The position numbers and the translations under genes were made by a program. 64,000 nt of DNA from Haloplanus salinus (GTDB taxonomy: Archaea > Halobacteriota > Halobacteria > Halobacteriales > Haloferacaceae): positions 1,736,001 to 1,800,000 of the forward strand of contig NZ_QPHM01000001.1 of NCBI RefSeq assembly GCF_003336245.1, read 5' to 3'. Shown piece by piece: positions 1 to 64,000 of this stretch (positions are counted from its first letter, which is position 1; each line of letters starts with the position of its first letter). The notes below the pieces were generated by a model. It was not told the origin of the DNA. It saw nothing but the letters and a program-made list of their open reading frames with translations, and did no database searches.

Positions 1-800
1 TTACCGAAGCAGTTGAGACCGTCCCCCTCCGTCACCTCGAAGGGATCGCGGACGATCTGTTCACCGTCCAACCTCGCGACGCCGAACGGGTACGCCTTCG
101 CCGTCTCGAAGAAGTCCGCCGCAGTGAGCTCGGTCTCAGTGTGCCCTTCGACAACGGATCTGTACACGGAAAACGCCGGCCGCCCGTCGAGGCCCCACAG
201 CGTGGTCCCGTCCGTGTCGGTCACGCGAAACGGGCCGGCTATCTCGCGCCACCCGTGTTTTACGCCGAGTGTCATCGGAGCCTCTATCGCCGCCAACACG
301 GCGCTATCCTCGATGACGCCCTCATTGGTGAACAGACAGGGGCGCTGTTCCATCTCCAGCGCCCCGGCACCGCCGCCGATATAGTTGAGTTCGACGCCGT
401 ACGTTCTAAACAACGATTCGATGCACTGCTGGATGTTCGCGCTGTACGCGTCCGCGAAGACGAACGCCGTTTCGTACCCCTCAAGCGGAAGTTCCGCATC
501 AAGATGCGCCGCGTAATCCCGGTCAGGGGCGCTCAGTTCCGGAATCGTGGTCACGTGCGGTTCCGACAATAGGCCGCATACGACGGCCCCATGGCTCCTG
601 TTCTCGCCGTCGTAGATGACTTCCGGAAAGAGAGCGCCGAAGACAGTCACATCAAGCCGTCGGAGGAACGGGTCCAACCAGTCGACGATACCGTCGGCTG
701 GCGTTACACACAAGAATACCCCAACCACGCCGTCTCGCGACGCCATATCCCGTACCGTTGACCGGATCGATTCCGGGGTGTCCGCGTACGCGTGATACAC
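1..800 (-). CDS. FIST domain sensory protein, partial (3' end beyond the left edge)
   Basis: The minus-strand frame is open from 800 to the edge with no stop, giving about 266 residues. The N-terminal half reads VFGALFPEVIYDGE and then YIGGGAGALEMEQRP, as in FIST N domains. The later part (GPFRVTDTDG, LDGRPAFSVY, KAYPFGV, then VRDPFEV) follows the FIST C pattern. FIST domains are ligand-binding sensory modules, thought to bind small molecules such as amino acids, usually found with signalling proteins. I chose the GTG at 800 because it lies about 26 nt after a TATA-like sequence and no other ATG or GTG occurs before the upstream in-frame stop; leaderless GTG starts are common in haloarchaea. 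The C-terminus is missing because the window ends. The domain call is confident; the physiological role is not. Confidence 0.8.
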   Translation of the reverse strand, partial: MYHAYADTPESIRSTVRDMASRDGVVGVFLCVTPADGIVDWLDPFLRRLDVTVFGALFPEVIYDGENRSHGAVVCGLLSEPHVTTIPELSAPDRDYAAHLDAELPLEGYETAFVFADAYSANIQQCIESLFRTYGVELNYIGGGAGALEMEQRPCLFTNEGVIEDSAVLAAIEAPMTLGVKHGWREIAGPFRVTDTDGTTLWGLDGRPAFSVYRSVVEGHTETELTAADFFETAKAYPFGVARLDGEQIVRDPFEVTEGDGLNCFG

Positions 801-819
801 AACGGGAGTACGAGAGACC

Positions 820-832
820 GGATTATTAATCC
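820..832 (-). promoter_or_regulatory. TATA box inside a 13-base palindrome, FIST gene
   Basis: GGATTA-T-TAATCC is a perfect inverted repeat with a one-base centre. Its AT core sits about 26 nt upstream of the GTG start of the FIST gene, the archaeal TATA distance. A regulator bound here would occlude TBP/TFB, so it may be an autoregulatory operator. Function is inferred from position only. Confidence 0.4.
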
Positions 833-956
833 AATTTCACTACTGTTGACATACGGTATAACCGATTTTGGACAGTATCGAACGGCTGCCGGGCGCGTGA
901 GGCGAATACAGTCGGAATGAATTCCGCGACATCAATAGAGTTTCGACGGGTCTCCA

Positions 957-1312
957 CTAGTGTCGTTCTTCGACGAGCGCGGCAACCGCCTCGTTGACGG
1001 GGTCGCTGTCAAGACACCCTTGCCAGAAGTCGACGTCTTCGTGGTCGATCGGGTGGACTCCCCACGAAACAGTCCGACTCACATCCGGAACCCTACCACG
1101 AAGCCAGCTCTCACGAGGAACGTCGGTCGGGCCGTCCATCCGGGAGTTCGACGTCAACGTGGGCGCAATATACTGCTCGCCGTGGAACGGACGGCCTTCG
1201 TGATTCGGGAGAGCGAGCCACGCCCGAGCATCGTCCTCGCCCCTGACTGGCTCAGCCCGCAGACGACGTCGCCACGCTCGACGATGGGTGTTTGTCCGTC
1301 GGTCACGTTCAT
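957..1312 (-). pseudogene. PemK/MazF-like toxin gene with a frameshift
   Basis: An ATG at 1312 opens [19 protein letters not shown], the usual beginning of a PemK/MazF-type protein (ERGDVV). The frame then fails. Shifting by one base between 1254 and 1253 restores [27 protein letters not shown], a [13 protein letters not shown] segment and a [13 protein letters not shown] end, stopping at TAG 957-959. Together the two frames give a full-length protein of about 118 residues matching the family order. PemK/MazF proteins are ribosome-independent or ribosome-dependent mRNA endoribonucleases of toxin-antitoxin pairs. No antitoxin gene is visible on either side; the next gene is rpl39e. The simplest reading is a one-base deletion in a formerly intact gene, or an assembly error. 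Confidence 0.7.
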
Positions 1313-1454
1313 GCTCGACGCTCGGGTGCGTGTTCGCGCCAAGATTCCGTGGACCTTCGGCTTGGGCTCTCGGACGAGGACGGCGCCGCCCGGGAAAGAG
1401 AGGCGGCGCCACGCCGTTCGCGACGCGGCCCGCGACGACGACCGAACAAACAAG

Positions 1455-1461
1455 ATTTTAT
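1455..1461 (+). promoter_or_regulatory. TATA box of the rpl39e operon
   Basis: ATTTTAT ends 27 nt before the ATG at 1488. This spacing puts the transcription start at or next to the start codon, so the operon mRNA is probably leaderless. Confidence 0.5.
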
Positions 1462-1487
1462 GCGGCGGCTGGGTAGTAGTGCCCACT

Positions 1488-1640
1488 ATGGGTAAGAAAT
1501 CGAAGGCGAAGAAGAAGCGCCTCGCAAAGCTGGAGAACCAGAACAGCCGCGTCCCGGCGTGGGTCATGCTCAAGACGGATCGACAGGTGACGCGCAACCC
1601 CAAGCGGCGTAACTGGCGCCGGAACGACACGGACGAATAG
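1488..1640 (+). CDS. rpl39e: 50S ribosomal protein L39e
   Basis: This 50-residue, strongly basic protein begins [14 protein letters not shown] and contains [12 protein letters not shown] and a C-terminal [10 protein letters not shown], all diagnostic of L39e, a small protein that lines the exit-tunnel region of the large ribosomal subunit. Unlike most haloarchaeal proteins it is basic because it contacts rRNA. It is the first gene of the operon and its TAG is immediately followed by the ATG of rpl31e. The start is set by the family N-terminus and by a TATA box 27 nt upstream. Length equals the family norm. Confidence 0.97.
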
Positions 1641-1919
1641 ATGAGCGCCAACGACTTCGAGGAGCGCGTCGTCACCGTCCCGCTCCGCGACGCGAAGGCC
1701 GCGCCGTCGAACAAGCAAGCCGACAAGGCGATGTCGCTCGTCCGCGGGCATCTCGCGAAGCATTTCAAGGTCGACGAGAGCGAGGTGCGACTCGATCCCG
1801 GGATCAACGAGGCGATGTGGGCACAGGGGCGTAACAACCCGCCGAGCAAGCTTCGCGTTCGCGCCGCTCGCTTCGTCGAGGACGGGGAACCGACCGTCGA
1901 AGCCGAACTCGCCGACTAA
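1641..1919 (+). CDS. rpl31e: 50S ribosomal protein L31e
   Basis: A 92-residue protein starting directly after the rpl39e stop. It contains the L31e core: [11 protein letters not shown] near the N-terminus, a central [13 protein letters not shown] helix, and [18 protein letters not shown]-type residues near the end (here [18 protein letters not shown]). L31e sits near the polypeptide exit of the large subunit. Zero intergenic spacing to rpl39e and one base to tif6 indicate one transcript and translational coupling. Confidence 0.96.
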
Positions 1920-1920
1920 C

Positions 1921-2586
1921 GTGTTACGCGCCTCCTTCGCCGGCTCGTCCTACGTCGGCGTGTTCGCCCGCACGACGGACGACTGTCTGCTCGTGCGACC
2001 GGACGCCGACGACGACACCGTCGCGGATATCGCGACGGAACTCGACGTCGACGCCGTGCCGACGACGGTCGGCGGCTCCGGCACCGTCGGCGCCCTCGCC
2101 GTCGGCAACGAGTCCGGCCTGCTCGTCTCCGGCCGGGCGACCGGCCGCGAGATGGACGCCATCGAGGAGGCGACGGATCTGCCCGTCACCGAACTCCCCG
2201 GGCGCATCAACGCCGCCGGCAACGTCGTCCTCGCGAACGACTACGGCGCGTACGTCCACCCCGACCTGAGCCGTGAGGCCGTGCAGGCCGTCAAGTCGGC
2301 GCTCGACGTCCCCGTCGAGCGCGGCGACCTCGCGGACGTCCGCACCGTCGGCACCGCCGCCGTCGCGACCAACGAGGGCGTCCTCTGCCACCCGAAGTCC
2401 CGCGAGCCCGAACTCGAAGCCGTCGAGGACGTACTCGACGTGCGCGCCGACATCGGCACCGTCAACTACGGCGCCCCGCTCGTCGGGAGCGGCCTCGTCG
2501 CCAACGATTCGGGCTACGTCGTCGGGACCGACACCACCGGTCCGGAGCTAGGTCGCATCGAGGAGACCCTCGGCTACATCGAGTAG
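1921..2586 (+). CDS. tif6: Translation initiation factor 6 (aIF6)
   Basis: A 221-residue aIF6, which binds the 50S subunit and blocks premature joining to the 30S. The pseudo-fivefold repeats of the family are visible: SYVGVFART at the start, [22 protein letters not shown] near residues 93-115, and [19 protein letters not shown] near 180-200. Translation probably begins at GTG 1921, one base after the rpl31e stop, since the next residues ([14 protein letters not shown]) match the family N-terminus and no ATG exists nearby. The operon order rpl31e-tif6-rpl18a-pfdA-ftsY is conserved in many archaea. Confidence 0.96.
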
Positions 2587-2622
2587 GAAGATACTTCCCG
2601 CTTCCTCACGACCTTTCGGTAC

Positions 2623-2799
2623 ATGAGTCAATTCGTCGTCAGCGGGCGCTTTCAGGACCGACTCGGGCATCGAGACTTCGAGAAGACCATCGACGCCCCC
2701 AACGAGAACGTCGCGCGCGAACACGTGCTCTCGCGGCTCGGGAGCGAGCACGGTCTCAAGCGAACGCAGGTCGAGATCAGCGAGGTGAGCGCGGCATGA
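2623..2799 (+). CDS. rplX: 50S ribosomal protein L18a (L20e/LX family)
   Basis: A 58-residue protein: it starts MSQFVVSGRFQDRLG, continues with FEKTIDAPNENVAREHVLSR and ends KRTQVEISEVSAA. This matches archaeal L18a (LX), a protein of the large subunit surface. The gene is short but complete. Its TGA at 2797-2799 overlaps the ATG of pfdA (ATGA), so the two are translationally coupled. It follows tif6 by 36 bases. Confidence 0.93.
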   Translation: MSQFVVSGRFQDRLGHRDFEKTIDAPNENVAREHVLSRLGSEHGLKRTQVEISEVSAA

Positions 2800-3260
2800 T
2801 GGGTGGCGGCGGTCAGCAGCAACTCCAGCAGCTCTCCCAGGAACTCGAAGCCATCGACGAGGAGATCGCGGAGCTCGAAGCGGAAATCGAGGACCTCCGC
2901 ACCCGACAGAGCGAGATCGACGAGGCCACCGAGGCCATCGAGACGCTCGACAGCGGCTCGATGGTTCAGGTGCCCCTCGGCGGCGGCGCGTACGTCCGCG
3001 CCGAGGTCCAGGACATCGACGAGGTCATCGTCGACCTCGGCGGCGGCTACGCGGCCGAGCAGGAGCAGAACGACGCCATCGACGCGCTCGAACGCAAGAA
3101 GGGCGTCCTCGACGACCGGATCGACGACGTGGAAGCGGAGATTTCGGAACTCGAAAGCGAGAGCGACGAGATCGAGCAACAGGCCCAGCAGATGCAACAG
3201 CAGATGCAGCAACAGCAGATGCAGCAGCTCCAGCAACAGCAAGAGCAGGGCGACGAGTAG
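2796..3260 (+). CDS. pfdA: Prefoldin subunit alpha
   Basis: A 154-residue prefoldin alpha subunit. Residues 8-50 and 95-145 are heptad-rich coiled coils flanking a central beta-hairpin segment (MVQVPLGGGAYVRAEV and then VDLGGGYAAE), the alpha-class architecture. Prefoldin is a hexamer of two alpha and four beta subunits that passes unfolded proteins to the thermosome. The C-terminus from about residue 128 is an unusual glutamine/methionine tail (repeated QQM/QQQ). The start ATG overlaps the rpl18a stop, and ftsY follows after 9 bases. Confidence 0.95.
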   Translation: MMGGGGQQQLQQLSQELEAIDEEIAELEAEIEDLRTRQSEIDEATEAIETLDSGSMVQVPLGGGAYVRAEVQDIDEVIVDLGGGYAAEQEQNDAIDALERKKGVLDDRIDDVEAEISELESESDEIEQQAQQMQQQMQQQQMQQLQQQQEQGDE

Positions 3261-3269
3261 GGACGGCGG

Positions 3270-4358
<1,089 letters not shown>

Positions 4359-4396
4359 ACGACACCCCTACCCGTCCGCCGGCCCAACACGCTTCT

Positions 4397-4921
4397 ATGA
4401 GTACTGTCATCGGTGTGACGTCCGCGGGCGGCGTCGCCATCGTGGGCGACCGCGTAGTCGCGAGTGGGGGTCACGTCCGCAGTCGCTCCCGTCAGCACGT
4501 CTTCGACGCCGGGCGCGTCGGTTTCGCCGTCGTCGCCGCGGATGTCGGTGGCGTCGCCGACCGGCTGAGCAGCGAGATTCGAGCGTACCGGACCGAGCGC
4601 GGCGATCTCGATATCGACCCGTTGGCCCGTATGGCGAGCGATCTCGCCGCCGAGTTCGACGCCACCCTCCTGTTAGCCGCCCGTGACGACGACGGTCGGC
4701 CAGCTCTTCGGGCCGTCGCCGCCGACGGCGGCGTCACCGCGGACGACGTGGCGGCGTTCGGGAGCGGCGCGCCGGTGGCGTTGGGCGTGCTCGAAGCGGG
4801 CCACGACCCCGACGCGACGCTCGACGAGGCGGCGACGCTCGGCCGCGACGCGCTCTCGGCGGCCGCGGAGCGGGACGCCGGCACGGGGACCGACCTCGAC
4901 AGCTACCGGCTGTCCGTGTGA
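4397..4921 (+). CDS. Proteasome beta-like Ntn-hydrolase fold protein, divergent
   Basis: A 174-residue protein with the first-strand pattern of proteasome beta/HslV subunits (STVIGVTSAGGVAIVGDRVVA). If Asp18 here is aligned with Asp17 of beta subunits, the Thr1 nucleophile position is Ser2 and the Lys33 position is His34. Removal of Met1 would leave an N-terminal serine, so a serine-type Ntn hydrolase or an inactive homologue are both possible. The length is slightly below a typical beta subunit (about 200) and there is no propeptide. It starts 38 bases after ftsY and may share its transcript. It is not the canonical PsmB. Confidence 0.65.
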   Translation: MSTVIGVTSAGGVAIVGDRVVASGGHVRSRSRQHVFDAGRVGFAVVAADVGGVADRLSSEIRAYRTERGDLDIDPLARMASDLAAEFDATLLLAARDDDGRPALRAVAADGGVTADDVAAFGSGAPVALGVLEAGHDPDATLDEAATLGRDALSAAAERDAGTGTDLDSYRLSV

Positions 4922-5049
4922 TCGTCCAGTTCGGCTAGATAGCGGTCGACGATGTCGCTTTTGTGGTGGTGGTCGTGGAGATGCTCGCGCAGGTGATTCC
5001 GGGTCTTGCACGCGTGCTCGCAGATGGGGCAGACGAACGTTCCGTCCAT
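4903..5049 (-). CDS. Small C2H2-type zinc finger protein
   Basis: A 48-residue protein on the opposite strand. It begins MDGTFVCPICEHACKTRNHLREHLHDHHHK: a CPIC pair followed by histidines at the spacing of a C2H2 finger, plus a run of three His. Such one-finger proteins are common in haloarchaea, mostly uncharacterised, probably binding nucleic acid or protein. Its last 19 bases overlap the 3' end of the convergent proteasome-like gene. The ATG at 5049 is the only sensible start. Confidence 0.7.
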   Translation of the reverse strand: MDGTFVCPICEHACKTRNHLREHLHDHHHKSDIVDRYLAELDDHTDSR

Positions 5050-5129
5050 GCAACATGTTGTCGTGACGGTGGAAAAGCCTCCCGTCGACGGCCAGTAGAC
5101 ATATCGGCGGTGCCGGCCAACGCTGGGAC

Positions 5130-5672
5130 ATGGAGTCGGGGGACGAGGCCGACGTGGACCCGCCGCTCGCCCGCGGCGAGTTTGCCCTGCTCGGGAGTCT
5201 CGTCGTCGTTCTCGTCGCGGCCGTCGCCCTCGGGATGGGCGGCTCGGCCGGGACGACGGCCGCCGGCGCCGACCGCGAACCGACGCCGACGCCGGCTGCG
5301 ACGGCGGCAGGTGCGGCTCAGCAGTCGACGACCGACAGCACGCCCGCCATCGCCATGCGCGTTCGCTCGGTCGAGTCGTGTGGGACCCGTTGTCGGGCGG
5401 TGACGGTCGCGCTGTCGAACGAGGGCTCGGCGCCGGCCACCGACGTGCGCGTCAGTACCCGCATCACGACCGGCGGCAGTCTCGTCTGGGACGGCCGCTC
5501 CGACGTGGGTCGCCTCGACGCGGGGCGGACGGTAACGCGAACGCGTACCGTCCGGGTCGGCTACGCCGACGCCGCGCGCATCGAGGCCAACGACGGCGTC
5601 GTTCGGATCGAGACGACCGTCCGCACCGCGAGCGGGACGCGCGTCTTCACCGAGCGACGCGACGTGTCCTGA
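5130..5672 (+). CDS. Membrane-anchored extracellular protein, unknown function
   Basis: A 180-residue protein with one hydrophobic segment at about residues 18-37 (FALLGSLVVVLVAAVALGMG), then a Thr/Pro/Ala linker typical of O-glycosylated haloarchaeal surface proteins. The C-terminal 100 residues form a beta-rich domain (VTVALSNEGSAPATDVRVST and then VRIETTVRTASGTRVF) that reads like a CARDB or DUF11-type immunoglobulin-like module. It contains CGTRC, which could form a small disulfide loop. The N-terminus is short and acidic, so the chain is probably anchored with its C-terminus outside. No enzymatic motif is visible. Confidence 0.6.
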   Translation: MESGDEADVDPPLARGEFALLGSLVVVLVAAVALGMGGSAGTTAAGADREPTPTPAATAAGAAQQSTTDSTPAIAMRVRSVESCGTRCRAVTVALSNEGSAPATDVRVSTRITTGGSLVWDGRSDVGRLDAGRTVTRTRTVRVGYADAARIEANDGVVRIETTVRTASGTRVFTERRDVS

Positions 5673-5726
5673 TTGGCTCATCCGTTTCGAAATCCTTTTG
5701 CCTGCTATCCCCGTCGTCGGAACTGC

Positions 5727-5800
5727 GCCGCCTTAGCTCAGACTGGGAGAGCACTCGACTGAAGATCGAGCTGTCCCCCGTTCAAATCGGGGAGGCGGCA
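5727..5800 (+). tRNA. tRNA-Phe (GAA)
   Basis: The 74-base sequence folds as a cloverleaf. The acceptor arms are GCCGCCT and AGGCGGC with discriminator A at 5800. The D-arm region is AGCTCAGACTGGGAGAGC. The anticodon stem CTCGA/TCGAG encloses the loop CTGAAGA, so the anticodon is GAA at 5761-5763. The T arm has CCCCG-TTCAAAT-CGGGG. No CCA is encoded and no intron is present. Confidence 0.95.
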
Positions 5801-5983
5801 TTCCACTTTTTGCTGCGTCGGGCTTCCTCGCTCGCTTCGCTCGCTGCGGGAGCCACTCCTTGCAAAAACGTGGGCAAAAACGACCCGGACGCTCCCTACG
5901 GTCGCGTCCGGCGAAACCGCGCCTCGCTCCGCTCGGCGCAGTACGTCGCTTCGACACGTCTCCCCCGAAGACCGAGACTCGAC

Positions 5984-6391
5984 TTGCGGATCTACCGGCG
6001 CGGTACCGCTCGGATCGCCGTCGGCTACGGCGACCTCGATGCGACGCTCTCCGTCCCCTTCGACTTCGAGATCCGTCGCACCGATGCCTTCGGCGAGGGC
6101 TCCTACTTCGGGGTGTACGAGGACGGCGACATCGTCACCGAGATGGACGACGATCCGAGCAGCATACAGCCAATCTCCGAGATAACGGGCCGAGTCACGA
6201 GGCCCGTCGACGTCGACGGTGACGTCTTCCTCGAGTTCGGCATTCGACCCTCGGAGTTCTGTGCGTTCTTCGACGGCGAAGACACCTTCTTCACCGATCG
6301 AACCTTTCGGTGGCGTTCGAGTGAGGCCCCGGCGACCGTCGTCCGTCGTCGACCGCGACACCGACCTCGGCTCGATCCGAGTCGATCATAG
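5984..6391 (+). pseudogene. Coding-like fragment after tRNA-Phe
   Basis: One frame over this stretch has a protein-like composition (RRGTARIAVGYGDLDATLSV, then SYFGVYEDGDIVTEMDDDPS and PVDVDGDVFLEFGIRPSEFC) with consistent G/C third positions, unlike its flanks. No ATG or GTG lies at its beginning; a TTG at 5984 is the only possible start, and the last 30 residues become arginine-rich and read as non-coding. I take it as a remnant of a displaced or decayed gene beside the tRNA, a common integration site. I do not recognise the family. Confidence 0.35.
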
Positions 6392-6688
6392 CCACGAATC
6401 GCGGAGGCAGCGCACTCCCACCGTTTCTATCGTCGAGATCCCGTGGCTGCTTTCGGCGGTCTACGGGAGCCGTCCCTCGCGAAGCCGTGGGAAAACGCCC
6501 GATGTAACCGTGCTCCGCGCCGCTCCGGGGCGGCCACCATCGATACCGGTCCGATACTCGTGGACTGCCCGACCGCCCCCTACCCTCGCCGCCGCTCCGG
6601 CCCCTGTTCGTGTTCCCGAACCTCGGCCACTTCGTGACCGGCGGACCGGTGCTGTTGGCCGGCGGCGCCGCCGGGCCTGGGGTCGTGA
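6392..6688. other. About 300 bases without a recognisable gene
   Basis: Neither strand has a frame with protein-like composition here; short open frames are arginine/proline-rich shadows. I see no tRNA, repeat or clear promoter. It is the 3' flank of the lipoprotein gene on the minus strand. Confidence 0.5.
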
Positions 6689-7483
6689 TCAGACGGTCGC
6701 CCGTGCGTCGGCCAGCCAGTCGGGGTCGTCGACGCCCGTCGTCCCGACGTTCGTGAGCGAGTACTCCCACTCGCCGCTGATCGCCCGTCCCTCCGCGGTC
6801 CGGCCGGTGAACGACCACGACTCGTGGCGGGAGAGGCCGTCCTCGTCGACGAGGACGACGTAGCGGAAGTCGGTGATTTCGGCGGTACCGGGCGCGCCAC
6901 TCGTGGCGGCGGAGCCGGCCTGGATCAACTGCGAGTCCGCCTCGGAGAGTTCGTACCGGGTGACGGCCACGCCGTCGAAGCGCTCGGCCCTACCGGCGGT
7001 CAAGTCCTCGTTCGCGCCGTACGCGCGGGCCTGCGAGAGCGCGATGGCAGTCCCGACCACGTCGGCGCTACCGGGGTACGAGACGTACGACGGCGCCTCG
7101 GCCGTCCCCGTGCGGACGTACGTCGTGCCGTCGGCGACGAACTGCTCGGTCACCCCGTCGGACCGGCCATTACGGCTGGTGGACGTGACCGTCAGCGAGC
7201 GCTCACCACGCAGGTCGGCGTGGTACTCGTGACGCACCTCGCTCCGCGCCCCCGTCGCGTCGACGCCCGCGTATCGCCACGTCACGGTGAAACTCCCCGC
7301 GTCGCGCAGGGCCGTCTCCGGGTCGGTCAAGTCCGGACCGTCGGCGGCGTCGTCCGCGCCCCCACCGTCGGGGGTGCTTTCGGCCTCGCCCGACCCCCCA
7401 CCGGCGGGACCCCCGCCACCGAGACAGCCGGCCGTCAACAGCACTACGACGAGAACCAGTGTGACCCCGCGATTCCACTGCAT
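6689..7483 (-). CDS. Secreted lipoprotein, unknown function
   Basis: I place the start at ATG 7483, giving 264 residues that open with a signal peptide and the lipobox LTAGC near residue 19. A Gly/Asp-rich tether of about 35 residues follows. The mature part has repeated beta patterns (SFTVTWRYAGVDATG, EQFVADGTTYVRTG, ITDFRYVVLVDEDGLSRHESW) found in haloarchaeal paralogous lipoproteins of unknown role, and it loosely resembles LolA/LppX-type folds. The upstream ATG at 7519 would place 12 extra residues before the signal peptide and is less likely. It is monocistronic, and no substrate can be inferred. Confidence 0.75.
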   Translation of the reverse strand: MQWNRGVTLVLVVVLLTAGCLGGGGPAGGGSGEAESTPDGGGADDAADGPDLTDPETALRDAGSFTVTWRYAGVDATGARSEVRHEYHADLRGERSLTVTSTSRNGRSDGVTEQFVADGTTYVRTGTAEAPSYVSYPGSADVVGTAIALSQARAYGANEDLTAGRAERFDGVAVTRYELSEADSQLIQAGSAATSGAPGTAEITDFRYVVLVDEDGLSRHESWSFTGRTAEGRAISGEWEYSLTNVGTTGVDDPDWLADARATV

Positions 7484-7670
7484 GCCACACATACGTGAGC
7501 TGACACCATAACTTGGCACTATCGTCGGCGGTCGATACCTTCCCCTCTACGTCCCGCCGGCGTGAAGCTCTCGGGCCGAGCGCGGGGTGGACGCGGGCGT
7601 CCCCGCGCGGACGGACCGCGAGGGGTGTGTCGGGTTGGGGAGCGTGTCCGACGCCGACGCCGGCGTCGCG

Positions 7671-8219
7671 TCAATCCAGCCGCCGTCCGGCCTCGAACCG
7701 GTCGTCCGTCAGATACACGTCGCCGTCGCGGACGGTGACGCCGATGGGCGATAGCGACCGACCGCGACAGGGGCCACGGGTGCAGTAGCCGTCGTCGCGG
7801 TCGAAGCGGGCGCCGTGTTCGTGACACACCAACCGGTCACCGTCGACGAGCGCGCCCAGCCCTCGGTCGAGTTTGACTTCCGGCTTGTGTGGACAGGAGT
7901 TCTCCCAGGCGACGATACCGTCGTCCAGTCGTTGGAGGATGCCGTCGACCCGACGGCGACCGTCGACAGCCTCGAACCGGAGCGTGCCGCGACTCGGAAC
8001 GTCGCCCGCCGGGGCGACGTATCGTGGATCCCCCTCCGCCCCCGCGTCCGGACTCCCTTCCACGACCGTCCCACCGTCGGCCTCCCCTTCGGGTCGGTCG
8101 CCGCCCACGTCGAACCGGAAGGTCGCGTTCCCGACGGCGACCTCCCCTTCGGTGTCGGCGATCCGCACCACGTCGCTCTCGTCCCCATCTTCGAGCGCCA
8201 CTCGTACCGGTTCGTCCAT
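7671..8219 (-). CDS. Rieske [2Fe-2S] domain protein
   Basis: A 182-residue protein with one Rieske domain. The ligands are visible as SCPHK (Cys109, His111) and VCHEHG (Cys132, His135). The N-terminal 90 residues are acidic and lack any transmembrane segment or Tat signal, so this is a soluble ferredoxin-like Rieske protein and not a cytochrome bc subunit. Two further cysteines (146 and 151, CTRGPC) follow the second ligand pair. Haloarchaeal proteins of this type often pair with oxygenases, but no oxygenase is adjacent. Electron donor and acceptor are unknown. Confidence 0.85.
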   Translation of the reverse strand: MDEPVRVALEDGDESDVVRIADTEGEVAVGNATFRFDVGGDRPEGEADGGTVVEGSPDAGAEGDPRYVAPAGDVPSRGTLRFEAVDGRRRVDGILQRLDDGIVAWENSCPHKPEVKLDRGLGALVDGDRLVCHEHGARFDRDDGYCTRGPCRGRSLSPIGVTVRDGDVYLTDDRFEAGRRLD

Positions 8220-8269
8220 GCCTTCGAATTAGGCCCGCCTAAAATCAACCTGTCGTCTCGGATCGGCCC

Positions 8270-8425
8270 TTACTTCCGCTCGATTTCGGCCTCGACTTCG
8301 ATGGTGAGGCCGTCGGTCTCCAGTTCGGCCTCGACCTCGCGTTCGTCCTCGGCCTCGAATTCGAGTTCGGTGCTGTCGATTTCCACTTCGACCTCTATCT
8401 CGACGTTCAGGTCGTCGTCGGACAT
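8270..8425 (-). CDS. Very acidic 51-residue protein
   Basis: The frame from ATG 8425 to TAA 8270 encodes MSDDDLNVEIEVEVEIDSTE and continues with alternating acidic and hydrophobic residues to VEAEIERK. The strict alternation predicts one or two amphipathic beta strands. It has no cysteines. It lies 50 bases upstream of the Rieske gene on the same strand and could be co-transcribed with it. I do not recognise the family. Confidence 0.5.
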   Translation of the reverse strand: MSDDDLNVEIEVEVEIDSTELEFEAEDEREVEAELETDGLTIEVEAEIERK

Positions 8426-8650
8426 ACTCGTCTTCGGACCCACGGGGTGAAATGCGTGTCCGTGTGGCTAAAATCCGCGTTTGAGCCTCTAATGGATTTA
8501 TTGATTCGCCCGGCGTACGCATGATTGCCGACGCTCGCCGGATGATCTCCCCGACGCCGGCGGCGTCGGTCCCCGCAACGTCTCCCCGACAAACCGACGT
8601 TCCATCCGACCCCGTTCCGGCCTCCCCGACCGGGCGCGGGTCGGCTGCCG

Positions 8651-9592
8651 TCATTTCTCCCGCTCGCGGATCGCCTCGACGTCCCGACGTGAGCCGACGA
8701 CGGCGTCCCCGACGAGGGTTCGCTTGAGCGCCGCGGTCGCCGCGCCGTCGTACAACGCGTCTCTCATGTCCCTGCCGCGGTGGCAACCGGCCAGGAAGCC
8801 GCCGACGAACGCGTCGTGGACGCCGGCCGGATCGCGCGTCTCCGCCTCGAACGGCGGGACCTCGTAGATCGACTCGCCCGCCAAGCCGACGACTGCGTGG
8901 CTCGAATCCGCGCGAGTGACGACGACCGTCCCACAGTCGTATCGCGTCCGGAGGCTGTGTCCCGTCGGCACCACGTCGCCGTCGAGTCCGTACACTGCGT
9001 CCGCGTCCGCCTCGTCGACGATCAACACTTCCACGTCGTCGAGCAGTCGGTCGTACAGTTCCCGCGCCGTGTCGGGGTCGAGTCCCGTCTTCACGAATCG
9101 CGTATCGAACGCCCGCGTCGTGCCCGCCTCGCCCGCCGCCTTCAGGAGCCACTCCGTCGTCTCCAGGAGCGTCTCGGAACGGGCGGGCGTCGCGCCGCTC
9201 ACGAACAGGGTGTCCGCGTCGCGAACCACCCCGAGGGGAACGTCGTCCTCGGTCATCGTTTCGACGGCGGCGCCGTCCCGGTCCGCGACGGTCGTCGCCC
9301 CAGCCGTCCCGCCACGCTCGACGAACGCCGTCGAAGCACGGCCGTCGTCGGTCCAGACGACCCCCGTCCGCACGCCGTGCCGGCGCAGGTCGCCGACGAT
9401 TCGCCGGCCCAGCGCCGTCTCGGGGAGCTTCGACAGCCAGACGGCGTCGAGTCCGAGCGTCGCCGCCGCGGCCGCGACGTTGCTCTCCGGGCCGCCCACG
9501 TGGGCCGCGAACTCCCCCGCCGTCTCGATGCGGTCGCCGCGTTGCGGCGAGAACCGGAGGGTGGCTTCGCCGACGGTTACCAGGTCGGTCAC
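8651..9592 (-). CDS. PfkB-family sugar kinase, probably 2-keto-3-deoxygluconate kinase-like
   Basis: Starting at GTG 9592 the protein has 313 residues and opens TDLVTVGEATLRFSPQRGDR, the typical beginning of haloarchaeal KDG kinases. HVGGPESNVAAAAATLGLD is the PfkB N-terminal signature. The C-terminal signature reads RDPAGVHDAFVGGF: the catalytic Asp is kept, but the anion-hole GAGD is GVHD. KDG kinase phosphorylates 2-keto-3-deoxygluconate in the semi-phosphorylative Entner-Doudoroff pathway. The substrate here is inferred from N-terminal similarity; another ketose or nucleoside is possible. The upstream in-frame extension to 9664 is Arg-rich and unlikely to be translated. Confidence 0.75.
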   Translation of the reverse strand: MTDLVTVGEATLRFSPQRGDRIETAGEFAAHVGGPESNVAAAAATLGLDAVWLSKLPETALGRRIVGDLRRHGVRTGVVWTDDGRASTAFVERGGTAGATTVADRDGAAVETMTEDDVPLGVVRDADTLFVSGATPARSETLLETTEWLLKAAGEAGTTRAFDTRFVKTGLDPDTARELYDRLLDDVEVLIVDEADADAVYGLDGDVVPTGHSLRTRYDCGTVVVTRADSSHAVVGLAGESIYEVPPFEAETRDPAGVHDAFVGGFLAGCHRGRDMRDALYDGAATAALKRTLVGDAVVGSRRDVEAIREREK

Positions 9593-9667
9593 GGTCGACG
9601 TTCGACCGAGCGGCGCAAAAAGGTGCGTGCCGGTCCGGGCTCCCCGTTCCGCACTCCGCCGCACCTC

Positions 9668-11764
9668 TCACTCCGCGCGCCGCCCGCCATGTCCCGGGTA
9701 GTCGCGTTCGAATCGATCCTCGATTTCGTCGCGGTCGAACGCCACCACCACCGGACGGCCGTGCGGGCAGGCGAAGGGGTTCTCGCAGTCGTCGAGGGCG
9801 TCGAGCAGGTCGACCACCGACCCCTCCGTCAGCGACGTGTTGCCCGTAATGGACGGATAACACGCTAGGTCGGCGAGCAGGCCGTCAGCCACCGCGTCTA
9901 CCGTCTCGCCCGCCGACCCGTCCGCGAACCCCGTCAGTGCGTCCCGGAGGAGCGACGGATCGAGCGCCGTGTCGAACACCGTCGGCACCGTCCGCACCTC
10001 GACGGTCCGGTCGTCCACCCGGTCGGCGTGAAAGCCCAACGCCGCCAGCGCGTCGCGATAGGTGGCGAACAGCTCCCCCTCCCGCGCCGTGAGTTCGAGG
10101 TCCACCGGTTCGGCCAACGCCTGCGTCGGCGTCTCGCCGCTCATCTCCGCCCGGAGCCGCTCGTAGTTGATCCGCTCGTCCGCCGCGTGCTGATCGATCA
10201 GGACGAGACCGTCGGGCGTCTCCGCGACGACGTACGTCTCGTCGAACTGGCCGAGGACGCGCAACGCCGGCAGCCGGTCGTACGCCCCCTTCGGCGTCGC
10301 CGTCTCCCCGTCGAGGGTCCGCTGGTCCGTCGGGCCGACGACGCCGGACGGCTGGCCGTCGCCGGTCGCGTCCTCGCTCGCCGCCGCGTCGTCGTCCGTC
10401 GCCGGGCTCCCGCCCTCACGCCCGTCCCGACTCGTCCTCGACTCGCCGGCCGTCGACGGATCGGTCGGCTTCGGCGTCGATTCGCCCTTTCCCGTCGATC
10501 CGGTCACTCCGTCCAGCGTCCGCGTTCGCGTCCGCGTCGTCTCGCCGGATCGGTCGTCGGTATCGGCGTCCGACACCTCCGGTTCCGCCGCATCCGGCCC
10601 GTCACGCGCCGCCGCGTCCGCCACGCTCGCGTCGTCTTCGCTCCCGGCGTCCGTCGCGGCGGCCTCGCCGCCAGCCACCTCCCGCGCCGGCGACTCGGGG
10701 CTGATCTCCGTCTGCTCGGGCGCGGACCGCCCCCGCGGCGCCGACGAGCGCACTAGCCCCGCGTCGAGCAACGCCTCGCGCACGGCCGTCGTCACCGCGT
10801 CGCCGACGGCGTCCTCGGCGTCGAACCTGACCTCCATCTTCCGGGGGTGGACGTTCACGTCCACCGCATCCGGCGACACCTCGGCGAACAGGACGGCGAA
10901 GGGGTAGCGATCCGGCGCGAGTTGGTCGCCGTAGGCGTCGAGGACCGCCTCGCGGAGCGTTCCCGCAGTGACGTAGCGACCGTTGACGAACGTCGAGAGG
11001 TACTCCCGACCGGCTCGCGTCGTCTCCGGGTGGCTCACCAGCCCCGACACCGACGTGATGGGGCCGGCTTCCGGGTCGGCGTCGACCTCGACCATCGCCG
11101 ACGCCACGTCCCGGCCGTAGACGGCGAGCATCGTCGATTCGAGGTCGCCGCTCCCTGCCGTCGAGAACACCTCGCGTCCGTCGTGTTCGAGTGTCGCCGC
11201 CACGTCCGGGTTGGCGAGGGCGTACTGCGTCACCACACGGTTGACGTGGTCGAACTCGGTCGCCTCGGTCTTGAGGAACTTCCGACGCGCCGGCGTGTTG
11301 TAGAACAGGTCCTCGACTTCGACGACGGTGCCCGGCGGGCAGCCCGAGGGCTCGACTTCGCCGGCGGCGCCGCCTTCGACGACGAGTTCGTGGCCCCGGC
11401 CGCCCGAACGGGGCCGGGAGCGGATCGTCAGCCGCGAGACGGCGCCGATGGTGTGGAGCGCCTCGCCCCGGAAGCCGAGAGTGCCGACGGCTTCCAAGTC
11501 GGCGCCGCCGCTGATCTTGCTCGTCGTGTGTTCCTCAACGGCGCGTTCGAGGTCCGCGGCGGTCATGCCGACGCCGTCGTCGCGGACGCGCACGCCATCG
11601 ACGCCGCCGCCTTCGACGGCGACGGTCACGCGCGAGGCGGCGGCGTCGAGGCTGTTCTCTACCAGTTCCTTCACGACGCTGGCGGGGCGCTCGACCACCT
11701 CGCCGGCGGCGATGCGGCGAACCGTCGCGTCGTCGAGCTCGTGGATGGTCGGCGTCTCGCTCAC
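9668..11764 (-). CDS. mutL: DNA mismatch repair protein MutL
   Basis: A 698-residue MutL. The N-terminal GHKL ATPase shows ENSLDAAASRVTV, RDDGVGM, HTTSKI and GFRGEALHTIGAVS. Residues 330-500 are a low-complexity acidic/Thr linker. The C-terminal domain contains the metal-dependent nicking motif DQHA(X)2E(X)4E at about residue 524, and ACPHGRP near the end, so this is an endonuclease-type MutL, as expected where MutH is absent. The start is GTG at 11764. mutS lies 3.4 kb away on the same strand, separated by unrelated genes. Confidence 0.96.
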   Translation of the reverse strand: MSETPTIHELDDATVRRIAAGEVVERPASVVKELVENSLDAAASRVTVAVEGGGVDGVRVRDDGVGMTAADLERAVEEHTTSKISGGADLEAVGTLGFRGEALHTIGAVSRLTIRSRPRSGGRGHELVVEGGAAGEVEPSGCPPGTVVEVEDLFYNTPARRKFLKTEATEFDHVNRVVTQYALANPDVAATLEHDGREVFSTAGSGDLESTMLAVYGRDVASAMVEVDADPEAGPITSVSGLVSHPETTRAGREYLSTFVNGRYVTAGTLREAVLDAYGDQLAPDRYPFAVLFAEVSPDAVDVNVHPRKMEVRFDAEDAVGDAVTTAVREALLDAGLVRSSAPRGRSAPEQTEISPESPAREVAGGEAAATDAGSEDDASVADAAARDGPDAAEPEVSDADTDDRSGETTRTRTRTLDGVTGSTGKGESTPKPTDPSTAGESRTSRDGREGGSPATDDDAAASEDATGDGQPSGVVGPTDQRTLDGETATPKGAYDRLPALRVLGQFDETYVVAETPDGLVLIDQHAADERINYERLRAEMSGETPTQALAEPVDLELTAREGELFATYRDALAALGFHADRVDDRTVEVRTVPTVFDTALDPSLLRDALTGFADGSAGETVDAVADGLLADLACYPSITGNTSLTEGSVVDLLDALDDCENPFACPHGRPVVVAFDRDEIEDRFERDYPGHGGRRAE

Positions 11765-11806
11765 GGTCGCAGGACGGCCGGCAGGATCATCAACGCCACG
11801 GTCGGC

Positions 11807-12274
11807 CTACTCGACCGACAGCACGTCGATGTCGAACGTCAGCGTCTCGCCGGCCAGCGGATGCTGGAAGCTCACCGTCACGGCCTCGTCGTCGACGGCG
11901 GTGACCGTCCCCGTCGCGCCCCCCTGTGCCTGCACCTGCATCCCCTCGGTCGCCTCCTGGCCGACCATCGACTCGAAGTCCTCGCGGCCGAACTCGCGGC
12001 TCTGGTCGTCCGACGCCTCGCCGTACGCCTCCGCCGGCGGGATCGTGACCGTCTCCGAATCGCCCGTTTCCAGACCAAGCAGGCCCTCTTCCATCCCCTC
12101 GATGAGGTTGCCCTCGCCCACCTCGACGGTGAGGGGTTCGAACTCCCGGTTGGGCTGTTCGTCGAGGAGACCGGCCTCCTCGGCGGTCGCCTCGTCCGTC
12201 GTGTCGAACACGGAGCCGTCCTCGAGACGGCCGGTGTACGCGATGGTAACCGTATCGCCGGCAGTGATAGCCAT
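11807..12274 (-). CDS. FKBP-type peptidyl-prolyl isomerase (SlyD-like)
   Basis: A 155-residue protein beginning MAITAGDTVTIAYTGRLEDGSVFDTT. It has a split FKBP domain (VEVGEGNLIEGMEEGLLGL, then TIPPAEAYGE) and an inserted IF-type flap (FGREDFESMVGQEATEGM). The C-terminal strand is VSFQHPLAGETLTFDIDVLSVE. SlyD-class enzymes catalyse prolyl cis-trans isomerisation and have chaperone activity. ATG 12274 matches the family start. It lacks the His-rich metal tail of bacterial SlyD. Confidence 0.93.
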   Translation of the reverse strand: MAITAGDTVTIAYTGRLEDGSVFDTTDEATAEEAGLLDEQPNREFEPLTVEVGEGNLIEGMEEGLLGLETGDSETVTIPPAEAYGEASDDQSREFGREDFESMVGQEATEGMQVQAQGGATGTVTAVDDEAVTVSFQHPLAGETLTFDIDVLSVE

Positions 12275-12315
12275 ACTCGAAAGTCGGTGCTCGGAGGGAT
12301 AAGGACTGGGATCGG

Positions 12316-12669
12316 CTACTCGTCGGGGTCGTACGGCTCGTAGAGGCGGTCCATCCGCGCCGCCATTACGAAGTCCGTCTTGTGGAGGCCGTCGATCTTG
12401 TGGGTCCACATCTCGACCTCGACCTCGCCCCACGCGAGCGCGATGTCCGGGTGGTGCCACTCCTCCTCCGCGAGTTCGCCGATTTCGTAGGTGAACTCCA
12501 GGGCGTCGCGGAAGTCGTCGAACTCGTAGTGGGCTTCGAGATGGTGGTCGTCGACGACCTCCCACACGTCCGACCGAACCCCGCCGAGATACTCCTCGTA
12601 CTCTTCGGGCGTGAGCGGTTCGTCGTCGCTGGTGCAGGCTTCACACGGTTCGTCGGCGAGTGCGGACAT
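12316..12669 (-). CDS. Pterin-4a-carbinolamine dehydratase
   Basis: A 117-residue protein with the PCD/DCoH signature [22 protein letters not shown] near residues 72-93; the adjacent histidines and the later Trp-Thr-His are the active-site residues. The enzyme dehydrates 4a-hydroxytetrahydropterin. The N-terminus carries a CEAC pair not required by the family, possibly a metal site. It lies 41 bases upstream of the FKBP gene on the same strand. No aromatic amino-acid hydroxylase is in view, so its pterin partner is elsewhere or its role is different. Confidence 0.9.
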
Positions 12670-12776
12670 GAAGCTCAGTATGGTCGCGAAGGGCTTGTAC
12701 GTTGGGCTGCTATTCGCCGTCGTCGCCGTCCCGCCGAACGTCCCGACCCACCGACCGAGACGTTCACAGATGCGAC

Positions 12777-13361
12777 CTACACCTCGTCGACCATCCCGCC
12801 GAACGTCTCGGTCGCGTCCGCCGGCACGTCGAAGTCGTGGTAATGTTCGCCTTTCTCCTTGCTCAGGATGTTGAGCGCGGCGGCGGCGCCGTCACCTGCC
12901 GCGATGACCGCCTGCCACTCCTCGGCGCGCACCATCGCACCCGTGGCGTAGGCGTCCGCGACGCTCGTCTCCATCTCGACGCCCACCTCGACGACGCCGT
13001 CGTCGTCCGCCTCACACCCGAGGTCCTCGGCGAGACTCCGGTCGGCACCCGTCGCGAGTACGACGTAGTCGGCGCCGTACTCGCCGTCCTCGGTGCTGAC
13101 GGTGAAGCCGCCGTCCTTCGAGACGCCCGTGACTTCCGCGCCCTGCCGGCGGTCGACGCCGAAGTCGTCGACCTGTTGGCGCGTCACCTCGATGAAGGCG
13201 TCGCCGCCGATGGAGCCGATGCCGGGGTAGTTGAACAGGTGGGCCTTGTGCATCCACGTCTCGTCCGTGTCGAACACCGTCGTTTCGAGGCCGTTCTTCG
13301 CCGTGAACAGCGCCGCACTCAGTCCCGCGGGGCCGCCGCCGACGATGGCTACGCGTGTCAT
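12777..13361 (-). CDS. Minimal FAD-dependent oxidoreductase, thioredoxin-reductase-like
   Basis: Starting at ATG 13361 the protein has 194 residues. [21 protein letters not shown] is a Rossmann FAD-binding start and VVLATGAD the second FAD contact. The C-terminal [31 protein letters not shown] corresponds to the last FAD-contact segment of thioredoxin reductases. The NAD(P)H domain and its redox CxxC are absent: the chain passes directly between the two halves of the FAD domain. It is about 60% of a normal TrxR (about 310-330). It may accept electrons from a partner or act as a sensor. Confidence 0.8.
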
Positions 13362-13479
13362 ACACGTCACGTCGAGGCGAAGCGAAATAGTCCTGTTGTC
13401 CAGCGAACCAGTTACCCTGGCCGCGGCCTCTCGTGACATGCTGACGACGATTTCGGGCGTCTGACCCGGATAGTGGTCT

Positions 13480-13495
13480 ATTATTCGTGAATAAT
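13480..13495 (+). promoter_or_regulatory. 16-base palindrome upstream of the ThDP enzyme gene
   Basis: ATTATTC-GT-GAATAAT is a perfect inverted repeat. A TATA-like GTATAAC follows at about 13501, and the ATG is at 13537. The palindrome lies just upstream of the BRE/TATA region, where archaeal activators or repressors bind. No regulator gene is adjacent. Confidence 0.45.
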
Positions 13496-13536
13496 CGAGT
13501 GTATAACATTATGTACCAGGCGGAGGGTACGACCTC

Positions 13537-15144
13537 ATGGACGTTACGGAAGCCATCGCGGACATCCTCGTCGAGGAGGGAGTGGAGTACCTGTTCGGGT
13601 TCCCGTCGAACCCGCTGTTCGACACCGGCGTACTCGCGGAGAAAGGCATCCAGAAGATCATCGTTCGTCAAGAACGGACGGGCGCACACATGGCCGACGC
13701 CCTGAGCCGCGTCACCTCGGGCAACGCCGTCGGCGTCTTCGCCTGTCAGCACGGCCCGGGCACCGAGAACTCCTTCGGGGGAATCGCACAGGCATACGGC
13801 GAGTCGGTCCCGCTGGTCGCCTTTCCCGCCGGCTACGACCAGTCGAACAACGACACCGACCCCAAGTTTAGCTCGCTGGTCAACTACCAGCAAATCTCGA
13901 AATCCTGCGAGCAGCTGACCGACGCCGACGCCGTCGCCGAGACGGTCCGCCGCGCGTTCAGTGCCGCCCGCAGCGGGCGCCCGCGCCCCGCCGTCGTCGA
14001 AGTGCCGAAAGACGTCTTCTACCACGAGGTGGAGCCGTTCGACTACACGCCGGGCGCCACCTCGCGCCCCGGCGCCGACCCCGCCGCCGTCTCGGAGGCG
14101 GTCGACCGCCTGCTCGACGCCGAGCGGCCGGTCATTTACGCCGGGCAGGGCGTCCACTACGCCGAGGGGTGGGACGCACTGCAGTCGCTCGCCGAACTCA
14201 CCGAGGCGCCCGTCGCCACCAGCCTGAACGGCAAGAGCGCCTTCCCCGAGACCCACCGGCTCTCGCTCGGCGCCGGCTCGAAAAGCGAACCCGGCCAGCT
14301 CGCGCACTTTCTCGACGAGTGTGACCTCATCTTCGGCGTCGGCACCAGCTTCACCGACACCGCCTACGGCATCACCGTCCCGACGGACAACACGGTCGTC
14401 CATTCGACGCTCGACGCGACGGACGTGAACAAGGACGTGGAGGCGGACCACGCCGTCCTCGGGGACGCGAAGCTCGTCCTCGAGGCGATGGTCGACGAAG
14501 TCGAGACCCGTCTCGACGGCCCCCGTGGCCGCGCCGACGACGTGGCCGCCGAAATCGCCGAGGTCAAGCGGGCCTGGCTCGACGAGTGGCGCCCCAAGCT
14601 CGAATCGGACGAGACGCCGATCAACCCCTACCGCGTCATCGACGAACTGACGAACGTCGTCGACGCGTCCGAGGCGATCATCACCCACGACGCCGGCAAC
14701 GCGCGTGACTTCGTCGCGCCGTTCTGGGAGTCGCCTGACCCCCTCGGCTACATCGGCTGGGGCAAGACGACGCAACTCGGCTACGGGCTCGGCCTCGCGA
14801 TGGGCGCGAAGCTCGCCCACCCCGAGAAGCTCTGTATCAACGTCTGGGGCGACGGCGCCATCGGCATGACCGGCCTCGACTTCGAGACGGCCGTCCGGTA
14901 CGACCTCCCCATCCTCTCCATCCTGCTCAACAACTACGAGATGGCGGGTTACGACACGCCGTTCGGCGGCGACTTCGCCACCGTCGCGGAAGGCCTCGGC
15001 GGCTACGGCGAGCAGATCGAGGACCCGAACGAAGTGGCCGACGCCATCGAGCGCGGCATTCGGAAGACGGAAGAAGGGACGCCCGTCATGCTCAAGTTCA
15101 TCACCTGCCACGAGACGGCGCTGTCGCGGCCGGACCTCGACTGA
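13537..15144 (+). CDS. Thiamine diphosphate-dependent enzyme, acetolactate synthase large-subunit-like
   Basis: A 535-residue protein with three ThDP-enzyme domains: a PYR domain with the cofactor-activating Glu46 in RQERTGAHMADAL, a central TPP-M domain, and a PP domain with WGDGAIGM near 438 and LLNNYEMAGYDTPF near 465 (the GDG-NN Mg/ThDP motif). It resembles IlvB, oxalyl-CoA decarboxylase and glyoxylate carboligase families but is not clearly any one. There is no adjacent IlvN regulatory subunit, which argues against the biosynthetic acetolactate synthase. It is a lone gene behind a palindrome, so it is probably inducible. The substrate is unknown. Confidence 0.8.
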   Translation: MDVTEAIADILVEEGVEYLFGFPSNPLFDTGVLAEKGIQKIIVRQERTGAHMADALSRVTSGNAVGVFACQHGPGTENSFGGIAQAYGESVPLVAFPAGYDQSNNDTDPKFSSLVNYQQISKSCEQLTDADAVAETVRRAFSAARSGRPRPAVVEVPKDVFYHEVEPFDYTPGATSRPGADPAAVSEAVDRLLDAERPVIYAGQGVHYAEGWDALQSLAELTEAPVATSLNGKSAFPETHRLSLGAGSKSEPGQLAHFLDECDLIFGVGTSFTDTAYGITVPTDNTVVHSTLDATDVNKDVEADHAVLGDAKLVLEAMVDEVETRLDGPRGRADDVAAEIAEVKRAWLDEWRPKLESDETPINPYRVIDELTNVVDASEAIITHDAGNARDFVAPFWESPDPLGYIGWGKTTQLGYGLGLAMGAKLAHPEKLCINVWGDGAIGMTGLDFETAVRYDLPILSILLNNYEMAGYDTPFGGDFATVAEGLGGYGEQIEDPNEVADAIERGIRKTEEGTPVMLKFITCHETALSRPDLD

Positions 15145-15183
15145 CGCGCACGTCGCGCGCCGTCGCCGGCGACGATTTGTACG

Positions 15184-17823
15184 TTACTCCCCGAGCCGTC
15201 GCTGCCACGACTGCACTTTCGACAGCAGTTCGACGGGCGGCGTCTCCTCGACGTTCACCGATTCGAGTTCGTCCAGCACCGCCTCGACGTCCGCCGGAAG
15301 CGACGCTTCGGGCTCGCCTCCGCCCGTCCCCCCGTCGGTTCCGGTCCGCATCGTTCCCGCCGACAGGTCGAAGACGGCCTGCGTCGTCTCGCCGTCGTCG
15401 CCCGTCGCCGCGCCCCGTGCCTCGATAGCTCGTTCCTCGCGCAGTCGGTCGAGTACGTCCCGCGACCGGTCGACGACCGGCGCGGGGACGCCCGCGAGGT
15501 CAGCGACGTGGACGCCGTAGCTCCGGTCGGTCGGTCCCTCCTCGATGGTCCGCAGGAAGGTCACGTCGTCCCCGTCGTCGCCGTCGCCCGCGACGGCGAC
15601 GTGGACGTTCTCCACGCGCGGCAGGTGATCCGCGAGCGCCGTGAGTTCGTGATAGTGAGTGGCGAACAGACACTTGCAGCCGATCCGATTGTGAACGTAC
15701 TCCGTCGTCGCCCATGCGATGGAGATGCCGTCGTAGGTGGCGGTGCCGCGTCCCACCTCGTCTAAGACGACCAGCGACTCCTCCGTCGCGGAGTGGAGGA
15801 TATTGCTCAGCTCCTGCATCTCGACCATGAACGTCGAGCGGCCGCCCGCGAGTTCGTCGAGCGCACCGACGCGGGTGTAGATGCCGTCGACGACGCCCAC
15901 CGTCGCGGAGCGTGCGGGAACGAAACTCCCCGCCTGCGCGAGCAGGACGATCAGCGCCGCCTGGCGCATGTACGTCGACTTGCCCGACATGTTCGGGCCG
16001 GTCACTAGCAGAAATCGTCGGTCCGCGTGCAGGCTCACGCCGTTTGGCACGAAGTCCGTCGTCGTCTCGACGACCGGGTGGCGGCCGGCTTCGACGACGA
16101 GCGGTCCCGACTCCACCACGTCCGGCCGCGTCCAGTCCTGCCCCACCGCGTGGGTCGCGAGCGAGGCGAGGGCGTCGACCGTCGCCAGCGTCCGGCCCAC
16201 TTCCTGCAGGAGTTCGGCGCGAGCGGCTACCCGGTCCCGAAGTTCCCGGAAGAGGTCGTACTCCAAGTCGCCGCGGGCCTCCTCCAGCCGAAGGATCTCC
16301 CGCTCCCGGTCCGCCAACTCGTCCGTCGTGTACCGACGGGAGTTTTTCAGCGTCTTGATCTCCCGGTACTCGTCGGGCACCGCGTCGGTTTCGGACTTTC
16401 CGACCTGCACGTAGTAGCCGTCGGTCTTGTTGCGGTCGACCTGCAGGTGGGTGATGCCCGTCCGTTCCTTCTCGCGGTCGGCGAGGCCGTCCAGCCACTC
16501 CCGCGCCCCCTCGTACCGATCCAGCAGGTCGTCGAGTTCGGGGTCGTAGCCGCGGCGGAAGAGGCCGCCCTCGGTCACCGTCTTCGGGGGGTCGTCGGCG
16601 AGTGCCTCGTCGAGTTCGGTCCGGAGGTCGGCCGCCGCCTCGCGGTCCGGGCGGTTCACGACGTCGGGCAGCGGCGACTCGGCGAGCCGCGAGTCGGCCA
16701 CCGCCGACGCGAGCGCCGGGAGGACGTCCAAGGTGTCCCGAACCCTGAGCAGATCGGCGGCGTCCGCGCTCCCGCTCGTCGCCTTCGCCGCGAGGCGTTC
16801 GAGGTCGTAGGCGTCGTCCAACACCTCCCGCACCCGGTCGCGAGCGAGCGCCGCCTCCGACAGCGCGGCCACGCTATCGAGGCGGCGGTCGATCACCGCC
16901 CGGTCCCGGCGAGGGCGCGTCAGCCACTCCCGCAGACGACGGCGGCCGGCGCTCGTCACGGTGTGATCGACCGTCGCCAGCAGCGACCCCTCACGGCCGC
17001 CGTGCATCGTCTCCGTGAGTTCGAGGTTCCGTTGCGTGGTGGCGTCCAGATCGAGGTGGTCGCCGGGGTCGTACGCCTGCAGGCGCGTCATGGCACCGAG
17101 AACGCCCACGCCCGTCCCCTCGACGTACGCGAGGACGGCGCCGGCGGCGGCGACGCTCGCCCGGTGGTCCAGGCCGACGCTGTCGAGGGCGGCGTCGCCG
17201 AACTGCTCGCGCAGGGTGCGCTCGGCCCGACCGGGGGCGAAGGCCGCCTCGTCGTGGTCGGTCACCGCCGCGTCGGTGCGTTCACGAACCCGCGCCAGCA
17301 GGTCCGACTCGTCGTCGACGGTCGGTCCCGGCAACACCTCGACGGGGTCGAAACGGTGAAGCTCGGCGAGGACGTCCGCCGCCGACTCGGTCGTCGTCAC
17401 GAGGAACTCGCCGGTCGTCACGTCCGCGAGCGCGAGGCCGTAGCGGCCGTCGACGGCGACGACGCCCGCGAGGAACTGCGCCGACGGGTCGGTCGTCTCC
17501 AGTAGGGTGCCCGGGGTAACGACGCGGGTTATCTCGCGGGCGTGGCCGCCGTCGGTTTCGTACTGGTCCGCGACGGCGACGCGGTAGCCGCGTTCGACCA
17601 GCGCCTTCAGGTAGGGTGTCAGGTCGTCGACCGGGACGCCAGCCATCGGATACGTCGAGCCGTGAGAGGACTTCTCCGACACTTTCAGGTCGAGTTCGTC
17701 GCCCACGAACTCGGCGTCCTCCGCGAAGAACTCGTAGAAGTCGCCACACTGCATCGCCAACAGATCGGCGTCCGTCTCCGACTTCAGGGTGAGAAACTCC
17801 CCGACGATTCCATCGGCGGTCAT
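15184..17823 (-). CDS. mutS: DNA mismatch repair protein MutS
   Basis: An 879-residue MutS1. The mismatch-wedging Phe-X-Glu motif is present as FYE at residues 29-31 (MQCGDFYEFFAEDAEF). The ATPase shows Walker A (VTGPNMSGKSTYMRQ) and the signature/Walker B (LVVLDEVGRGTATYDGIS), and a helix follows with THYHELTALADHL. The C-terminus ends in a short dimerisation segment after an acidic/Gly linker. The protein binds mismatches and recruits MutL. Its 5' flank contains the duplicated 45-base repeat described below, so it may be transcribed separately from thiDN. Confidence 0.97.
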   Translation of the reverse strand: MTADGIVGEFLTLKSETDADLLAMQCGDFYEFFAEDAEFVGDELDLKVSEKSSHGSTYPMAGVPVDDLTPYLKALVERGYRVAVADQYETDGGHAREITRVVTPGTLLETTDPSAQFLAGVVAVDGRYGLALADVTTGEFLVTTTESAADVLAELHRFDPVEVLPGPTVDDESDLLARVRERTDAAVTDHDEAAFAPGRAERTLREQFGDAALDSVGLDHRASVAAAGAVLAYVEGTGVGVLGAMTRLQAYDPGDHLDLDATTQRNLELTETMHGGREGSLLATVDHTVTSAGRRRLREWLTRPRRDRAVIDRRLDSVAALSEAALARDRVREVLDDAYDLERLAAKATSGSADAADLLRVRDTLDVLPALASAVADSRLAESPLPDVVNRPDREAAADLRTELDEALADDPPKTVTEGGLFRRGYDPELDDLLDRYEGAREWLDGLADREKERTGITHLQVDRNKTDGYYVQVGKSETDAVPDEYREIKTLKNSRRYTTDELADREREILRLEEARGDLEYDLFRELRDRVAARAELLQEVGRTLATVDALASLATHAVGQDWTRPDVVESGPLVVEAGRHPVVETTTDFVPNGVSLHADRRFLLVTGPNMSGKSTYMRQAALIVLLAQAGSFVPARSATVGVVDGIYTRVGALDELAGGRSTFMVEMQELSNILHSATEESLVVLDEVGRGTATYDGISIAWATTEYVHNRIGCKCLFATHYHELTALADHLPRVENVHVAVAGDGDDGDDVTFLRTIEEGPTDRSYGVHVADLAGVPAPVVDRSRDVLDRLREERAIEARGAATGDDGETTQAVFDLSAGTMRTGTDGGTGGGEPEASLPADVEAVLDELESVNVEETPPVELLSKVQSWQRRLGE

Positions 17824-17885
17824 ACTCTACTCCCATCCGGGCCGTGGGCGGGTAAAACGCTGTGGGTCTTCCGACTCTATCGCAT

Positions 17886-17975
17886 CACCGGCCCGTGGCC
17901 GGTTGCACGTCGAACGCTATTCGACGGCGTCACCGGCCCGTGGCCGGTTGCACGTCGAACGCTATTCGACGGTGT
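17886..17975. repeat. Two tandem 45-base repeats with internal hairpins
   Basis: 17886-17930 and 17931-17975 are identical except for one base near the right end. Each holds the inverted repeat CCGGCC-CGT-GGCCGG (17888-17902 and 17933-17947) and the complement of the last codons of thiDN, including its stop. The second copy is the real 3' end of thiDN; the first is a downstream duplicate, between the thiDN stop and mutS. The hairpins might act as transcription terminator or processing sites. Confidence 0.85.
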
Positions 17976-19368
17976 CAAGCAGCGTGAACACCCGCTCACC
18001 CAACTCCTCGGGCGTCTCGGCGACCAGCTTGATGATCGCCTCCTTGCCCATCGCGCCGCGGTCGAGGACGGCAGCCGGCGTCGGATCGTCGGCGTCGACG
18101 GCGCCGAACGCCTGCCGGGCGCCCCAGCCCATCGTCCCGCTCGCGTCGTCGGGTTCGGCGTCGCGGTCGTACTCGGTGACCGGCCCGTCGAGTGCGGCCG
18201 TCGCCGCCTCGGTTTCGTCGTCGAAGCGGCAGTTGACCGCGAACCGGAGGTCCGGGTCGAACTCGCGGGCCGAGAGCAGGAAGCGGGCGACGTGTGAGGA
18301 GGCGCCGAGGCGGACGCCGCGGTTGGGCGCGACACCCGTGAGCGTGCGTGTGATTCGCCCCTCGACGGCGGCCGTCTCACCCACCGCCTCGGCGTATTCG
18401 GTGGCGCCGACGACGTTCATCCCCACCTCGGGGACGAGGCGGGACACGTCGCGGTCGACGAACGCCTCGACCACCTCGGCCACGTCGGTCATGGTCCGGT
18501 GACGGTCGGCGGCCTCCCGAAGCGCCGCGAGATGGTGGACCGCGCCCGGTCCCTCACCCACGTCCAGGCCGTAGCGGACCGCCCGCTCCATGAACGCCGT
18601 CCCCGCTTCGACGGCGAATGCGAGCGTCTCCCCGTGTGCGAGATGAGCGGCGACGGCGCTCGACAAAGTACAGCCGGAGCCGTGGGTGGCGTCGGTGTCG
18701 ATCCGTGGGTGTTCGAACGTTCGGATCGCCGGGCCATCGTCGTCGTCGCCTACCGGCTGCCCGCGGGACGCGGCGTCGACGACCAGCGTGTCGACCACCG
18801 TGTCGGCGTCCGTTCCGACGTGGCCACCTTTGACGAGGACGGCGTCCGCACCCATGGCGAGCAGCGCTTCGCCCGCCTCCCGCGCCGTCCCGCGATCGGT
18901 CGGCTCGACCCCCGTCAACACCGCGGCCTCGTCGGCGTTCGGCGTGACGAGCGTCGCCTCGCCGACCAAGTCCGCGTAGGCCGCCTCGGCGTCCGCGTCG
19001 AGGAGGCGGTCGCCGCTCGCCGCGACCATCACCGGATCGACGACGAGCGGGGCGTCGAGGGCGGCGGCGCGGTCGGTCACGAGGTCGATCACGGGTTCGG
19101 TCGCGAGCATCCCCGTCTTCACCGCGCCGAGGTCGAAGTCGTCGCGGACGGCCCGCCACTGGGCCTCGATCTCCGCGACCGGGAGGACGTGCGAGCGCTC
19201 GACGCCGCGGGTGTTCTGTGCCGTGACGGCCGTGACGACGGACGTACCGAAGACGCCGTGTGACTCCATCGTCTTCAGATCCGCCTGGATGCCCGCTCCT
19301 CCGCCGGAGTCGCTGCCGGCGACGGTGAGTGCGACCGGCGGCGAGACGGGTGCCCGACGCCGCGTCAC
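17962..19368 (-). CDS. thiDN: Bifunctional HMP/HMP-P kinase and thiamine-phosphate synthase (ThiD-ThiN fusion)
   Basis: A 468-residue fusion. Residues 10-270 are Thi[20 protein letters not shown] at the start and [20 protein letters not shown] near 230 (substrate/ATP binding). Residues 300-468 are Thi[32 protein letters not shown], and a [16 protein letters not shown] end. ThiD phosphorylates HMP-P to HMP-PP; ThiN replaces ThiE and couples it to thiazole phosphate. This fusion is common in archaea. The start is GTG 19368. The last codons lie in the second of the two 45-base repeats. Confidence 0.93.
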
Positions 19369-19528
19369 GCCGCACCTCCCGTCTCACTCGCCGTTCGTTC
19401 CCGTCTCGAACCGAGTGCCGTTGCCATGCACGTACGTACGACGAGCTTCCATTTAGCGGTGATGGAGTGCGCCGTCGGTCCAAGCGACAAGACCTATCTA
19501 CGACCGGGGGAAAACCACCGCCACGCAG

Positions 19529-20635
19529 ATGAGGGAGCGCTCGTCGAACCGCCGCGTGGGTCTCGTGACTATCGTGCTGATTCTGTCCGTGGCAGTCGGG
19601 CCGGCGCTCGGAGCTATCGCGTCACCATCGGCCACCCAGTTCGGAAGTGGTCCCGTCTCCCAGCAGGGCGTCGACACCGACTCCGTCCGCCTGATCGTCT
19701 CGGTCGAGGAGAACGGCTCGGCGACGTGGACCGTTCAGTACTGGACGCGGCTCGACGACGAGAACACGACCGCCGCGTTCGAGTCACTCCAGCGCGACAT
19801 CGAGGCGACCCCGTCGAACTTCTCCGATCGCTTCGCGTCGCGTATGCGCTCGACGGTCCGTGCGTCGGAGAACGCGACCGGCCGGGAGATGGCCGCCACC
19901 GGCTTCGGCGTGACGGCCGAGACGCGGACGCCCCCGGACTACGGCGTCATCGTCTACACCTTCCGCTGGGACGGCTTCGCCGCCGTCGACGGCGATACGG
20001 TCCGCGTCGGCGACGCCATCGAGGGGCTCTTCCTCGACGATCGGACCCGGCTCGTGATCGAGTGGCCGACGGAGTACACGACGACCGACATCACTCCGGA
20101 ACCGGACGAACGCCGGACCGACGCGGTCGTCTGGCGCGGCGCCGAGACGAGTTTCGTCTCCGGCGAACCGAGCGTCGCCCTCCGTCCGGCGTCGGTCGAC
20201 ACGACGAGCGGCGGCGACGGTGGGACCGGCAGTGACGGCGACGGTGCCGGGACGACGCCCTCGTCCGACGGCGGGCCGATGCTCCCGCTGGTCGCCGTCG
20301 GGCTGTTCCTCGCCGTCGGGGTGGTCGCGTGGCGCTACCGCGACCGGTTCGCCGGGCGTCCGGACGACGCGGACGGCGTGTCGACGCCGACGGCGAACGG
20401 CGCGAGCGACGGCGGCGCTACGGACCGCGAGGACCTCCTGAGCAACGAGGAGCGTGTCCTCCAGTTCGTCCGCGAGCAGGGTGGTCGGGTCAAACAGCAG
20501 GAAATCGTCGAGGCGTTCGACTGGACGGAGGCGCGAACGAGTCAGATCGTCCGCGACCTGCGCGACGACGGCAGCCTCGAAGGCTTCCGTCTCGGCCGCG
20601 AGAACGTGCTGAAGCTCCCCGACGACGACTCGTAG
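19529..20635 (+). CDS. Membrane protein with C-terminal winged-helix domain
   Basis: A 368-residue protein with a signal sequence (residues 10-29), an extracytoplasmic beta domain (VRLIVSVEENGSATWTVQYWTRL), a Gly/Asp-rich linker, one membrane helix near residues 250-267 (MLPLVAVGLFLAVGVVAW), and a cytoplasmic winged helix at the end (ERVLQFVREQGGRVKQQEIVEAFDWTEARTSQIVRDL). The layout, sensor outside and DNA-binding domain inside, suggests a one-component membrane regulator. Haloarchaea hold many paralogues. No target is evident; it could act on the adjacent secreted-protein operon. Confidence 0.8.
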   Translation: MRERSSNRRVGLVTIVLILSVAVGPALGAIASPSATQFGSGPVSQQGVDTDSVRLIVSVEENGSATWTVQYWTRLDDENTTAAFESLQRDIEATPSNFSDRFASRMRSTVRASENATGREMAATGFGVTAETRTPPDYGVIVYTFRWDGFAAVDGDTVRVGDAIEGLFLDDRTRLVIEWPTEYTTTDITPEPDERRTDAVVWRGAETSFVSGEPSVALRPASVDTTSGGDGGTGSDGDGAGTTPSSDGGPMLPLVAVGLFLAVGVVAWRYRDRFAGRPDDADGVSTPTANGASDGGATDREDLLSNEERVLQFVREQGGRVKQQEIVEAFDWTEARTSQIVRDLRDDGSLEGFRLGRENVLKLPDDDS

Positions 20636-20698
20636 GGTCGCCCCGCTCACGCCCTCCCCCCGACACGCACGGCGATTCAGGCGCTCCCTACGGCCGGT

Positions 20699-20712
20699 TT
20701 AATCCGGATTAA
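20699..20712 (+). promoter_or_regulatory. 14-base palindrome and TATA box before the DAGNG-repeat operon
   Basis: TTAATCCGGATTAA is a perfect palindrome. A TATA-like GGTTTATT occurs at 20732-20739, and the ATG is at 20768. The palindrome lies about 20 bases upstream of the TATA box, a usual activator position in haloarchaea. The winged-helix protein just upstream or the HalX response regulator downstream are candidate ligands. Confidence 0.45.
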
Positions 20713-20767
20713 GCGTTCTTGATGTTCGATGCGGTTTATTGGCTTCTCTCACGTATCACTGCCCGTG

Positions 20768-21952
20768 ATGAGCCGAGACGTTCCGACTGTCGTCGCGTTC
20801 GCGCTCGCCGTCGTCGTCACCGTCAGCGTGGTGGCGCTCCCGGCGTCGGCGCTCGGGGGCGCGACGGCGACGGTGACGACTCCTGGCGGCGGCGTGGCAC
20901 CGCAGACGACGAACGGCTCGGCGAACGCGTCGGAGTCGCTCGCCCCCGGCCAGCGCCTCGCCGGCGTCGTCGGCGTTCAGGGCGCCGAAATCGACGGCGA
21001 ACTCGAGGAGCGGACGCTGGAGACGCGGGTCGACCGCGCCGCATCCAACGGCTCGAAGGCCGCCGTCGTGGCGACGGAACTCAACACGGCTCGTGGGCGG
21101 CTCCGCGACCTGCGCGAGACCCAGGCTGCCCTCCGGGAGGCGCGACGGTCGGGGGAGCTCTCGACCGGCGAGTACCGCGCCCGGATGGCGATCACGGCCG
21201 CCCAGATTCGGGCGGTGCGGACGCAACTCGACTCCAGCGAGGCAGTCAGCCGTGACCTCCCCGACGCCGCGCTCGAAGCCCGCGGGGTGAACCGTGAGGA
21301 GATCGACCGACTGCGCGAGGACGCCGACGAACTCCGCGGCCCGGAAGTGGCCGCAATCGCGCGACAGATCGCCGGCGACGACGGGGACGCCGGGAACGGT
21401 GAGCGCGGTGGGCCACCCGAGGACGCCGGGAACGGTGAGCGCGGCGGGCCACCCGAGGACGCCGGGAACGGTGAGCGCGGCGGGCCACCCGAGGACGCCG
21501 GGAACGGTGATGGGAACCGTTCGGAAACCGCGGGTCCACCGGACGAGGCCGAGGACGGCGAGGAAGCCGACGACTCGGACGGCGGCCCGGGAAACTCGGG
21601 TGACGCCGGCAACGGCGACGATTCGGACGACGGCCCGGGAAATTCGGGTGATGCCGGCAACGGCGACGACTCGGACGACGGCCCGGGAAACTCGGGTGAC
21701 GCCGGCAACGGCGAGGGATCGGACGACGCCGGCAACGGCGACGATTCGGACGGCGGTCCGGGAAACTCGGGTGATGCCGGCAACGGCGACGATTCGGACG
21801 ACGCCGGCAACGGCGACGATTCGGACGGCGGTCCGGGAAACTCGGGTGATGCCGGCAACGGCGAGGGATCGGACGGTGACGGATCGAGCGGCGGTGGAAA
21901 CGGTGACGGCGGTCCCGGCAACGCCGGCGGCCAGGGCGGTGGGAGCCGATGA
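20768..21952 (+). CDS. Secreted protein with coiled coil and DAGNG low-complexity repeats
   Basis: With the start at ATG 20768 the protein has 394 residues. Residues 1-27 are a signal peptide ending in PASALGG. Residues 85-190 are helical and charged (TARGRLRDLRETQAALREARRSGEL), probably coiled coil. From about residue 205 the chain is built of repeated units: three copies of DAGNGERGGPPE, then variants of DDSDDGPGNSGDAGNG. There is no membrane anchor at the C-terminus. It may be a cell-surface or biofilm component. The TGA overlaps the ATG of the response regulator (ATGA), so their translation is coupled. Confidence 0.75.
   Translation: MSRDVPTVVAFALAVVVTVSVVALPASALGGATATVTTPGGGVAPQTTNGSANASESLAPGQRLAGVVGVQGAEIDGELEERTLETRVDRAASNGSKAAVVATELNTARGRLRDLRETQAALREARRSGELSTGEYRARMAITAAQIRAVRTQLDSSEAVSRDLPDAALEARGVNREEIDRLREDADELRGPEVAAIARQIAGDDGDAGNGERGGPPEDAGNGERGGPPEDAGNGERGGPPEDAGNGDGNRSETAGPPDEAEDGEEADDSDGGPGNSGDAGNGDDSDDGPGNSGDAGNGDDSDDGPGNSGDAGNGEGSDDAGNGDDSDGGPGNSGDAGNGDDSDDAGNGDDSDGGPGNSGDAGNGEGSDGDGSSGGGNGDGGPGNAGGQGGGSR
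21387..21900 (+). repeat. Tandem in-frame repeats encoding DAGNG units
   Basis: The first block has three near-identical 36-base units (DAGNGERGGPPE). The second block alternates a unit ending GGCCCGGGAAACTCGGG with GACGCCGGCAACGGCGA. Units differ by silent changes and by whole-unit gain or loss, a pattern expected of slippage or recombination, so length may vary between strains. Confidence 0.9.
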
Positions 21953-22542
21953 CCCGTCGCCCGCACGTGCTGATCGTCGACGACGAACTGGCGCTGCTCG
22001 ACCTCTACGAGATTTGGCTCGGGGGCCTCGACGTGGCGATCAGCCGGGCCAGCTGTGGAGCCGAGGCTCTGGAGCGGTGTCACGACGGGATCGACGTGGT
22101 GCTCCTCGATAGGCAGATGCCACGTGTCTCCGGCGACGAGGTGCTCGACGAACTCCGCGAGCGCGGCCTCGACGTGCGCGTCGCGTTCGTGTCGGCGGCG
22201 ACCCCCGACGTTCGGATCACCGACATCGATATCGACGCCTACCTCGTCAAGCCGGTCGCGCGGGACGTGTACCTCGACCTCGTCCGGTCGCTGCTCCGGC
22301 GGGAATCGCTCCCCGAGACCGCCGACCGCTATGTCTCGATCCTCTCGAAGCGCGCCGCGCTGTTGGAGGCGGAGCCGCGATCGGTGCTTCGGAACGAACC
22401 GGCATACGCCGCGCTTGAGGCGGAACTCTCGCGGCTGGCGTCCCGCGTCGACAGCCGCCGCCTCGACGATCCGTTCCTCCGGCGGGCGTCCACGGACGGT
22501 AGCGGGGACGACGGACTGCCATCGTTCGATTCGACGCTGTAG
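21949..22542 (+). CDS. HalX-domain response regulator
   Basis: A 197-residue protein. Residues 1-115 form a receiver domain: acidic pocket Asp11-Asp12, phosphoacceptor Asp54 in VVLLDRQMP, Ser82, and Lys101 in YLVKPVAR. Residues 120-185 match the HalX helical domain (ADRYVSILSKRAALLEAEPRSVLRNEPAYAALEAELSRL), a haloarchaeal output of unknown partner. There is no DNA-binding domain and no neighbouring histidine kinase. Translational coupling to the DAGNG-repeat secreted protein is unusual for a regulator and suggests a common process. Confidence 0.9.
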   Translation: MTRRPHVLIVDDELALLDLYEIWLGGLDVAISRASCGAEALERCHDGIDVVLLDRQMPRVSGDEVLDELRERGLDVRVAFVSAATPDVRITDIDIDAYLVKPVARDVYLDLVRSLLRRESLPETADRYVSILSKRAALLEAEPRSVLRNEPAYAALEAELSRLASRVDSRRLDDPFLRRASTDGSGDDGLPSFDSTL

Positions 22543-22560
22543 ACCCGCGCGCGATCATGA

Positions 22561-22770
22561 CGGCTCTTCGGCGCGTCTGCCGGGTCGTCGGCCACGCCGT
22601 ACGATACCGCGCTCGTTCCTGGCGACGCGACGCTTCCGGTCCTCGACGACGCGGCGCTGTGGGGCGCGGTGACCGAGCAGTTGGCCGACGCCGACGCGCC
22701 GCGGACGGCGGACCTCGACGGCGAGTCGGGGACCGAGGCGGTGGCGGCGGATCCGCGGGAGCGACGCTGA
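22561..22770 (+). pseudogene. Coding-like fragment without a start codon
   Basis: The frame from 22561 to TGA 22768-22770 reads RLFGASAGSSATPYDTALVP and continues DATLPVLDDAALWGAVTEQL, a protein-like stretch of about 69 residues ending AADPRERR. An in-frame stop at 22558 precedes it and no ATG or GTG is available at its 5' end. It may be the tail of a gene that lost its start, or a short gene with a frameshift. I do not recognise the family. Confidence 0.3.
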
Positions 22771-22837
22771 ACGACGGTTCGTCGACGCACCTGTGCCCCG
22801 GCTCCGTCGTCGCCGGCCGTTCTCGACCTGACGCGGC

Positions 22838-23203
22838 CTACGGGTCCGCTAGCAGTTCCTTCTCGTACGCGGCGACCGCCTGTACGACGGCGTCGGCGTC
22901 CTCGTCGGCGACGTCGAACTCCGCTAAGCTGTCGTACAACAACTCCGTCGCCCGTTCGAGCAGGGCGGGAGTGAAGGGTACGTGAAGATGTGCCTCGCGG
23001 ACCGGGTCGGCGTCGTACATCTCCGGCCCCCCCGCCGCCTCACACAGGAAGTCCGTCTGGGTCCGCCGCAGCTTCTCCATATCGGCGTTCCGAAAGAACG
23101 GGCCCAACTCCTCGTCGGCACGGAGCCTCGCGTAGAAGTCGTCGACCACAGCTCGAATCCCGTCGTGACCGCCGAGTCGGTCGTACAAATTCCGGTCGGT
23201 CAT
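22838..23203 (-). CDS. Group 1 truncated hemoglobin
   Basis: A 121-residue protein starting at ATG 23203: MTDRNLYDRLGGHDGIRAVV is the trHbN N-terminus. The sequence continues with the B-helix DDFYARL (Tyr24, B10), FFRNADMEKLRRTQTDFLCEAAGGP, and REAHLHVPF with the probable proximal heme ligand His72. Truncated globins bind O2 and NO and are proposed to act in NO detoxification or oxygen sensing. The gene is single, with an inverted repeat in its promoter. Confidence 0.93.
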   Translation of the reverse strand: MTDRNLYDRLGGHDGIRAVVDDFYARLRADEELGPFFRNADMEKLRRTQTDFLCEAAGGPEMYDADPVREAHLHVPFTPALLERATELLYDSLAEFDVADEDADAVVQAVAAYEKELLADP

Positions 23204-23226
23204 ACGACGTACGATCGACTGGGTGA

Positions 23227-23257
23227 ACAAATACCTTCTGGAACGCGAAGTATTTGT
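23227..23257 (-). promoter_or_regulatory. Inverted repeat in the globin promoter
   Basis: ACAAATAC (23227-23234) and GTATTTGT (23250-23257) form 8-base arms around 15 bases. The first arm is about 24-31 nt from the ATG at 23203 and so overlaps the expected TATA position. Binding of a regulator to both arms would cover the core promoter. Confidence 0.4.
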
Positions 23258-23406
23258 ACTTTCGTTCGAAGTAATCCGCCCCCGTACCACATTCAGCGGG
23301 CATCGAGTCAGTACGCTGGACGATCATCGCGCCCGGTTCGTGCGTTCCGTGTAGGAGACGCGCCGATCCGGGCGCCCGCGGCCGCCCGACCTCGGAGGTC
23401 GACGGT

Positions 23407-24672
23407 TCAGTCGTCGTCGGGAATCGCGCCCTCCTCCCGGAGGCGTTCGATGTCCCCGCCGTCGTAGCCCAGCCCGTCGAGGATCGCTTCGGTATCCTCA
23501 CCGAGGAGCGGTGGCGCTTCCTCGAAGCCGGCCGTCGCGTGCTCGTAGTTGAGCGGGTGTTCGATGACGGGCACCACGCCGAGCGCTGGGTGTTCGATCT
23601 CCCGGATCACGCCGCGGGCTTCGGTCTGCTCGTTGTCGAGGGCGGTCGCCACGTCGTAGACGGGACCCACCGGGAGACCGTGGTCCTCGGCCAGCAACTC
23701 GACCCACTCCTCGGTGGGTCGCTCGCGGAACACCGCCGACAGCTCGTCTTCCAACTCGTCCATGTTCGCCACGCGGTCGGGATTCGAGGCGAAGCGCTCG
23801 TCGTCGATCAGGTCCGGGCGGTCGACGGCCTCACAGAGTTCCGTCCAGAGCTTCTGGTTCGCACAGCCGACGTTGAGGTAGCCGTCGGCGGTCGGGTACG
23901 CCTGATACGGGGAGAGGACTGGGTCTTTCGTCCCCATGCGTTTCGTCTCCTCGCCGACGAAGGCCTTGCCGGCCTGCTTCGTGAGCCACGGGAGCGCGGC
24001 GTCGTGCATCCCGATCTCGATCCGGTCGCCCTCGCCCGTGAGTTCGCGGCGGAACAACGAGCCGACGATACCGAAGGCCGCCCACATCGCGGTGATGAGG
24101 TCCGTCTGCGGGAGGCCGACCTTCACCGGGTCGCCGCCCTCCGGTCCCGTCACCGACATGATGCCGCTCGTTCCCTGCACGAGGAGGTCGTAGCCGGGGC
24201 GGCGGCTCCACGGTCCCGTCTCGCCGAACGCCGAGATGGAGCAGTAGACGAGGTCGTCGTTCACGTCCCGGAGGTCGTCGTAGCCGATGCCGAGACGCTC
24301 GGCCGTCCCCGGCCGGAAGTTCTCGACGACCACGTCGGCCTCCTCGACCAGGTCGTAGAGCGCCCGCAGCCCCGACTCCGTCTTCAGGTTGAACTCGACG
24401 CTCAACTTGTCGTAGTTGATCGTCCAGAAGTAGGGGGATTCGCCGTTGGCGTCGGCGGTACGGCCGGGGCCGTCGTACTCCTCGTTCGGTTCGACGAAGG
24501 GCGGGCCGGAGTGGCGGTTGTCGTCGCCGAGTTCGGGGCGTTCGACCTTGATGACCTCCGCGCCCTGGTTGGCGAGCATCAGCGTCGCGAACCCGCCGGT
24601 GACGAACGTCGTCAGATCGACTACCGTAATTCCGTCGAGAATCTTCTCCGCAGCGTCGTCGTTCGTTCCCAT
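23407..24672 (-). CDS. Family III (CaiB/BaiF) CoA-transferase
   Basis: A 421-residue enzyme. It begins ILDGITVVDLTTFVTGGFATLMLANQGAEVIKVER, the fold signature, and has a VVVENFRPGTAERLGIGYDDL motif. The catalytic aspartate that forms the acyl anhydride is most likely Asp191 in LPQTDLITAMWAAFG. Family III members move CoA between acids such as oxalate, carnitine, malate, citramalate, mesaconate or 2-hydroxyacids. The substrate cannot be read from sequence. It lies at the left end of a cluster with a second family III enzyme, a crotonase, a 2-hydroxyacid dehydrogenase and a tripartite carboxylate transporter. Confidence 0.92.
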   Translation of the reverse strand: MGTNDDAAEKILDGITVVDLTTFVTGGFATLMLANQGAEVIKVERPELGDDNRHSGPPFVEPNEEYDGPGRTADANGESPYFWTINYDKLSVEFNLKTESGLRALYDLVEEADVVVENFRPGTAERLGIGYDDLRDVNDDLVYCSISAFGETGPWSRRPGYDLLVQGTSGIMSVTGPEGGDPVKVGLPQTDLITAMWAAFGIVGSLFRRELTGEGDRIEIGMHDAALPWLTKQAGKAFVGEETKRMGTKDPVLSPYQAYPTADGYLNVGCANQKLWTELCEAVDRPDLIDDERFASNPDRVANMDELEDELSAVFRERPTEEWVELLAEDHGLPVGPVYDVATALDNEQTEARGVIREIEHPALGVVPVIEHPLNYEHATAGFEEAPPLLGEDTEAILDGLGYDGGDIERLREEGAIPDDD

Positions 24673-24730
24673 ACGTCGCCCCTCGTCCGACCCCGATAAA
24701 GTCCTTCCGAGACGAGGGATCGTCGCGGGA

Positions 24731-25693
24731 TCAGACGCCGTTCACGTCGTTCACCGGATTACGCGGCGCCTCGCCCCGCAGGATTCCGAGGACGTCCTCG
24801 GTCACCGTCCGACGCATCGTCGCCTCGGACTCCTCGGAGTAGAACGCCACGTGGGGCGTGTAGACGATGGCGTCGTGATCGAGCGGCGGGTCCGACGGCG
24901 GCTCCTCCGGCAGGACGTCGAGCCCCGCGCCGGCGATGTCGCCCGCTTCGACCGCTTCGAAGAGCGCGTCGACGTCGATCAGCGGCCCCCGAGCCGTGTT
25001 GACGACGATGGCGTCCTCGCGCATCCGATCGAGCGCGTCCGCGTCGATCAGGTTCCGCGTCTCGTCGGTGAGCGGGGCGTGGACCGAGACGTACCGCGAC
25101 CGCTCGAGGAGGGCGTCGAGGTCGACTTTCTCGGCGCCGGCGGCGTCGATGTCCGCGGCGTCGACGTAGGGGTCGTAGACCAGCACTTCGAGGTCGAAGC
25201 CCTCGACGAGTTCGATCAGGCGGCGCGGGAGCTTCCCGAAGCCGACGAGACCGAGCGTCGACCCCGTGAGCCGGCGGATGGGTCTGCCGGCGGTCCAGTC
25301 CCACTCGCCGCCTTTGATCGCCCGGTCGTAGCTCGGAACCTTGCGAACGCAAGCGAGCAGGAGCGCGAGCGTGTGGGTCGGGACCTCCTCGATACAGTAG
25401 TCGGGGACGTTCACCACCGGGACGCCGTGTTCCGCGGCGGCGTCGACGTCGATGGAGTCGACGCCGATGCCGTAGCGGCCGACGGCCTGCAAGTCGGGCA
25501 GCGCCTCGAACACCTCGTCGGTGACATCGGCGTACTGGACGAGGAGGGCGTCGGCGCCCGCGGCGGCTTCGGCGACCTCCTCGGGGGTTCGCGCGCACTC
25601 GCCCCGTAGTTCGGCGTCCGCGTCGTCGAGTACCGCCGATTCGATCGACAGATCCTCGAAGTCGTAGTCGGTGGCGACGATGGTGTCCGTCAT
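24731..25693 (-). CDS. D-isomer-specific 2-hydroxyacid dehydrogenase
   Basis: A 320-residue NAD(P)-dependent enzyme of the CtBP/phosphoglycerate dehydrogenase family. The nucleotide fold reads TGSTLGLVGFGKLPRRLIE, with Pro in place of the third glycine. Catalytic residues are Arg in VVNTARGPLID, Glu in LDVLPEEPPSD, and His in YTPHVAFYSEES. There is no ACT domain, so it is not a feedback-controlled serine-pathway SerA. Its ATG overlaps the stop of the upstream crotonase gene (ATGA), so the two are translationally coupled. It reduces a 2-oxoacid or oxidises a D-2-hydroxyacid. Confidence 0.9.
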   Translation of the reverse strand: MTDTIVATDYDFEDLSIESAVLDDADAELRGECARTPEEVAEAAAGADALLVQYADVTDEVFEALPDLQAVGRYGIGVDSIDVDAAAEHGVPVVNVPDYCIEEVPTHTLALLLACVRKVPSYDRAIKGGEWDWTAGRPIRRLTGSTLGLVGFGKLPRRLIELVEGFDLEVLVYDPYVDAADIDAAGAEKVDLDALLERSRYVSVHAPLTDETRNLIDADALDRMREDAIVVNTARGPLIDVDALFEAVEAGDIAGAGLDVLPEEPPSDPPLDHDAIVYTPHVAFYSEESEATMRRTVTEDVLGILRGEAPRNPVNDVNGV

Positions 25694-26472
25694 TCCTCGT
25701 TGAACTCGTCGACGAGGTCGACTCGTTCCTGCGTGGCGAACTGCTCCCACCAGACGTCGGACTCGTACTCGTGTGCCGTATCGAGGTCGGGCGCGTTCGC
25801 GCTGTAGTTGATCGCCTTCTTCGAGTTCTTGACCGCCTTTCGGCCGGTGTCCTGGATGGCGTCGACGATGCCGCCGACCGTCTCGTCGAGGTCCTCGCGG
25901 GGGACGACGTGATTGACGAATCCGATCTCCCTGGCCTCCTCCGCCTCCGCCATGCCGGCGGTGTAGACGAGTTCCTTGACTTTCGCCTCGCCGATCAACT
26001 GGGTGACGCGGTACGTGGATCCGCCGCCGGGGATCTGCCCGATGTCGGTGACCGGGACGCCGAACTTGGCGTCGTCGACCGAGATGCGCAGGTCACAGAA
26101 GGCCGCGAGGATGAGGCCACCGCCGACGCAGTACCCGTTGATCTTCGCGATCACCGGACAGTGCAGGTCGTAGACGCGCTTGTAGACGTCCTCGTAGAAG
26201 AACTCTTGACGATCCTTCTGCCGGGGGTCGTGTTCCTCGCTCGGTCCGGCGTACTGCTCGATGTCCGCGCCGGCACAGAACGCCTTCTCCCCTTCGCCCG
26301 TGATGACCGTCACGTCGATGGAGCGGTCGAGTTGAATCTCGGCGAACGCCCGCGCGAGGTCGAAGTACACCTCCGTACTCAGGGCGTTGTACTTCTCGGG
26401 CCGGTGGAAGGTAATCGTCGCGACGCCGTCGGATACGTCTACCGTGATGCTCTCGTACGCTTCGAATGCCAT
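25690..26472 (-). CDS. Crotonase-fold (enoyl-CoA hydratase/isomerase family) enzyme without the classical glutamates
   Basis: A 260-residue crotonase. The CoA-binding/oxyanion region AFCAGADIEQYA (residues 65-76) and NGYCVGGGLILAAFCD (112-127) are intact. Aligning to rat enoyl-CoA hydratase NGYALGGGCELAMMCD, the Glu144 position is Ile121. In FGVPVTDIGQIPGGGST the Glu164 position is Val141, with Asp143 two residues on. Both hydration glutamates are therefore missing, so simple enoyl-CoA hydration is unlikely; isomerase, decarboxylase, ring-cleaving or thioesterase chemistry is possible. It is the first gene of a two-gene operon with the 2-hydroxyacid dehydrogenase. Confidence 0.88.
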   Translation of the reverse strand: MAFEAYESITVDVSDGVATITFHRPEKYNALSTEVYFDLARAFAEIQLDRSIDVTVITGEGEKAFCAGADIEQYAGPSEEHDPRQKDRQEFFYEDVYKRVYDLHCPVIAKINGYCVGGGLILAAFCDLRISVDDAKFGVPVTDIGQIPGGGSTYRVTQLIGEAKVKELVYTAGMAEAEEAREIGFVNHVVPREDLDETVGGIVDAIQDTGRKAVKNSKKAINYSANAPDLDTAHEYESDVWWEQFATQERVDLVDEFNEE

Positions 26473-26597
26473 GTAGCTGGTGACTCCCGACGCGGTATTA
26501 AATGGGTACGAAGGGGAAACGATTTCCGTCGGTTTCGGGGACCATCGCCGCCCGAGCGGACGTGTCGGGGGACGCGCCGAGCGCCGTAGCCAGCCGA

Positions 26598-27026
26598 TCA
26601 GTCCTCCATGACGGTCACGACGGGCGACGAGGCGTTCAAAAGGATCGACTGCGTGACGCTCCCGAACAGGACCTTCCCGACCGACGAGCGCTTGCGCCCG
26701 CCGACGACGATGTAGTCCGCGTCCACGTCCGCTGCGTATTCGAGGACGCGCTGTGAAGGTTTGCCGACGAGACCGACGACCTCGTCCGCCTCGACGTCGG
26801 CGTTCGTCACGGCCTCCCCGGCGATGGTCTCCGCCAGCGACTCGATCTGCTCCATGTCCAGACTCTTGCCGCTCGCCTCGTACGACGCGCGCTCGAGGTC
26901 CCGAAACTCGGATTCCGAGAGCGTGTGGACGACGTGGAGCGAGAGACCGTGGGCGTCGGCCGTCTTTCGTCCTTCGTTCACGATCCGTTCCCCGCCCGAT
27001 CGGTCGACTGCGGCGACAACTACCAT
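26598..27026 (-). CDS. Universal stress protein, UspA family
   Basis: A 142-residue UspA domain beginning MVVVAAVDRSGGERIVNEG. The ATP-binding motif G-2x-G-9x-G(S/T) appears near the end as VVGGRKRSSVGKVLFGSVTQSIL. The protein is probably an ATP-binding homodimer. It lies inside the carboxylate cluster, between crotonase and D-lactate-dehydrogenase-type genes, all on the minus strand, so it may be co-expressed with them. Confidence 0.92.
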   Translation of the reverse strand: MVVVAAVDRSGGERIVNEGRKTADAHGLSLHVVHTLSESEFRDLERASYEASGKSLDMEQIESLAETIAGEAVTNADVEADEVVGLVGKPSQRVLEYAADVDADYIVVGGRKRSSVGKVLFGSVTQSILLNASSPVVTVMED

Positions 27027-27082
27027 CTCTATTCGAGGCCCGACGCCGGATGAATTAAGTGTTGTGCCGATCGCCGGCCGGT

Positions 27083-30000
27083 TCAGACGAGCGCTTCGGC
27101 GAGGGCTTCGACCGGCGTCGGGGGTTTTTCGTCGTAGTGGTCGCCGAGTTGGGTGCGACAGGAGGCGCCGGGGGCGACGACCCGGTCGCCCGGACTGTCG
27201 TCGACCTGATCGAAGAGGATCGATCCGATGGCCTTGCTCATGGAGAAATGTTCGGCCTCGTAGCCGAAGGAGCCGGACATGCCACAGCAGCCCGAATCGA
27301 GGGGGTCGACCGCGTAGCCGGCGCGGCGCAACACGCCGACCGCGTGGTGGTCTTTCTTCGTCGCCTTCTGGTGGCAGTGGCCGTGGTAGGTGAGCGTCGT
27401 CGCCGGCGCGTCGGCGTCGAGGGACTCGTCGAGGCGGTGGGCGTCCAGATACTCCATGATCCCGTAGCTGTTTGCAGCGACGGTTTCGACGTCGTCGGAC
27501 AGCGTCCGACTGCCCGAGGAGCGTGCTCCCTCGCTGTCCTCGCCCGAGAGGAGGTCGAGGTAGTCGGACTGGAACATCACCGCGTCGGAGGGTTCGACGA
27601 CGACCACGTCCCAGCCGTCGCGGACCCGCGGCGCCAGCGCCTCGACGTTCGTCGCCGCCTGGTCGCGTGCCAAGTCGAGGAAGCCCTTCGAGTGTGGGGG
27701 TCGACCGCTCCCGGTCACGTCGTCGGGAATCTCGACGTGGACGTTCGCGGCCTCGAGGACCCTGACGGCGGCTTTGCCCGCAGCCGGCGCGTTGTACGTT
27801 GTGTACGTGTCGGGAAAGAGCAACACCTTGTGGTCGGCCTCGCGCTCGCTCACGCGCGCGCCGCCGCGGTTCTCGAACCAGTCGACGAACGTCTCGCTGT
27901 GGAAGGTCGGCAGCGAGCGGTCCTTCGCGATGCCGATGGTCTTCTCCATGATCGCTCGCGACCCCGGCACCTTCGCCGCCCAGTTCGAGAGGGGGGCGAG
28001 CGCCGATCCCAGCGCGTTCAGCGCGTCGATGTTCGCGAACAACTTATCCCGGAGGCTGGAGCCGTGGCGCTGGTGGTACTCGTTCGCCACCTCGACTTTC
28101 ATTTTGGCGAGGTCGACCTCGCTGGGGCAGTCCTTCGAACAGCCCTTGCAGCCGATACAGAGGTCGAGCACTTCGTGCATGAACTCCACGTCGAACTGCT
28201 CCTCGTCGTCCAGATTCCCGCTCATGGCCTGCCGGAGCAGGTTCGCCCGGCCGCGGGTGCTGGTGATCTCCTCCTGGCTGGCGCGGTAGGTCGGACACAT
28301 GACGCCGCCCCCGGTCTCCTGGGCGCTCCGACAGCCACCACAGCCGTGACAGAGTTCGGCCATGCCCTGGAAGCCGTTGTCGTTGTCCCAGTTCAGCGCG
28401 GGATCGAACCCGGCGTCGAAGTCGTACTCCGCGTCGAAGCGGAGGTTCTCGGTCATGTCGACGTCGCCACAGACGGTGCCGGGGTTGAGCAGCCAGTTGG
28501 GGTCGACGGCCGTCTTCAGGTCCCGAAAGGCGTTCCAGAGGTGATCGCCGTACAGCTTCCGGTTCCACTGCGTTCGCGCCCGGCCGTCGCCGTGTTCGCC
28601 CGAGACGGAGCCGTCGTATCTGACCGCGAGGTCGGTCGCGGCGTCGGCGATGGACTCCATCTGTGCGATGCCCTCTTCGGTCTTCGTATCGACCAGCGGG
28701 CGGACGTGGATACAGCCGGGGCCGGCGTGAGCGTAGAAGCTGCCGATGGTGTCGTGATCCTCGAACACCTGCTGGAAGTCGGCGATGAACTCCGGGAGGT
28801 GTTTCGGCGGCACCGCCACGTCCTCGATGAAGGCGATGTGTTTGGCGTCGGTCGTCCGCGAGAGCAGGATGGGCGTCGACGCCTTCCGCATCTTCCAGAA
28901 GTCCTTCTGGTCTTTCTCCTCGTAGGCTTCGAGACCGTCGAACGCGATGTCGCCGACGCGGTCCTCGAGCAGCGCCCCCACCTTCTCGCGGCGTTCCTCG
29001 TCGTCGTCGGCGTAGAACTCCACGAGCAGGAACGTGTCCGTCCGCTCCGGGAGCAGGTTGATGACGTCCTTGAACTCGTCGAGTTCGCGCGCCAGGTCGA
29101 CGAGGACGCCGTCGAGCACCTCCAGCGCCGCGGGTTCGTGTTCGAGGATGTTGTCGACGTCCTCCATCGCCTCGAGGAGGCCGTCGTACGTCAGGAGGCC
29201 GAGTGCCTTCTTCTCGGGCAGGGGTTCGAGCGAGACGGTCACCTCGGTGACGACGGCGAGGGTCCCTTCGCTGCCGACGATCAGGCGGGCGAGGTTGACC
29301 GATCCCGACTTGGCCTCGTCGACCAAGACGTCGAAGGCGTAGCCCGAGACGTTGCGTTTCAGGTCCGGGAACCGCTCCTCGACGTGGTCGCTCTCCTCCT
29401 CGACGATGCGGTGGGCCTCGGCGTAGAGGCGTTCCTCCACGTTCCCGTCGGGGTCGGCGCCGGCTTCGAGTTCCGCCAGGGTCACCTCGCCGAGGGTCGT
29501 CACCGTGCCGTCCGCGAGGACGACTTCCAGTTCTTCGACGTAGGCGTCGGTCTTCCCGTAGAGCAGCGAATGCGCGCCGGTCGTGTTGTTGCCGACGGCG
29601 CCGCCCATCGCGCTCCGGTTCGCCGTCGACGGGTCGGGCGCGAACTTCAGGTCGTGGGGTTCGAGTTCCCGGTTGAGTTCGGCGAGGATGGCGCCGGACT
29701 GCGTGCGTGCCAGCCGGCTCTCGGGGTCGACCTCCAACACGCCGTCCATGTGCCGCGTAAAGTCGAGGACGACTGCCTCGTTGACGGTCTGGCCGGCGAG
29801 ACTGGTCCCGCCGCCACGCGGGAGGACTTGAATCTCGCGGTCGGCGCAGTACTCGACCACCGCGGCGACGTCCGCGGTCGAGGTGGGGTAGACGACGCCG
29901 ACGGGCGTCACTTCGTAGATGCTCGCGTCGGTGGCGTAGAGTTGCCGGGAGTAGTCGTCGAACCGTACGTCGCCCGCGATCAGGTCGTCGAGGTCGCTCG

Positions 30001-30100
30001 CCAGCCCCGGCCGTTCGACCGAGTCGTCGCGGTGGTCGTAGTTCGCTCGATGGTCGGCTACCGGACCGCCGTCGTCCGACGGTGTGTCGCTTTTTGCCAT
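27083..30100 (-). CDS. FAD-linked oxidase fused to an Fe-S/CCG subunit (D-lactate dehydrogenase/glycolate oxidase type)
   Basis: A 1005-residue fusion of GlcD-like and GlcF-like parts. Residues 60-280 are an FAD_binding_4 domain (VLPRGGGTSLAGQTVNEAVV, then MGGAVGNNTTGAHSLLYGKT). Residues 300-550 are the FAD oxidase C-terminal domain. Two ferredoxin-like 4Fe-4S motifs follow near residues 585 (CHGCGGC) and 648 (CIGCKGCSKDCP). CCG-type segments occur at the end (YHGHCHQKA, then DSGCCGMSGSFG near 935). Such enzymes oxidise D-2-hydroxyacids and pass electrons to quinones or a redox carrier. Substrate specificity is open. Confidence 0.9.
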   Translation of the reverse strand: MAKSDTPSDDGGPVADHRANYDHRDDSVERPGLASDLDDLIAGDVRFDDYSRQLYATDASIYEVTPVGVVYPTSTADVAAVVEYCADREIQVLPRGGGTSLAGQTVNEAVVLDFTRHMDGVLEVDPESRLARTQSGAILAELNRELEPHDLKFAPDPSTANRSAMGGAVGNNTTGAHSLLYGKTDAYVEELEVVLADGTVTTLGEVTLAELEAGADPDGNVEERLYAEAHRIVEEESDHVEERFPDLKRNVSGYAFDVLVDEAKSGSVNLARLIVGSEGTLAVVTEVTVSLEPLPEKKALGLLTYDGLLEAMEDVDNILEHEPAALEVLDGVLVDLARELDEFKDVINLLPERTDTFLLVEFYADDDEERREKVGALLEDRVGDIAFDGLEAYEEKDQKDFWKMRKASTPILLSRTTDAKHIAFIEDVAVPPKHLPEFIADFQQVFEDHDTIGSFYAHAGPGCIHVRPLVDTKTEEGIAQMESIADAATDLAVRYDGSVSGEHGDGRARTQWNRKLYGDHLWNAFRDLKTAVDPNWLLNPGTVCGDVDMTENLRFDAEYDFDAGFDPALNWDNDNGFQGMAELCHGCGGCRSAQETGGGVMCPTYRASQEEITSTRGRANLLRQAMSGNLDDEEQFDVEFMHEVLDLCIGCKGCSKDCPSEVDLAKMKVEVANEYHQRHGSSLRDKLFANIDALNALGSALAPLSNWAAKVPGSRAIMEKTIGIAKDRSLPTFHSETFVDWFENRGGARVSEREADHKVLLFPDTYTTYNAPAAGKAAVRVLEAANVHVEIPDDVTGSGRPPHSKGFLDLARDQAATNVEALAPRVRDGWDVVVVEPSDAVMFQSDYLDLLSGEDSEGARSSGSRTLSDDVETVAANSYGIMEYLDAHRLDESLDADAPATTLTYHGHCHQKATKKDHHAVGVLRRAGYAVDPLDSGCCGMSGSFGYEAEHFSMSKAIGSILFDQVDDSPGDRVVAPGASCRTQLGDHYDEKPPTPVEALAEALV

Positions 30101-30226
30101 GATGGTAAGATTATGCGTGACTCGTCTCGAACGCGCCTAAGTGTATTGATTCGTGTTGGACCGTCACACAGCGCACGGCGTCTTCCACCCGAACAGTCGT
30201 TTCACTCGTCGCGCGGCCGTCCCGGC

Positions 30227-31051
30227 TCAGACGCCCGCCATCCCGGAGTACCGGTCGAGCAGGTACTCGCGTCCCTCGAGCATGTCCTCGAGCGTGCCGA
30301 ACGCGAGCATGTAGTGGCCGTCGTAGCCGCTCCCCTCGATCAGTTGGAACATGGCGTCGAAGTCGAGGTCACCCTCGCCGGGGGCGAGATGTTCCTCCAC
30401 GTCACCGTGGTTGTCGTTGAGTCGGACCTCCGCACAGAGGTCCGGGCCGAGCGCCTCGAAGTAGCCGTCGATGTCCTCGGGGAACTGCCGGGCGTGTGGC
30501 GGGTTGAACGCCCACCCCAGACCGTCGGCCTCCAGGTCGTCGAAGTAGCCGGTCACCTCGTCGAGCGTGACGGGGACGTAGTGCATCTCCGAGGCGTCGG
30601 GTTCGACGTTGTGATTCTCCAACAGGAGGTCCGGTTCGGCGTCCGCGGCGTACTCGATGGCACGGGTTAGCCGCGCCTTGCTGGCCGCGACGCGTGCCTC
30701 GTAGTCGTCGGTGAAGTGGTAGCCGCCGTGGACGATGACGCGGTCCGCGCCGACCAGATCGCCGATGTCGACGTAGGCCCGTAGGTACGCGTCGACGGCG
30801 TCGTCGACGTGGGCGGACGTCTCCGCGACGTTCACCGCCGAGAGCGTGTGCAGCCCGAGGCTGATGTCGTGGTTCGTGCACGTCTCCCGGATCGACGTTA
30901 CCTCGTCGTCGTCGTAGCCGTCGGGATCGATGGGCGTGGAGTCGAGGCAGACGTCGACGTAGTGAACGTCGTTCCCGGCGGCCCATTCGACCGCTTCAGC
31001 GATGCTCAGTCCCTGTCCGGTGTCGACGCCGATCCGCTCTGTGAGTGTCAT
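30227..31051 (-). CDS. TIM-barrel sugar isomerase/epimerase-family protein
   Basis: With ATG 31051 the protein has 274 residues. Metal-binding patterns of xylose-isomerase-like TIM barrels appear: GLHTLSAVN, VHGGYHF, LLENHNVEP (Glu ligand), FNPPHARQFPED, EVRLNDNHGD and a terminal GEGDLDFDAMF. These are features of AP-endonuclease-2/IolE/hydroxypyruvate-isomerase-like enzymes. The reaction is unknown; an isomerase acting on a 2-oxo or hydroxy acid would fit the cluster. It is divergent from the CoA-transferase at 31176, with a 124-base shared promoter region. Confidence 0.82.
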   Translation of the reverse strand: MTLTERIGVDTGQGLSIAEAVEWAAGNDVHYVDVCLDSTPIDPDGYDDDEVTSIRETCTNHDISLGLHTLSAVNVAETSAHVDDAVDAYLRAYVDIGDLVGADRVIVHGGYHFTDDYEARVAASKARLTRAIEYAADAEPDLLLENHNVEPDASEMHYVPVTLDEVTGYFDDLEADGLGWAFNPPHARQFPEDIDGYFEALGPDLCAEVRLNDNHGDVEEHLAPGEGDLDFDAMFQLIEGSGYDGHYMLAFGTLEDMLEGREYLLDRYSGMAGV

Positions 31052-31175
31052 GTGACCACTTTCCACCCCGGCGTACGCGGTACGACGCATAAAACCGACC
31101 GGTAGCCACGGAGTGGTCGACGCCCCCATGCGATCGAACAGCAAGAGTTTATGAGTCCGGTTGGATACAGGGGGC

Positions 31176-32363
31176 ATGGCAGAGACTGGACCACTGTCCG
31201 ACCTGACCGTTGTGGAACTGACGGTACACCGTGCAGCCCCGTTTTGTGGCGCCCTCCTCGCCGACATGGGTGCCGACGTGATCAAAGTCGAACGCCCGGG
31301 CGTCGGTGACCCGGCGCGCAGCCAGGGGGTCGGTCCCGACGGGAAGTCCGCGTACTTCATGGTGAACAACCGGAACAAGAAGTCGGTCACGCTGGACCTG
31401 AAGTCGGACGCGGGGCAGGAGGCGATGCTCGAACTCCTCGCCGGCGCCGACGTGTTCATCGAGAACTTCTCGCTCGGCGTCCCCGAACGGCTCGGCGTCG
31501 GCTACGACGACGTGACGGCGGTCAACGAGGACATCGTCTACGCGAGCATCAAAGGCTACGGCAAGACCGGGCCGCTGAAAGAAAAGAAGGGGCTCGACCT
31601 CATCCTGCAGGCCGAGGGCGGGATCATGTCCGTGACGGGACCGGAGGATGGCGACCCCGTGAAGGTCGGCCAGGCGCTCGGCGACCTCAACACCGGCCTG
31701 CTCACTACCATCGGCATCCTCGCGCGCCTCTACGAGCGCGAGCGGACCGGCGAGGGCGGCCAGTTCGACGTCGGCCTGTACGACGCCGTCGTCTCCTTCC
31801 TCAACGAGTACATCACCAACTACTCGATGACCGGCGAGGTGCCGGGCACCCAGGGGACGAGCCACCAGACATCGGTTCCGTACCAGCTGTTCGAGACGAA
31901 GGACAGCCACATCGTGACCGGCGTCGGGAGCGACGAGCGCTGGGACGACTTCGTCGAGGCACTCGGACGCGAGGAACTCGCCGAGTATCCGACCAACGCC
32001 GACCGCGTCGAACACAAAGAGACGGTCGTCTCCATCATTCAAGAGGAGTTCCGCACGGAGACAACCGACTACTGGCTCGACCGGCTCACGGAGTACGGCT
32101 TCCCCAACGGCCCGATGAACAACGTCGAGGACGTGGTTCGGAACGAACAGAGCGAGGCCCGTGGTCTCGTCGAGGAACACGACGACCCGGACTGGGGCGA
32201 CTGTCTCATGCCCGGGCACCCGATCCACTTCCCGGATCACGACACGTCGATCCGGTCGCCGGCGCCGCGACTCGGCGACGACGTCGACGACGTGTTCGGC
32301 GACATCGCCGACGAGGAACAGGTCGAAGCGTGGCGCGAGGGCGGCGCCTTCGGCGACGACTGA
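31176..32363 (+). CDS. Family III (CaiB/BaiF) CoA-transferase, second copy
   Basis: Starting at ATG 31176 (a TATA-like TTTATG lies about 25 bases upstream) the protein has 395 residues. It opens with LTVVELTVHRAAPFCGALLA and ADMGADVIKVERPGVGDPAR. The catalytic Asp is probably Asp170 in GQALGDLNTGLLTTIGILA, close to Asp169 of formyl-CoA transferase. It is only distantly similar to the CoA-transferase at 23.4 kb, so two different CoA donor/acceptor pairs are likely. It is the only plus-strand gene in the cluster and faces the end of tctB. Confidence 0.92.
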   Translation: MAETGPLSDLTVVELTVHRAAPFCGALLADMGADVIKVERPGVGDPARSQGVGPDGKSAYFMVNNRNKKSVTLDLKSDAGQEAMLELLAGADVFIENFSLGVPERLGVGYDDVTAVNEDIVYASIKGYGKTGPLKEKKGLDLILQAEGGIMSVTGPEDGDPVKVGQALGDLNTGLLTTIGILARLYERERTGEGGQFDVGLYDAVVSFLNEYITNYSMTGEVPGTQGTSHQTSVPYQLFETKDSHIVTGVGSDERWDDFVEALGREELAEYPTNADRVEHKETVVSIIQEEFRTETTDYWLDRLTEYGFPNGPMNNVEDVVRNEQSEARGLVEEHDDPDWGDCLMPGHPIHFPDHDTSIRSPAPRLGDDVDDVFGDIADEEQVEAWREGGAFGDD

Positions 32364-32444
32364 GCCGGACGACCGCGGGCTTTTTGCGACTCGACCCGAC
32401 GGGGCGTGGGTGTCGAAACGACGAAGACGAAGCGGGACCGCGCG

Positions 32445-33014
32445 TCAGAAGAGGTTCGCGGCCCAGATGCTGATCTCACGGAACGGCCCGCTCCCGTACG
32501 GAAGCGCGATGTTCACCACGTTCCGGAAGAGGAAGAAAACGACGAGGCCGGTCACGAGGCTGAACACCGTCAGCTTCACCATGTCGCGGTAGCCGATAGC
32601 GTAGGAGAACGCGAACAGGAAGATGGGTGCCGAGACGAAGAAGCCGACGTAGTCCTGCGAGAGGAAGAACGCGACGGAGAGCGCGATGGCGAGGAGGTAC
32701 TTCCGCTGTTTCTCCGAGAGGGTCGTGACCTCGCTGGAGAGCGAGGGAACGACCGATTCGCCCCGTTTTCGTGCCCGCCTGTAGAGCAGGAAGAGGTTCA
32801 ACAGGCCGGCAACGAGGATGACGATCAGGGCCGCACGCGGCCAGATGGTCGCCCCGGGGTCGTACTGCGAGATGCGATTGCCCGCGAACTGCTCCGAGAG
32901 GACGAGAAACGCCACGGCGAAGACGAGAAACAGCACCGTGATGCCGATGTCGCGGCTGACGCTCGGCGGTGCCTGCTCGCGGAGCGTCTCCACGGCGCCC
33001 TCTTTTTCGCTCAT
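32445..33014 (-). CDS. tctB: Tripartite tricarboxylate transporter, small membrane subunit TctB
   Basis: A 189-residue membrane protein with four or five hydrophobic helices (IGITVLFLVFAVAFLVL, ALIVILVAGLLNLFLLY, YLLAIALSVAFFL, FVSAPIFLFAFSYAIGY, VFSLVTGLVVFFLF). TctB proteins stabilise the large TctA channel. The ATG overlaps the tctA stop (ATGA), showing strict coupling. The cytoplasmic loop between helices 2 and 3 is basic and acidic mixed. Confidence 0.92.
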   Translation of the reverse strand: MSEKEGAVETLREQAPPSVSRDIGITVLFLVFAVAFLVLSEQFAGNRISQYDPGATIWPRAALIVILVAGLLNLFLLYRRARKRGESVVPSLSSEVTTLSEKQRKYLLAIALSVAFFLSQDYVGFFVSAPIFLFAFSYAIGYRDMVKLTVFSLVTGLVVFFLFRNVVNIALPYGSGPFREISIWAANLF

Positions 33015-34606
33015 TGTTCGAGCTCCGTCAAGCCGAGCTGTTCACGAATCCGGTCGCCGAACTGTGTGCTATCCATGATCAGTGGGATGAAGAACGTCAA
33101 CACCGCGAGGGTGATCATCACCGCCGACACGGGCCGCTGGAAGAACACCATCCAGTCGCCGCCGGCCTTGGTGAGGCTGCGGCGCAGGCTGGGCTCGGCC
33201 AACGGCCCGAGCACGAGGCCGATGACCATCGGTGCCACGGAGTAGTTGTACTTCTCCAGATAGTAGGCCGCGACGCCGAAGATGAACATCGTCCACAGGT
33301 CGGCCATGATGTTCCGGGTGGCGAACGCCCCGACCACGGTGAAGATGACGATGAGCGATAACAACAGCTCCCGCGGGATGTGGCGCACCTGCAGGAACAG
33401 CTTGACGACGGGCTTGTTCAAGAGGAGGATCGCCACGTTCGCCAGCAGGAGCGCGGCGAAGATGGTGTACACCAGCGGTCCCTGCTGGTCGATCAGCGAG
33501 GGGCCGGGGCGGATGCCGTGCAGGATGAACGCCGCGAGGATGACCGCCGTGGTCGCACTGCCGGGGATGCCGAGCGTCAGGAGCGGGACGAACGCCCCGC
33601 TCGCGGCGGCGTTGTTCGCCGTCTCGGGGGCGGCGACGCCCTCGGGCACGCCGGAACCGAACTTCTCGCGGACGCTTTTGGGCACCAGTCGCTGGCCGAA
33701 GGTGTAGCCAAAGAGGGCGCCGGTCGTCGCGCCCGCGCCGGGCAGGACGCCGATGATCGTGCCCATGACGGAGTTGACGCCGAGGATGCGGCCGAAGCGT
33801 TTGAAGTAGCTGAGCGGGGGAAACATCGATCCGGACGTGGCCTGGCTGAGGTCCGACCCGCCGCCCTCGCCGCCGCCGCCACCGATCAGACTCCCGCCGC
33901 TCTGGATCTGTTTCAGCACCTCGGAGAACGCGAACACGCCGAGGATGACGGGGATGAAGTCGATGCCGCTGGCGAGGTAGTTGCTCTCGAACGTGAAGCG
34001 GGGGACGCCCGTGAGGGGGTCGAACCCGAACACGCCGAGGAAGAGTCCGAAGCACATCATCATCGTCGCCTTCGTGATGTTGCCGGCGCCGATGGTGGAG
34101 ACGAGCGCGAGACCGAGCAGGATGACCGCGAAGAACTCGGGGTCGGAGAGCTGAATCGCGAACTCGGCGAGCAGCGGCGAGAAGAAAATCAGGATGAGCG
34201 TGCCGACGATGCCGCCGAAGGCCGAGGCGAACACCGCCGTGCTGATGGCTTCCCGCAACTGCCCGTTCTGGTTCATCGGGTAGCCGTCGAGGGTCGTCAT
34301 GATCGCCTCCGGCGCGCCGGGCACCTTGAACAGGATTGCGCTGATCGACCCGGCGTACACCGCGGCCGCGTAGATGACCGCGAGCATCATGATGCCCGAG
34401 TCCGGTGCCATCGCGTAGGTGATCGGGACCATCAACACGACGGTCATCGTCCCGTTCAGCCCCGGGATCGCACCGCTCATCATGCCCAGCGTGATGCCGA
34501 TGGCAAACAGGAACATGTTGAACGGCGTGAGGACGTTTCCAAACCCGGCGATCAGGTCCTGGATGACCAGCGGGACGGCTCCGGAGGCGACGGTGTCTAC
34601 GACCAT
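33011..34606 (-). CDS. tctA: Tripartite tricarboxylate transporter, large membrane subunit TctA
   Basis: From ATG 34606 the protein has 531 residues with about 11-12 hydrophobic helices. Family motifs are present: GAIPGLNGTMTVVLMVPITY (residues 44-63), KVPGAPEAIMTTLDGYPM, GVLPGAGATTGALFGYTFGQ, GVAAPETANNAAASGAF and LTLGIPGSATTAVI. A Gly/Ser-rich loop (QSGGSLIGGGGGEGGGS) interrupts the middle. TctA forms the secondary, ion-coupled channel for carboxylates delivered by TctC. The longer upstream frame to 34879 reads as Arg/Ser-rich noise. Confidence 0.95.
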   Translation of the reverse strand: MVVDTVASGAVPLVIQDLIAGFGNVLTPFNMFLFAIGITLGMMSGAIPGLNGTMTVVLMVPITYAMAPDSGIMMLAVIYAAAVYAGSISAILFKVPGAPEAIMTTLDGYPMNQNGQLREAISTAVFASAFGGIVGTLILIFFSPLLAEFAIQLSDPEFFAVILLGLALVSTIGAGNITKATMMMCFGLFLGVFGFDPLTGVPRFTFESNYLASGIDFIPVILGVFAFSEVLKQIQSGGSLIGGGGGEGGGSDLSQATSGSMFPPLSYFKRFGRILGVNSVMGTIIGVLPGAGATTGALFGYTFGQRLVPKSVREKFGSGVPEGVAAPETANNAAASGAFVPLLTLGIPGSATTAVILAAFILHGIRPGPSLIDQQGPLVYTIFAALLLANVAILLLNKPVVKLFLQVRHIPRELLLSLIVIFTVVGAFATRNIMADLWTMFIFGVAAYYLEKYNYSVAPMVIGLVLGPLAEPSLRRSLTKAGGDWMVFFQRPVSAVMITLAVLTFFIPLIMDSTQFGDRIREQLGLTELEQ

Positions 34607-34787
34607 CCGGTCCCTCCGACTTCGGGGGGTCCGAGCGATCGGTGGGCGGCATGCGCTACGGCCGGCCGACCGCAGTTCGACGTTGTTGGTACAGTTTTCG
34701 TATGACTCATGTGGCGTGTGTGGCTTCTGAAATACCTGAGATGTGATTCGAATCGAAGGCTCGTGCGCCGCCGCCGGCGCCGTCGCC

Positions 34788-35897
34788 CTACATGTCGAGC
34801 ACTTCGACGACCTGCTCGTAGATGCTGACTTCGTTGGCCATCGTGTCACGGAAGCCTTCGGGGCCCTGGTAGCCCTCACGGAAGTACAGGAGCGTCTCCT
34901 GTTCGAGCTCTTGGTACTGGTCGCTGCCCATACCGAGCTGGACGAAGTCGGACCAGAACTGCGTGACCTCGTCCGGGGTACCCGCCTTGACGTTGAAGCC
35001 TCGTGAGAGGCCGTAGGTCACGTCCCAGCCGTTTTCGACGGTCGTCGGCACGTCCGGGAAGTCGTCGAGGCGCTCCTCGACGCCGACGACGATCAGGCTG
35101 ATGTCGCCGGCCTCGTACTGCGACTGCAGCTCCTGAATCTCGCCGTACGCGGCGTCGATTTCGCCCGAGATGGTGTCGGTCGTCATCCGGCCCGCGTCCT
35201 GGTAGGTGACGATGTTGGTGTTGTCGATGATGTCGGCCGCGTCGGCGAGGAGCACGGCGAACGCCGCACCGGTCACGCCACCGACGGCGCCGATGTTGAC
35301 CGTCTCGCCGCCCTGGGCCTTCTCGACGAGCGAGCTGATGTCGTCGTGGCCGGTGCCGTCGCGGCCACTGGAGTAGAGCCAGCTCGTGTCGTGCTGGACG
35401 CGGGCGACGTAGCCCCAGTCGTCGAGCGTGAAGTCCGCCTGCCCCGTCGCGATGTGCGGCGAGATGGAGTTGGTGCTCGGGAAGAGCGTGTAGCCGTCCG
35501 CGGGGTTGTTCAGCACGCGGCGGGCGGCGTTTAGGCCGTTCGCGCCGGTGATGTTCTCGAACGTCAGGTTGACGTCGACGCCCTGTTCGGACGCGAGTTC
35601 CTGTGCGGGGTTCATGACACCGCGCGTCATGGTGTCGGTGCCGCCACCGGCGCCCCACGGGATGATGACGCGAACGTTGCGGTCCGGTCGCCACGAGGAG
35701 TCGGTGAAGTCCGGGCCGCCTCCACCGTCGCCGCCGTCGCCACCGCCGCCGTCACCGTCGCCGCCGTCGCCGCCGTCGCCACCGTCACCGTCACTGCCGT
35801 CACCGCCACCGCCACCGCCGGAACAACCGGCGACGCCGACGAGTCCGACCGTTCCCGCTGCCTGCAACATCCGCCGTCTGCTGAGTTTCGATCGCAT
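34788..35897 (-). CDS. tctC: Tripartite tricarboxylate transporter substrate-binding lipoprotein TctC
   Basis: A 369-residue binding protein. SRRRMLQAAGTVGLVGVAGCSGG carries a twin-arginine-type start and a lipobox (VAGC), followed by a Gly/Asp tether. The mature part matches TctC/BugT proteins: VRVIIPWGAGGGTDTMTR, the ENITGANGLNAARRVLNNPADGYTLF segment, IGAVGGVTGAAF, then IDAAYGEIQELQ. Bug proteins bind diverse carboxylates (citrate, tartrate, terephthalate, aromatic acids). A GC-rich 181-base gap separates it from tctA and may limit read-through so that more TctC than TctAB is made. Confidence 0.94.
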   Translation of the reverse strand: MRSKLSRRRMLQAAGTVGLVGVAGCSGGGGGGDGSDGDGGDGGDGGDGDGGGGDGGDGGGGPDFTDSSWRPDRNVRVIIPWGAGGGTDTMTRGVMNPAQELASEQGVDVNLTFENITGANGLNAARRVLNNPADGYTLFPSTNSISPHIATGQADFTLDDWGYVARVQHDTSWLYSSGRDGTGHDDISSLVEKAQGGETVNIGAVGGVTGAAFAVLLADAADIIDNTNIVTYQDAGRMTTDTISGEIDAAYGEIQELQSQYEAGDISLIVVGVEERLDDFPDVPTTVENGWDVTYGLSRGFNVKAGTPDEVTQFWSDFVQLGMGSDQYQELEQETLLYFREGYQGPEGFRDTMANEVSIYEQVVEVLDM

Positions 35898-35926
35898 AGG
35901 CAATCGTTAACAAGCGCTCTGCGATA

Positions 35927-35940
35927 AATAGTTTACTATT
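35927..35940 (-). promoter_or_regulatory. Palindrome over the tctC promoter
   Basis: AATAGT-TT-ACTATT is an inverted repeat. Read on the minus strand, TATTTATC at 35924-35931 is a good TATA box about 28 nt before the tctC ATG at 35897, and the palindrome overlaps its upstream edge and the BRE. This looks like an operator for substrate-dependent control of the transporter; no regulator gene is adjacent. Confidence 0.5.
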
Positions 35941-36115
35941 AAAGTTCATCGGGAACCAAATTACGTTAACGAAAATATATGCAGCAACCGTCGAAGCTCG
36001 GGCGGTGTGTGCCCCCACCGACCAATCGCGGTCGACGGATAACCGTCTGGGACACTGCAACACACGTCCGACCCCGAAACGTCCCCGTGGCGGCGGTGCC
36101 GTCCGCTTCCCGTCG

Positions 36116-36871
36116 TTACCGCTCTTCGGCGCCGCCGTCGGTCGCCGCTCCGTCCGCCTCGGGGATGGCGTACGCCGTATGGAGATAGTCGAGCACGTCG
36201 TCGACCGTTTCGGGGTCGTACGTCCAGAATCCGTAGAACGAGCCCGGCAGCCGCTCTTCGGCTAGTAGGGCGCACTTCGTGGCGTCGATGCCGCCGCCGT
36301 CGTAGGCGACGAACCAGGTGTCGTGAATCTCCGTCTCCGTCGAGCGGTGGAGCGTCGGTCCGGACGGCGGTTCGAACCCTTCGCTCCCCTCGGGGTGGGC
36401 GTAGACGTGGACGTCGAGGCTACCGCGTTCGGCGATGTGATCGTACACTGCGGCCTGTGAGGAGAACCGGGCACAGGTCTGGAAGCCGGCGTGGAGTTCG
36501 CCCGCCGCCCCGCGCCACGCGCGGTCCTCGATTTCCTTCGAGGCGGCGACCATCCGCTCGGTGTCGTAGGAGGTGAACATCGTCTCGTCGAGTTCGTCAA
36601 GTACGTCCTCGTACGTCTCACGAGTGAACTCCGGGGCGACGTCGTTCGTGGGCGCGAGAACGTCGCCCACGTCGATGGCGGCCAGAAACTCGTCGTCGCT
36701 GCCCAACACGGCGTAGTTACGGGGCCCGGCGTCGCTCTCCGCTTTCTCGATGACGAGGTTGCGGTCCGCGAAATGCTCACGCAGCGCCGTCGCCACGCCC
36801 GCCTCGGGATTGAAGACGGTCAGCGTCTTCTCCGCGTCGTCCACCGTGGCGATGATCTCGAACAGCCCCAT
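36116..36871 (-). CDS. DICT sensory domain protein
   Basis: A 251-residue protein starting MGLFEIIATVDDAEKTLTVFN. The region ETMFTSYDTERMVAASKEIEDRAWR and a later DTWFVAYDGGGIDATKCALLAEER match the DICT domain, a sensory module found with diguanylate cyclases and two-component systems. It has no output domain and is soluble. Haloarchaea carry several such stand-alone DICT proteins. The signal is unknown. Confidence 0.85.
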   Translation of the reverse strand: MGLFEIIATVDDAEKTLTVFNPEAGVATALREHFADRNLVIEKAESDAGPRNYAVLGSDDEFLAAIDVGDVLAPTNDVAPEFTRETYEDVLDELDETMFTSYDTERMVAASKEIEDRAWRGAAGELHAGFQTCARFSSQAAVYDHIAERGSLDVHVYAHPEGSEGFEPPSGPTLHRSTETEIHDTWFVAYDGGGIDATKCALLAEERLPGSFYGFWTYDPETVDDVLDYLHTAYAIPEADGAATDGGAEER

Positions 36872-36998
36872 TCGGCCCGACAAACGGGCGGCCGCTATTT
36901 GTGTTTTTATGCCGGCAAGCTAGCGTGGCGTGACGTGTCGCCGCCCGCGATACCGACGCGTCCCTTTTGTACGCCGCCGGCCTACGGTCGGCGAGTCG

Positions 36999-37748
36999 AT
37001 GCCGGTCACCACGCTCCACCGTCCGGCCCACCGGGACGCGCTCACGCACATCGAGGACGCCTTCAGACGCGGCGACCTACTCACCGTCTTCGGCCGCTGT
37101 ACCGTCGAATACGACGGCCGCGCGGCGAGTAGCCTCGGCCCCGGCGACCGTCTCCTCCTCCTCAAACCCGACGGCTCGGCGCTCGTCCACACCGACGAAG
37201 GGCGCACGCCGGTCAACTGGCAACCGCCCGGCTGCGACCACTTCGCGAGCGTCCGGGACGGCCGCCTGCGTGTGCGGAGCGTCCGCCGCTCGCCGGAGGA
37301 ACTCCTCGACGTGCGCTTCGACCGGGTCCACCACCTCGTCGCCTCCGACGCCACCGATCCCGACGACATCGACCTGCAGGGGAGCGAGGCCGACCTGAAA
37401 GAACACGTCCTCGACCACCCCGAACGGATCGCCCCGGGCTTCGAGCCACGGGCGACCGAGCGCGAGACGGAAGCGGGTCCGATGGACGTCTTCGGCGAGG
37501 ACGCACAGGGCCGGCCCGTCGTCGTCGAGTTGAAGCGACGCCGCGTCGGGCCGGACGCCGTCGGCCAACTCCGTCGGTACGTCGACGCCCTCGGCCGCGA
37601 ACTCGGTGACGGCGCCGAGATTCGAGGCGTCCTCGTCGCGCCCTCCGTCACCGACCGGGCGGCGACGCTTCTCGACCGAGAGGGCCTCGAGTTCGTCGCG
37701 CTCGACCCGGCGACCGGTCGCCCCCCGGACGACGGATCGACGGCGTAA
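36999..37748 (+). CDS. nucS: Mismatch endonuclease NucS/EndoMS
   Basis: With ATG 36999 the protein has 249 residues, the family size. Residues 1-110 form the N-terminal dimerisation/DNA-binding domain, with Trp74 in PVNWQPPG and Arg41. The C-terminal RecB-like nuclease shows Asp163 (PMDVFGED), and Glu177 and Lys179 in VVVELKRRRVGPDAVGQLRRYV, matching the catalytic D-ExK of archaeal NucS. It cuts both strands at mismatches and is a MutS-independent repair system in archaea and actinobacteria. Confidence 0.95.
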   Translation: MPVTTLHRPAHRDALTHIEDAFRRGDLLTVFGRCTVEYDGRAASSLGPGDRLLLLKPDGSALVHTDEGRTPVNWQPPGCDHFASVRDGRLRVRSVRRSPEELLDVRFDRVHHLVASDATDPDDIDLQGSEADLKEHVLDHPERIAPGFEPRATERETEAGPMDVFGEDAQGRPVVVELKRRRVGPDAVGQLRRYVDALGRELGDGAEIRGVLVAPSVTDRAATLLDREGLEFVALDPATGRPPDDGSTA

Positions 37749-37841
37749 TCCTCCCGAACGAACATTCGGGAATTGGCCGTTTCGAAGCCAACGCTGCATC
37801 ATCCCGGCGTTTAATGTTGGTGGTCACGGTAGCTACGATCC

Positions 37842-40535
37842 ATGGACCTCCACCACAGAACGGTCCGACAGGACGTCCGCGAACTCGGGGCGCTCCTCGG
37901 CGACGTACTGGCGGAGCAGTCTTCGACCGAGGCGTTCGAAGCGGTCGAGGAACTCCGCACCGCAGCTATCGACTACCGCGACGGGACGCTCCCGTCGCGT
38001 GAACCCCTCCGGACGGCGCTCGGCTCGCTCGACTCCGACCTCGAGGGTGCCGCCGCGCGCGCGTTCACCGCCTACTTCGAACTTATCAACATCGCGGAGG
38101 AGCGCGAGCGGGTGCGCGCCATCCGCCGCGACGAACAGGAGGGGCGCATCGAGGACGGGCAGACGGAGACGGTGGCCTCGCTGATCGACCGCGACGCCGA
38201 CGCCGAGACGGTCCAGCAGGTGCTCGACGACGTACTCATCGAGCCGACGTTCACCGCCCATCCGACCGAAGCCCGTCGCAAGACGATCAAGGCGAAGCTT
38301 CGGACGATCACCCAACTCATCGAGGCCCTCGACGAGCGGCGGCTGACCGACGCCGAACGCCGGACCTCGTGGGAGCGGCTGGAAGCCGAGGTGACGAGCC
38401 TCTGGCAGACCCCTCAGGTCCGCGACCGGGCGCCCGACCCCCAAGACGAGGCCCGCAACGTGCAGTGGTATCTGGAGAACACGCTGTTCGACGTGGTGGG
38501 GGATGTCTACGCCGACTTGGAGGAGACGCTCGCCGAGTCCTACCCCGAGGTGGACGTGCCCAAACTCTTCGAGTTTCGGTCGTGGGCGGGAAGCGACCGC
38601 GACGGCAACCCCGCGGTGACCGTCGACGTGACGAGCGAGACGCTGGAGCGCCAGCGCTCCGTCGTGCTCTCGAAGTACCGCGACGAACTGAAGCGGCTCT
38701 CGGGCATCCTGAGCCAGGACGCCGCGTGGATCACCCCCGGCGAGCGTTTCGAGGCGTCGCTCGTCGCCGACCGCGAACGGTTCCCGGACGTGGCGGACGC
38801 GGCCCAGGAGCGCTACCCGCACGAGTTCTACCGGCAGAAACTGAAGCTGATGCGCGAACGCCTCGAACGCGTCGACGACGTGCGCCCCGGCGGCTACGCC
38901 GACGCCGACGAACTCGTCGACGACTTGGAGGCGATCGGCGAGAGCCTGCGGCTCAACGACGCCGGCTCCATCGCGAACGTCTACGTCGACCCATTGATCC
39001 GGAAAGTGGAGACGTTCGGCTTCGCGCTCGCGAGCCTCGACCTGCGCGATCACCAGCAAAACCACACGCGGACCGTCGGCGAACTGCTGGCGGGTCAGGG
39101 CGTCGCGTACCGCGACCTCGACGAGGCCGGCCGGATCGAGACCCTCACCGAGGCGATCATGCAGGACGCCGACGTGGTCGACCTCGCCGATCCGGGCGAC
39201 GTGAGCGACACGGCCGCGCGTGTCTGTGAGCGCTTCGAGGCGCTCCACCGCTGGCAGCGCGAATACGGCGCCGACGCGATCGACACCTACTGTATCAGCA
39301 TGACCGAGGAGCCGAGCCACGTCCTCGAAGTGCTCTTTCTCGCCGATCAGGCGGGCGTCGTCTCCCTGCCGGAGTACAGCGGCCTCGACGTCGTCCCCCT
39401 GCTCGAGACCGAACGCGCCCTCGACGGTGCCCGGCGCATCATGGGCACGCTGTTCGAGAACGAGGCGTATTCGGCCGCCCTCGACTGCCGGGGCGACACC
39501 CAGGAGATCATGCTCGGGTACTCCGACTCCAACAAGGAGAACGGCTTCCTCGCGGCCAACTGGAGCCTCTACCGGAACCAGCGGCGCCTCGCCGACATCA
39601 CCGACGAGTTCGGCGTCCGAATGCGGCTGTTCCACGGCCGCGGCGGCTCCATCTCCCGGGGTGGCGGCCCGATGCACGAGGCGATGCTCGCGCTCCCTGT
39701 CGACACCGTCACCGGCGAGATCAAGTTCACCGAACAGGGTGAGGCCATCGCGGAGAAGTACGGCAACCCCCGGATCGCCGAGCGTAACCTCGAACGGATG
39801 CTGGACGCGCAAACCCGCGCCCGCCACCAGGCCCTCGACGGCCCGGCCGAGGGGACGCCGGACGCGTGGACCGACGCGATGGCGACGATGGCGCCCACGG
39901 CGCGGACGGCCTACACCGACCTCCTGGAGACGGAGGGGTTCATCCCCTACTTCGAGACGGCGACGCCCATCACCGTCATCGAGGATCTCAACCTCGGCTC
40001 ACGACCCGCCTCCCGGTCCGGCGACCGAACCGTCGAGGACCTGCGAGCCATCCCGTGGGTGTTCTCGTGGACCCAGGCCCGGTGTATCATCCCCGGATGG
40101 TACGGGCTGGCGACGGGGATCGACGCTTACCTCGACGACGGCGGCTCGATGGAGACGCTCCGGAGCATGTACGAACGCTGGCCCTTCTTCCGGACCACCC
40201 TCGACAACGCCGCGCAGGCGATGGCGAAGACGGACATGGAGATCGCCGAGGAGTACGCGAACCTCGCGCCGGCGGACCTGCGCGAGCGGTTCTTCCCGCG
40301 CATCCGCGCGGAACACGAACGCGCGGTCGAACTCGTGTTGGAGATCACGGAGCGCGACGACCCGCTCCGCCGACCGTGGTTCCGCGAGAGCCTCGACCGG
40401 CGCAACCCCTACGTCGATCCGCTGAACTACCTGCAGACGCGGCTCCTCGCTCGGGACGAGCGCAGCCCTGTCGAGGAGCGCACCCTCCGTCTGACGGTCA
40501 AAGGCATCGCGGCGGGGATGAAGAGCACGGGCTGA
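37842..40535 (+). CDS. ppc: Phosphoenolpyruvate carboxylase
   Basis: An 897-residue bacterial-type PEPC that makes oxaloacetate from PEP and bicarbonate. Key motifs are FTAHPTEARRKTIKAKL near residue 144 (catalytic His), SWAGSDRDGNPAVT, GYSDSNKENGFLAANW near 556, FHGRGGSISRGGGPMHEA near 600 and LRAIPWVFSWTQAR near 735. It is the full-length form, not the short archaeal PpcA. A TATA-like GTTTAATG lies about 30 bases before the ATG. Oxaloacetate supply for the TCA cycle is the expected role. Confidence 0.97.
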   Translation: MDLHHRTVRQDVRELGALLGDVLAEQSSTEAFEAVEELRTAAIDYRDGTLPSREPLRTALGSLDSDLEGAAARAFTAYFELINIAEERERVRAIRRDEQEGRIEDGQTETVASLIDRDADAETVQQVLDDVLIEPTFTAHPTEARRKTIKAKLRTITQLIEALDERRLTDAERRTSWERLEAEVTSLWQTPQVRDRAPDPQDEARNVQWYLENTLFDVVGDVYADLEETLAESYPEVDVPKLFEFRSWAGSDRDGNPAVTVDVTSETLERQRSVVLSKYRDELKRLSGILSQDAAWITPGERFEASLVADRERFPDVADAAQERYPHEFYRQKLKLMRERLERVDDVRPGGYADADELVDDLEAIGESLRLNDAGSIANVYVDPLIRKVETFGFALASLDLRDHQQNHTRTVGELLAGQGVAYRDLDEAGRIETLTEAIMQDADVVDLADPGDVSDTAARVCERFEALHRWQREYGADAIDTYCISMTEEPSHVLEVLFLADQAGVVSLPEYSGLDVVPLLETERALDGARRIMGTLFENEAYSAALDCRGDTQEIMLGYSDSNKENGFLAANWSLYRNQRRLADITDEFGVRMRLFHGRGGSISRGGGPMHEAMLALPVDTVTGEIKFTEQGEAIAEKYGNPRIAERNLERMLDAQTRARHQALDGPAEGTPDAWTDAMATMAPTARTAYTDLLETEGFIPYFETATPITVIEDLNLGSRPASRSGDRTVEDLRAIPWVFSWTQARCIIPGWYGLATGIDAYLDDGGSMETLRSMYERWPFFRTTLDNAAQAMAKTDMEIAEEYANLAPADLRERFFPRIRAEHERAVELVLEITERDDPLRRPWFRESLDRRNPYVDPLNYLQTRLLARDERSPVEERTLRLTVKGIAAGMKSTG

Positions 40536-40640
40536 GCGGATCGCCGGCAGCCGACAGACGGGGACAGCAGCCCCGCTCGCGCCGCCGTTCGCCATCGAAG
40601 GCTTTATTCGCCGCGTCGGCCTCAACTTCGATAAGTAATT

Positions 40641-41171
40641 ATGGCCGACAAACCCGCCTCGATGTACCGGGAGATCACCAAGCCCTCGTACACGCGACGC
40701 GAGTACATCACGGGCATCCCGGGCTCCAAGATCGCACAGCACAACATGGGGAACCTGCAGACCGGTCCCGAGGACTACCCGGTCCACATCAGCCTCGAAG
40801 TCGAAGAAGAGTGCCAGCTCCGCCACGGCGCCCTCGAAGCCTCGCGACTCTCCGCCAACCGCCGCCTCCTGAAGGAGGTCGGCCAGGAGAACTACAAGAT
40901 GGTCCTCCGGAAGTTCCCCCACCAGGTCATCCGCGAGAACAAGCAGGCGACGGGTGCGGGCGCGGACCGCGTCTCCGACGGGATGCGACAGGCGTTCGGC
41001 AAGCCGGTCGGTACCGCCGCCCGCATCGGGGCCAACGAGACGGTCTTCACCTGCTACTGCAACCCCGAAGACGCCGACACGGTCAAAGACGCCTTCCGCC
41101 GCTCCTACAACAAGATTTCGCCGCCGTGCCGCATCGTCGTCGAGAAGGGCGAAAAGCTGCTCGTCGCCTGA
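40641..41171 (+). CDS. rpl10e: 50S ribosomal protein L10e (L16 family)
   Basis: A 176-residue protein: [30 protein letters not shown] is the archaeal L10e start, and [23 protein letters not shown] the rRNA-binding core. L10e/L16 helps position tRNA at the A and P sites. A CTTTATTCG TATA-like element lies about 40 bases upstream. It is followed by the RimK-like gene on the same strand after 67 bases. Confidence 0.97.
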
Positions 41172-41238
41172 TCGGCTCGTCGCCTCCGGTCGGCCACCCG
41201 ACCCGCGAACTTTTGGCGCCACCGTCCCCATCCAGTGT

Positions 41239-42102
41239 ATGCTCCGTCTCGCGGTGACCAGCCGCGCCGAAACGTTCGATCGTCTGCAAGAACCCCTCGC
41301 AGACCGGGGCATCGAGGTGGCACACCTCCCCGCCGAGGGGCGGACGGTCGCTCTCGACACCCCGCCGGCCGAGGCGTTCGACGTCGGCTTCGTCTTTCCC
41401 ACCCGCACGCAGTCCGGCGCCGCGCTGTCGGCGCTCCACTCCCTCCCGTGGGTGAACGGCCGCGACGCCGTGCTCACGTCGCGGAACAAGGGCGGGGTCC
41501 TGGCGACTCTCGGCGCCGCTGGCCTCCCCGTCCCGGAGACGACGATGGTCGCCAGTCCCATCGACGACGCCGCCCTCGCAGACGCGGCCGACCGCCTCGG
41601 CTGGCCGGTCGTCGTCAAGCCAAACTCGACGACCCGCGGGACCGGCGTGACGAAGGCGACCGACCTCGACTCCCTACTTGGCATCGTCGACTATCTCGAC
41701 CTCGTCCACGACTACCGCGCGACCGGCGACAAGACCTTCCTCCTCCAGGAGTACCTGCCCGACGCCCGCGACTACCGGGTGATGGTCGTCGACGGCGCGT
41801 ACGCGGGCGCGGTGGAGCGGCGGCTTCCCGAGGTCGACCGCGAGGCCGGGCGCTGGAAGCACAACGTCCACCGGGGCGCCGAGGCGGTGGGCGTCGACCT
41901 TCCCGCCGACCACCGGCGTCTCGCCGAACGCGCGGCGGCGACGCTCGGCGTGTCGTATCTGGGCGTCGACCTCCTCGTCACCGACGACCGGGCCGTCGTC
42001 GCGGAGACGAACGCGCGGCCGACGGTCGACGCGGCGACGAAGTACGTGCCGGACTTCTACGACCGGCTGGCGAAACTGATCGAGAACGCAGCGGCGCCGT
42101 AG
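41239..42102 (+). CDS. RimK-like ATP-grasp ligase
   Basis: A 287-residue ATP-grasp protein. The central domain shows LTSRNKGGVLATLGAAGLPVP, GWPVVVKPNSTTRGTGVTKA (ATP-binding lysine and Gly loop), LLQEYLPDARDYRVMVV, and VVAETNARPTVDAAT near the end (metal-binding Glu and Asn). RimK-type ligases attach amino acids to proteins, cofactors or LysW-like carriers. The position immediately after rpl10e recalls RimK modification of ribosomal protein S6, but no glutamate-tail substrate is known in archaea; LysX-like, cofactor F420 or other use is possible. Confidence 0.85.
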   Translation: MLRLAVTSRAETFDRLQEPLADRGIEVAHLPAEGRTVALDTPPAEAFDVGFVFPTRTQSGAALSALHSLPWVNGRDAVLTSRNKGGVLATLGAAGLPVPETTMVASPIDDAALADAADRLGWPVVVKPNSTTRGTGVTKATDLDSLLGIVDYLDLVHDYRATGDKTFLLQEYLPDARDYRVMVVDGAYAGAVERRLPEVDREAGRWKHNVHRGAEAVGVDLPADHRRLAERAAATLGVSYLGVDLLVTDDRAVVAETNARPTVDAATKYVPDFYDRLAKLIENAAAP

Positions 42103-42480
42103 CTACTCCACGTCGATGGCGGCGGAGTCGCCCACCTTGTCGACGGTGACTTCGAGGATACCGTTGTTGAAACTGGCGGCGGCGGAGTGTTCGTCGACGC
42201 GTGCGGGGAGCCGAACCCGCTCGTCGTACTCCCGGTGGGGGGAGGTAGCGCTGATGGTGAGGGTCTTGCCGTCACACTTCAGCTTGATCGCCTCTTTCTC
42301 GACGCCAGGTAGGTCGGCGACGAGTCGCACTTCGTCCTCCTCTTCGTAGATGTCGACGTGGGTCTCGGAGGTGAAGCCGGAGCCGTCACCGACGGCCCCG
42401 GCACCGGTCATCTCGTTCATCATCCGTTCGATCTCGTCGAAAATGTCGCCGAACGGGTCGTCACGGTCGTCGCCTCTCAT
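42103..42480 (-). CDS. Hsp20/alpha-crystallin small heat-shock protein
   Basis: With ATG 42480 the protein has 125 residues. The alpha-crystallin domain begins EEEDEVRLVADLPGVEKEAIKLKCDGKTL and ends with a GILEVTVDK motif (the usual A-x-x-x-n-GvL, here SFNNGILEVTV). The N-terminal arm is short and Met-rich (ERMMNEM). The usual C-terminal I-x-I tail is AIDVE, so only a weak interdimer anchor. The gene is convergent to the RimK-like gene with no spacer and divergent to pgk. Confidence 0.93.
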   Translation of the reverse strand: MRGDDRDDPFGDIFDEIERMMNEMTGAGAVGDGSGFTSETHVDIYEEEDEVRLVADLPGVEKEAIKLKCDGKTLTISATSPHREYDERVRLPARVDEHSAAASFNNGILEVTVDKVGDSAAIDVE

Positions 42481-42599
42481 GGACCACCGTAGGGAGTTTC
42501 CAGTCAAAAGCCTTCTGTCCCCGGTAGGGAATGACACGGCCGTTCCGGTGGGAATCGCCCGTTTGAAATACTCGTCCCGCCATCGGGGGGACGAAGGCC

Positions 42600-43811
42600 A
42601 TGTTCAAGACGCTCGACGACATCGGGTCCGGGAAACGCGTCCTCGTTCGGCTCGATCTCAACTCGCCGGTCGAAGACGGCATCGTCAAGGACAACCGGCG
42701 GTTCGTACGCCACGCCCGGACCGTCCGGGAACTCCTCGAGGCCGGCCACCGCGTCGTCGTCATGGCCCACCAGGGCCGGCCGGGCCGGGACTCCTTCATC
42801 CCGCTCGACCAGCACGCGGACCTCCTCGCGGAGTACGTCGAGCATCCCATCGCGTTCGTCGACGACGTGTACGGCGACCCGGCCGTCGACGCCATCCGCT
42901 CGCTCGACGCCGGCGAGATACTCATGCTCGAGAACGTCCGGATGTGCGACGACGAGTTGCCCGAGAAACCCCCCGAGGCCCACGCCGACAGCGAGTTCGT
43001 CCGCACGCTCGCCGACGAATTCGACTGCTACGTCGACGACGCCTACTCCGTCGCCCACCGCTCGCACGCCTCCATCGTCGGCTTTCCGCTCGTCCTTCCC
43101 GCCTACGCCGGGCGCGTCATGGCAGCCGAGTACGAGGCCAACTCGAGCATCGCCAACCGGGCGTTCGACGGCCCGGTGACGATGGTGCTCGGCGGCGCGA
43201 AAGCCACCGACGTCATCGACGTGATGAGCGCGCTCGACGACGAAATCGATCACTACCTCCTCGGTGGTATCGTCGGCGAACTCTTCCTCCGCGCCGCCGG
43301 CTACGACGTCGGCTTCGACGTCGGCGACGGCGAACTGTACGACCACCAGTGGGCGAACAACGAGGACCGCATCCGCGAACTCCTCGCGGAGCGGGGCGAC
43401 CGGATCAACCTCCCCGTCGATCTGGCGTACGAAGGCGCGACCGGCGAACGCGCCGAACGCCCCGTCGACGGCGTGTCGAAGACCCAGCCCCTCCTCGACG
43501 TCGGCTCCGACACCGTCGAGCGATACGCCGCCCTCGTCGAGGACTCCGCGGCCGTGTTCGTCAAGGGCGCCCTCGGCGTCTTCGAGGACGAACGCTTCTC
43601 CCACGGCACCGTCGGTCTCCTCGAAACCATCGCCACCACCGACTGTTTCTCCGTCATCGGCGGCGGCGACACCTCCCGTGCGATCGAACTCTACGGCCTC
43701 GACGAGGATTACTTCTCCCACGTCTCCATCGCCGGCGGCGCTTACGTCCGCGCGCTCACGGGGCAGTCACTCCCCGGCGTCGAGGTGCTGGAACGGGGAC
43801 GGGCCGAGTGA
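42600..43811 (+). CDS. pgk: Phosphoglycerate kinase
   Basis: A 403-residue PGK. N-domain substrate-binding residues are present in VLVRLDLNSPVEDG and AHQGRPGRDSF; VVFVDDVYGD-type and FDCYVDDAYSVAHRSHAS segments follow. The C-domain nucleotide site reads GGAKATDVIDV, VFVKGALGVFED and SVIGGGDTSRAIELYGL. It interconverts 1,3-bisphosphoglycerate and 3-phosphoglycerate. Type II GAPDH lies 0.4 kb away in convergent orientation, so two adjacent glycolytic/gluconeogenic steps are encoded side by side but separately transcribed. Confidence 0.96.
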   Translation: MFKTLDDIGSGKRVLVRLDLNSPVEDGIVKDNRRFVRHARTVRELLEAGHRVVVMAHQGRPGRDSFIPLDQHADLLAEYVEHPIAFVDDVYGDPAVDAIRSLDAGEILMLENVRMCDDELPEKPPEAHADSEFVRTLADEFDCYVDDAYSVAHRSHASIVGFPLVLPAYAGRVMAAEYEANSSIANRAFDGPVTMVLGGAKATDVIDVMSALDDEIDHYLLGGIVGELFLRAAGYDVGFDVGDGELYDHQWANNEDRIRELLAERGDRINLPVDLAYEGATGERAERPVDGVSKTQPLLDVGSDTVERYAALVEDSAAVFVKGALGVFEDERFSHGTVGLLETIATTDCFSVIGGGDTSRAIELYGLDEDYFSHVSIAGGAYVRALTGQSLPGVEVLERGRAE

Positions 43812-43812
43812 C

Positions 43813-44136
43813 CTACTCGCGAGCCCGCTCGGCCGGCCCGTCGCCGACACGGGGCTCCGCGTCGTCGTCCGCGCCTCCCTCCACAGCCGTCAGGTCGGGG
43901 ACGACCCGCCGGATCGAACGTCCCAGGAGCCTGTAGAGGGCGTACGCGATGGCCGCGACGAGGAGGAGTTCGATCACGTAGAGTTCGACCAGTTCGAGGA
44001 GGGAAAGCTCCCCCAGAACGAGTCCCTCGGCGACGAGCAGAACGCTGAGCGTGGCAACGAGGATCAGGGCCGGGACGAGCAGCAACAGCAGGCCGCCCAC
44101 TACCAGCTCGGTTCGACGGAGGAGACGGTCGCTCAT
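43813..44136 (-). CDS. Small membrane protein, two predicted helices
   Basis: From ATG 44136 the protein has 107 residues. Hydrophobic helices lie at about 11-35 (ELVVGGLLLLLVPALILVATLSV) and 46-70 (LELVELYVIELLLVAAIAYALY), followed by a basic patch and an acidic tail. There is no catalytic motif. It starts 47 bases downstream of the GAPDH stop on the same strand and could be its operon partner, and its stop is one base from pgk's. Confidence 0.6.
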   Translation of the reverse strand: MSDRLLRRTELVVGGLLLLLVPALILVATLSVLLVAEGLVLGELSLLELVELYVIELLLVAAIAYALYRLLGRSIRRVVPDLTAVEGGADDDAEPRVGDGPAERARE

Positions 44137-44183
44137 ACTCCCCTTACCGGCCGGGACCACAAAGGGCTACGCGTGCCCCGCGG

Positions 44184-45203
44184 TCAGTAGTCGATGCCGA
44201 CGCCCATCGCGTCCTCGGTCGTCGCCCTGCTCTCCGCGGCGTCGGCGTCGCCCCGGAGGGCCCGGACGGCGTCGACGTTTTCGGGCACCACGTCGCTCTC
44301 TTGATGGATGGCCTGAAACAGGTAGAGGTCGCGGCCCTCGACGGTGACCGACTCCGCCCAGATGCAGTTCTCCCAGAGGTCGCCCCGCGGTCGGCCGGCG
44401 TCGTGGGCGAACTCCTTCAGCTTCCCCGCGCCGTCGATGTCGGCGCCGGCCGGAATCTGGAACAGGCGCGTCTCGTCGGCGAACAGGTCGCGCACGTCGT
44501 CGGCGTCCGCGTCCGATTCGAGCGTCAGGTTGACGCTGTGGGTGTGCATCAGCGTCGCCGGGACCTTCATGCCCAGCGTGTCGATGTCGAGGTCCGGGAA
44601 GACCGTGTTCACGTCCGGCCCGTGGTGCGAGGGGATGGTCACCGGGTCGGGCAGGATGTCGTCGATGGGTCCGCGACCGGTCTGTCCGGGGTCGCCGCCG
44701 CGACGCACCAGCGTCACCCGGGCCTTCTCGACGCCGTACTCCTCCTCCAGCGGGGCGAGGATGCGGGAGAGTCCCGTGGTGTTACAGGAGACGACGCGCG
44801 CGGAGTCGGCGCCGACGGCGTCGTCGAAGTTCGCCCGGGCGTTGAAGCTCACCTCGGCCACGCCGGCGTCCTCGCCACCCTGGAAGATGGCGGGGGTGTC
44901 GTGGTCGTCGTAGAGCGCGGCGTTCTCGGCGCCGACCCCCGAGGGGGTGCAGTCGACGACCACGTCCGCGGCGGCGACGAGGTCGCCGGCCTCGCCGGCG
45001 ATGTCGAGACCCTCCTCGGCGAAGCGGTCGACCCGCTCCGGGACGGCGGCGTAGAGGGGGTAGCCCTTCCGCACGGCGGTCTCGGCCTCGAAGTTCGGCC
45101 GGGTCTTCGCGACGCCGACGAGTTCCATGTCCGGTTGTGCCGCCACTGCGTCCGCGACGCGCTTGCCGATGGTTCCATAGCCGTTGACGCCGACCTGTGT
45201 CAT
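44184..45203 (-). CDS. gapII: Type II glyceraldehyde-3-phosphate dehydrogenase
   Basis: A 339-residue archaeal-type [25 protein letters not shown] is the NAD(P) fold, and the catalytic Cys140 lies in [35 protein letters not shown] and [12 protein letters not shown] are family hallmarks. It is distinct from the bacterial type I enzyme; in haloarchaea the type II enzyme is generally linked to gluconeogenesis. The ATG at 45203 fits the family start. Confidence 0.95.
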
Positions 45204-45248
45204 ATCGCGCAGTCGAGTAGCGACGGTCATAATCGTTTCGAGCCAGGG

Positions 45249-45998
45249 CTATCGGTACGCCATCGCCTGTGCGACCTTCCGTCCCCGGTAGTAGCCGGGC
45301 GCGGTCGCGACGGTGGCGCGCTTGACGTCGCCGTCGACCGTCACGAGGCGGAACTCGGTCCCCGGCAGCGGCTCCGCTTCCTCGATGAGGCGTTCGAAGC
45401 GCGTGAGCGCGAGTTCCCTGTCGCCCGGATGGAGGAAGTCGGTGACCGTTCGCCCCTCGAGTGCCGCGGGGTCCTCGGCGCGGAAAAAGTCGACCGCCGC
45501 GTCGTTCGAGTAGACTAGCTCCCGGTCGCGCCCGAAGACGATGATCGGGATCGGAGCGGTGTCGACGAGGTTGTGATAGCGCTCCTCGCTCCGGTCGACG
45601 GCCGTCTCCGCCCGGAAGGCCCGGACGCCGTTCGTGATCCGATTGGCCAGCACCGTATACTGATCCGTCCCCCGACCCTTCTGGAGATACTCGGTGACGC
45701 CGGCCGAAATCGCCCGGCTGGCGATGTCCTCCGAGCCGCGTCCGGTGAAGAGGACGAACGGGAGTTTCGGATGCTCCTCGCGGACCGTTTCGAGGAACTC
45801 GATGCCGTTCCGTGCCGGCATGTCGTAGTCCGAGACGATACAGTCGACGCTCGTCTCGGCGAGCCGATCTAGGCCCGCCGCGACGTTCGTCGCCGTCTCG
45901 ACGGCGAACCGCTCGTCCTCGCGTTCGAGAAACGTCGCGGCCAACGCCACGAAGTCCGGGTCGTCGTCGACGTGGAGGACGTGGATCGGTTCGCCCAT
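45249..45998 (-). CDS. Response regulator with PAS domain
   Basis: A 249-residue protein. Residues 1-120 are a receiver with Asp11-Asp12, phosphoacceptor Asp57 (CIVSDYDMP), Thr85 and Lys107 (EYLQKGRG). Residues 135-245 form a PAS domain (RYHNLVDTAPIPIIVFGRDRELVYSNDAAVDFF). There is no kinase or DNA-binding module, although haloarchaeal kinases with receiver-PAS order are common, so this may be a truncated kinase or a phosphorelay adaptor. It is monocistronic. Confidence 0.88.
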   Translation of the reverse strand: MGEPIHVLHVDDDPDFVALAATFLEREDERFAVETATNVAAGLDRLAETSVDCIVSDYDMPARNGIEFLETVREEHPKLPFVLFTGRGSEDIASRAISAGVTEYLQKGRGTDQYTVLANRITNGVRAFRAETAVDRSEERYHNLVDTAPIPIIVFGRDRELVYSNDAAVDFFRAEDPAALEGRTVTDFLHPGDRELALTRFERLIEEAEPLPGTEFRLVTVDGDVKRATVATAPGYYRGRKVAQAMAYR

Positions 45999-46079
45999 AC
46001 GTCCGACGTGAGCACGCTCGCGGATATTGGTTGGGTCCGGCGAGCGGGTAGTGTTGAGATAAGCCTGTGAAACTGGGAC

Positions 46080-46388
46080 CACCTCGAAAGCCCCCGGCGT
46101 CTCGGCTCCCGGGACTCGCTGCGCTCCTCACTGCGTTGCGGTGCTTGCGTCGTCACCAGAAGCCGACGGCTTCTGGTTGGCTCACGAGAGCTTTGCTCTC
46201 GTGAACGTCCGGGCACGCCGAGACGCCGGCCCCTTTCAGTCCCACCCGCGTCGGCTGGCCGACCGGCCGCCGTCGGGTGGGACTGAAAGGGGCGACTCGC
46301 TGGGGGAAGGCGGCCGACGCAAGCACGCGAGCGAAGTGAGCGCGCGCAGCGAGGCCCCCGACCCCAGCGAGTCGGGGCTTTCGAGGTG
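46080..46388. mobile_element. 309-base palindromic element with terminal inverted repeats (MITE- or REP-like)
   Basis: The ends CACCTCGAAAGCCCC (46080-46094) and GGGGCTTTCGAGGTG (46374-46388) are perfect 15-base inverted repeats. Inside are a 12-base pair (46141-46152 with 46315-46326), local hairpins at 46156-46176 and 46182-46204, and a long hairpin whose 19-base arms (46230-46248, 46274-46292) contain CAGTCCCAC/GTGGGACTG around a 25-base loop. The whole unit can fold as one large stem. A minus-strand open frame inside (46153-46395) is best seen as a by-product of the palindrome. No transposase is encoded. Confidence 0.75.
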
Positions 46389-46476
46389 TCCCCAATCCAC
46401 TCGCGCTAATCGAAACAGTGCCGGCGAGCGGCCCCCTCGGCCGTCTCCGACGGGGGCTGCCCGGCGCGGCGTCCCG

Positions 46477-47529
46477 CTACGGATCACAGAGCCGCGTAAA
46501 CAGGCGGTTGGCCCAGTCGGCCTCCGCCCGCGGCGTCGGTCCGTCGCCCCGACCGCGAATCGCGGCCGCCTCCCGCCGGATCACCGGCGAGTGCGTGTCG
46601 TGGCGACTCTCCGCGTCGGTCACTCGCCGCCACACGGCGTCGGCAACGGCGTCGACGGTGGTCCGGACGGCGCCGCCGAGACCGTCGACGGCCGCCCGCA
46701 ACGCCGGATACGCGCCCGACGCGTTCGGGCCGTAGCTGTCGCGCTGTACCCGAACTGACCCCGTGGCGACGTCGACCGTGACGTGGGCCCGTTCGGCGGC
46801 GAAGTCGATCCGACGCCGGTCGGGGACGTTCGAGTGGTGCTGGATCGTACAGGCGACGCCGTCGGCGGTCGTGTACGACACCGCGATCCCGTCGAACGCG
46901 ACCGTCTCGTCCCCGGTCGTGTCGATCCGCCCGACCGAGACGGCCGACGAGTCGGCCGGATACCCGGCGGCACGCAGTCCCACATAGATCGGATGGACGA
47001 TCCCCTCACCGAACTCGCCACCCGGCAGATCCAACACCCAGTCGCCGCGGTCCGGCCGCCGCGGATCGACGTCCTCCGCCCATCGGACCGAGACGCCGTG
47101 TACCCGGCCGAACTCGCCGCGTTCGATCCGCCGACACGCGTCCAGCACGGACGGGTAGTACACCTGGTTGTGGACGACGGTGGCGCGCACGCCGGCCCGA
47201 TCCGCGGCGGCCGTGAGGCGCTCGAACTCCTCACGGGTCCGGACGAACGGCTTCTCGACCAACACGTCGACGCCGTGATCGACACAGCGCATGGCGAGGT
47301 CGTAGTGGGTCCGGATCGGCGTGCAGACGTGCACCCAGTCGACGGGCGCGTCGCGAAGCAGCCGGTCGAGGTCGGTGTATCCCGCGACCCCCGTCCGTGC
47401 CGCGACCCGCTCGACCCGCGATCCGTCGACGTCGGCCACCGCGACGAGTTCGGCTCCGGGCGTTCGCTCGATTGCGGCCTCGTGCCAGCCGGCGACCGCC
47501 CCGAGGCCGACGATTGCGGTCCGTATCAC
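46477..47529 (-). CDS. Gfo/Idh/MocA family oxidoreductase
   Basis: A 350-residue protein starting at GTG 47529. The N-terminal Rossmann fold shows RTAIVGLGAVAGWHEAAIER, and the family motif VLVEKPF (Glu-Lys-Pro) lies near residue 91. The substrate domain includes DLPGGEFGEGIVHPIYVG, where His near residue 180 is the expected proton carrier. Family members oxidise or reduce sugars, inositols or nucleotide sugars with NAD(P). It could serve sugar modification for the S-layer, but there are no glycosylation genes beside it. Confidence 0.9.
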   Translation of the reverse strand: MIRTAIVGLGAVAGWHEAAIERTPGAELVAVADVDGSRVERVAARTGVAGYTDLDRLLRDAPVDWVHVCTPIRTHYDLAMRCVDHGVDVLVEKPFVRTREEFERLTAAADRAGVRATVVHNQVYYPSVLDACRRIERGEFGRVHGVSVRWAEDVDPRRPDRGDWVLDLPGGEFGEGIVHPIYVGLRAAGYPADSSAVSVGRIDTTGDETVAFDGIAVSYTTADGVACTIQHHSNVPDRRRIDFAAERAHVTVDVATGSVRVQRDSYGPNASGAYPALRAAVDGLGGAVRTTVDAVADAVWRRVTDAESRHDTHSPVIRREAAAIRGRGDGPTPRAEADWANRLFTRLCDP

Positions 47530-47624
47530 ACCACTACTAGTCGTTCGGATTACTTATACGATCACGCCGCGCGAGCGCCGGGACCGGGGTAAGGGCTAAC
47601 CCCGCGGCGGCCCATCGTTCGACC

Positions 47625-48575
47625 ATGTCAGACCCACTCCGCGAGGCCGCCGAGACGGCGATCGGCCAGTGCATGGCGCTCGGCGCCGAGGAGTCCTGTG
47701 CCGTCGTCACCGACGACGAGCGACTGCCCATCGGCGACACACTCTACGAGGTGGCGCGGTCGGTGACCGACGACGCCGTCCTCCTGCGCTACCCGCCGGG
47801 CGAGCAACACGGCACCGAACCCCCCGCCCCCGTCGCGGCGGCGATGGCCGACGCCGACGTGGTGCTCGCCCCGACGACGAAGAGCCTGAGTCACACTCGC
47901 GCACGCAAGCGCGCCTGTGACGCCGGCGCCCGCGCCGCCACCCTCCCCGGCATCACCGAGGACGTGATGATCGCCGGCTTAGACGCCGACTACGAGGCCA
48001 TCGCCCGAGGCTGTCGCGAGGTGCTCGAACAGGTCGCGGACGCCGACGCGGTACGGGTGACCACGCCCGCGGGGACCGATCTCACGGTCGAACCGGGCGA
48101 CCGCGAGTGGCTCACCGACACCGGGATGGTCCACGACCCCGGCGACTTCTCCAACCTGCCCGCCGGCGAAACGTTCGTCAGCCCCGAGACGGCGACCGGC
48201 ACCTACGTCGTCGACGGGACGATGATGCCCCACGGCCTCGTCGACGAACCGCTCCGGTTCGAGGTCGAAGACGGGTACGTCACCCACATCTCGGACGACG
48301 CAGTGCGCGAACAGATCGACGCCGCCCGCGAGGAGGTGGGGGATGCCGCCGCCAACCTCGCCGAACTCGGCATCGGGACGAACGTCGGCGTGACGGAACT
48401 GGTCGGCTCGGTCCTCTTGGACGAGAAGGCCGCGGGCACCGTCCACGTCGCCATCGGCGACGACGCGAGCATCGGCGGCGACACGGAGGCGCCGCTCCAC
48501 CTCGACGGGATCATCCGGGAGCCGACGGTGTACGCGGACGGGGAGGTCGTCGATCTCCCGGCGGTCGAACGGTGA
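47625..48575 (+). CDS. Aminopeptidase, M29-like
   Basis: A 316-residue protein. The segment DFSNLPAGETFVSPETATGTYVVDG matches the N.PaGE.f..P motif of the M29 (thermophilic metallo-)aminopeptidases. Further metal-binding candidates are ELGIGTNVGVTELVG, HVAIGDDASIGG and PLHLDGI near the end. It is shorter than classical M29 enzymes (about 400), consistent with the haloarchaeal form. The gene is single and divergent from the oxidoreductase. Substrate preference cannot be read from sequence. Confidence 0.78.
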   Translation: MSDPLREAAETAIGQCMALGAEESCAVVTDDERLPIGDTLYEVARSVTDDAVLLRYPPGEQHGTEPPAPVAAAMADADVVLAPTTKSLSHTRARKRACDAGARAATLPGITEDVMIAGLDADYEAIARGCREVLEQVADADAVRVTTPAGTDLTVEPGDREWLTDTGMVHDPGDFSNLPAGETFVSPETATGTYVVDGTMMPHGLVDEPLRFEVEDGYVTHISDDAVREQIDAAREEVGDAAANLAELGIGTNVGVTELVGSVLLDEKAAGTVHVAIGDDASIGGDTEAPLHLDGIIREPTVYADGEVVDLPAVER

Positions 48576-48634
48576 CCCCGTGAGACGGTGAGGAAGTGGA
48601 ACGGCCGTCAGTCGGGCGGCCGGACCCGACGGAC

Positions 48635-49111
48635 CTACTCGTCGACCTCGTCGGCGAGAAATCCGTGGTACGGACAGACGTACTCGTCGCGGATGATCTG
48701 CTCGTCGACGATGTCGAGGCCGAGTTCGTCCAGTTCGCTTGCGATCCGATTGAGGTCGTCGTGGGTCTGCCCGATGGCGTTCACGTACACGTTCCGCTTG
48801 CCGGTCATGATCTCTCGGACCGCAGTGACACCGTGTATCTCCTGCGCGCTGTTCGCGAGCGTATCCCGTTTCGGGACCGGCGCCGTGCAGATGATCTTCG
48901 TGTAGAGCGGGTAGCCCGCGCGGTCGTAGTCGATGTCGATGTGGTAGCCCCGGATGATCCCGCTCTCCTCGAGTTTGTTGATCCGCGTCCGGACGGTGCT
49001 CGGCGAGAGGTCCAGTTGCTCCGCGATGTCGCTCGACGACGTTCGGCGGGCGTCCTGCTGGAGGTAGTAGAGGATGGAGCGATCGGTCGCATCCAGTTTG
49101 CCGTCTCTCAT
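48635..49111 (-). CDS. Lrp/AsnC family transcriptional regulator
   Basis: A 158-residue regulator. Residues 1-55 form the winged HTH (LDATDRSILYYLQQDARRTSSSDIAEQLDLSPSTVRTRINKLEESGII). The second half is an RAM-like alpha/beta domain (YTKIICTAPVPKRDTLANSA). It ends VCPYHGFLADEVDE, with Cys and His near the C-terminus. Lrp proteins sense amino acids. It is divergent from the TrkA-N/APC transporter operon (49331 on), separated by about 220 bases, so direct control of that operon is a reasonable guess. Confidence 0.92.
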   Translation of the reverse strand: MRDGKLDATDRSILYYLQQDARRTSSSDIAEQLDLSPSTVRTRINKLEESGIIRGYHIDIDYDRAGYPLYTKIICTAPVPKRDTLANSAQEIHGVTAVREIMTGKRNVYVNAIGQTHDDLNRIASELDELGLDIVDEQIIRDEYVCPYHGFLADEVDE

Positions 49112-49330
49112 GACCCGAGGTTCGGCGTTCGGCGTCTTATGACTGTCCCGCCGCCATCCCCGCCGAACGTCGTCCGAAGCCGACACGTACTCCTCGACTC
49201 GACGCCGTGCCGATAACGGAAACAAAAAATCAGGGAGATAATTTTGACGATTCGTCGATTCAATCGCCTAGTTTATCCATCTCCGTGATGAAGGCGTAAT
49301 CGAGGAACGACTCCCTGCCGATACAGACCC

Positions 49331-49780
49331 ATGCGACTGCAATCGACCCTATCCACGAGAGCGGAATCGACCGAGTCCGGGACGGACGCGGAGTACGTCG
49401 TCCTCGGCGGCGGCCACGTCGGTGCGTCGGTGGCTCGCTCCATACGTGCTTCGGGACACACCGTAACCTTCGTCGACGAGACGCACGACCCGGACGACCT
49501 GCCGGGCGTTCGGGGCGATCCGACCGACCGACGAACGCTCGACGCGGCGGGCATCACCGACGCCGCGACGGTCGTCGTCGCGATGCCGCGGGATCGACGG
49601 AGCCTGCTCGTCGCCGGCCTCGTCCGCGCCAACTTCGGCGTCGCCGACGTGCGTGTGCTGGTACGGACGCCCGAGCGGTGTGACCTCGTCGCCGACGCCG
49701 GCCACGAACCGATCTGTGCGACCACCGCGCTGTCCGATGCCGTCGTGGCCGACCTGGAGGTGCTCCGAGAACCTGCATGA
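49331..49780 (+). CDS. TrkA-N (RCK) NAD-binding domain protein
   Basis: A 149-residue protein: AEYVVLGGGHVGASVARSIRA is the Rossmann nucleotide loop and VRGDPTDRRTLDAAGITDAATVVVAMPRD the second half of the TrkA-N fold. There is no TrkA-C domain and no membrane segment. RCK modules gate K+ channels and transporters in response to nucleotides. Its TGA overlaps the ATG of the APC transporter (ATGA), so it may be the transporter's regulatory subunit. Confidence 0.9.
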   Translation: MRLQSTLSTRAESTESGTDAEYVVLGGGHVGASVARSIRASGHTVTFVDETHDPDDLPGVRGDPTDRRTLDAAGITDAATVVVAMPRDRRSLLVAGLVRANFGVADVRVLVRTPERCDLVADAGHEPICATTALSDAVVADLEVLREPA

Positions 49781-51951
49781 AGGAACTCGAACGCGACCTG
49801 GGTCTCCCCTCGGTCCTCGCCATCAGTATCGGCGCCATGATCGGGAGCGGCATCTTCATTCTCCCGGCGCTGGCGCTCGAAATCGCCGGCCCCGCCGTCG
49901 TCCTCGCGTATCTCCTCGCCGGCCTGCTCGTGATCCCCGCGGCACTCTCGAAATCCGAGATGGCGACCGCGATGCCGGAGGCGGGCGGCACGTACATCTA
50001 CATCGAGCGGGGGATGGGCCCCCTGCTCGGCACTATCGCCGGCGTCGGCACGTGGTTCTCGCTCTCGTTCAAGGGGGCGCTCGCGCTCGTCGGCGGCGTT
50101 CCGTACCTGTTGCTCCTGTTCGACCTCCCGCTCCAGCCCGTCGCCTTGGGGCTGGCGACGCTTCTGATCCTCGTGAACGTCGTCGGCGCGAAACAGACGG
50201 GGCGGCTCCAACTCGCCATCGTCGTCGTCATGCTCGCGGCGCTCGGTTGGTTCGCGGCCGGGAGCGCCCCGAGCGCACAGTCGGCGAACTACGCCGGGTT
50301 CTTCGACGCCGGACTCGACGGGCTACTCGCCGCGACGGGGCTGGTGTTCGTCTCCTACGCCGGCGTCACCAAGGTGGCGAGCATCGCCGAGGAGGTGGAA
50401 GACCCCGGCCGCAACATCCCGCTCGGCATCCTCGGCTCGCTCGCGTTCACGACACTCCTGTACGTGGCCATCGTCGCCGTCCTCGTCGGGATCACCGACC
50501 CCGGAAGCGTCGCCGGCTCGCTGACGCCCGTCGCCGTCGCTGCGGACGTGACCCTCGGCCGTGCCGGCGTCGTCGCCGTCATCTTCGCGGCAATCCTCGC
50601 GCTCGTCTCCACCGCCAACGCCGGCATCCTCTCCTCGTCGCGCTACCCGTTCGCGATGAGCCGGGACCAGCTTGCGCCGCCGTCGCTCTCCGCAGTCAGC
50701 GAGCGGTTCGGCACGCCCGTCACCTCGATCACGCTCACCGGCGCCGTGTTGCTGGCGCTCATCGCCTTCGTCCCGATCCTGGAAATCGCGAAACTCGCGA
50801 GCGCCTTCCAGATCATGGTGTTCGCGCTCATCAACGTCGCCGTCGTCGCGTTCCGCGAGGGTGACGCCGCGTACGACCCCGCGTTCACCTCGCCGCTCTA
50901 CCCGTGGATGCAGCTCTTCGGCGCCGTCACGGGGCTCCTCCTGTTGACGCAGATGGGTCCCGTCGCGCTCGCCGGTGCTGCCGTCATCACGCTCGGGAGC
51001 GTCGGCTGGTATCTGGGCTACGTCCGCCCGCGGGTGCGCCGGGACGGCGTCGCGACCGACGCGATCCGGCGCCAGGTCGGCCGGAACGCGCTCACCGACG
51101 TCGAGGCCGAGGCGGGCGAGCGAACACATACGGTGCTCGTCGCGCTGACGAAGGCCGTCGGCGAGACCCGGGAGCGCTCGCTCGTCGCCATGGCCGCGGA
51201 CGTCGTCCGCCCCCACGACGGCCGCGTTCTCGTCGTCCGCTTCGAGGAGATTCCGGATCAGGCGCCGCTCACCGAGTCCGCGACGGCACAGTCCCCGGCG
51301 GACCGCTCCTTCGAGCAGCGGGTCGAGGCGCTCGCCGACGAGTTCGACGTCGCCGTCGAGGCCGACGAAATCGTCAGCCACGACACGAAACACGCCATCG
51401 TCAACGTCGCCGAGAATCACGGCGCCGACGCCGTCGTCGCCGAACACGAACCCCTCCGGCTCCGCTCGCGCCTGCTCGGCGACCCGGTCGACTGGGTCGT
51501 CCGGCACGCCCCCTGTGACGTGTTCCTCGTCGACAACGTCGGCTACGACGACCCGGAACGGGTCATCCTCGCGGGCGACGGAAGCCCGTACGACCCCCGT
51601 GCGGTGTCGATGGCGGAGGCGATCGCGACGGCGAACGACGGCCACCTCTCGCTGTGGTACCCCGACGACGACGCCGACGACACGACGAAGTACCGGCGCA
51701 CGATGGCCGACTACCGGGCGGCGCTGTCGACGCTGCTCGACGTGCCGGTCCGTGTCGAATCCCTCCGCACCGACGGCGGCCGACGGGCCGACGTACTCGT
51801 CCGCGCCGGCGCCGACCACCGACTCCGCGCCGCCATCCTCGACGAGCGTCCGCACCTCCCGACGCCCGGCTGTACGACCGTCACCGTCTACCCGGTCGCG
51901 ACGCGTCGCCCCCCGCTCGTCCGCCGGCTGCTCGAACGGGTCGTCTTCTGA
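49777..51951 (+). CDS. APC-superfamily amino acid transporter fused to UspA domains
   Basis: A 724-residue fusion. Residues 10-415 contain 12 hydrophobic helices beginning GLPSVLAISIGAMIGSGIFILPALALE, with the APC motif GSGIF and EAGGTYIYIERGMG. Residues 445-720 are cytoplasmic and hold two UspA-like domains (HTVLVALTKAVGETRERSLV, then GDPVDWVVRHAPCDVFLV; and ERVILAGDGSPYDPRAVSMAEAI). APC-UspA fusions are widespread in haloarchaea and the UspA part probably senses ATP. The substrate is probably an amino acid or polyamine. Coupled to the TrkA-N protein just upstream. Confidence 0.93.
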   Translation: MKELERDLGLPSVLAISIGAMIGSGIFILPALALEIAGPAVVLAYLLAGLLVIPAALSKSEMATAMPEAGGTYIYIERGMGPLLGTIAGVGTWFSLSFKGALALVGGVPYLLLLFDLPLQPVALGLATLLILVNVVGAKQTGRLQLAIVVVMLAALGWFAAGSAPSAQSANYAGFFDAGLDGLLAATGLVFVSYAGVTKVASIAEEVEDPGRNIPLGILGSLAFTTLLYVAIVAVLVGITDPGSVAGSLTPVAVAADVTLGRAGVVAVIFAAILALVSTANAGILSSSRYPFAMSRDQLAPPSLSAVSERFGTPVTSITLTGAVLLALIAFVPILEIAKLASAFQIMVFALINVAVVAFREGDAAYDPAFTSPLYPWMQLFGAVTGLLLLTQMGPVALAGAAVITLGSVGWYLGYVRPRVRRDGVATDAIRRQVGRNALTDVEAEAGERTHTVLVALTKAVGETRERSLVAMAADVVRPHDGRVLVVRFEEIPDQAPLTESATAQSPADRSFEQRVEALADEFDVAVEADEIVSHDTKHAIVNVAENHGADAVVAEHEPLRLRSRLLGDPVDWVVRHAPCDVFLVDNVGYDDPERVILAGDGSPYDPRAVSMAEAIATANDGHLSLWYPDDDADDTTKYRRTMADYRAALSTLLDVPVRVESLRTDGGRRADVLVRAGADHRLRAAILDERPHLPTPGCTTVTVYPVATRRPPLVRRLLERVVF

Positions 51952-51995
51952 GCGGGAAGGGCGGACTTTTACCGTCTGACCGGCTACGACCCCGT

Positions 51996-52658
51996 ATGAG
52001 CCATCCCGGCCCCGACGCGGGCGACCGCGTCGCACTCGCCTGTCCCTCCTGTACCCCGACGGCGACGACCGTTCACGAGGTACTGAAACCTGGTGGACAG
52101 GTCACCGTCCGCTGTACCGACTGTGGTCACGTCCACAAGGAGCGCTACGACCCGCCCCGCGAGGTCGGCATCGACGTCGTCGTCTCGCAGGGCGACGAGT
52201 CGCTGACGACTACCGTCGACGTGCCCGCCGAGGAGACGCTCGCCCGCGGCGAGGAGTTCGTCGTCGACACGCCCGAGGCGATCATGCAGGTGCGGATCAC
52301 CGCGATCGAACTCGACGGCGACCGGCGCGTCGAGGAGGCGGCCGTCGAGGACGTGGCGGCGCTCTGGACCCGCGCCGTCGACAACGTCCGCGTCAACGTG
52401 ACCGTCCACCCGAACGACGGCCGGCGCGACGAGTCCCGAAGCGTCACGGTGTCGGTCCCCGGCGACCACGAGTTCGTCGTCGGCGAGACGGCCGCGTTCG
52501 GCGACGAGGAGTTCGAAATCACCGGCGTGCAGGTGCGCGACGACGCCCCGGAGTACCGCTTCGAGAAACTCGACCACGAGGGCGACAGCGTCTTCGCGAA
52601 AGACGTCAAGCGCGTGTACGGCCGCGACGTGACCTCGGCCGCGTGGTCGGCGTGGTAG
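51996..52658 (+). CDS. HVO_0476-type zinc-finger protein
   Basis: A 220-residue protein with an N-terminal zinc ribbon (LACPSCTPTATTVHEVLKPGG and VRCTDCGHVHKE, four cysteines). A C-terminal acidic beta-rich part follows (VGIDVVVSQGDESLTTTVDVPAEETL, then DRRVEEAAVEDVAALWTRAVDNVRVNV). The pattern matches a conserved haloarchaeal family named after HVO_0476, whose function is unknown; a role in RNA or ribosome biology is only a guess. It lies 44 bases after the transporter and may be read through from it. Confidence 0.82.
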   Translation: MSHPGPDAGDRVALACPSCTPTATTVHEVLKPGGQVTVRCTDCGHVHKERYDPPREVGIDVVVSQGDESLTTTVDVPAEETLARGEEFVVDTPEAIMQVRITAIELDGDRRVEEAAVEDVAALWTRAVDNVRVNVTVHPNDGRRDESRSVTVSVPGDHEFVVGETAAFGDEEFEITGVQVRDDAPEYRFEKLDHEGDSVFAKDVKRVYGRDVTSAAWSAW

Positions 52659-52698
52659 GCGGCCGTCCCCGTCGCTGCCGCGGGCGATCCACGCCCGG

Positions 52699-53256
52699 CT
52701 ACCGCTCGGGCCGCCACCGACCCCCGATCTCCGGCCGCGGGTAGTCCTGATACGAGCCGTCGAGAAACGTCGTCACCCGGCCGTCCTCCTCGCTCAACGT
52801 GATGGCCCAGAGCACTCCCTCGCGGGTCGACGTCTCCAGCGCACTCAGATGTTTCGTCCCCATCCAGCCGGGGTAGTCGAGATTACCGGCGTCGCCGACT
52901 TCGCCTCGTCCCGGGCTCCGAACGCGAACCATCTGTTCCTGGATGGTGCCGTCGCCGGTCACCACGACGGCGCCGTCGCAACTGAACGCCACGTCGCGAG
53001 CGACCTTGGTGAACGCCTCGGTCGACTCCGAGACGACCCGACACCGCTCGACCGGCCACCGATTCCCCCCCAACGGATCCGTGTAGTCGGCGAAATCGAT
53101 GTCGGCGACGACGAAAAAATAGAGGCTCGGCCCGGACACGTGCTGTTCGTCCCAGCGCTCGAACTCCATGCTCAGCGTCTCGGCCGTGTACCTGATCCGG
53201 TCCATCAGCTTCTGGCTGGTGGCGTACTTCCGCAACACCCGGTCGAGATCACCCAT
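52699..53256 (-). CDS. dacZ: Diadenylate cyclase DacZ
   Basis: A 185-residue DisA_N-domain protein that makes cyclic di-AMP from two ATP. The active-site motifs are CDGAVVVTGDGTIQEQ and MGTKHLSALETST (the DGA and G[TS]RH-type loops). No transmembrane segment is present, as in archaeal DacZ. In Haloferax DacZ is reported as the only cyclase and is essential, with a tight requirement on level. A CTATATTC TATA box lies about 28 nt upstream, before the transposon remnant, so the core promoter looks intact. Confidence 0.93.
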   Translation of the reverse strand: MGDLDRVLRKYATSQKLMDRIRYTAETLSMEFERWDEQHVSGPSLYFFVVADIDFADYTDPLGGNRWPVERCRVVSESTEAFTKVARDVAFSCDGAVVVTGDGTIQEQMVRVRSPGRGEVGDAGNLDYPGWMGTKHLSALETSTREGVLWAITLSEEDGRVTTFLDGSYQDYPRPEIGGRWRPER

Positions 53257-53938
53257 GCTCGTACCCTTCGTACGTCTCGAATATAGTTAACAGTTCTCGC
53301 AAGCCCGGCCTGCCGCGGGGCAACAAAGCCTTGACATCCTCCTGCGCCTGAAGACGCCCCCAGAAATCAAAGATTGCTGGTGTGCGAACGAGGCCGTCGG
53401 TCTCCTCAACGCGGGCATCCCAAGTGTTGGGATAGTAGGGTTTGCAGTCTCCCTGCTCTCTCGGTGAGAACCGTCCGCTCCCGCGGTCGAACAGGAAGAC
53501 TCCGGGCTGTGCCAACCAGCCGTTACTCATATCCCCCGTTGGGGGACTCTGAGTTACCTTTCTGCGAATGTTCACTGCACCGTTCACGTCTGCGTTGATG
53601 ATCGTTTCGCACGACGAACAGACGTACAGCCCACGCTCCACACGGTTGCGATCCCGAATCTGCCCGCAACACGAACACGTCTTGCTCGTGTTCTCCTCGT
53701 CCACGCGGTCGACGAGGATGCCGTGTTCCTCAGCTTTGTATTCGAGGAGACGGGCGAAGCGGTCGAACTCCCACCCGTGGAGTTTCTCGTTCCCTGACGC
53801 ACCCCAGTTCCGGGAGTCGCCGTTCTCATCCTCGCGGATATCGCTGCGGTCGCCAGCTACTATCAAAAACGACGACTGGGAGTTGAATATCCGGCTGGGG
53901 TGTCGTCGGTGGATCGTGGAGGGTAGTGTCGGATTCAT
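53249..53938 (-). pseudogene. Truncated TnpB (IS200/IS605 family)
   Basis: From an ATG at 53938 the frame runs to 53249 and reads through into the dacZ start. Residues from about 30 match the C-terminal third of haloarchaeal TnpB: GDRSDIREDENGDSRNWG, then WEFDRFARLLEYKAEEHG, VDEENTSKTCSCCG and VERGLYVCSSCE (zinc ribbon), NADVNGAVNIRRKV (RuvC-III Asp) and WLAQPGVFLFDRGSGRFSP. The N-terminal 200-250 residues (RuvC-I, REC) are absent, so it cannot be an active RNA-guided nuclease. No tnpA is present. Confidence 0.85.
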
Positions 53939-53965
53939 CCCGCGTCTAAAGGCGCGGGTATTCTC
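53320..53965 (-). mobile_element. IS200/IS605-type element remnant with both ends recognisable
   Basis: At one end the sequence holds the hairpin CCCGCG (53939-53944) with CGCGGG (53953-53958), the usual subterminal hairpin. At the other end an imperfect hairpin (GCGCCTGAAGACGC, 53344-53357) is followed by CATCCTCCTG and GTCAAGG on the complementary side, as seen at the 3' end of haloarchaeal tnpB elements. The element is internally deleted (about 650 bases against about 1.5 kb). The omegaRNA region at the tnpB 3' end appears to be retained. Ends are approximate. Confidence 0.65.
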
Positions 53966-54002
53966 CTTGGTGTTTATAAGCGCCGGCGTCCAGCATTCAC
54001 GT

Positions 54003-54776
54003 ATGGACCCTGCGGTGTTGCGCGAGGATATGGTCGACGGCCTCGACCACGCCCTCGACGGCCTCGACGAAGCCGTCGGCGTGGCGATGCGGACGGTCCC
54101 CCGCGACGCCTTCGTCGAGGACCGGCCGTACGACAACCGCGCCGGCGACCACGCCGGTACAGATGTCCTCGCGCCCCGAACCGTCGCCCGCCTGCTCGAA
54201 GCCCTCGCCGTCGAGGACGGGAACGAGACGCTCGTCGTCGGCGTCGGCGTCGGCTACACGGCCGCCCTCCTCGCCGAACTCGTCGGCGAGCGCCACGTCC
54301 ACGCCGTCGACATCGCCCGGCGTCTCGTCCTCGACGCCCGCCGGAACCTCGGGCAAGCCGGCTACGAGGGCGTCCTCGTCGACCGCCGCGACGGCGCGGA
54401 CGGTCTGCCGGAGTACGCCCCGTTCGACCGGGTGCTCGTCGAGGCGTCGGCCGTCCGGCCGCCGCGTGCCCTCCTCGATCAGCTCACTCCCGACGGCCGC
54501 CTCGTGATGCCACTCGGCACCCCGGAGGGAACGCTCGCCGCCGTCGAAGTCGGCGACTCCCCCGAAGGGTACGCGGTCGTCGAGGAGTTCGGCTCGGTGG
54601 CGCTCGCGCCCCTCCTCGTCGACGGCGAACAGGCCGGGGGCGTCACGCGCAACCGCACCGAGCGCGAGGACCGCGAGTTCGCCGAACAGGGCTACTTCGC
54701 CCCGACCGGCTGGGAACACGAGTGGATCGACTGGGACGACCGCCTCGACGGCGGGCGCGGACACCGGCGTCGGTGA
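54003..54776 (+). CDS. pcm: Protein-L-isoaspartate O-methyltransferase
   Basis: With ATG 54003 the protein has 257 residues. The methyltransferase core reads ETLVVGVGVGYTAALLAELVG (SAM loop; the usual G-x-G-x-G is VGVGVGY), VHAVDIARRLVLDARRNLG and GYEGVLVDRRDGADGLPEYAPFDRVLVEAS. The family's N-terminal AMRTVPRDAFVEDRPYDN and the later PLLVDGEQAGG and AEQGYFAPTGWEHEW are present. It repairs isoaspartyl residues. A TATA-like TTTATAAG lies about 29 nt before the ATG; the TnpB remnant ends just upstream of this promoter. Confidence 0.85.
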   Translation: MDPAVLREDMVDGLDHALDGLDEAVGVAMRTVPRDAFVEDRPYDNRAGDHAGTDVLAPRTVARLLEALAVEDGNETLVVGVGVGYTAALLAELVGERHVHAVDIARRLVLDARRNLGQAGYEGVLVDRRDGADGLPEYAPFDRVLVEASAVRPPRALLDQLTPDGRLVMPLGTPEGTLAAVEVGDSPEGYAVVEEFGSVALAPLLVDGEQAGGVTRNRTEREDREFAEQGYFAPTGWEHEWIDWDDRLDGGRGHRRR

Positions 54777-54809
54777 CGCCGCCCGCGAGGCAGCCCCGTG
54801 GCGCGCCCG

Positions 54810-56336
54810 TCAGAACGCCTCCCAGTCGTGGTGCTGTTCGAACGCGTGTCCCGCTCTCAGAACCGTCGCGTCGTCGAAGCGCGCGCCGACGAACATCAGG
54901 CCGACCGGCAGCCCATCGGCCGTCCCCGCCGGCACCGAGAGCGCGGGGTGACCCGTCACGTCGAAGGGTGCGGTGTTCGGTAACATACAGAGTGCCCGGT
55001 CGATGATCTCCAGCCGATCGAGGTCGGTCCGGTGCTCGTGTGCGGTCTGTGGCGTCGTCGGCATCGCCAACACGTCGACGTCGGACAGCGCGGCGTCGTA
55101 TCTCCCGGCGAGTTCCCGGCTCAGGTTCTGTGCCTTCGCGTAGTAGCGGCCCCGGTACTCGTCGGCGAGGTACTGTCCGAGCACGAGCGTCAGTTTCAAC
55201 GTCGTGAGATAATCGTCCGCGGCCGCCCGCCGCGCTCGGCCGAAAAACTCCATGAACTGCGTGTCGTACTCGCCGTTCCCGTGGTGACCCACCCCGTCGG
55301 CGTCCACCGTCGCGGCAGTCCCTTCGATGGCGATGCCGTTCCAGATAGGGAGGCCGTCGAGATGCATCGGCACCGATACCGACGTCACGTCCGCTCCGGC
55401 GTCCGCGAACGCGTCGAGTGCGTCCCGGACGGTCGAATCGACACCCTCCTCGCTGCGTTCGTGACCGAATCCCTGCTCGAGGACACCGACCGTTACGTCC
55501 GGTGACCCGTCGAGCGCGTCACTGTACGACTCCGTCGGGACGACTCCCTGGCGCGGGTCGCGGCCGTCCTCGCCGGCGATCACGTCGAGGACGCGGGCGC
55601 AGTCGGCGACGCTCGTCGCCATCGGCCCCGCGTGATCGAACGATCGACCGAGGCCCGCGATCCCCGTATACGGTACGAGGCTGTGGGTCGGCTTGTGACC
55701 CACGCCCCCACTCCACGCGGCCGGAATACGAACCGATCCGCCCTGATCGCCGCCGATGGCGACGTCGACGTCGCCGTCGACGACCGCCGCGATGGAGCCA
55801 CTCGAAGAGCCGCCGGCGATGTAGTCTGGATCGTACGGGTTGTGGACTGGCCCGGTCGCGGACAGCTCCCCGCTCCCGGAAAACGCCATGTCCTCCATGT
55901 TCAGCTTCCCGGTGATCGTCGCCCCGGCGTCGAGTAGCCGCGTCACGATCGTCGCGTCCTGCTCCGGGACGTACCCCTCGAACAGTTTCGACCCACAGGT
56001 CATCTCGATACCCGCCACCGCGACGTTGTCCTTGAGTCCGACCTCGTAGCCCGAGAGCGGCCCGTCGTCCGCACCCGGAACGTCGCACTTCCGCACGAAC
56101 GCGTTCAGCGGGTCTTCCCCCGCGGTCGGCCGATACCCCGCATCCCGGTCGGTGTGCGTCCGTTCGGGCGTTGGCTCCGGCAGTTCGTCCAGACGTTCGT
56201 ACGCCTCCAACGTCCCCGTGATCGCCGCCGCGAAGTCCGCGACCTCCTCCTCGGAGAGGTCGATGTGGTGTTTGGCTGCCTTCTCGCGGATCTCCGCCGG
56301 CGTCGGCGGCTGCACGTTCGGTGGAATGCCTGACAT
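54810..56336 (-). CDS. Amidase, nitrile-hydratase-associated type
   Basis: A 508-residue amidase-signature enzyme starting at ATG 56336. The catalytic triad is seen as Lys in GLKDNVAVAG, and the serines in AGGSSSGSIAAV and GGDQGGSVRIPAAWSG. GGDQGGSVRIPAAW is the form found in the amidases that accompany nitrile hydratases; no nitrile hydratase genes are nearby. Residues 1-90 form a helical N-terminal domain as in Rhodococcus amidase. Likely hydrolysis of aliphatic or aromatic amides to acids. Controlled from an AT-rich promoter with an inverted repeat. Confidence 0.92.
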   Translation of the reverse strand: MSGIPPNVQPPTPAEIREKAAKHHIDLSEEEVADFAAAITGTLEAYERLDELPEPTPERTHTDRDAGYRPTAGEDPLNAFVRKCDVPGADDGPLSGYEVGLKDNVAVAGIEMTCGSKLFEGYVPEQDATIVTRLLDAGATITGKLNMEDMAFSGSGELSATGPVHNPYDPDYIAGGSSSGSIAAVVDGDVDVAIGGDQGGSVRIPAAWSGGVGHKPTHSLVPYTGIAGLGRSFDHAGPMATSVADCARVLDVIAGEDGRDPRQGVVPTESYSDALDGSPDVTVGVLEQGFGHERSEEGVDSTVRDALDAFADAGADVTSVSVPMHLDGLPIWNGIAIEGTAATVDADGVGHHGNGEYDTQFMEFFGRARRAAADDYLTTLKLTLVLGQYLADEYRGRYYAKAQNLSRELAGRYDAALSDVDVLAMPTTPQTAHEHRTDLDRLEIIDRALCMLPNTAPFDVTGHPALSVPAGTADGLPVGLMFVGARFDDATVLRAGHAFEQHHDWEAF

Positions 56337-56375
56337 CGTACCGGTTCTACAGCAATGTAACATAAATAGCCTAGT

Positions 56376-56425
56376 GATACAAACGTATTGAACTTTATCG
56401 GAGGATACACCAGCGTGTTTGTATC
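56376..56425 (-). promoter_or_regulatory. Inverted repeat upstream of the amidase promoter
   Basis: GATACAAAC (56376-56384) and GTTTGTATC (56417-56425) are 9-base arms separated by 32 bases. On the minus strand CTATTTATG (about 56361-56369) is the TATA box, 25-33 nt before the amidase ATG, and the first arm abuts it. A dimeric regulator could loop or span this region. The other orientation faces the pilin-like gene's 3' end and is unlikely to matter. Confidence 0.4.
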
Positions 56426-56497
56426 TGTATCGGTTCGAGAGTTCTATTTAGTCAGTTACGATATCGCCGACTTCGCGCGGTCCACGACCGATCCCAT

Positions 56498-56944
56498 CTA
56501 TCCTCCCCGTACCACCAACACCTTGGTGTTCCCGCGGCGGTCGACGTAGCCGCTTCCCGCTGGCGGTTTCACCTCGATGAGCAGCGTCCCCTCGTCTTGA
56601 TTCGCCCGAAGCGTCGGGTCCACGGAGAGACTCACCGTCCCGTCCTCGCCGGTGGTCCCGTCCCGGACGCCGTCGAGGGCGGCGCTTCCCGATTTGACGA
56701 GCACCGTCGCGTCCGCAACCGCCGCTCCGTCGGCGCCGACGACGGTCAGTTCGAGCGTCCGCTCCCCGGGACCGACCACCTCCGACTCGGGGCGCACGTC
56801 GAGTTCCGTCGTCGACAACCCTTGGATACCGGTTAACATGTTCATCATTACGCTCAGGCTCGCGACGCCGATGACGAGGGCGATGACGAGCCTGATCGGC
56901 AGTCCTTCTATCGCTCGTCGATCCGCTCGGAACGCGTCGAGCAT
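56498..56944 (-). CDS. Membrane-anchored protein, pilin-like N-terminus, beta-domain C-terminus
   Basis: A 148-residue protein. DRRAIEGLPIRLVIALVIGVASLSVMMNML is a basic segment followed by a hydrophobic helix, resembling archaeal pilin-type N-termini, though no clear class III signal-peptidase site (GQ/GE-type) is seen. The remainder is a carboxypeptidase-regulatory-like beta sandwich (ADGAAVADATVLVKSG, then EDGTVSLSVDP). It could be a minor pilin or surface-exposed accessory protein. It is divergent from the HerA-like gene. Confidence 0.6.
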   Translation of the reverse strand: MLDAFRADRRAIEGLPIRLVIALVIGVASLSVMMNMLTGIQGLSTTELDVRPESEVVGPGERTLELTVVGADGAAVADATVLVKSGSAALDGVRDGTTGEDGTVSLSVDPTLRANQDEGTLLIEVKPPAGSGYVDRRGNTKVLVVRGG

Positions 56945-57020
56945 GGCCCGGTCTGGTCCCGGTTTCCTACTTGAACCCTCGCCCGAGAGTTTATATCCGG
57001 TCCCGCGCCCACGGCGTCAC

Positions 57021-58076
57021 ATGAACGTCCTCGGCCGCACGGGGTCGGTAAACGTCGGTCCGACCGCTCGACTCGGGACCTACCGGGCCGCCGACGGCAG
57101 CGAGGGGGCGGCGGTCGGCCTTGATCTCGACCGACCCCACGCGGCGCTCGTCGTCGGCAAGCGCGGCTACGGCAAGTCACACACTCTCGGCGTCATCGCC
57201 GAGGGCGCGGCCCGGGCCGCGGGCGTCGCCCCCGTGGTCGCCGACCCGATGGGCGAGTTCGGTGGCCTCGCGGACGGCCCCGTCCCGGCACGGGTCGTCG
57301 AGACGCCGACGATGCCAGCGGCGGCCCTGCCCGCCGACGCGTGGCCAACGCTGTTCGACTGCTCGCCCACCGGTCCGGTCGGCGCCCTACTCTGGGAGGC
57401 GGCACGAGAGGCAGCGACGCTCGACGGGATGGTGTCCTACGTCGACGACGCTGACTCCGACGGCGGCGTCCGTCGAGCGGCTCGAAACCACCTCCGACTC
57501 GCGGATTCGTGGGACGTCTTCGACCCCGACGGACTGGACGCCGCGGCGTTGCTGTCGGGGGTGACGACCGTCCTCGACTGCGCGGCGCTTCCCGATCCGG
57601 CCGCGTCGGCGCTGGTTCGCGGCGTGGCACTGGCGCTGTACGACGCCTGCGTCCGACGCCGCCCCGACCGCCTGCCGTGGCTCCTCCTCGACGAAGCTCA
57701 CGTGTTCTTCGACGGCGTCGCGGCGCCGGCCTTGGAGACGGTCCTCACGCGCGGGCGAACGCCCGGCGTCTCGCTGGTCGCCGCCACTCAGCGCCCGGGC
57801 GCCCTCCCCGGCGTCGCGATCTCGCAGTCCGATCTGCTGATCGCGCACCGGTTGACCGCCGTGGCCGACGTGGAGGCACTGTCGCGGGCGACGCCGACGT
57901 ATCTGACGGGTCGGCTCCGTGATCGGCTCCCGACCGACCCCGGCGGCGCCGTCGTCGTCGACGACGCCACCGAATCGGTCCACGGCGTGCAGGTGCGGGA
58001 GCGCGAGACGCCACACGGCGGCGCCGACCCGCGGGCGAGCGACCGGCGGCACGACGCCGGAGCGCACGGTCGATGA
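57021..58076 (+). CDS. HerA-like ATPase (DUF87-type)
   Basis: With ATG 57021 the protein has 351 residues. The P-loop VVGKRGYGKSHTLG (Lys52) follows an N-terminal beta segment. Walker B is WLLLDEAHVFF, and a conserved ATQRPG contact is found later (SLVAATQRPGALPGVAISQSDLLIAHRL). These are HerA/FtsK-superfamily traits. No NurA nuclease is adjacent, so it is not the HerA-NurA end-resection pair. Haloarchaeal stand-alone relatives are uncharacterised; DNA pumping or bipolar helicase action is possible. Confidence 0.85.
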   Translation: MNVLGRTGSVNVGPTARLGTYRAADGSEGAAVGLDLDRPHAALVVGKRGYGKSHTLGVIAEGAARAAGVAPVVADPMGEFGGLADGPVPARVVETPTMPAAALPADAWPTLFDCSPTGPVGALLWEAAREAATLDGMVSYVDDADSDGGVRRAARNHLRLADSWDVFDPDGLDAAALLSGVTTVLDCAALPDPAASALVRGVALALYDACVRRRPDRLPWLLLDEAHVFFDGVAAPALETVLTRGRTPGVSLVAATQRPGALPGVAISQSDLLIAHRLTAVADVEALSRATPTYLTGRLRDRLPTDPGGAVVVDDATESVHGVQVRERETPHGGADPRASDRRHDAGAHGR

Positions 58077-58284
58077 CCTCCTCGCTCTCACGGTCGCGTA
58101 TGGCCCCCCACTCGGATCTCGTGACATCGTCCCGCTGTTCGGTGCGCTCGCCGCCGGCTTCGTGGCCGTCCTCGCCGTCGGCTACCTGACGCTGTTCGAC
58201 GTCGCAGCGCTCGATTTGGTCCCCGTCCTCGTCTCGATCGGTGTCGTCGTCGGGGACGCCAGCGCCCCCGCCGCCGACGCGTAG
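58073..58284 (+). pseudogene. Small membrane protein gene, apparently frameshifted
   Basis: The ATG overlapping the HerA stop (58073, ATGA) and an in-frame ATG at 58100 (MAPHSDL) suggest the start of a coupled gene. The coding signal then continues in another frame as DIVPLFGALAAGFVAVLAVG and LFDVAALDLVPVLVSIGVVV to the stop at 58282-58284, a two-helix membrane protein of about 60 residues. A one-base loss at 58121-58123 would explain it. If the frameshift is an assembly error the gene is intact. Confidence 0.4.
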
Positions 58285-58300
58285 CGCCGCTCCGGCGTCG

Positions 58301-58460
58301 TCACTCCGCCACGCCGTCCGGATCGGTCCCGCAGTCCGGACACACGCCCTCGACGGCCGGGACGGGGGCCGAACAACCGGGGCAGAACGTCAGGTAGCAG
58401 GCCGGATCGCCAGTGGCGACACGTCGATCGGGAGTGACCTACGCGTTCGGTCGTCGACAT
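58301..58460 (-). pseudogene. Zinc-ribbon small protein, apparently frameshifted
   Basis: ATG 58460 begins MSTTERV. One base later the other frame reads VTPDRRVATGDPACYLTFCP, then GCSAPVPAVEGVCPDCGTDP, ending DGVAE at TGA 58301. The CxxC pairs (CPGC, CPDC) make a complete zinc ribbon. That frame has a stop just upstream (58439-58441) and no ATG or GTG of its own. Removing one base at about 58440 joins the two into a normal small haloarchaeal zinc-ribbon protein. Confidence 0.45.
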
Positions 58461-58605
58461 CGCGTAACGACCCGCCGGAGGAGCGTCGATAAAAAAGCCG
58501 CGTCGGGTGACCGCTTTCGGCGGTCAGTCGTGGTTCGTGGTCGCCCGATCGTCACCGTCGATCGAGTCGCGCGAGGCGACTCGACCGTGGCTCACGATCG
58601 GTCGC

Positions 58606-61600
58606 TTAGTTGTCGCGCCGGACGGCCAGCAGTGCGGCCGCGATGAGCGCGATGACGGCGATGATGGCACCGAAGCCAGGACCGCCACCCTCAGTGGGCG
58701 TCGGCGTGGCCGTCGCCGTGTCCGTCGGTTCCGGCGTCGGTTCCGGCGTCGGCTCCGGCGTCGGTTCCGGCGTCTCCGTCGGCGTCGGTTCCGGCGTCTC
58801 CGTCGGTTCCGGCGTTGCCGTCTGGACGCTCTGGACGATTTCGACCGACACGATGTCCGTGTTGTAGGAGTCGTCGGCTTCGAGGGTGTACGTGCCCGTC
58901 TGCACGTCCTCGAGTTCGAGCGACACCTGGTACGTCCCGTCGAAGGACCATTCCTCGGTCGTCGTCAGTGCGACCGAGTCACCGTCCTGCGTCAGGAGTT
59001 CCACGGTGATCGAGTTGTCGTCCGGCCGGAGGTTCGTGCCGCCTTCCGCGACCAGCGTGTCGTCCACGCCGACCGGGTTAACGCCCGAGGCCTCCATGCC
59101 GTCGGGGTAGACCGTGTCGATGGTCGTCTGCGCGTCCGCGTAGCGGAAGCGCGAGGTGACCATCCGGTCGTCGGACGCGACTTCCTCGGTCGTCGCATCG
59201 ACGATGCGCGAACGGACCTGCTGACCGGTCAGTCCCGAGTTGTCGTTGTCGAGTTCTTCGATGAACCTGTCGAAGCTCGTGGTCGAACCGATGTTCGGGG
59301 CGTCGAAGCTACCGTCACCGAACTGGTCGTCACGGCCGGGGATCATGACGTGGGCGCTGACCTCGCCTTCCGCGAGGCCGCTCCCGCCGGTGCTCTCCGA
59401 GACCGTGAGGTCGTCCTCGTCGAACGTGTTGTCGTCGTCGACGCTGATCGTGTGGAACGCCGTGTTCCCACGCTCACCGACGAAGATGACGGTCACCTGC
59501 TGCGCACCGAACGCGCTGCCGGAGACGTTGACCTCGTTGTCCTCGACGGCGATCTGGCCACCGACGGCGTTGAACGTCGCGTCGAGTTCAGTGTCGACCA
59601 CGCGCAGCGACTGCTGCGCGCTCGTGTTCGTGTTGAACTCGGAGGTCGTCAGCCGCGAGATTTCGTTGCTACCCAGACCGATCGTGCCACCGACGCCGTC
59701 GGCGTCGATGACGCCGAGGCGGTAGGTGCCGGGCTGGGACAGTTCGTTGTTACCGGGGCCGTTGCCCTGCGAGAGGACGACGTCCTCCTCCTCGAAGGTG
59801 CCGTCAGCGTCGACGGTTACCGTGTCCTGGCCGTCGATCTGAAGGAGTTGGTAGTCGTTCTGTCGGCGGACGAAGAAGGCGACCTCGTCGATACCTTCGG
59901 AGGCCGTCCCGTTGACATCAATCTCGCTACCGACGACGTAGGTCGGGCCGGGCGACTCGATGGTGAGGTCGCCCTGCTCGACGGTCAGGGTCTGATCGTC
60001 CTCTTCGCGGTCTTCCGAGGTCTGGCTGTTCTGATCGAACGGGACGCTGTAGCCCTGCTCGTACACGAAGATGTCCACGTCCGAGTCGTCGAGATACTGC
60101 GTCTCGACCTGACCGACGCCGACACCGGTGTCGTCGTCGATGGTGATGTTCGCGTACGCGTAGTCGATGTCGTTCGGGCTACCGGGGTTCATACCGCCCC
60201 GCTCGTAGGCCTGGTTGGCACCGACGTCGACCACACCGACCGCGTCGGTGTCGCCGACCTGCCGGAAGACCCGCTTGGCGTTGTCGATGGAGAAGCCGTC
60301 ACGGAAGTCGTCGGATTCGATCAGGACCGTGTGCGTGTCGCCGGCGTCCGAACCCCGGATCTCGAAGCGGACGTCCTGCCCGCGGACGACCTCGTCCTCG
60401 TCGAGTTCGATGTTCACGTCGTCGTCACCGGTGACGGTGACGGTCGTGGACTGGGACGCCTCACCGAAGTCGAGGTCGTCCGTGCCGGCGAGTTCGATCG
60501 TGTACGTGCCCGTCCCCGTATCGGAGAGGTCGAGGTCGTAGCCGACCTCGTTGCTTCCGATGGAGATGGTGTCCGAGCCGCCCGCGCGGACGTCGCCACC
60601 GAGGTCGCTTTCCGTGCGGATCGCTCCCGCAGGCGCGACGTCGCCGGTCACGTCGAGACCGGAGTCGTCCTCGACGGTCAGTTCGAGGTTCTCGGCTTCC
60701 TCGTAGTTCCAGGCACCGACGACGGCGAGTTGGCCGGCACCCTCGTCCGCGTCACCTTCGGCGACGGAGCCACCGGAGATGTCCTCGTCGTTCGTGTTGA
60801 CCACGTCGAGCGTGGTGACGCGCGGGGTCGTGACCGTCACGCCGGGCGAACCGCTCGCCCCGTCGGTCGTGTAGCGACCTGTATCCTGACTCTGCGGAAT
60901 GTCGGGGACTTCGAGGGGGACGCCCTCGGCGTCACCCGCGGTCTTCACCAGCGTCTCGCCGGCGAGCGAGCCACCCAGTTCGAGACCGGACTCGCCCTGG
61001 AAGACGGTTGCACCGTCGTAGACGGTCCCCTCACCGTCTTCGGTGTCGAAGTCACCGGTGCCGCCGGGGCCGGCGCGGTCCGAACCGCCCGGGCCGGCGA
61101 CGTCACGGATGGTGAAGGACGCCGAGTCGCTGGTCGTCGAGGAGTCGAAGCTGTCCTCGAGGTCACCAGTGACCGTCGCCGTCGTGTCTTGGGAGACCTG
61201 AGCGGTCGTCACGTCGAGAGTGACGTTGATGCTCCCGCTGACGCTAGCAGACGGCCCTCCGAGGGTGCTGTTGCCGGCCGTGAAGTCGACGACGAGCTCC
61301 TCGGGAGCGGTGTCACCGTCCGGGTCGTTCGTGCTAGTGCTGATGTTTGCGCCTGGGACGCTGGAGCCGTTGATCTGGATGCTGTTAACGGTCGGGTTAC
61401 TGACGTTGGCTCCAGCCGGCGGACTCACGTCGAGCGTGTACGTATCCGTGCTGGTATCGCCGGTGTACCCGTCGAACGTGAAGTTGATCGTGTGTGTTCG
61501 TGTTGTCTCTTCGTCTACGTCGGTGCCGTTGGTGAACTGGTCGAAGGAACCAGAGTTGGAGTCAACGGCTGCAGCCGACCCCGACAGCGCCACCGTGCCA

Positions 61601-61668
61601 GCGAAGACGCTGAACACCATGAGCGCCGCGAGGACGACTGCGCGGATCTTCTGATTATAGTCTGTCAT
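58606..61668 (-). CDS. csg: S-layer glycoprotein with PGF-CTERM anchor
   Basis: A 1020-residue surface protein. MTDYNQKIRAVVLAALMVFSVFAGTVALSG is the signal peptide, cleaved near SAAAVD. The mature chain is acidic, rich in beta-strand repeats, with several N-x-S/T sequons (FTNGTD, ANVSNP, GNSTLG). A Thr/Pro/Glu spacer (TPEPTETPEPTPTETPEPTP) precedes the C-terminal GGGPGFGAIIAVIALIAAALLAVRRDN, which carries the PGF motif, a membrane helix and basic residues: the archaeosortase A recognition signal. The protein forms the cell-wall lattice and is usually the most abundant protein. Organisation matches Haloferax Csg. Confidence 0.92.
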   Translation of the reverse strand: MTDYNQKIRAVVLAALMVFSVFAGTVALSGSAAAVDSNSGSFDQFTNGTDVDEETTRTHTINFTFDGYTGDTSTDTYTLDVSPPAGANVSNPTVNSIQINGSSVPGANISTSTNDPDGDTAPEELVVDFTAGNSTLGGPSASVSGSINVTLDVTTAQVSQDTTATVTGDLEDSFDSSTTSDSASFTIRDVAGPGGSDRAGPGGTGDFDTEDGEGTVYDGATVFQGESGLELGGSLAGETLVKTAGDAEGVPLEVPDIPQSQDTGRYTTDGASGSPGVTVTTPRVTTLDVVNTNDEDISGGSVAEGDADEGAGQLAVVGAWNYEEAENLELTVEDDSGLDVTGDVAPAGAIRTESDLGGDVRAGGSDTISIGSNEVGYDLDLSDTGTGTYTIELAGTDDLDFGEASQSTTVTVTGDDDVNIELDEDEVVRGQDVRFEIRGSDAGDTHTVLIESDDFRDGFSIDNAKRVFRQVGDTDAVGVVDVGANQAYERGGMNPGSPNDIDYAYANITIDDDTGVGVGQVETQYLDDSDVDIFVYEQGYSVPFDQNSQTSEDREEDDQTLTVEQGDLTIESPGPTYVVGSEIDVNGTASEGIDEVAFFVRRQNDYQLLQIDGQDTVTVDADGTFEEEDVVLSQGNGPGNNELSQPGTYRLGVIDADGVGGTIGLGSNEISRLTTSEFNTNTSAQQSLRVVDTELDATFNAVGGQIAVEDNEVNVSGSAFGAQQVTVIFVGERGNTAFHTISVDDDNTFDEDDLTVSESTGGSGLAEGEVSAHVMIPGRDDQFGDGSFDAPNIGSTTSFDRFIEELDNDNSGLTGQQVRSRIVDATTEEVASDDRMVTSRFRYADAQTTIDTVYPDGMEASGVNPVGVDDTLVAEGGTNLRPDDNSITVELLTQDGDSVALTTTEEWSFDGTYQVSLELEDVQTGTYTLEADDSYNTDIVSVEIVQSVQTATPEPTETPEPTPTETPEPTPEPTPEPTPEPTDTATATPTPTEGGGPGFGAIIAVIALIAAALLAVRRDN

Positions 61669-61781
61669 TTTTCTCTTTTCGTGTTCGCGATGGCACTCCC
61701 GAGCCGCACTCTTTCGTGCCGGTTTCGGGCCGGCCGGAGGCCGAGCCACTGGTAGGGGTGTCCGACCTGTTACCTGTCTAA

Positions 61782-61790
61782 GGTAAATAC
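61782..61790 (-). promoter_or_regulatory. Possible TATA box of the S-layer gene
   Basis: On the minus strand GTATTTACC lies about 115-120 nt before the ATG at 61668, giving a 5' leader of about 90 nt. The long leader would be consistent with a strongly expressed S-layer mRNA, but other AT-rich stretches are present, so the position is uncertain. Confidence 0.35.
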
Positions 61791-61966
61791 TTTGTGCTAG
61801 CAGCTGATCGACAGCATCTGGCAAATAGTGGGCACGTGGTTTTCCAGCCGGGTATTCGGAAGTCACCGCTATCCCTCGGGGCGTCCACAGCGTGTTCCTC
61901 TCGCCCCGCCGCCGGCCGGACCGCCACGACTGAACAGTTAACTCGGTCGCACGTGTCGACGGACGT

Positions 61967-63139
61967 GTGACCGTCACTAAACCATACGTCGCGGCCGTCG
62001 GTACCTCCGCGTTCGGCCGCACCGACCTGACCGGGCGGGACCTCTTCAGCGCCGCCGTCGCCGAGGCGTTCGAAGACGGGCCCGACCCGGCGGACGTGGT
62101 CGACGCCCTCTACGTCGGCAACCAGTCGGAGTCCTACGAACACCAGATCATGCACGGAACGCTGCTGGCGGAGTGGTGCGGGCTGCGCCACGTCTCCGCC
62201 GAACGCGTCGAGGGGTGTGCCGCCGCCGGCGCCCTCGCCCTGCGTCACGCCGTCGAGGACGTGCGTTCCGGGCGGCGCGACGCCGTCCTGGCCTGCGGCG
62301 TCGAGAAGATGACGGCTGGCGGCACCGCGGGTGCGACGAACGCGCTCTCGGCGGCGTTCGACCGCGCGCTCGAACAGCGGTCCGGCGTCACCGCACCGAG
62401 CCAGTACGCCCTCCTCGCCCAGCGCTACCTCCACGACACCGACGCGACGGAGCGCGACCTGGCCCGCATCGCGGTGAAGAACCACGCGAACGGCGCCGCC
62501 AACCCCCGGGCGCAGTTTCAGCGGGAGACGGACGTAGAGACGGTACTCGACTCCGACTACGTCGCGCCGCCGTTGAAACTGTTCGACTGCGCGCCGGTGA
62601 CCGACGGCGCCGCCGTCGTCCTCGTCGCGAGCGAGGCGGTCGCACGGCGGTTCGGGACCGGCGACCCCACGGTTCGGGTCGGCGGCGTCGGCGCCGGCGC
62701 GAACAACATCGGCGTCGCGGACCGCGACCTCACGTTCGTCGAGGGCGCCCACGAGGCGGCGACCGACGCGTACGACGAGGCCGGCGTCGTCCCCGCCGAT
62801 ATCGACGTGGCCGAAGTTCACGACGCCTTCACGAGCTGCGAGGCGATGCTCGCCGAGGCCGCCGGGTTCGCACCCCGCGGCCGCGGCTACGAGAGCGCGC
62901 TCCCGCCCGCCGAGCGCTCGGACGGGTGGACCGACACGCATCTGAGCACGAGCGGCGGCCTCAAGGCCCGCGGCCACCCCATCGGGGCCACCGGCATCGC
63001 CCAGGCAGTCGAAGTGTACGAACAACTGACCGGCACGGCGACGCCGGACCGGCAGGTCGACGGCGCGACGACCGGCCTGCTGATCAACGAGGGCGGCGTC
63101 GCCGACGCCGTCACCGTCGCCCACGTTCTCACGACATGA
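61967..63139 (+). CDS. Thiolase-family protein (acetyl-CoA acetyltransferase type)
   Basis: A 390-residue thiolase-fold protein starting at GTG 61967. The nucleophile is Cys84 in VEGCAAAGALALRHA. The second site reads AEVHDAFTSCEAMLAEAAGF (His), and GGLKARGHPIGATGIAQAVE carries the C-terminal His. It lacks the second Cys of classical biosynthetic thiolases, as in SCP2-type archaeal enzymes. Its stop overlaps the ATG of a DUF35 protein, the partner known to form a channelling complex with thiolase and HMG-CoA synthase in archaea. Confidence 0.92.
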   Translation: MTVTKPYVAAVGTSAFGRTDLTGRDLFSAAVAEAFEDGPDPADVVDALYVGNQSESYEHQIMHGTLLAEWCGLRHVSAERVEGCAAAGALALRHAVEDVRSGRRDAVLACGVEKMTAGGTAGATNALSAAFDRALEQRSGVTAPSQYALLAQRYLHDTDATERDLARIAVKNHANGAANPRAQFQRETDVETVLDSDYVAPPLKLFDCAPVTDGAAVVLVASEAVARRFGTGDPTVRVGGVGAGANNIGVADRDLTFVEGAHEAATDAYDEAGVVPADIDVAEVHDAFTSCEAMLAEAAGFAPRGRGYESALPPAERSDGWTDTHLSTSGGLKARGHPIGATGIAQAVEVYEQLTGTATPDRQVDGATTGLLINEGGVADAVTVAHVLTT

Positions 63140-63600
63140 CCGATCACACCGACACCCCGACCGCACCGCTCGCCCGCGACGACGTGACCGCCGACAGCCC
63201 CTTCACCCTGCCCGGCTTCTTCGCCGCACTGGACGACGGCGACCTGCTCGCCGCCGTCTGCGAGGACTGCGGGAACCGACTCGTTCCGCCCCGGCCGGCG
63301 TGTTACGCCTGCGGCGGGCGGCACCTGCACGTCGAGGAACAGCCGCAGACGGGAACCGTCGTCTCCTACACCGAGGTTCGGACGCCGCCCTCCGCGCTCG
63401 CGGAACGGGCGCCCTACACCGTCGCCGTCGTCGAACTCGACTCGGGAGCGCGGCTGACCGGGCGCGTGACGGTTCCGTACGCCGAGACCGACATCGGGAT
63501 GCCCGTTCGGCTGACGACCCGGTCGCTCGCCGCCGACGAACTGGAGCTAGCGCTCGATCACGAAAAAGAGTGGCCGATCCACGAGTTCGAACCGGCCTGA
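63136..63600 (+). CDS. DUF35 OB-fold zinc-ribbon protein (thiolase partner)
   Basis: A 154-residue protein. The N-terminal zinc ribbon has CEDCGNRLVPPRPACYACGG (two CxxC pairs). The C-terminal OB fold includes TGTVVSYTEVRTPPSALAERAPYTVAVVELD. DUF35 proteins scaffold acetoacetyl-CoA thiolase and HMG-CoA synthase by binding the CoA moiety. The ATGA overlap with the upstream thiolase shows a tight pair. No HMG-CoA synthase is adjacent here, so the pair may serve another thiolase reaction. Confidence 0.92.
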   Translation: MTDHTDTPTAPLARDDVTADSPFTLPGFFAALDDGDLLAAVCEDCGNRLVPPRPACYACGGRHLHVEEQPQTGTVVSYTEVRTPPSALAERAPYTVAVVELDSGARLTGRVTVPYAETDIGMPVRLTTRSLAADELELALDHEKEWPIHEFEPA

Positions 63601-63654
63601 GTGCACGGGTCGGGCGTCCCGTCGGTCGCACGCCCGAACGCGGCGCCGGTCCGC

Positions 63655-64000
63655 TCAGTCGACGTTCAGGATGCCCAGCTCGTCGGCCTCTTCCTTACCG
63701 GCCGACGCGAAGCCGTCCGGGCAGGGGTCGTTCGGGGACCGTCCGTCGGCGAACTGACCCGTCGTCTCCACGGTACCGCCGGCGAAGGACCCGTCCTCCC
63801 CGGTAACGGCCGTTCCGGACGTAACCGGTGAGTCGTAGTAGTACGTCGTGAAGTTCGTGCTGTACTTCGCGATGAAGACGTCGACCGGATCGTCGGTCTC
63901 CCACTCGACCGCCGTCGCGTCGCCGGAACCGTCGGTGTCGAGGACGTTCACGGTGATGTCCGTCGAGATAGGGGTGTCGCCCTCGACGCAGGCCGCGAGG
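63655..64000 (-). CDS. Secreted protein, unknown function, partial (5' end beyond the right edge)
   Basis: The minus-strand frame is open from the right edge to the TGA at 63655-63657, about 114 residues. It reads CVEGDTPISTDITVNVLDTD, later DPVDVFIAKYSTNFTTYYYD and SPVTSGTAVTGEDG. The pattern of a surface protein with an extended beta sheet and an unpaired acidic face is typical of haloarchaea. Its N-terminus, signal peptide and possible anchor are outside the window. I do not recognise a function. Confidence 0.6.
   Translation of the reverse strand, partial: LAACVEGDTPISTDITVNVLDTDGSGDATAVEWETDDPVDVFIAKYSTNFTTYYYDSPVTSGTAVTGEDGSFAGGTVETTGQFADGRSPNDPCPDGFASAGKEEADELGILNVD

Follow-up and report, generated by a model that had tools for sequence, protein, structure and literature searches.

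The DNA under analysis was a 64-kb window (G000:C1:1736001-1800000) within a 3.55-Mb genome, designated G000. Between the gene for a DAC-like protein and pcm, which encodes protein-L-isoaspartate O-methyltransferase, the minus strand of this window carries the remnant of a transposable element, 645 bp from its left end at 53975 to its right end at 53331 (Table 1). These limits were fixed by comparison with two genomes of the same genus, one of which (G007) has an empty site, the positions matching window 53328 and 53976 being nearly adjacent, and the other (G004) a full-length copy of 1456 bp at the identical site. Read on the minus strand, with a slash at each junction, the filled site is ...TTAT/AAACACCAAGGAGAAT ... 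GGAGGATGTCAA/GGCTTTGTTG and the empty site of G007 is ...GGTTAT/GACTTTGTTG. A three-way MAFFT alignment misplaced the left end in G000, and the boundaries were taken without it. In a preliminary description of the locus the element had been placed at 53249-53965; the lower of these limits lies 82 nt inside host DNA, 53249-53330 being host sequence that includes the start of the neighbouring gene, and the upper one is 10 nt too short.

Table 1. Features of the remnant element and its neighbours, in window coordinates
Feature	Position	Strand	Basis or remark
DAC-like paralogue	52699..53256	-	Profile scores, motifs
TGA ending the read-through frame of the tnpB tail, just inside the DAC-like frame	53249..53251	-	Sequence
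Predicted omegaRNA guide position, host DNA past the right tip	53313..53330	-	Inferred from TnpB/omegaRNA architecture
Remnant element, tnpB-only IS200/IS605 type, with 867-nt core deletion	53331..53975	-	Empty site in G007 and G004 copy
Right tip GGAGGATGTCAA	53331..53342	-	Sequence; right ends of relatives
55-nt two-hairpin unit inside the right-end palindrome	53355..53409	-	Absent in G004; equal length and point in L167 and L190
sot0042 / omegaRNA-like scaffold, eroded; last 17 nt within the inserted unit	53393..53559	-	RF02656 67.4 bits, gathering 88
tnpB C-terminal tail, 139 codons, in frame	53438..53854	-	Translation, PF07282
Zn-ribbon / TNB domain PF07282	53567..53767 (G000:C1:1789567-1789767)	-	Profile match
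Junction of the 867-nt core deletion, ~5 nt microhomology around AATAG	53858..53864	-	Overlapping G004 alignments; breakpoint scan
Left-end subterminal hairpin CCCGCG-CCTTTAGA-CGCGGG	53939..53958	-	Sequence; motif also in relatives
Putative rebuilt pcm TATA box TTT/ATAAGC, with element-derived TTT and host-derived ATAAGC	53973..53981	+	Sequence; 12 pcm upstream regions; TTWT motif (PMC4983044)
Host target tetranucleotide TTAT (plus strand: ATAA, pcm TATA core)	53976..53979	-	Empty/filled comparison; TTAT or TTAC at 125/135 left ends among the matches listed
pcm, protein-L-isoaspartate O-methyltransferase	54003..54776	+	PF01135 113.1 bits; match in 12/12 same-genus genomes

The element is a tnpB-only (IS1341-type) member of the IS200/IS605 group, inserted 3' of TTAT without duplication. 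The TNB / Zn-ribbon domain PF07282 was matched over its complete length with 82.3 bits against a cut-off of 26.3, so the C-terminal domain of TnpB is present; insertion 3' of a short target left no duplication, with a precise empty site in G007; and of the subterminal palindromes the left one is intact, while the right one is split by 55 nt in the window, whole with one mismatch in G004 and strong in the seven relatives that were folded. No tnpA lies inside the element, and a search of G000 returned a sole Y1_Tnp match at C3:21658-21960. On alignment to other copies in its own genome the left end matched over 102 nt at 82% and the tnpB tail at 68-75% (a few extra short matches fall in pcm and are not copies of the element), and TTAT or TTAC stands 5-9 nt before CAAGG, 119 times at exactly 6 or 7 nt, in 125 of the 135 distinct left ends among the matches listed (30 search loci, 100 regions and copies in other loci; further matches exist). 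The remnant is therefore beyond chance. G000 contains 28 PF07282 matches including the remnant, 27 of them above the cut-off and two of them pieces of one broken frame. Sixteen of the 28 lie on replicon C3 (409 kb), as does the only Y1 transposase match in G000.

The core deletion comprises 867 nt in G004 coordinates and has removed the N-terminus of TnpB in the window, in agreement with the preliminary description, which had recognised a 3' part of tnpB with a deleted N-terminus (here on the minus strand; PF07282 82.3 bits; 645 against 1456 bp in G004). The NCBIfam profile guided_TnpB, 389 positions long, was matched only from 306 to 389, with 82.6 bits against a cut-off of 100, so that a complete TnpB is not present. 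The tnpB stop codon has changed from TAA to TAC in the window, and no stop is reached until the TGA at 53249-53251. This TGA overlaps the start of the DAC-like frame (53249-53256, minus strand), and the two frames could therefore be coupled if they were co-transcribed. The copy in G004 is dead too, through an in-frame TAG, which is TGG in the window, and a one-base deletion that shifts the frame. Over the tail common to G000 and G004, 15 substitutions were counted in 419 aligned positions (dN 0.035, dS 0.045), corresponding to a dN/dS of about 0.8 that is imprecise with so few substitutions. By these counts the tail seems to evolve as a pseudogene, with clear constraint in neither copy. A domesticated, regulator-type tnpB was considered and rejected, dN/dS being about 0.8 with no clear purifying selection and the element being absent in G007. 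Against a gene long dead stands the reading frame of the tail, still free of stops in the window, although this argument is weak in GC-rich DNA.

As for the ends, the left-end hairpin is intact by sequence, as had been stated earlier. The further statement that both ends are kept holds for the left end and for the right tip GGAGGATGTCAA, which is present, but is weakened because the right palindrome holds a 55-nt insert (53355-53409) that is missing in G004. Random filler from DNA repair was rejected as the origin of this insert, a unit of identical length occupying the equal point of the right ends of L167 and L190. The two-hairpin unit, whose second hairpin is CAGAAATCNNNGATTTCTG, was found at 17 places in seven of 12 same-genus genomes, five of them in its own genome, and the reversed control gave none; loci that carry it include L011, L021, L255 and L272-L286. 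Fifteen loci with the unit were fetched, eight with a tnpB relative and seven without.

A search for RNA families at gathering thresholds across the whole window returned one tRNA alone and no RF02656. At a relaxed threshold the sot0042 family RF02656 was matched at 53393-53559 on the minus strand (67.4 bits, E 5.9e-17), below the curated gathering threshold of 88, which was missed as well by the G004 copy (83.6 bits) and by three of the nine relatives (72.0-95.2 bits, six of the nine at least 88); all thirteen loci searched were matched, and the own-genome copies L016, L024 and L025 reached 147.3, 113.8 and 113.4 bits. The sot0042/omegaRNA scaffold of the window is recognisable but eroded. 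On folding, the five inner pairs of the right-end palindrome had a probability of about 0.8 in the window and of 0.95-0.98 in G004; the guide end is therefore damaged rather than gone. Just upstream of the deletion junction a TATA-like TTTTTGATAG, once part of the tnpB promoter region, persists, so that a transcript of the remnant may still arise. When TTAY followed by the guide was searched for in the own genome with up to three mismatches, the single match lay at the right-end junction of the element itself, and one match was obtained with the reversed pattern as control; the empty site of G007 has TTAT and the 18 nt of the guide with two differences. An intact tnpB elsewhere had been proposed as a possible user of the guide, and open tnpB frames do exist in the own genome (L016, L024, L025), but the nine closest long relatives were found in other genomes. 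These nine measure 1454-1463 bp; their tnpB frames are open over 412-435 aa, and their tails are 88-91% identical. Today the remnant lacks TnpB function, and a useful guide is probably lacking too.

The remnant had correctly been said to adjoin the pcm promoter, pcm itself being confirmed by its PF01135 match (Table 1), and the element lies even inside the pcm TATA box. The insertion point falls exactly before ATAA, which is 27 nt from the pcm ATG (54003), and the element tip adds TTT to give TTTATAAGC. In the pcm upstream regions of 12 same-genus genomes, ATAAGC was found 26-27 nt before the ATG in nine, two of these being filled sites, and the remaining regions have TTAAGC in G003, ATAACC in G007 (the empty site) and another AT-rich box in G002. 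For haloarchaea a TATA motif TTWT, a BRE of CGAAA and 72% leaderless transcripts have been reported (PMC4983044), and the sequence before the rebuilt box, CTCCTTGGTG, is unlike the CGAAA given there. The element tip appears to have rebuilt the pcm TATA box, for which we infer promoter activity from the arrangement of tip and host sequence. A narrow literature search on insertion sequences with TATA boxes or palindromic elements in haloarchaea returned no fitting title or abstract.

The gene on the other side had been taken for dacZ, and the critical level of this cyclic di-AMP synthase had been offered as a reason for interest; the adjoining gene is instead a DAC-like paralogue. The DacZ profile NF041371 scored 17 bits (E 0.003) where 430 are needed, and the genuine DacZ, which served as the positive control for this profile with 478.5 bits, is encoded elsewhere in the genome, at C1:2359570-2359926. 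The DAC-like protein of ~185 aa scored 22 bits with PF02457 (cut-off 27) and has kept the DGA motif, with GTKH in place of the GARH of DacZ; this small family may represent a nucleotide cyclase distinct from DacZ. In Haloferax DacZ is essential and is harmful if overexpressed (PMC6741144), findings that are inapplicable to the DAC-like gene at 52699-53256. Within the genus the DAC-like protein is patchily distributed, with any match in nine of 12 genomes and a match of at least 70% identity in five; of 25 DAC-like loci from named records, three are plasmid-borne.

The left-end pattern occurred in 84 of 170 family genomes, and its reversed control had zero matches in any genome. One base of the left end (GGAGAAT or GGAGAAA) and the final target base (TTAT or TTAC) covary, the pairing holding for 121 of 125 copies among the matches listed: AAT stands with TTAT in 75 and with TTAC in 3, and AAA with TTAC in 46 and with TTAT in 1, the copies being related and not independent. 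TTT/ATAA is formed by 16 of the 125 TTAY copies among the matches listed. A general preference for promoters was rejected, the start (ATG or GTG) of an ORF of at least 100 aa lying 20-29 nt outward in four of the 125 listed, where L001 and L085 are one event, and in 0-5 in the other 10-nt bins. Placement in the pcm promoter is one event and no rule across the 125 related copies. Ninety-one two-ended elements were read, of which 37 measure 272-639 bp and have no tnpB tail and 53 measure 1043-1583 bp, 52 of the latter with a tail; the window element is the sole tail-only one. Recurrent tail-only mini-elements were accordingly rejected (1/91, within the exact end motifs used). The short elements (37/91) are PATE-like and include L038, L040, L134, L153, L155, L158 and L159, and copies of 272-273 bp occur in several same-genus genomes.

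The element is common to G000 and G004 and absent in G007. G000 and G007 are sisters, with 94.7% identity of DNA in the rpoB region versus 93.0% for G000-G004 (node support 0.993), and the pcm tree agrees (93.6% versus 90.8%, support 0.842). Between G000 and G004 the dS of the flanks is 0.31 (pcm) and 0.27 (DAC-like) and that of the tnpB tail 0.045; the tail value is far below those of the flanks, and the copy shared by G000 and G004 is therefore much younger than the split of the hosts. An element so much younger than its hosts' split indicates in turn that the locus probably recombined between lineages. Recombination at the pcm-DAC-like locus is thus likely, the filled or the empty allele presumably having crossed lineages, and homing by TnpB is one possible cause. 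Beside the element G000 resembles G004 more, and farther out it resembles G007 more; G004-like tracts are also present elsewhere in the aligned region, and the tract adjoining the element ranks 8th of 167 segments. For flanks of fixed length the null fraction was 0.19 (25 nt), 0.024 (40 nt), 0.0056 (50 nt), 0.0125 (60 nt), 0.03 (75 nt), 0.05 (100 nt), 0.08 (150 nt) and 0.25 (200 nt); a 132-nt span with a null fraction of 0.0048 was picked after the data had been seen. Co-conversion in the lineage of the window is weakened as a candidate by the similar tracts elsewhere and by a strength that varies with the flank length chosen. On the pcm side there are ten sites at which G000 and G004 agree against G007, of which the three upstream ones were left out of scoring; of the seven coding sites scored, four seem derived in G007, one in G000 and G004, and two are mixed.

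The history that we hold with good confidence is that a tnpB-only insertion in the pcm TATA core rebuilt the box, that the allele crossed lineages and that both copies died independently, leaving no TnpB function. A tnpB-only IS200/IS605 (IS1341-type) element entered 3' of TTAT, the pcm TATA core, as the empty and filled sites show, and its tip TTT beside the host ATAAGC left pcm with a presumably active TATA box at leaderless distance. The filled or the empty allele would have passed between lineages by recombination; the G004 copy died by nonsense mutation and frameshift, and the window copy when a microhomology deletion of 867 nt took its N-terminal part, its stop was lost and the 55-nt hairpin unit came to lie in its right end. 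The one likely effect of the remnant on its host would be at the pcm core promoter, whose upstream half is made up of the left tip. Had the element instead been ancestral and descended vertically, it would have disappeared from G007 either through precise excision or because an empty allele was imported, with which the empty site without footprint and the four of seven scored coding sites near the junction that seem G007-derived agree; however, an element divergence of ~4% between G000 and G004 (tail dS 0.045), against a flank dS of 0.27-0.31, makes the element too young for this unless it was later homogenised, and such descent is rather unlikely. Short target specificity, and an element identity greater than that of the flanks, would also be expected if near-identical elements had entered this TTAT twice, independently in G000 and in G004. 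TTAT sites are numerous, though, and the short flanks are more G004-like than expected (top 0.6% for 50 nt on each side, 5% for 100 nt), which makes this coincidence very improbable.

Two readings linked to each other were judged unlikely, namely that the filled allele spread by TnpB homing, and that elements with an AAA tip at TTAT form an outward TTTATAA and so land in and repair an archaeal promoter at once. Under homing, the empty pcm TATA site would be cut at TTAT plus guide and the filled donor would serve as repair template, with a short co-converted flank of ~80-95 nt on the pcm side and ~50 nt on the other. It is quite unlikely that the remnant has been kept as an omegaRNA locus, its sot0042-type RNA being loaded by an intact TnpB from elsewhere in the genome and aimed at the empty allele. 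The sot0042 scaffold (67.4 bits), the inner right-end hairpin (probability ~0.8), the retained TATA-like TTTTTGATAG, the open tnpB frames of the own genome (L016, L024, L025, with scaffolds of 113-147 bits, among 28 PF07282 matches) and the G007 empty site as TTAT plus guide with 2/18 differences are all consistent with it; yet the score is under both the curated cut-off and that of G004, the terminal palindrome beside the guide is broken up by the 55-nt unit, the nine closest long relatives were found in other genomes, the only TAM-plus-guide target in the own genome is the element's own junction, and the substitutions look unconstrained. Finally, with its intact left end and its right tip, in a genome with one Y1 transposase gene on C3, the remnant might be a mobile PATE-like derivative still moved in trans by that single TnpA, PATEs having been called mobile in Haloquadratum (PMC3119063); but it is a single copy in its own genome and the sole tail-only element among 91 two-ended ones, with its right palindrome split, and we give this hardly any credence.

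As wreckage, the remnant matters little. The natural triplet at one site, empty, full-length and core-deleted, fixes the target, the tips and the kinds of decay; the locus would also provide a case of an archaeal transposon tip giving half of a host TATA box, and, if the recombined flank were a co-conversion, natural evidence of TnpB homing between species. In bacteria, hybrid promoters arise at the ends of insertion sequences, where element end and target together make one promoter element; here, by comparison, the element formed would be an archaeal TATA box, at a tip of IS200/IS605 type. With the haloarchaeal IS1341-type elements the window element shares the left subterminal palindrome, insertion at TTAT without duplication, the TNB domain and the sot0042 scaffold; unlike intact elements of this type, it is without the N-terminal part, has lost its stop and has a split right palindrome.

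IS605-type elements with core deletions, C-terminal remnants and PATEs have been described, as have SMR-A repeats, whose insertion sites are near-terminal palindromes (PMC3119063), the core deletions and PATEs being known in Haloquadratum walsbyi. The window element has the C-terminal remnant and the lack of a target duplication in common with those core-deleted elements and PATEs, and differs from them in a deletion at only ~5 nt of microhomology and in its single own-genome copy. A PATE is characterised by near-terminal palindromes, by the lack of terminal inverted repeats and of a target duplication, and by a length insufficient for a transposase; the window element likewise lacks a duplication and a complete tnpB, but its right palindrome is split and a tnpB tail remains. 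The 55-nt unit resembles SMR-A in its location, since in three IS605-type elements it occupies one and the same point of a near-terminal palindrome; SMR-A, however, is described as ~110 bp with prominent inverted terminal repeats (PMC3119063), whereas the window unit is 55 nt with two hairpins. Compared with the sotRNA/omegaRNA of Halobacterium (RF02656; PMC8303175, PMC12558985), the window scaffold likewise stands at the 3' end of tnpB and keeps most of the fold, but it scores below gathering and its terminal hairpin is displaced by 55 nt. Beside these known systems, the window element is an ordinary decayed element of known kind with one likely local consequence, at the pcm promoter.
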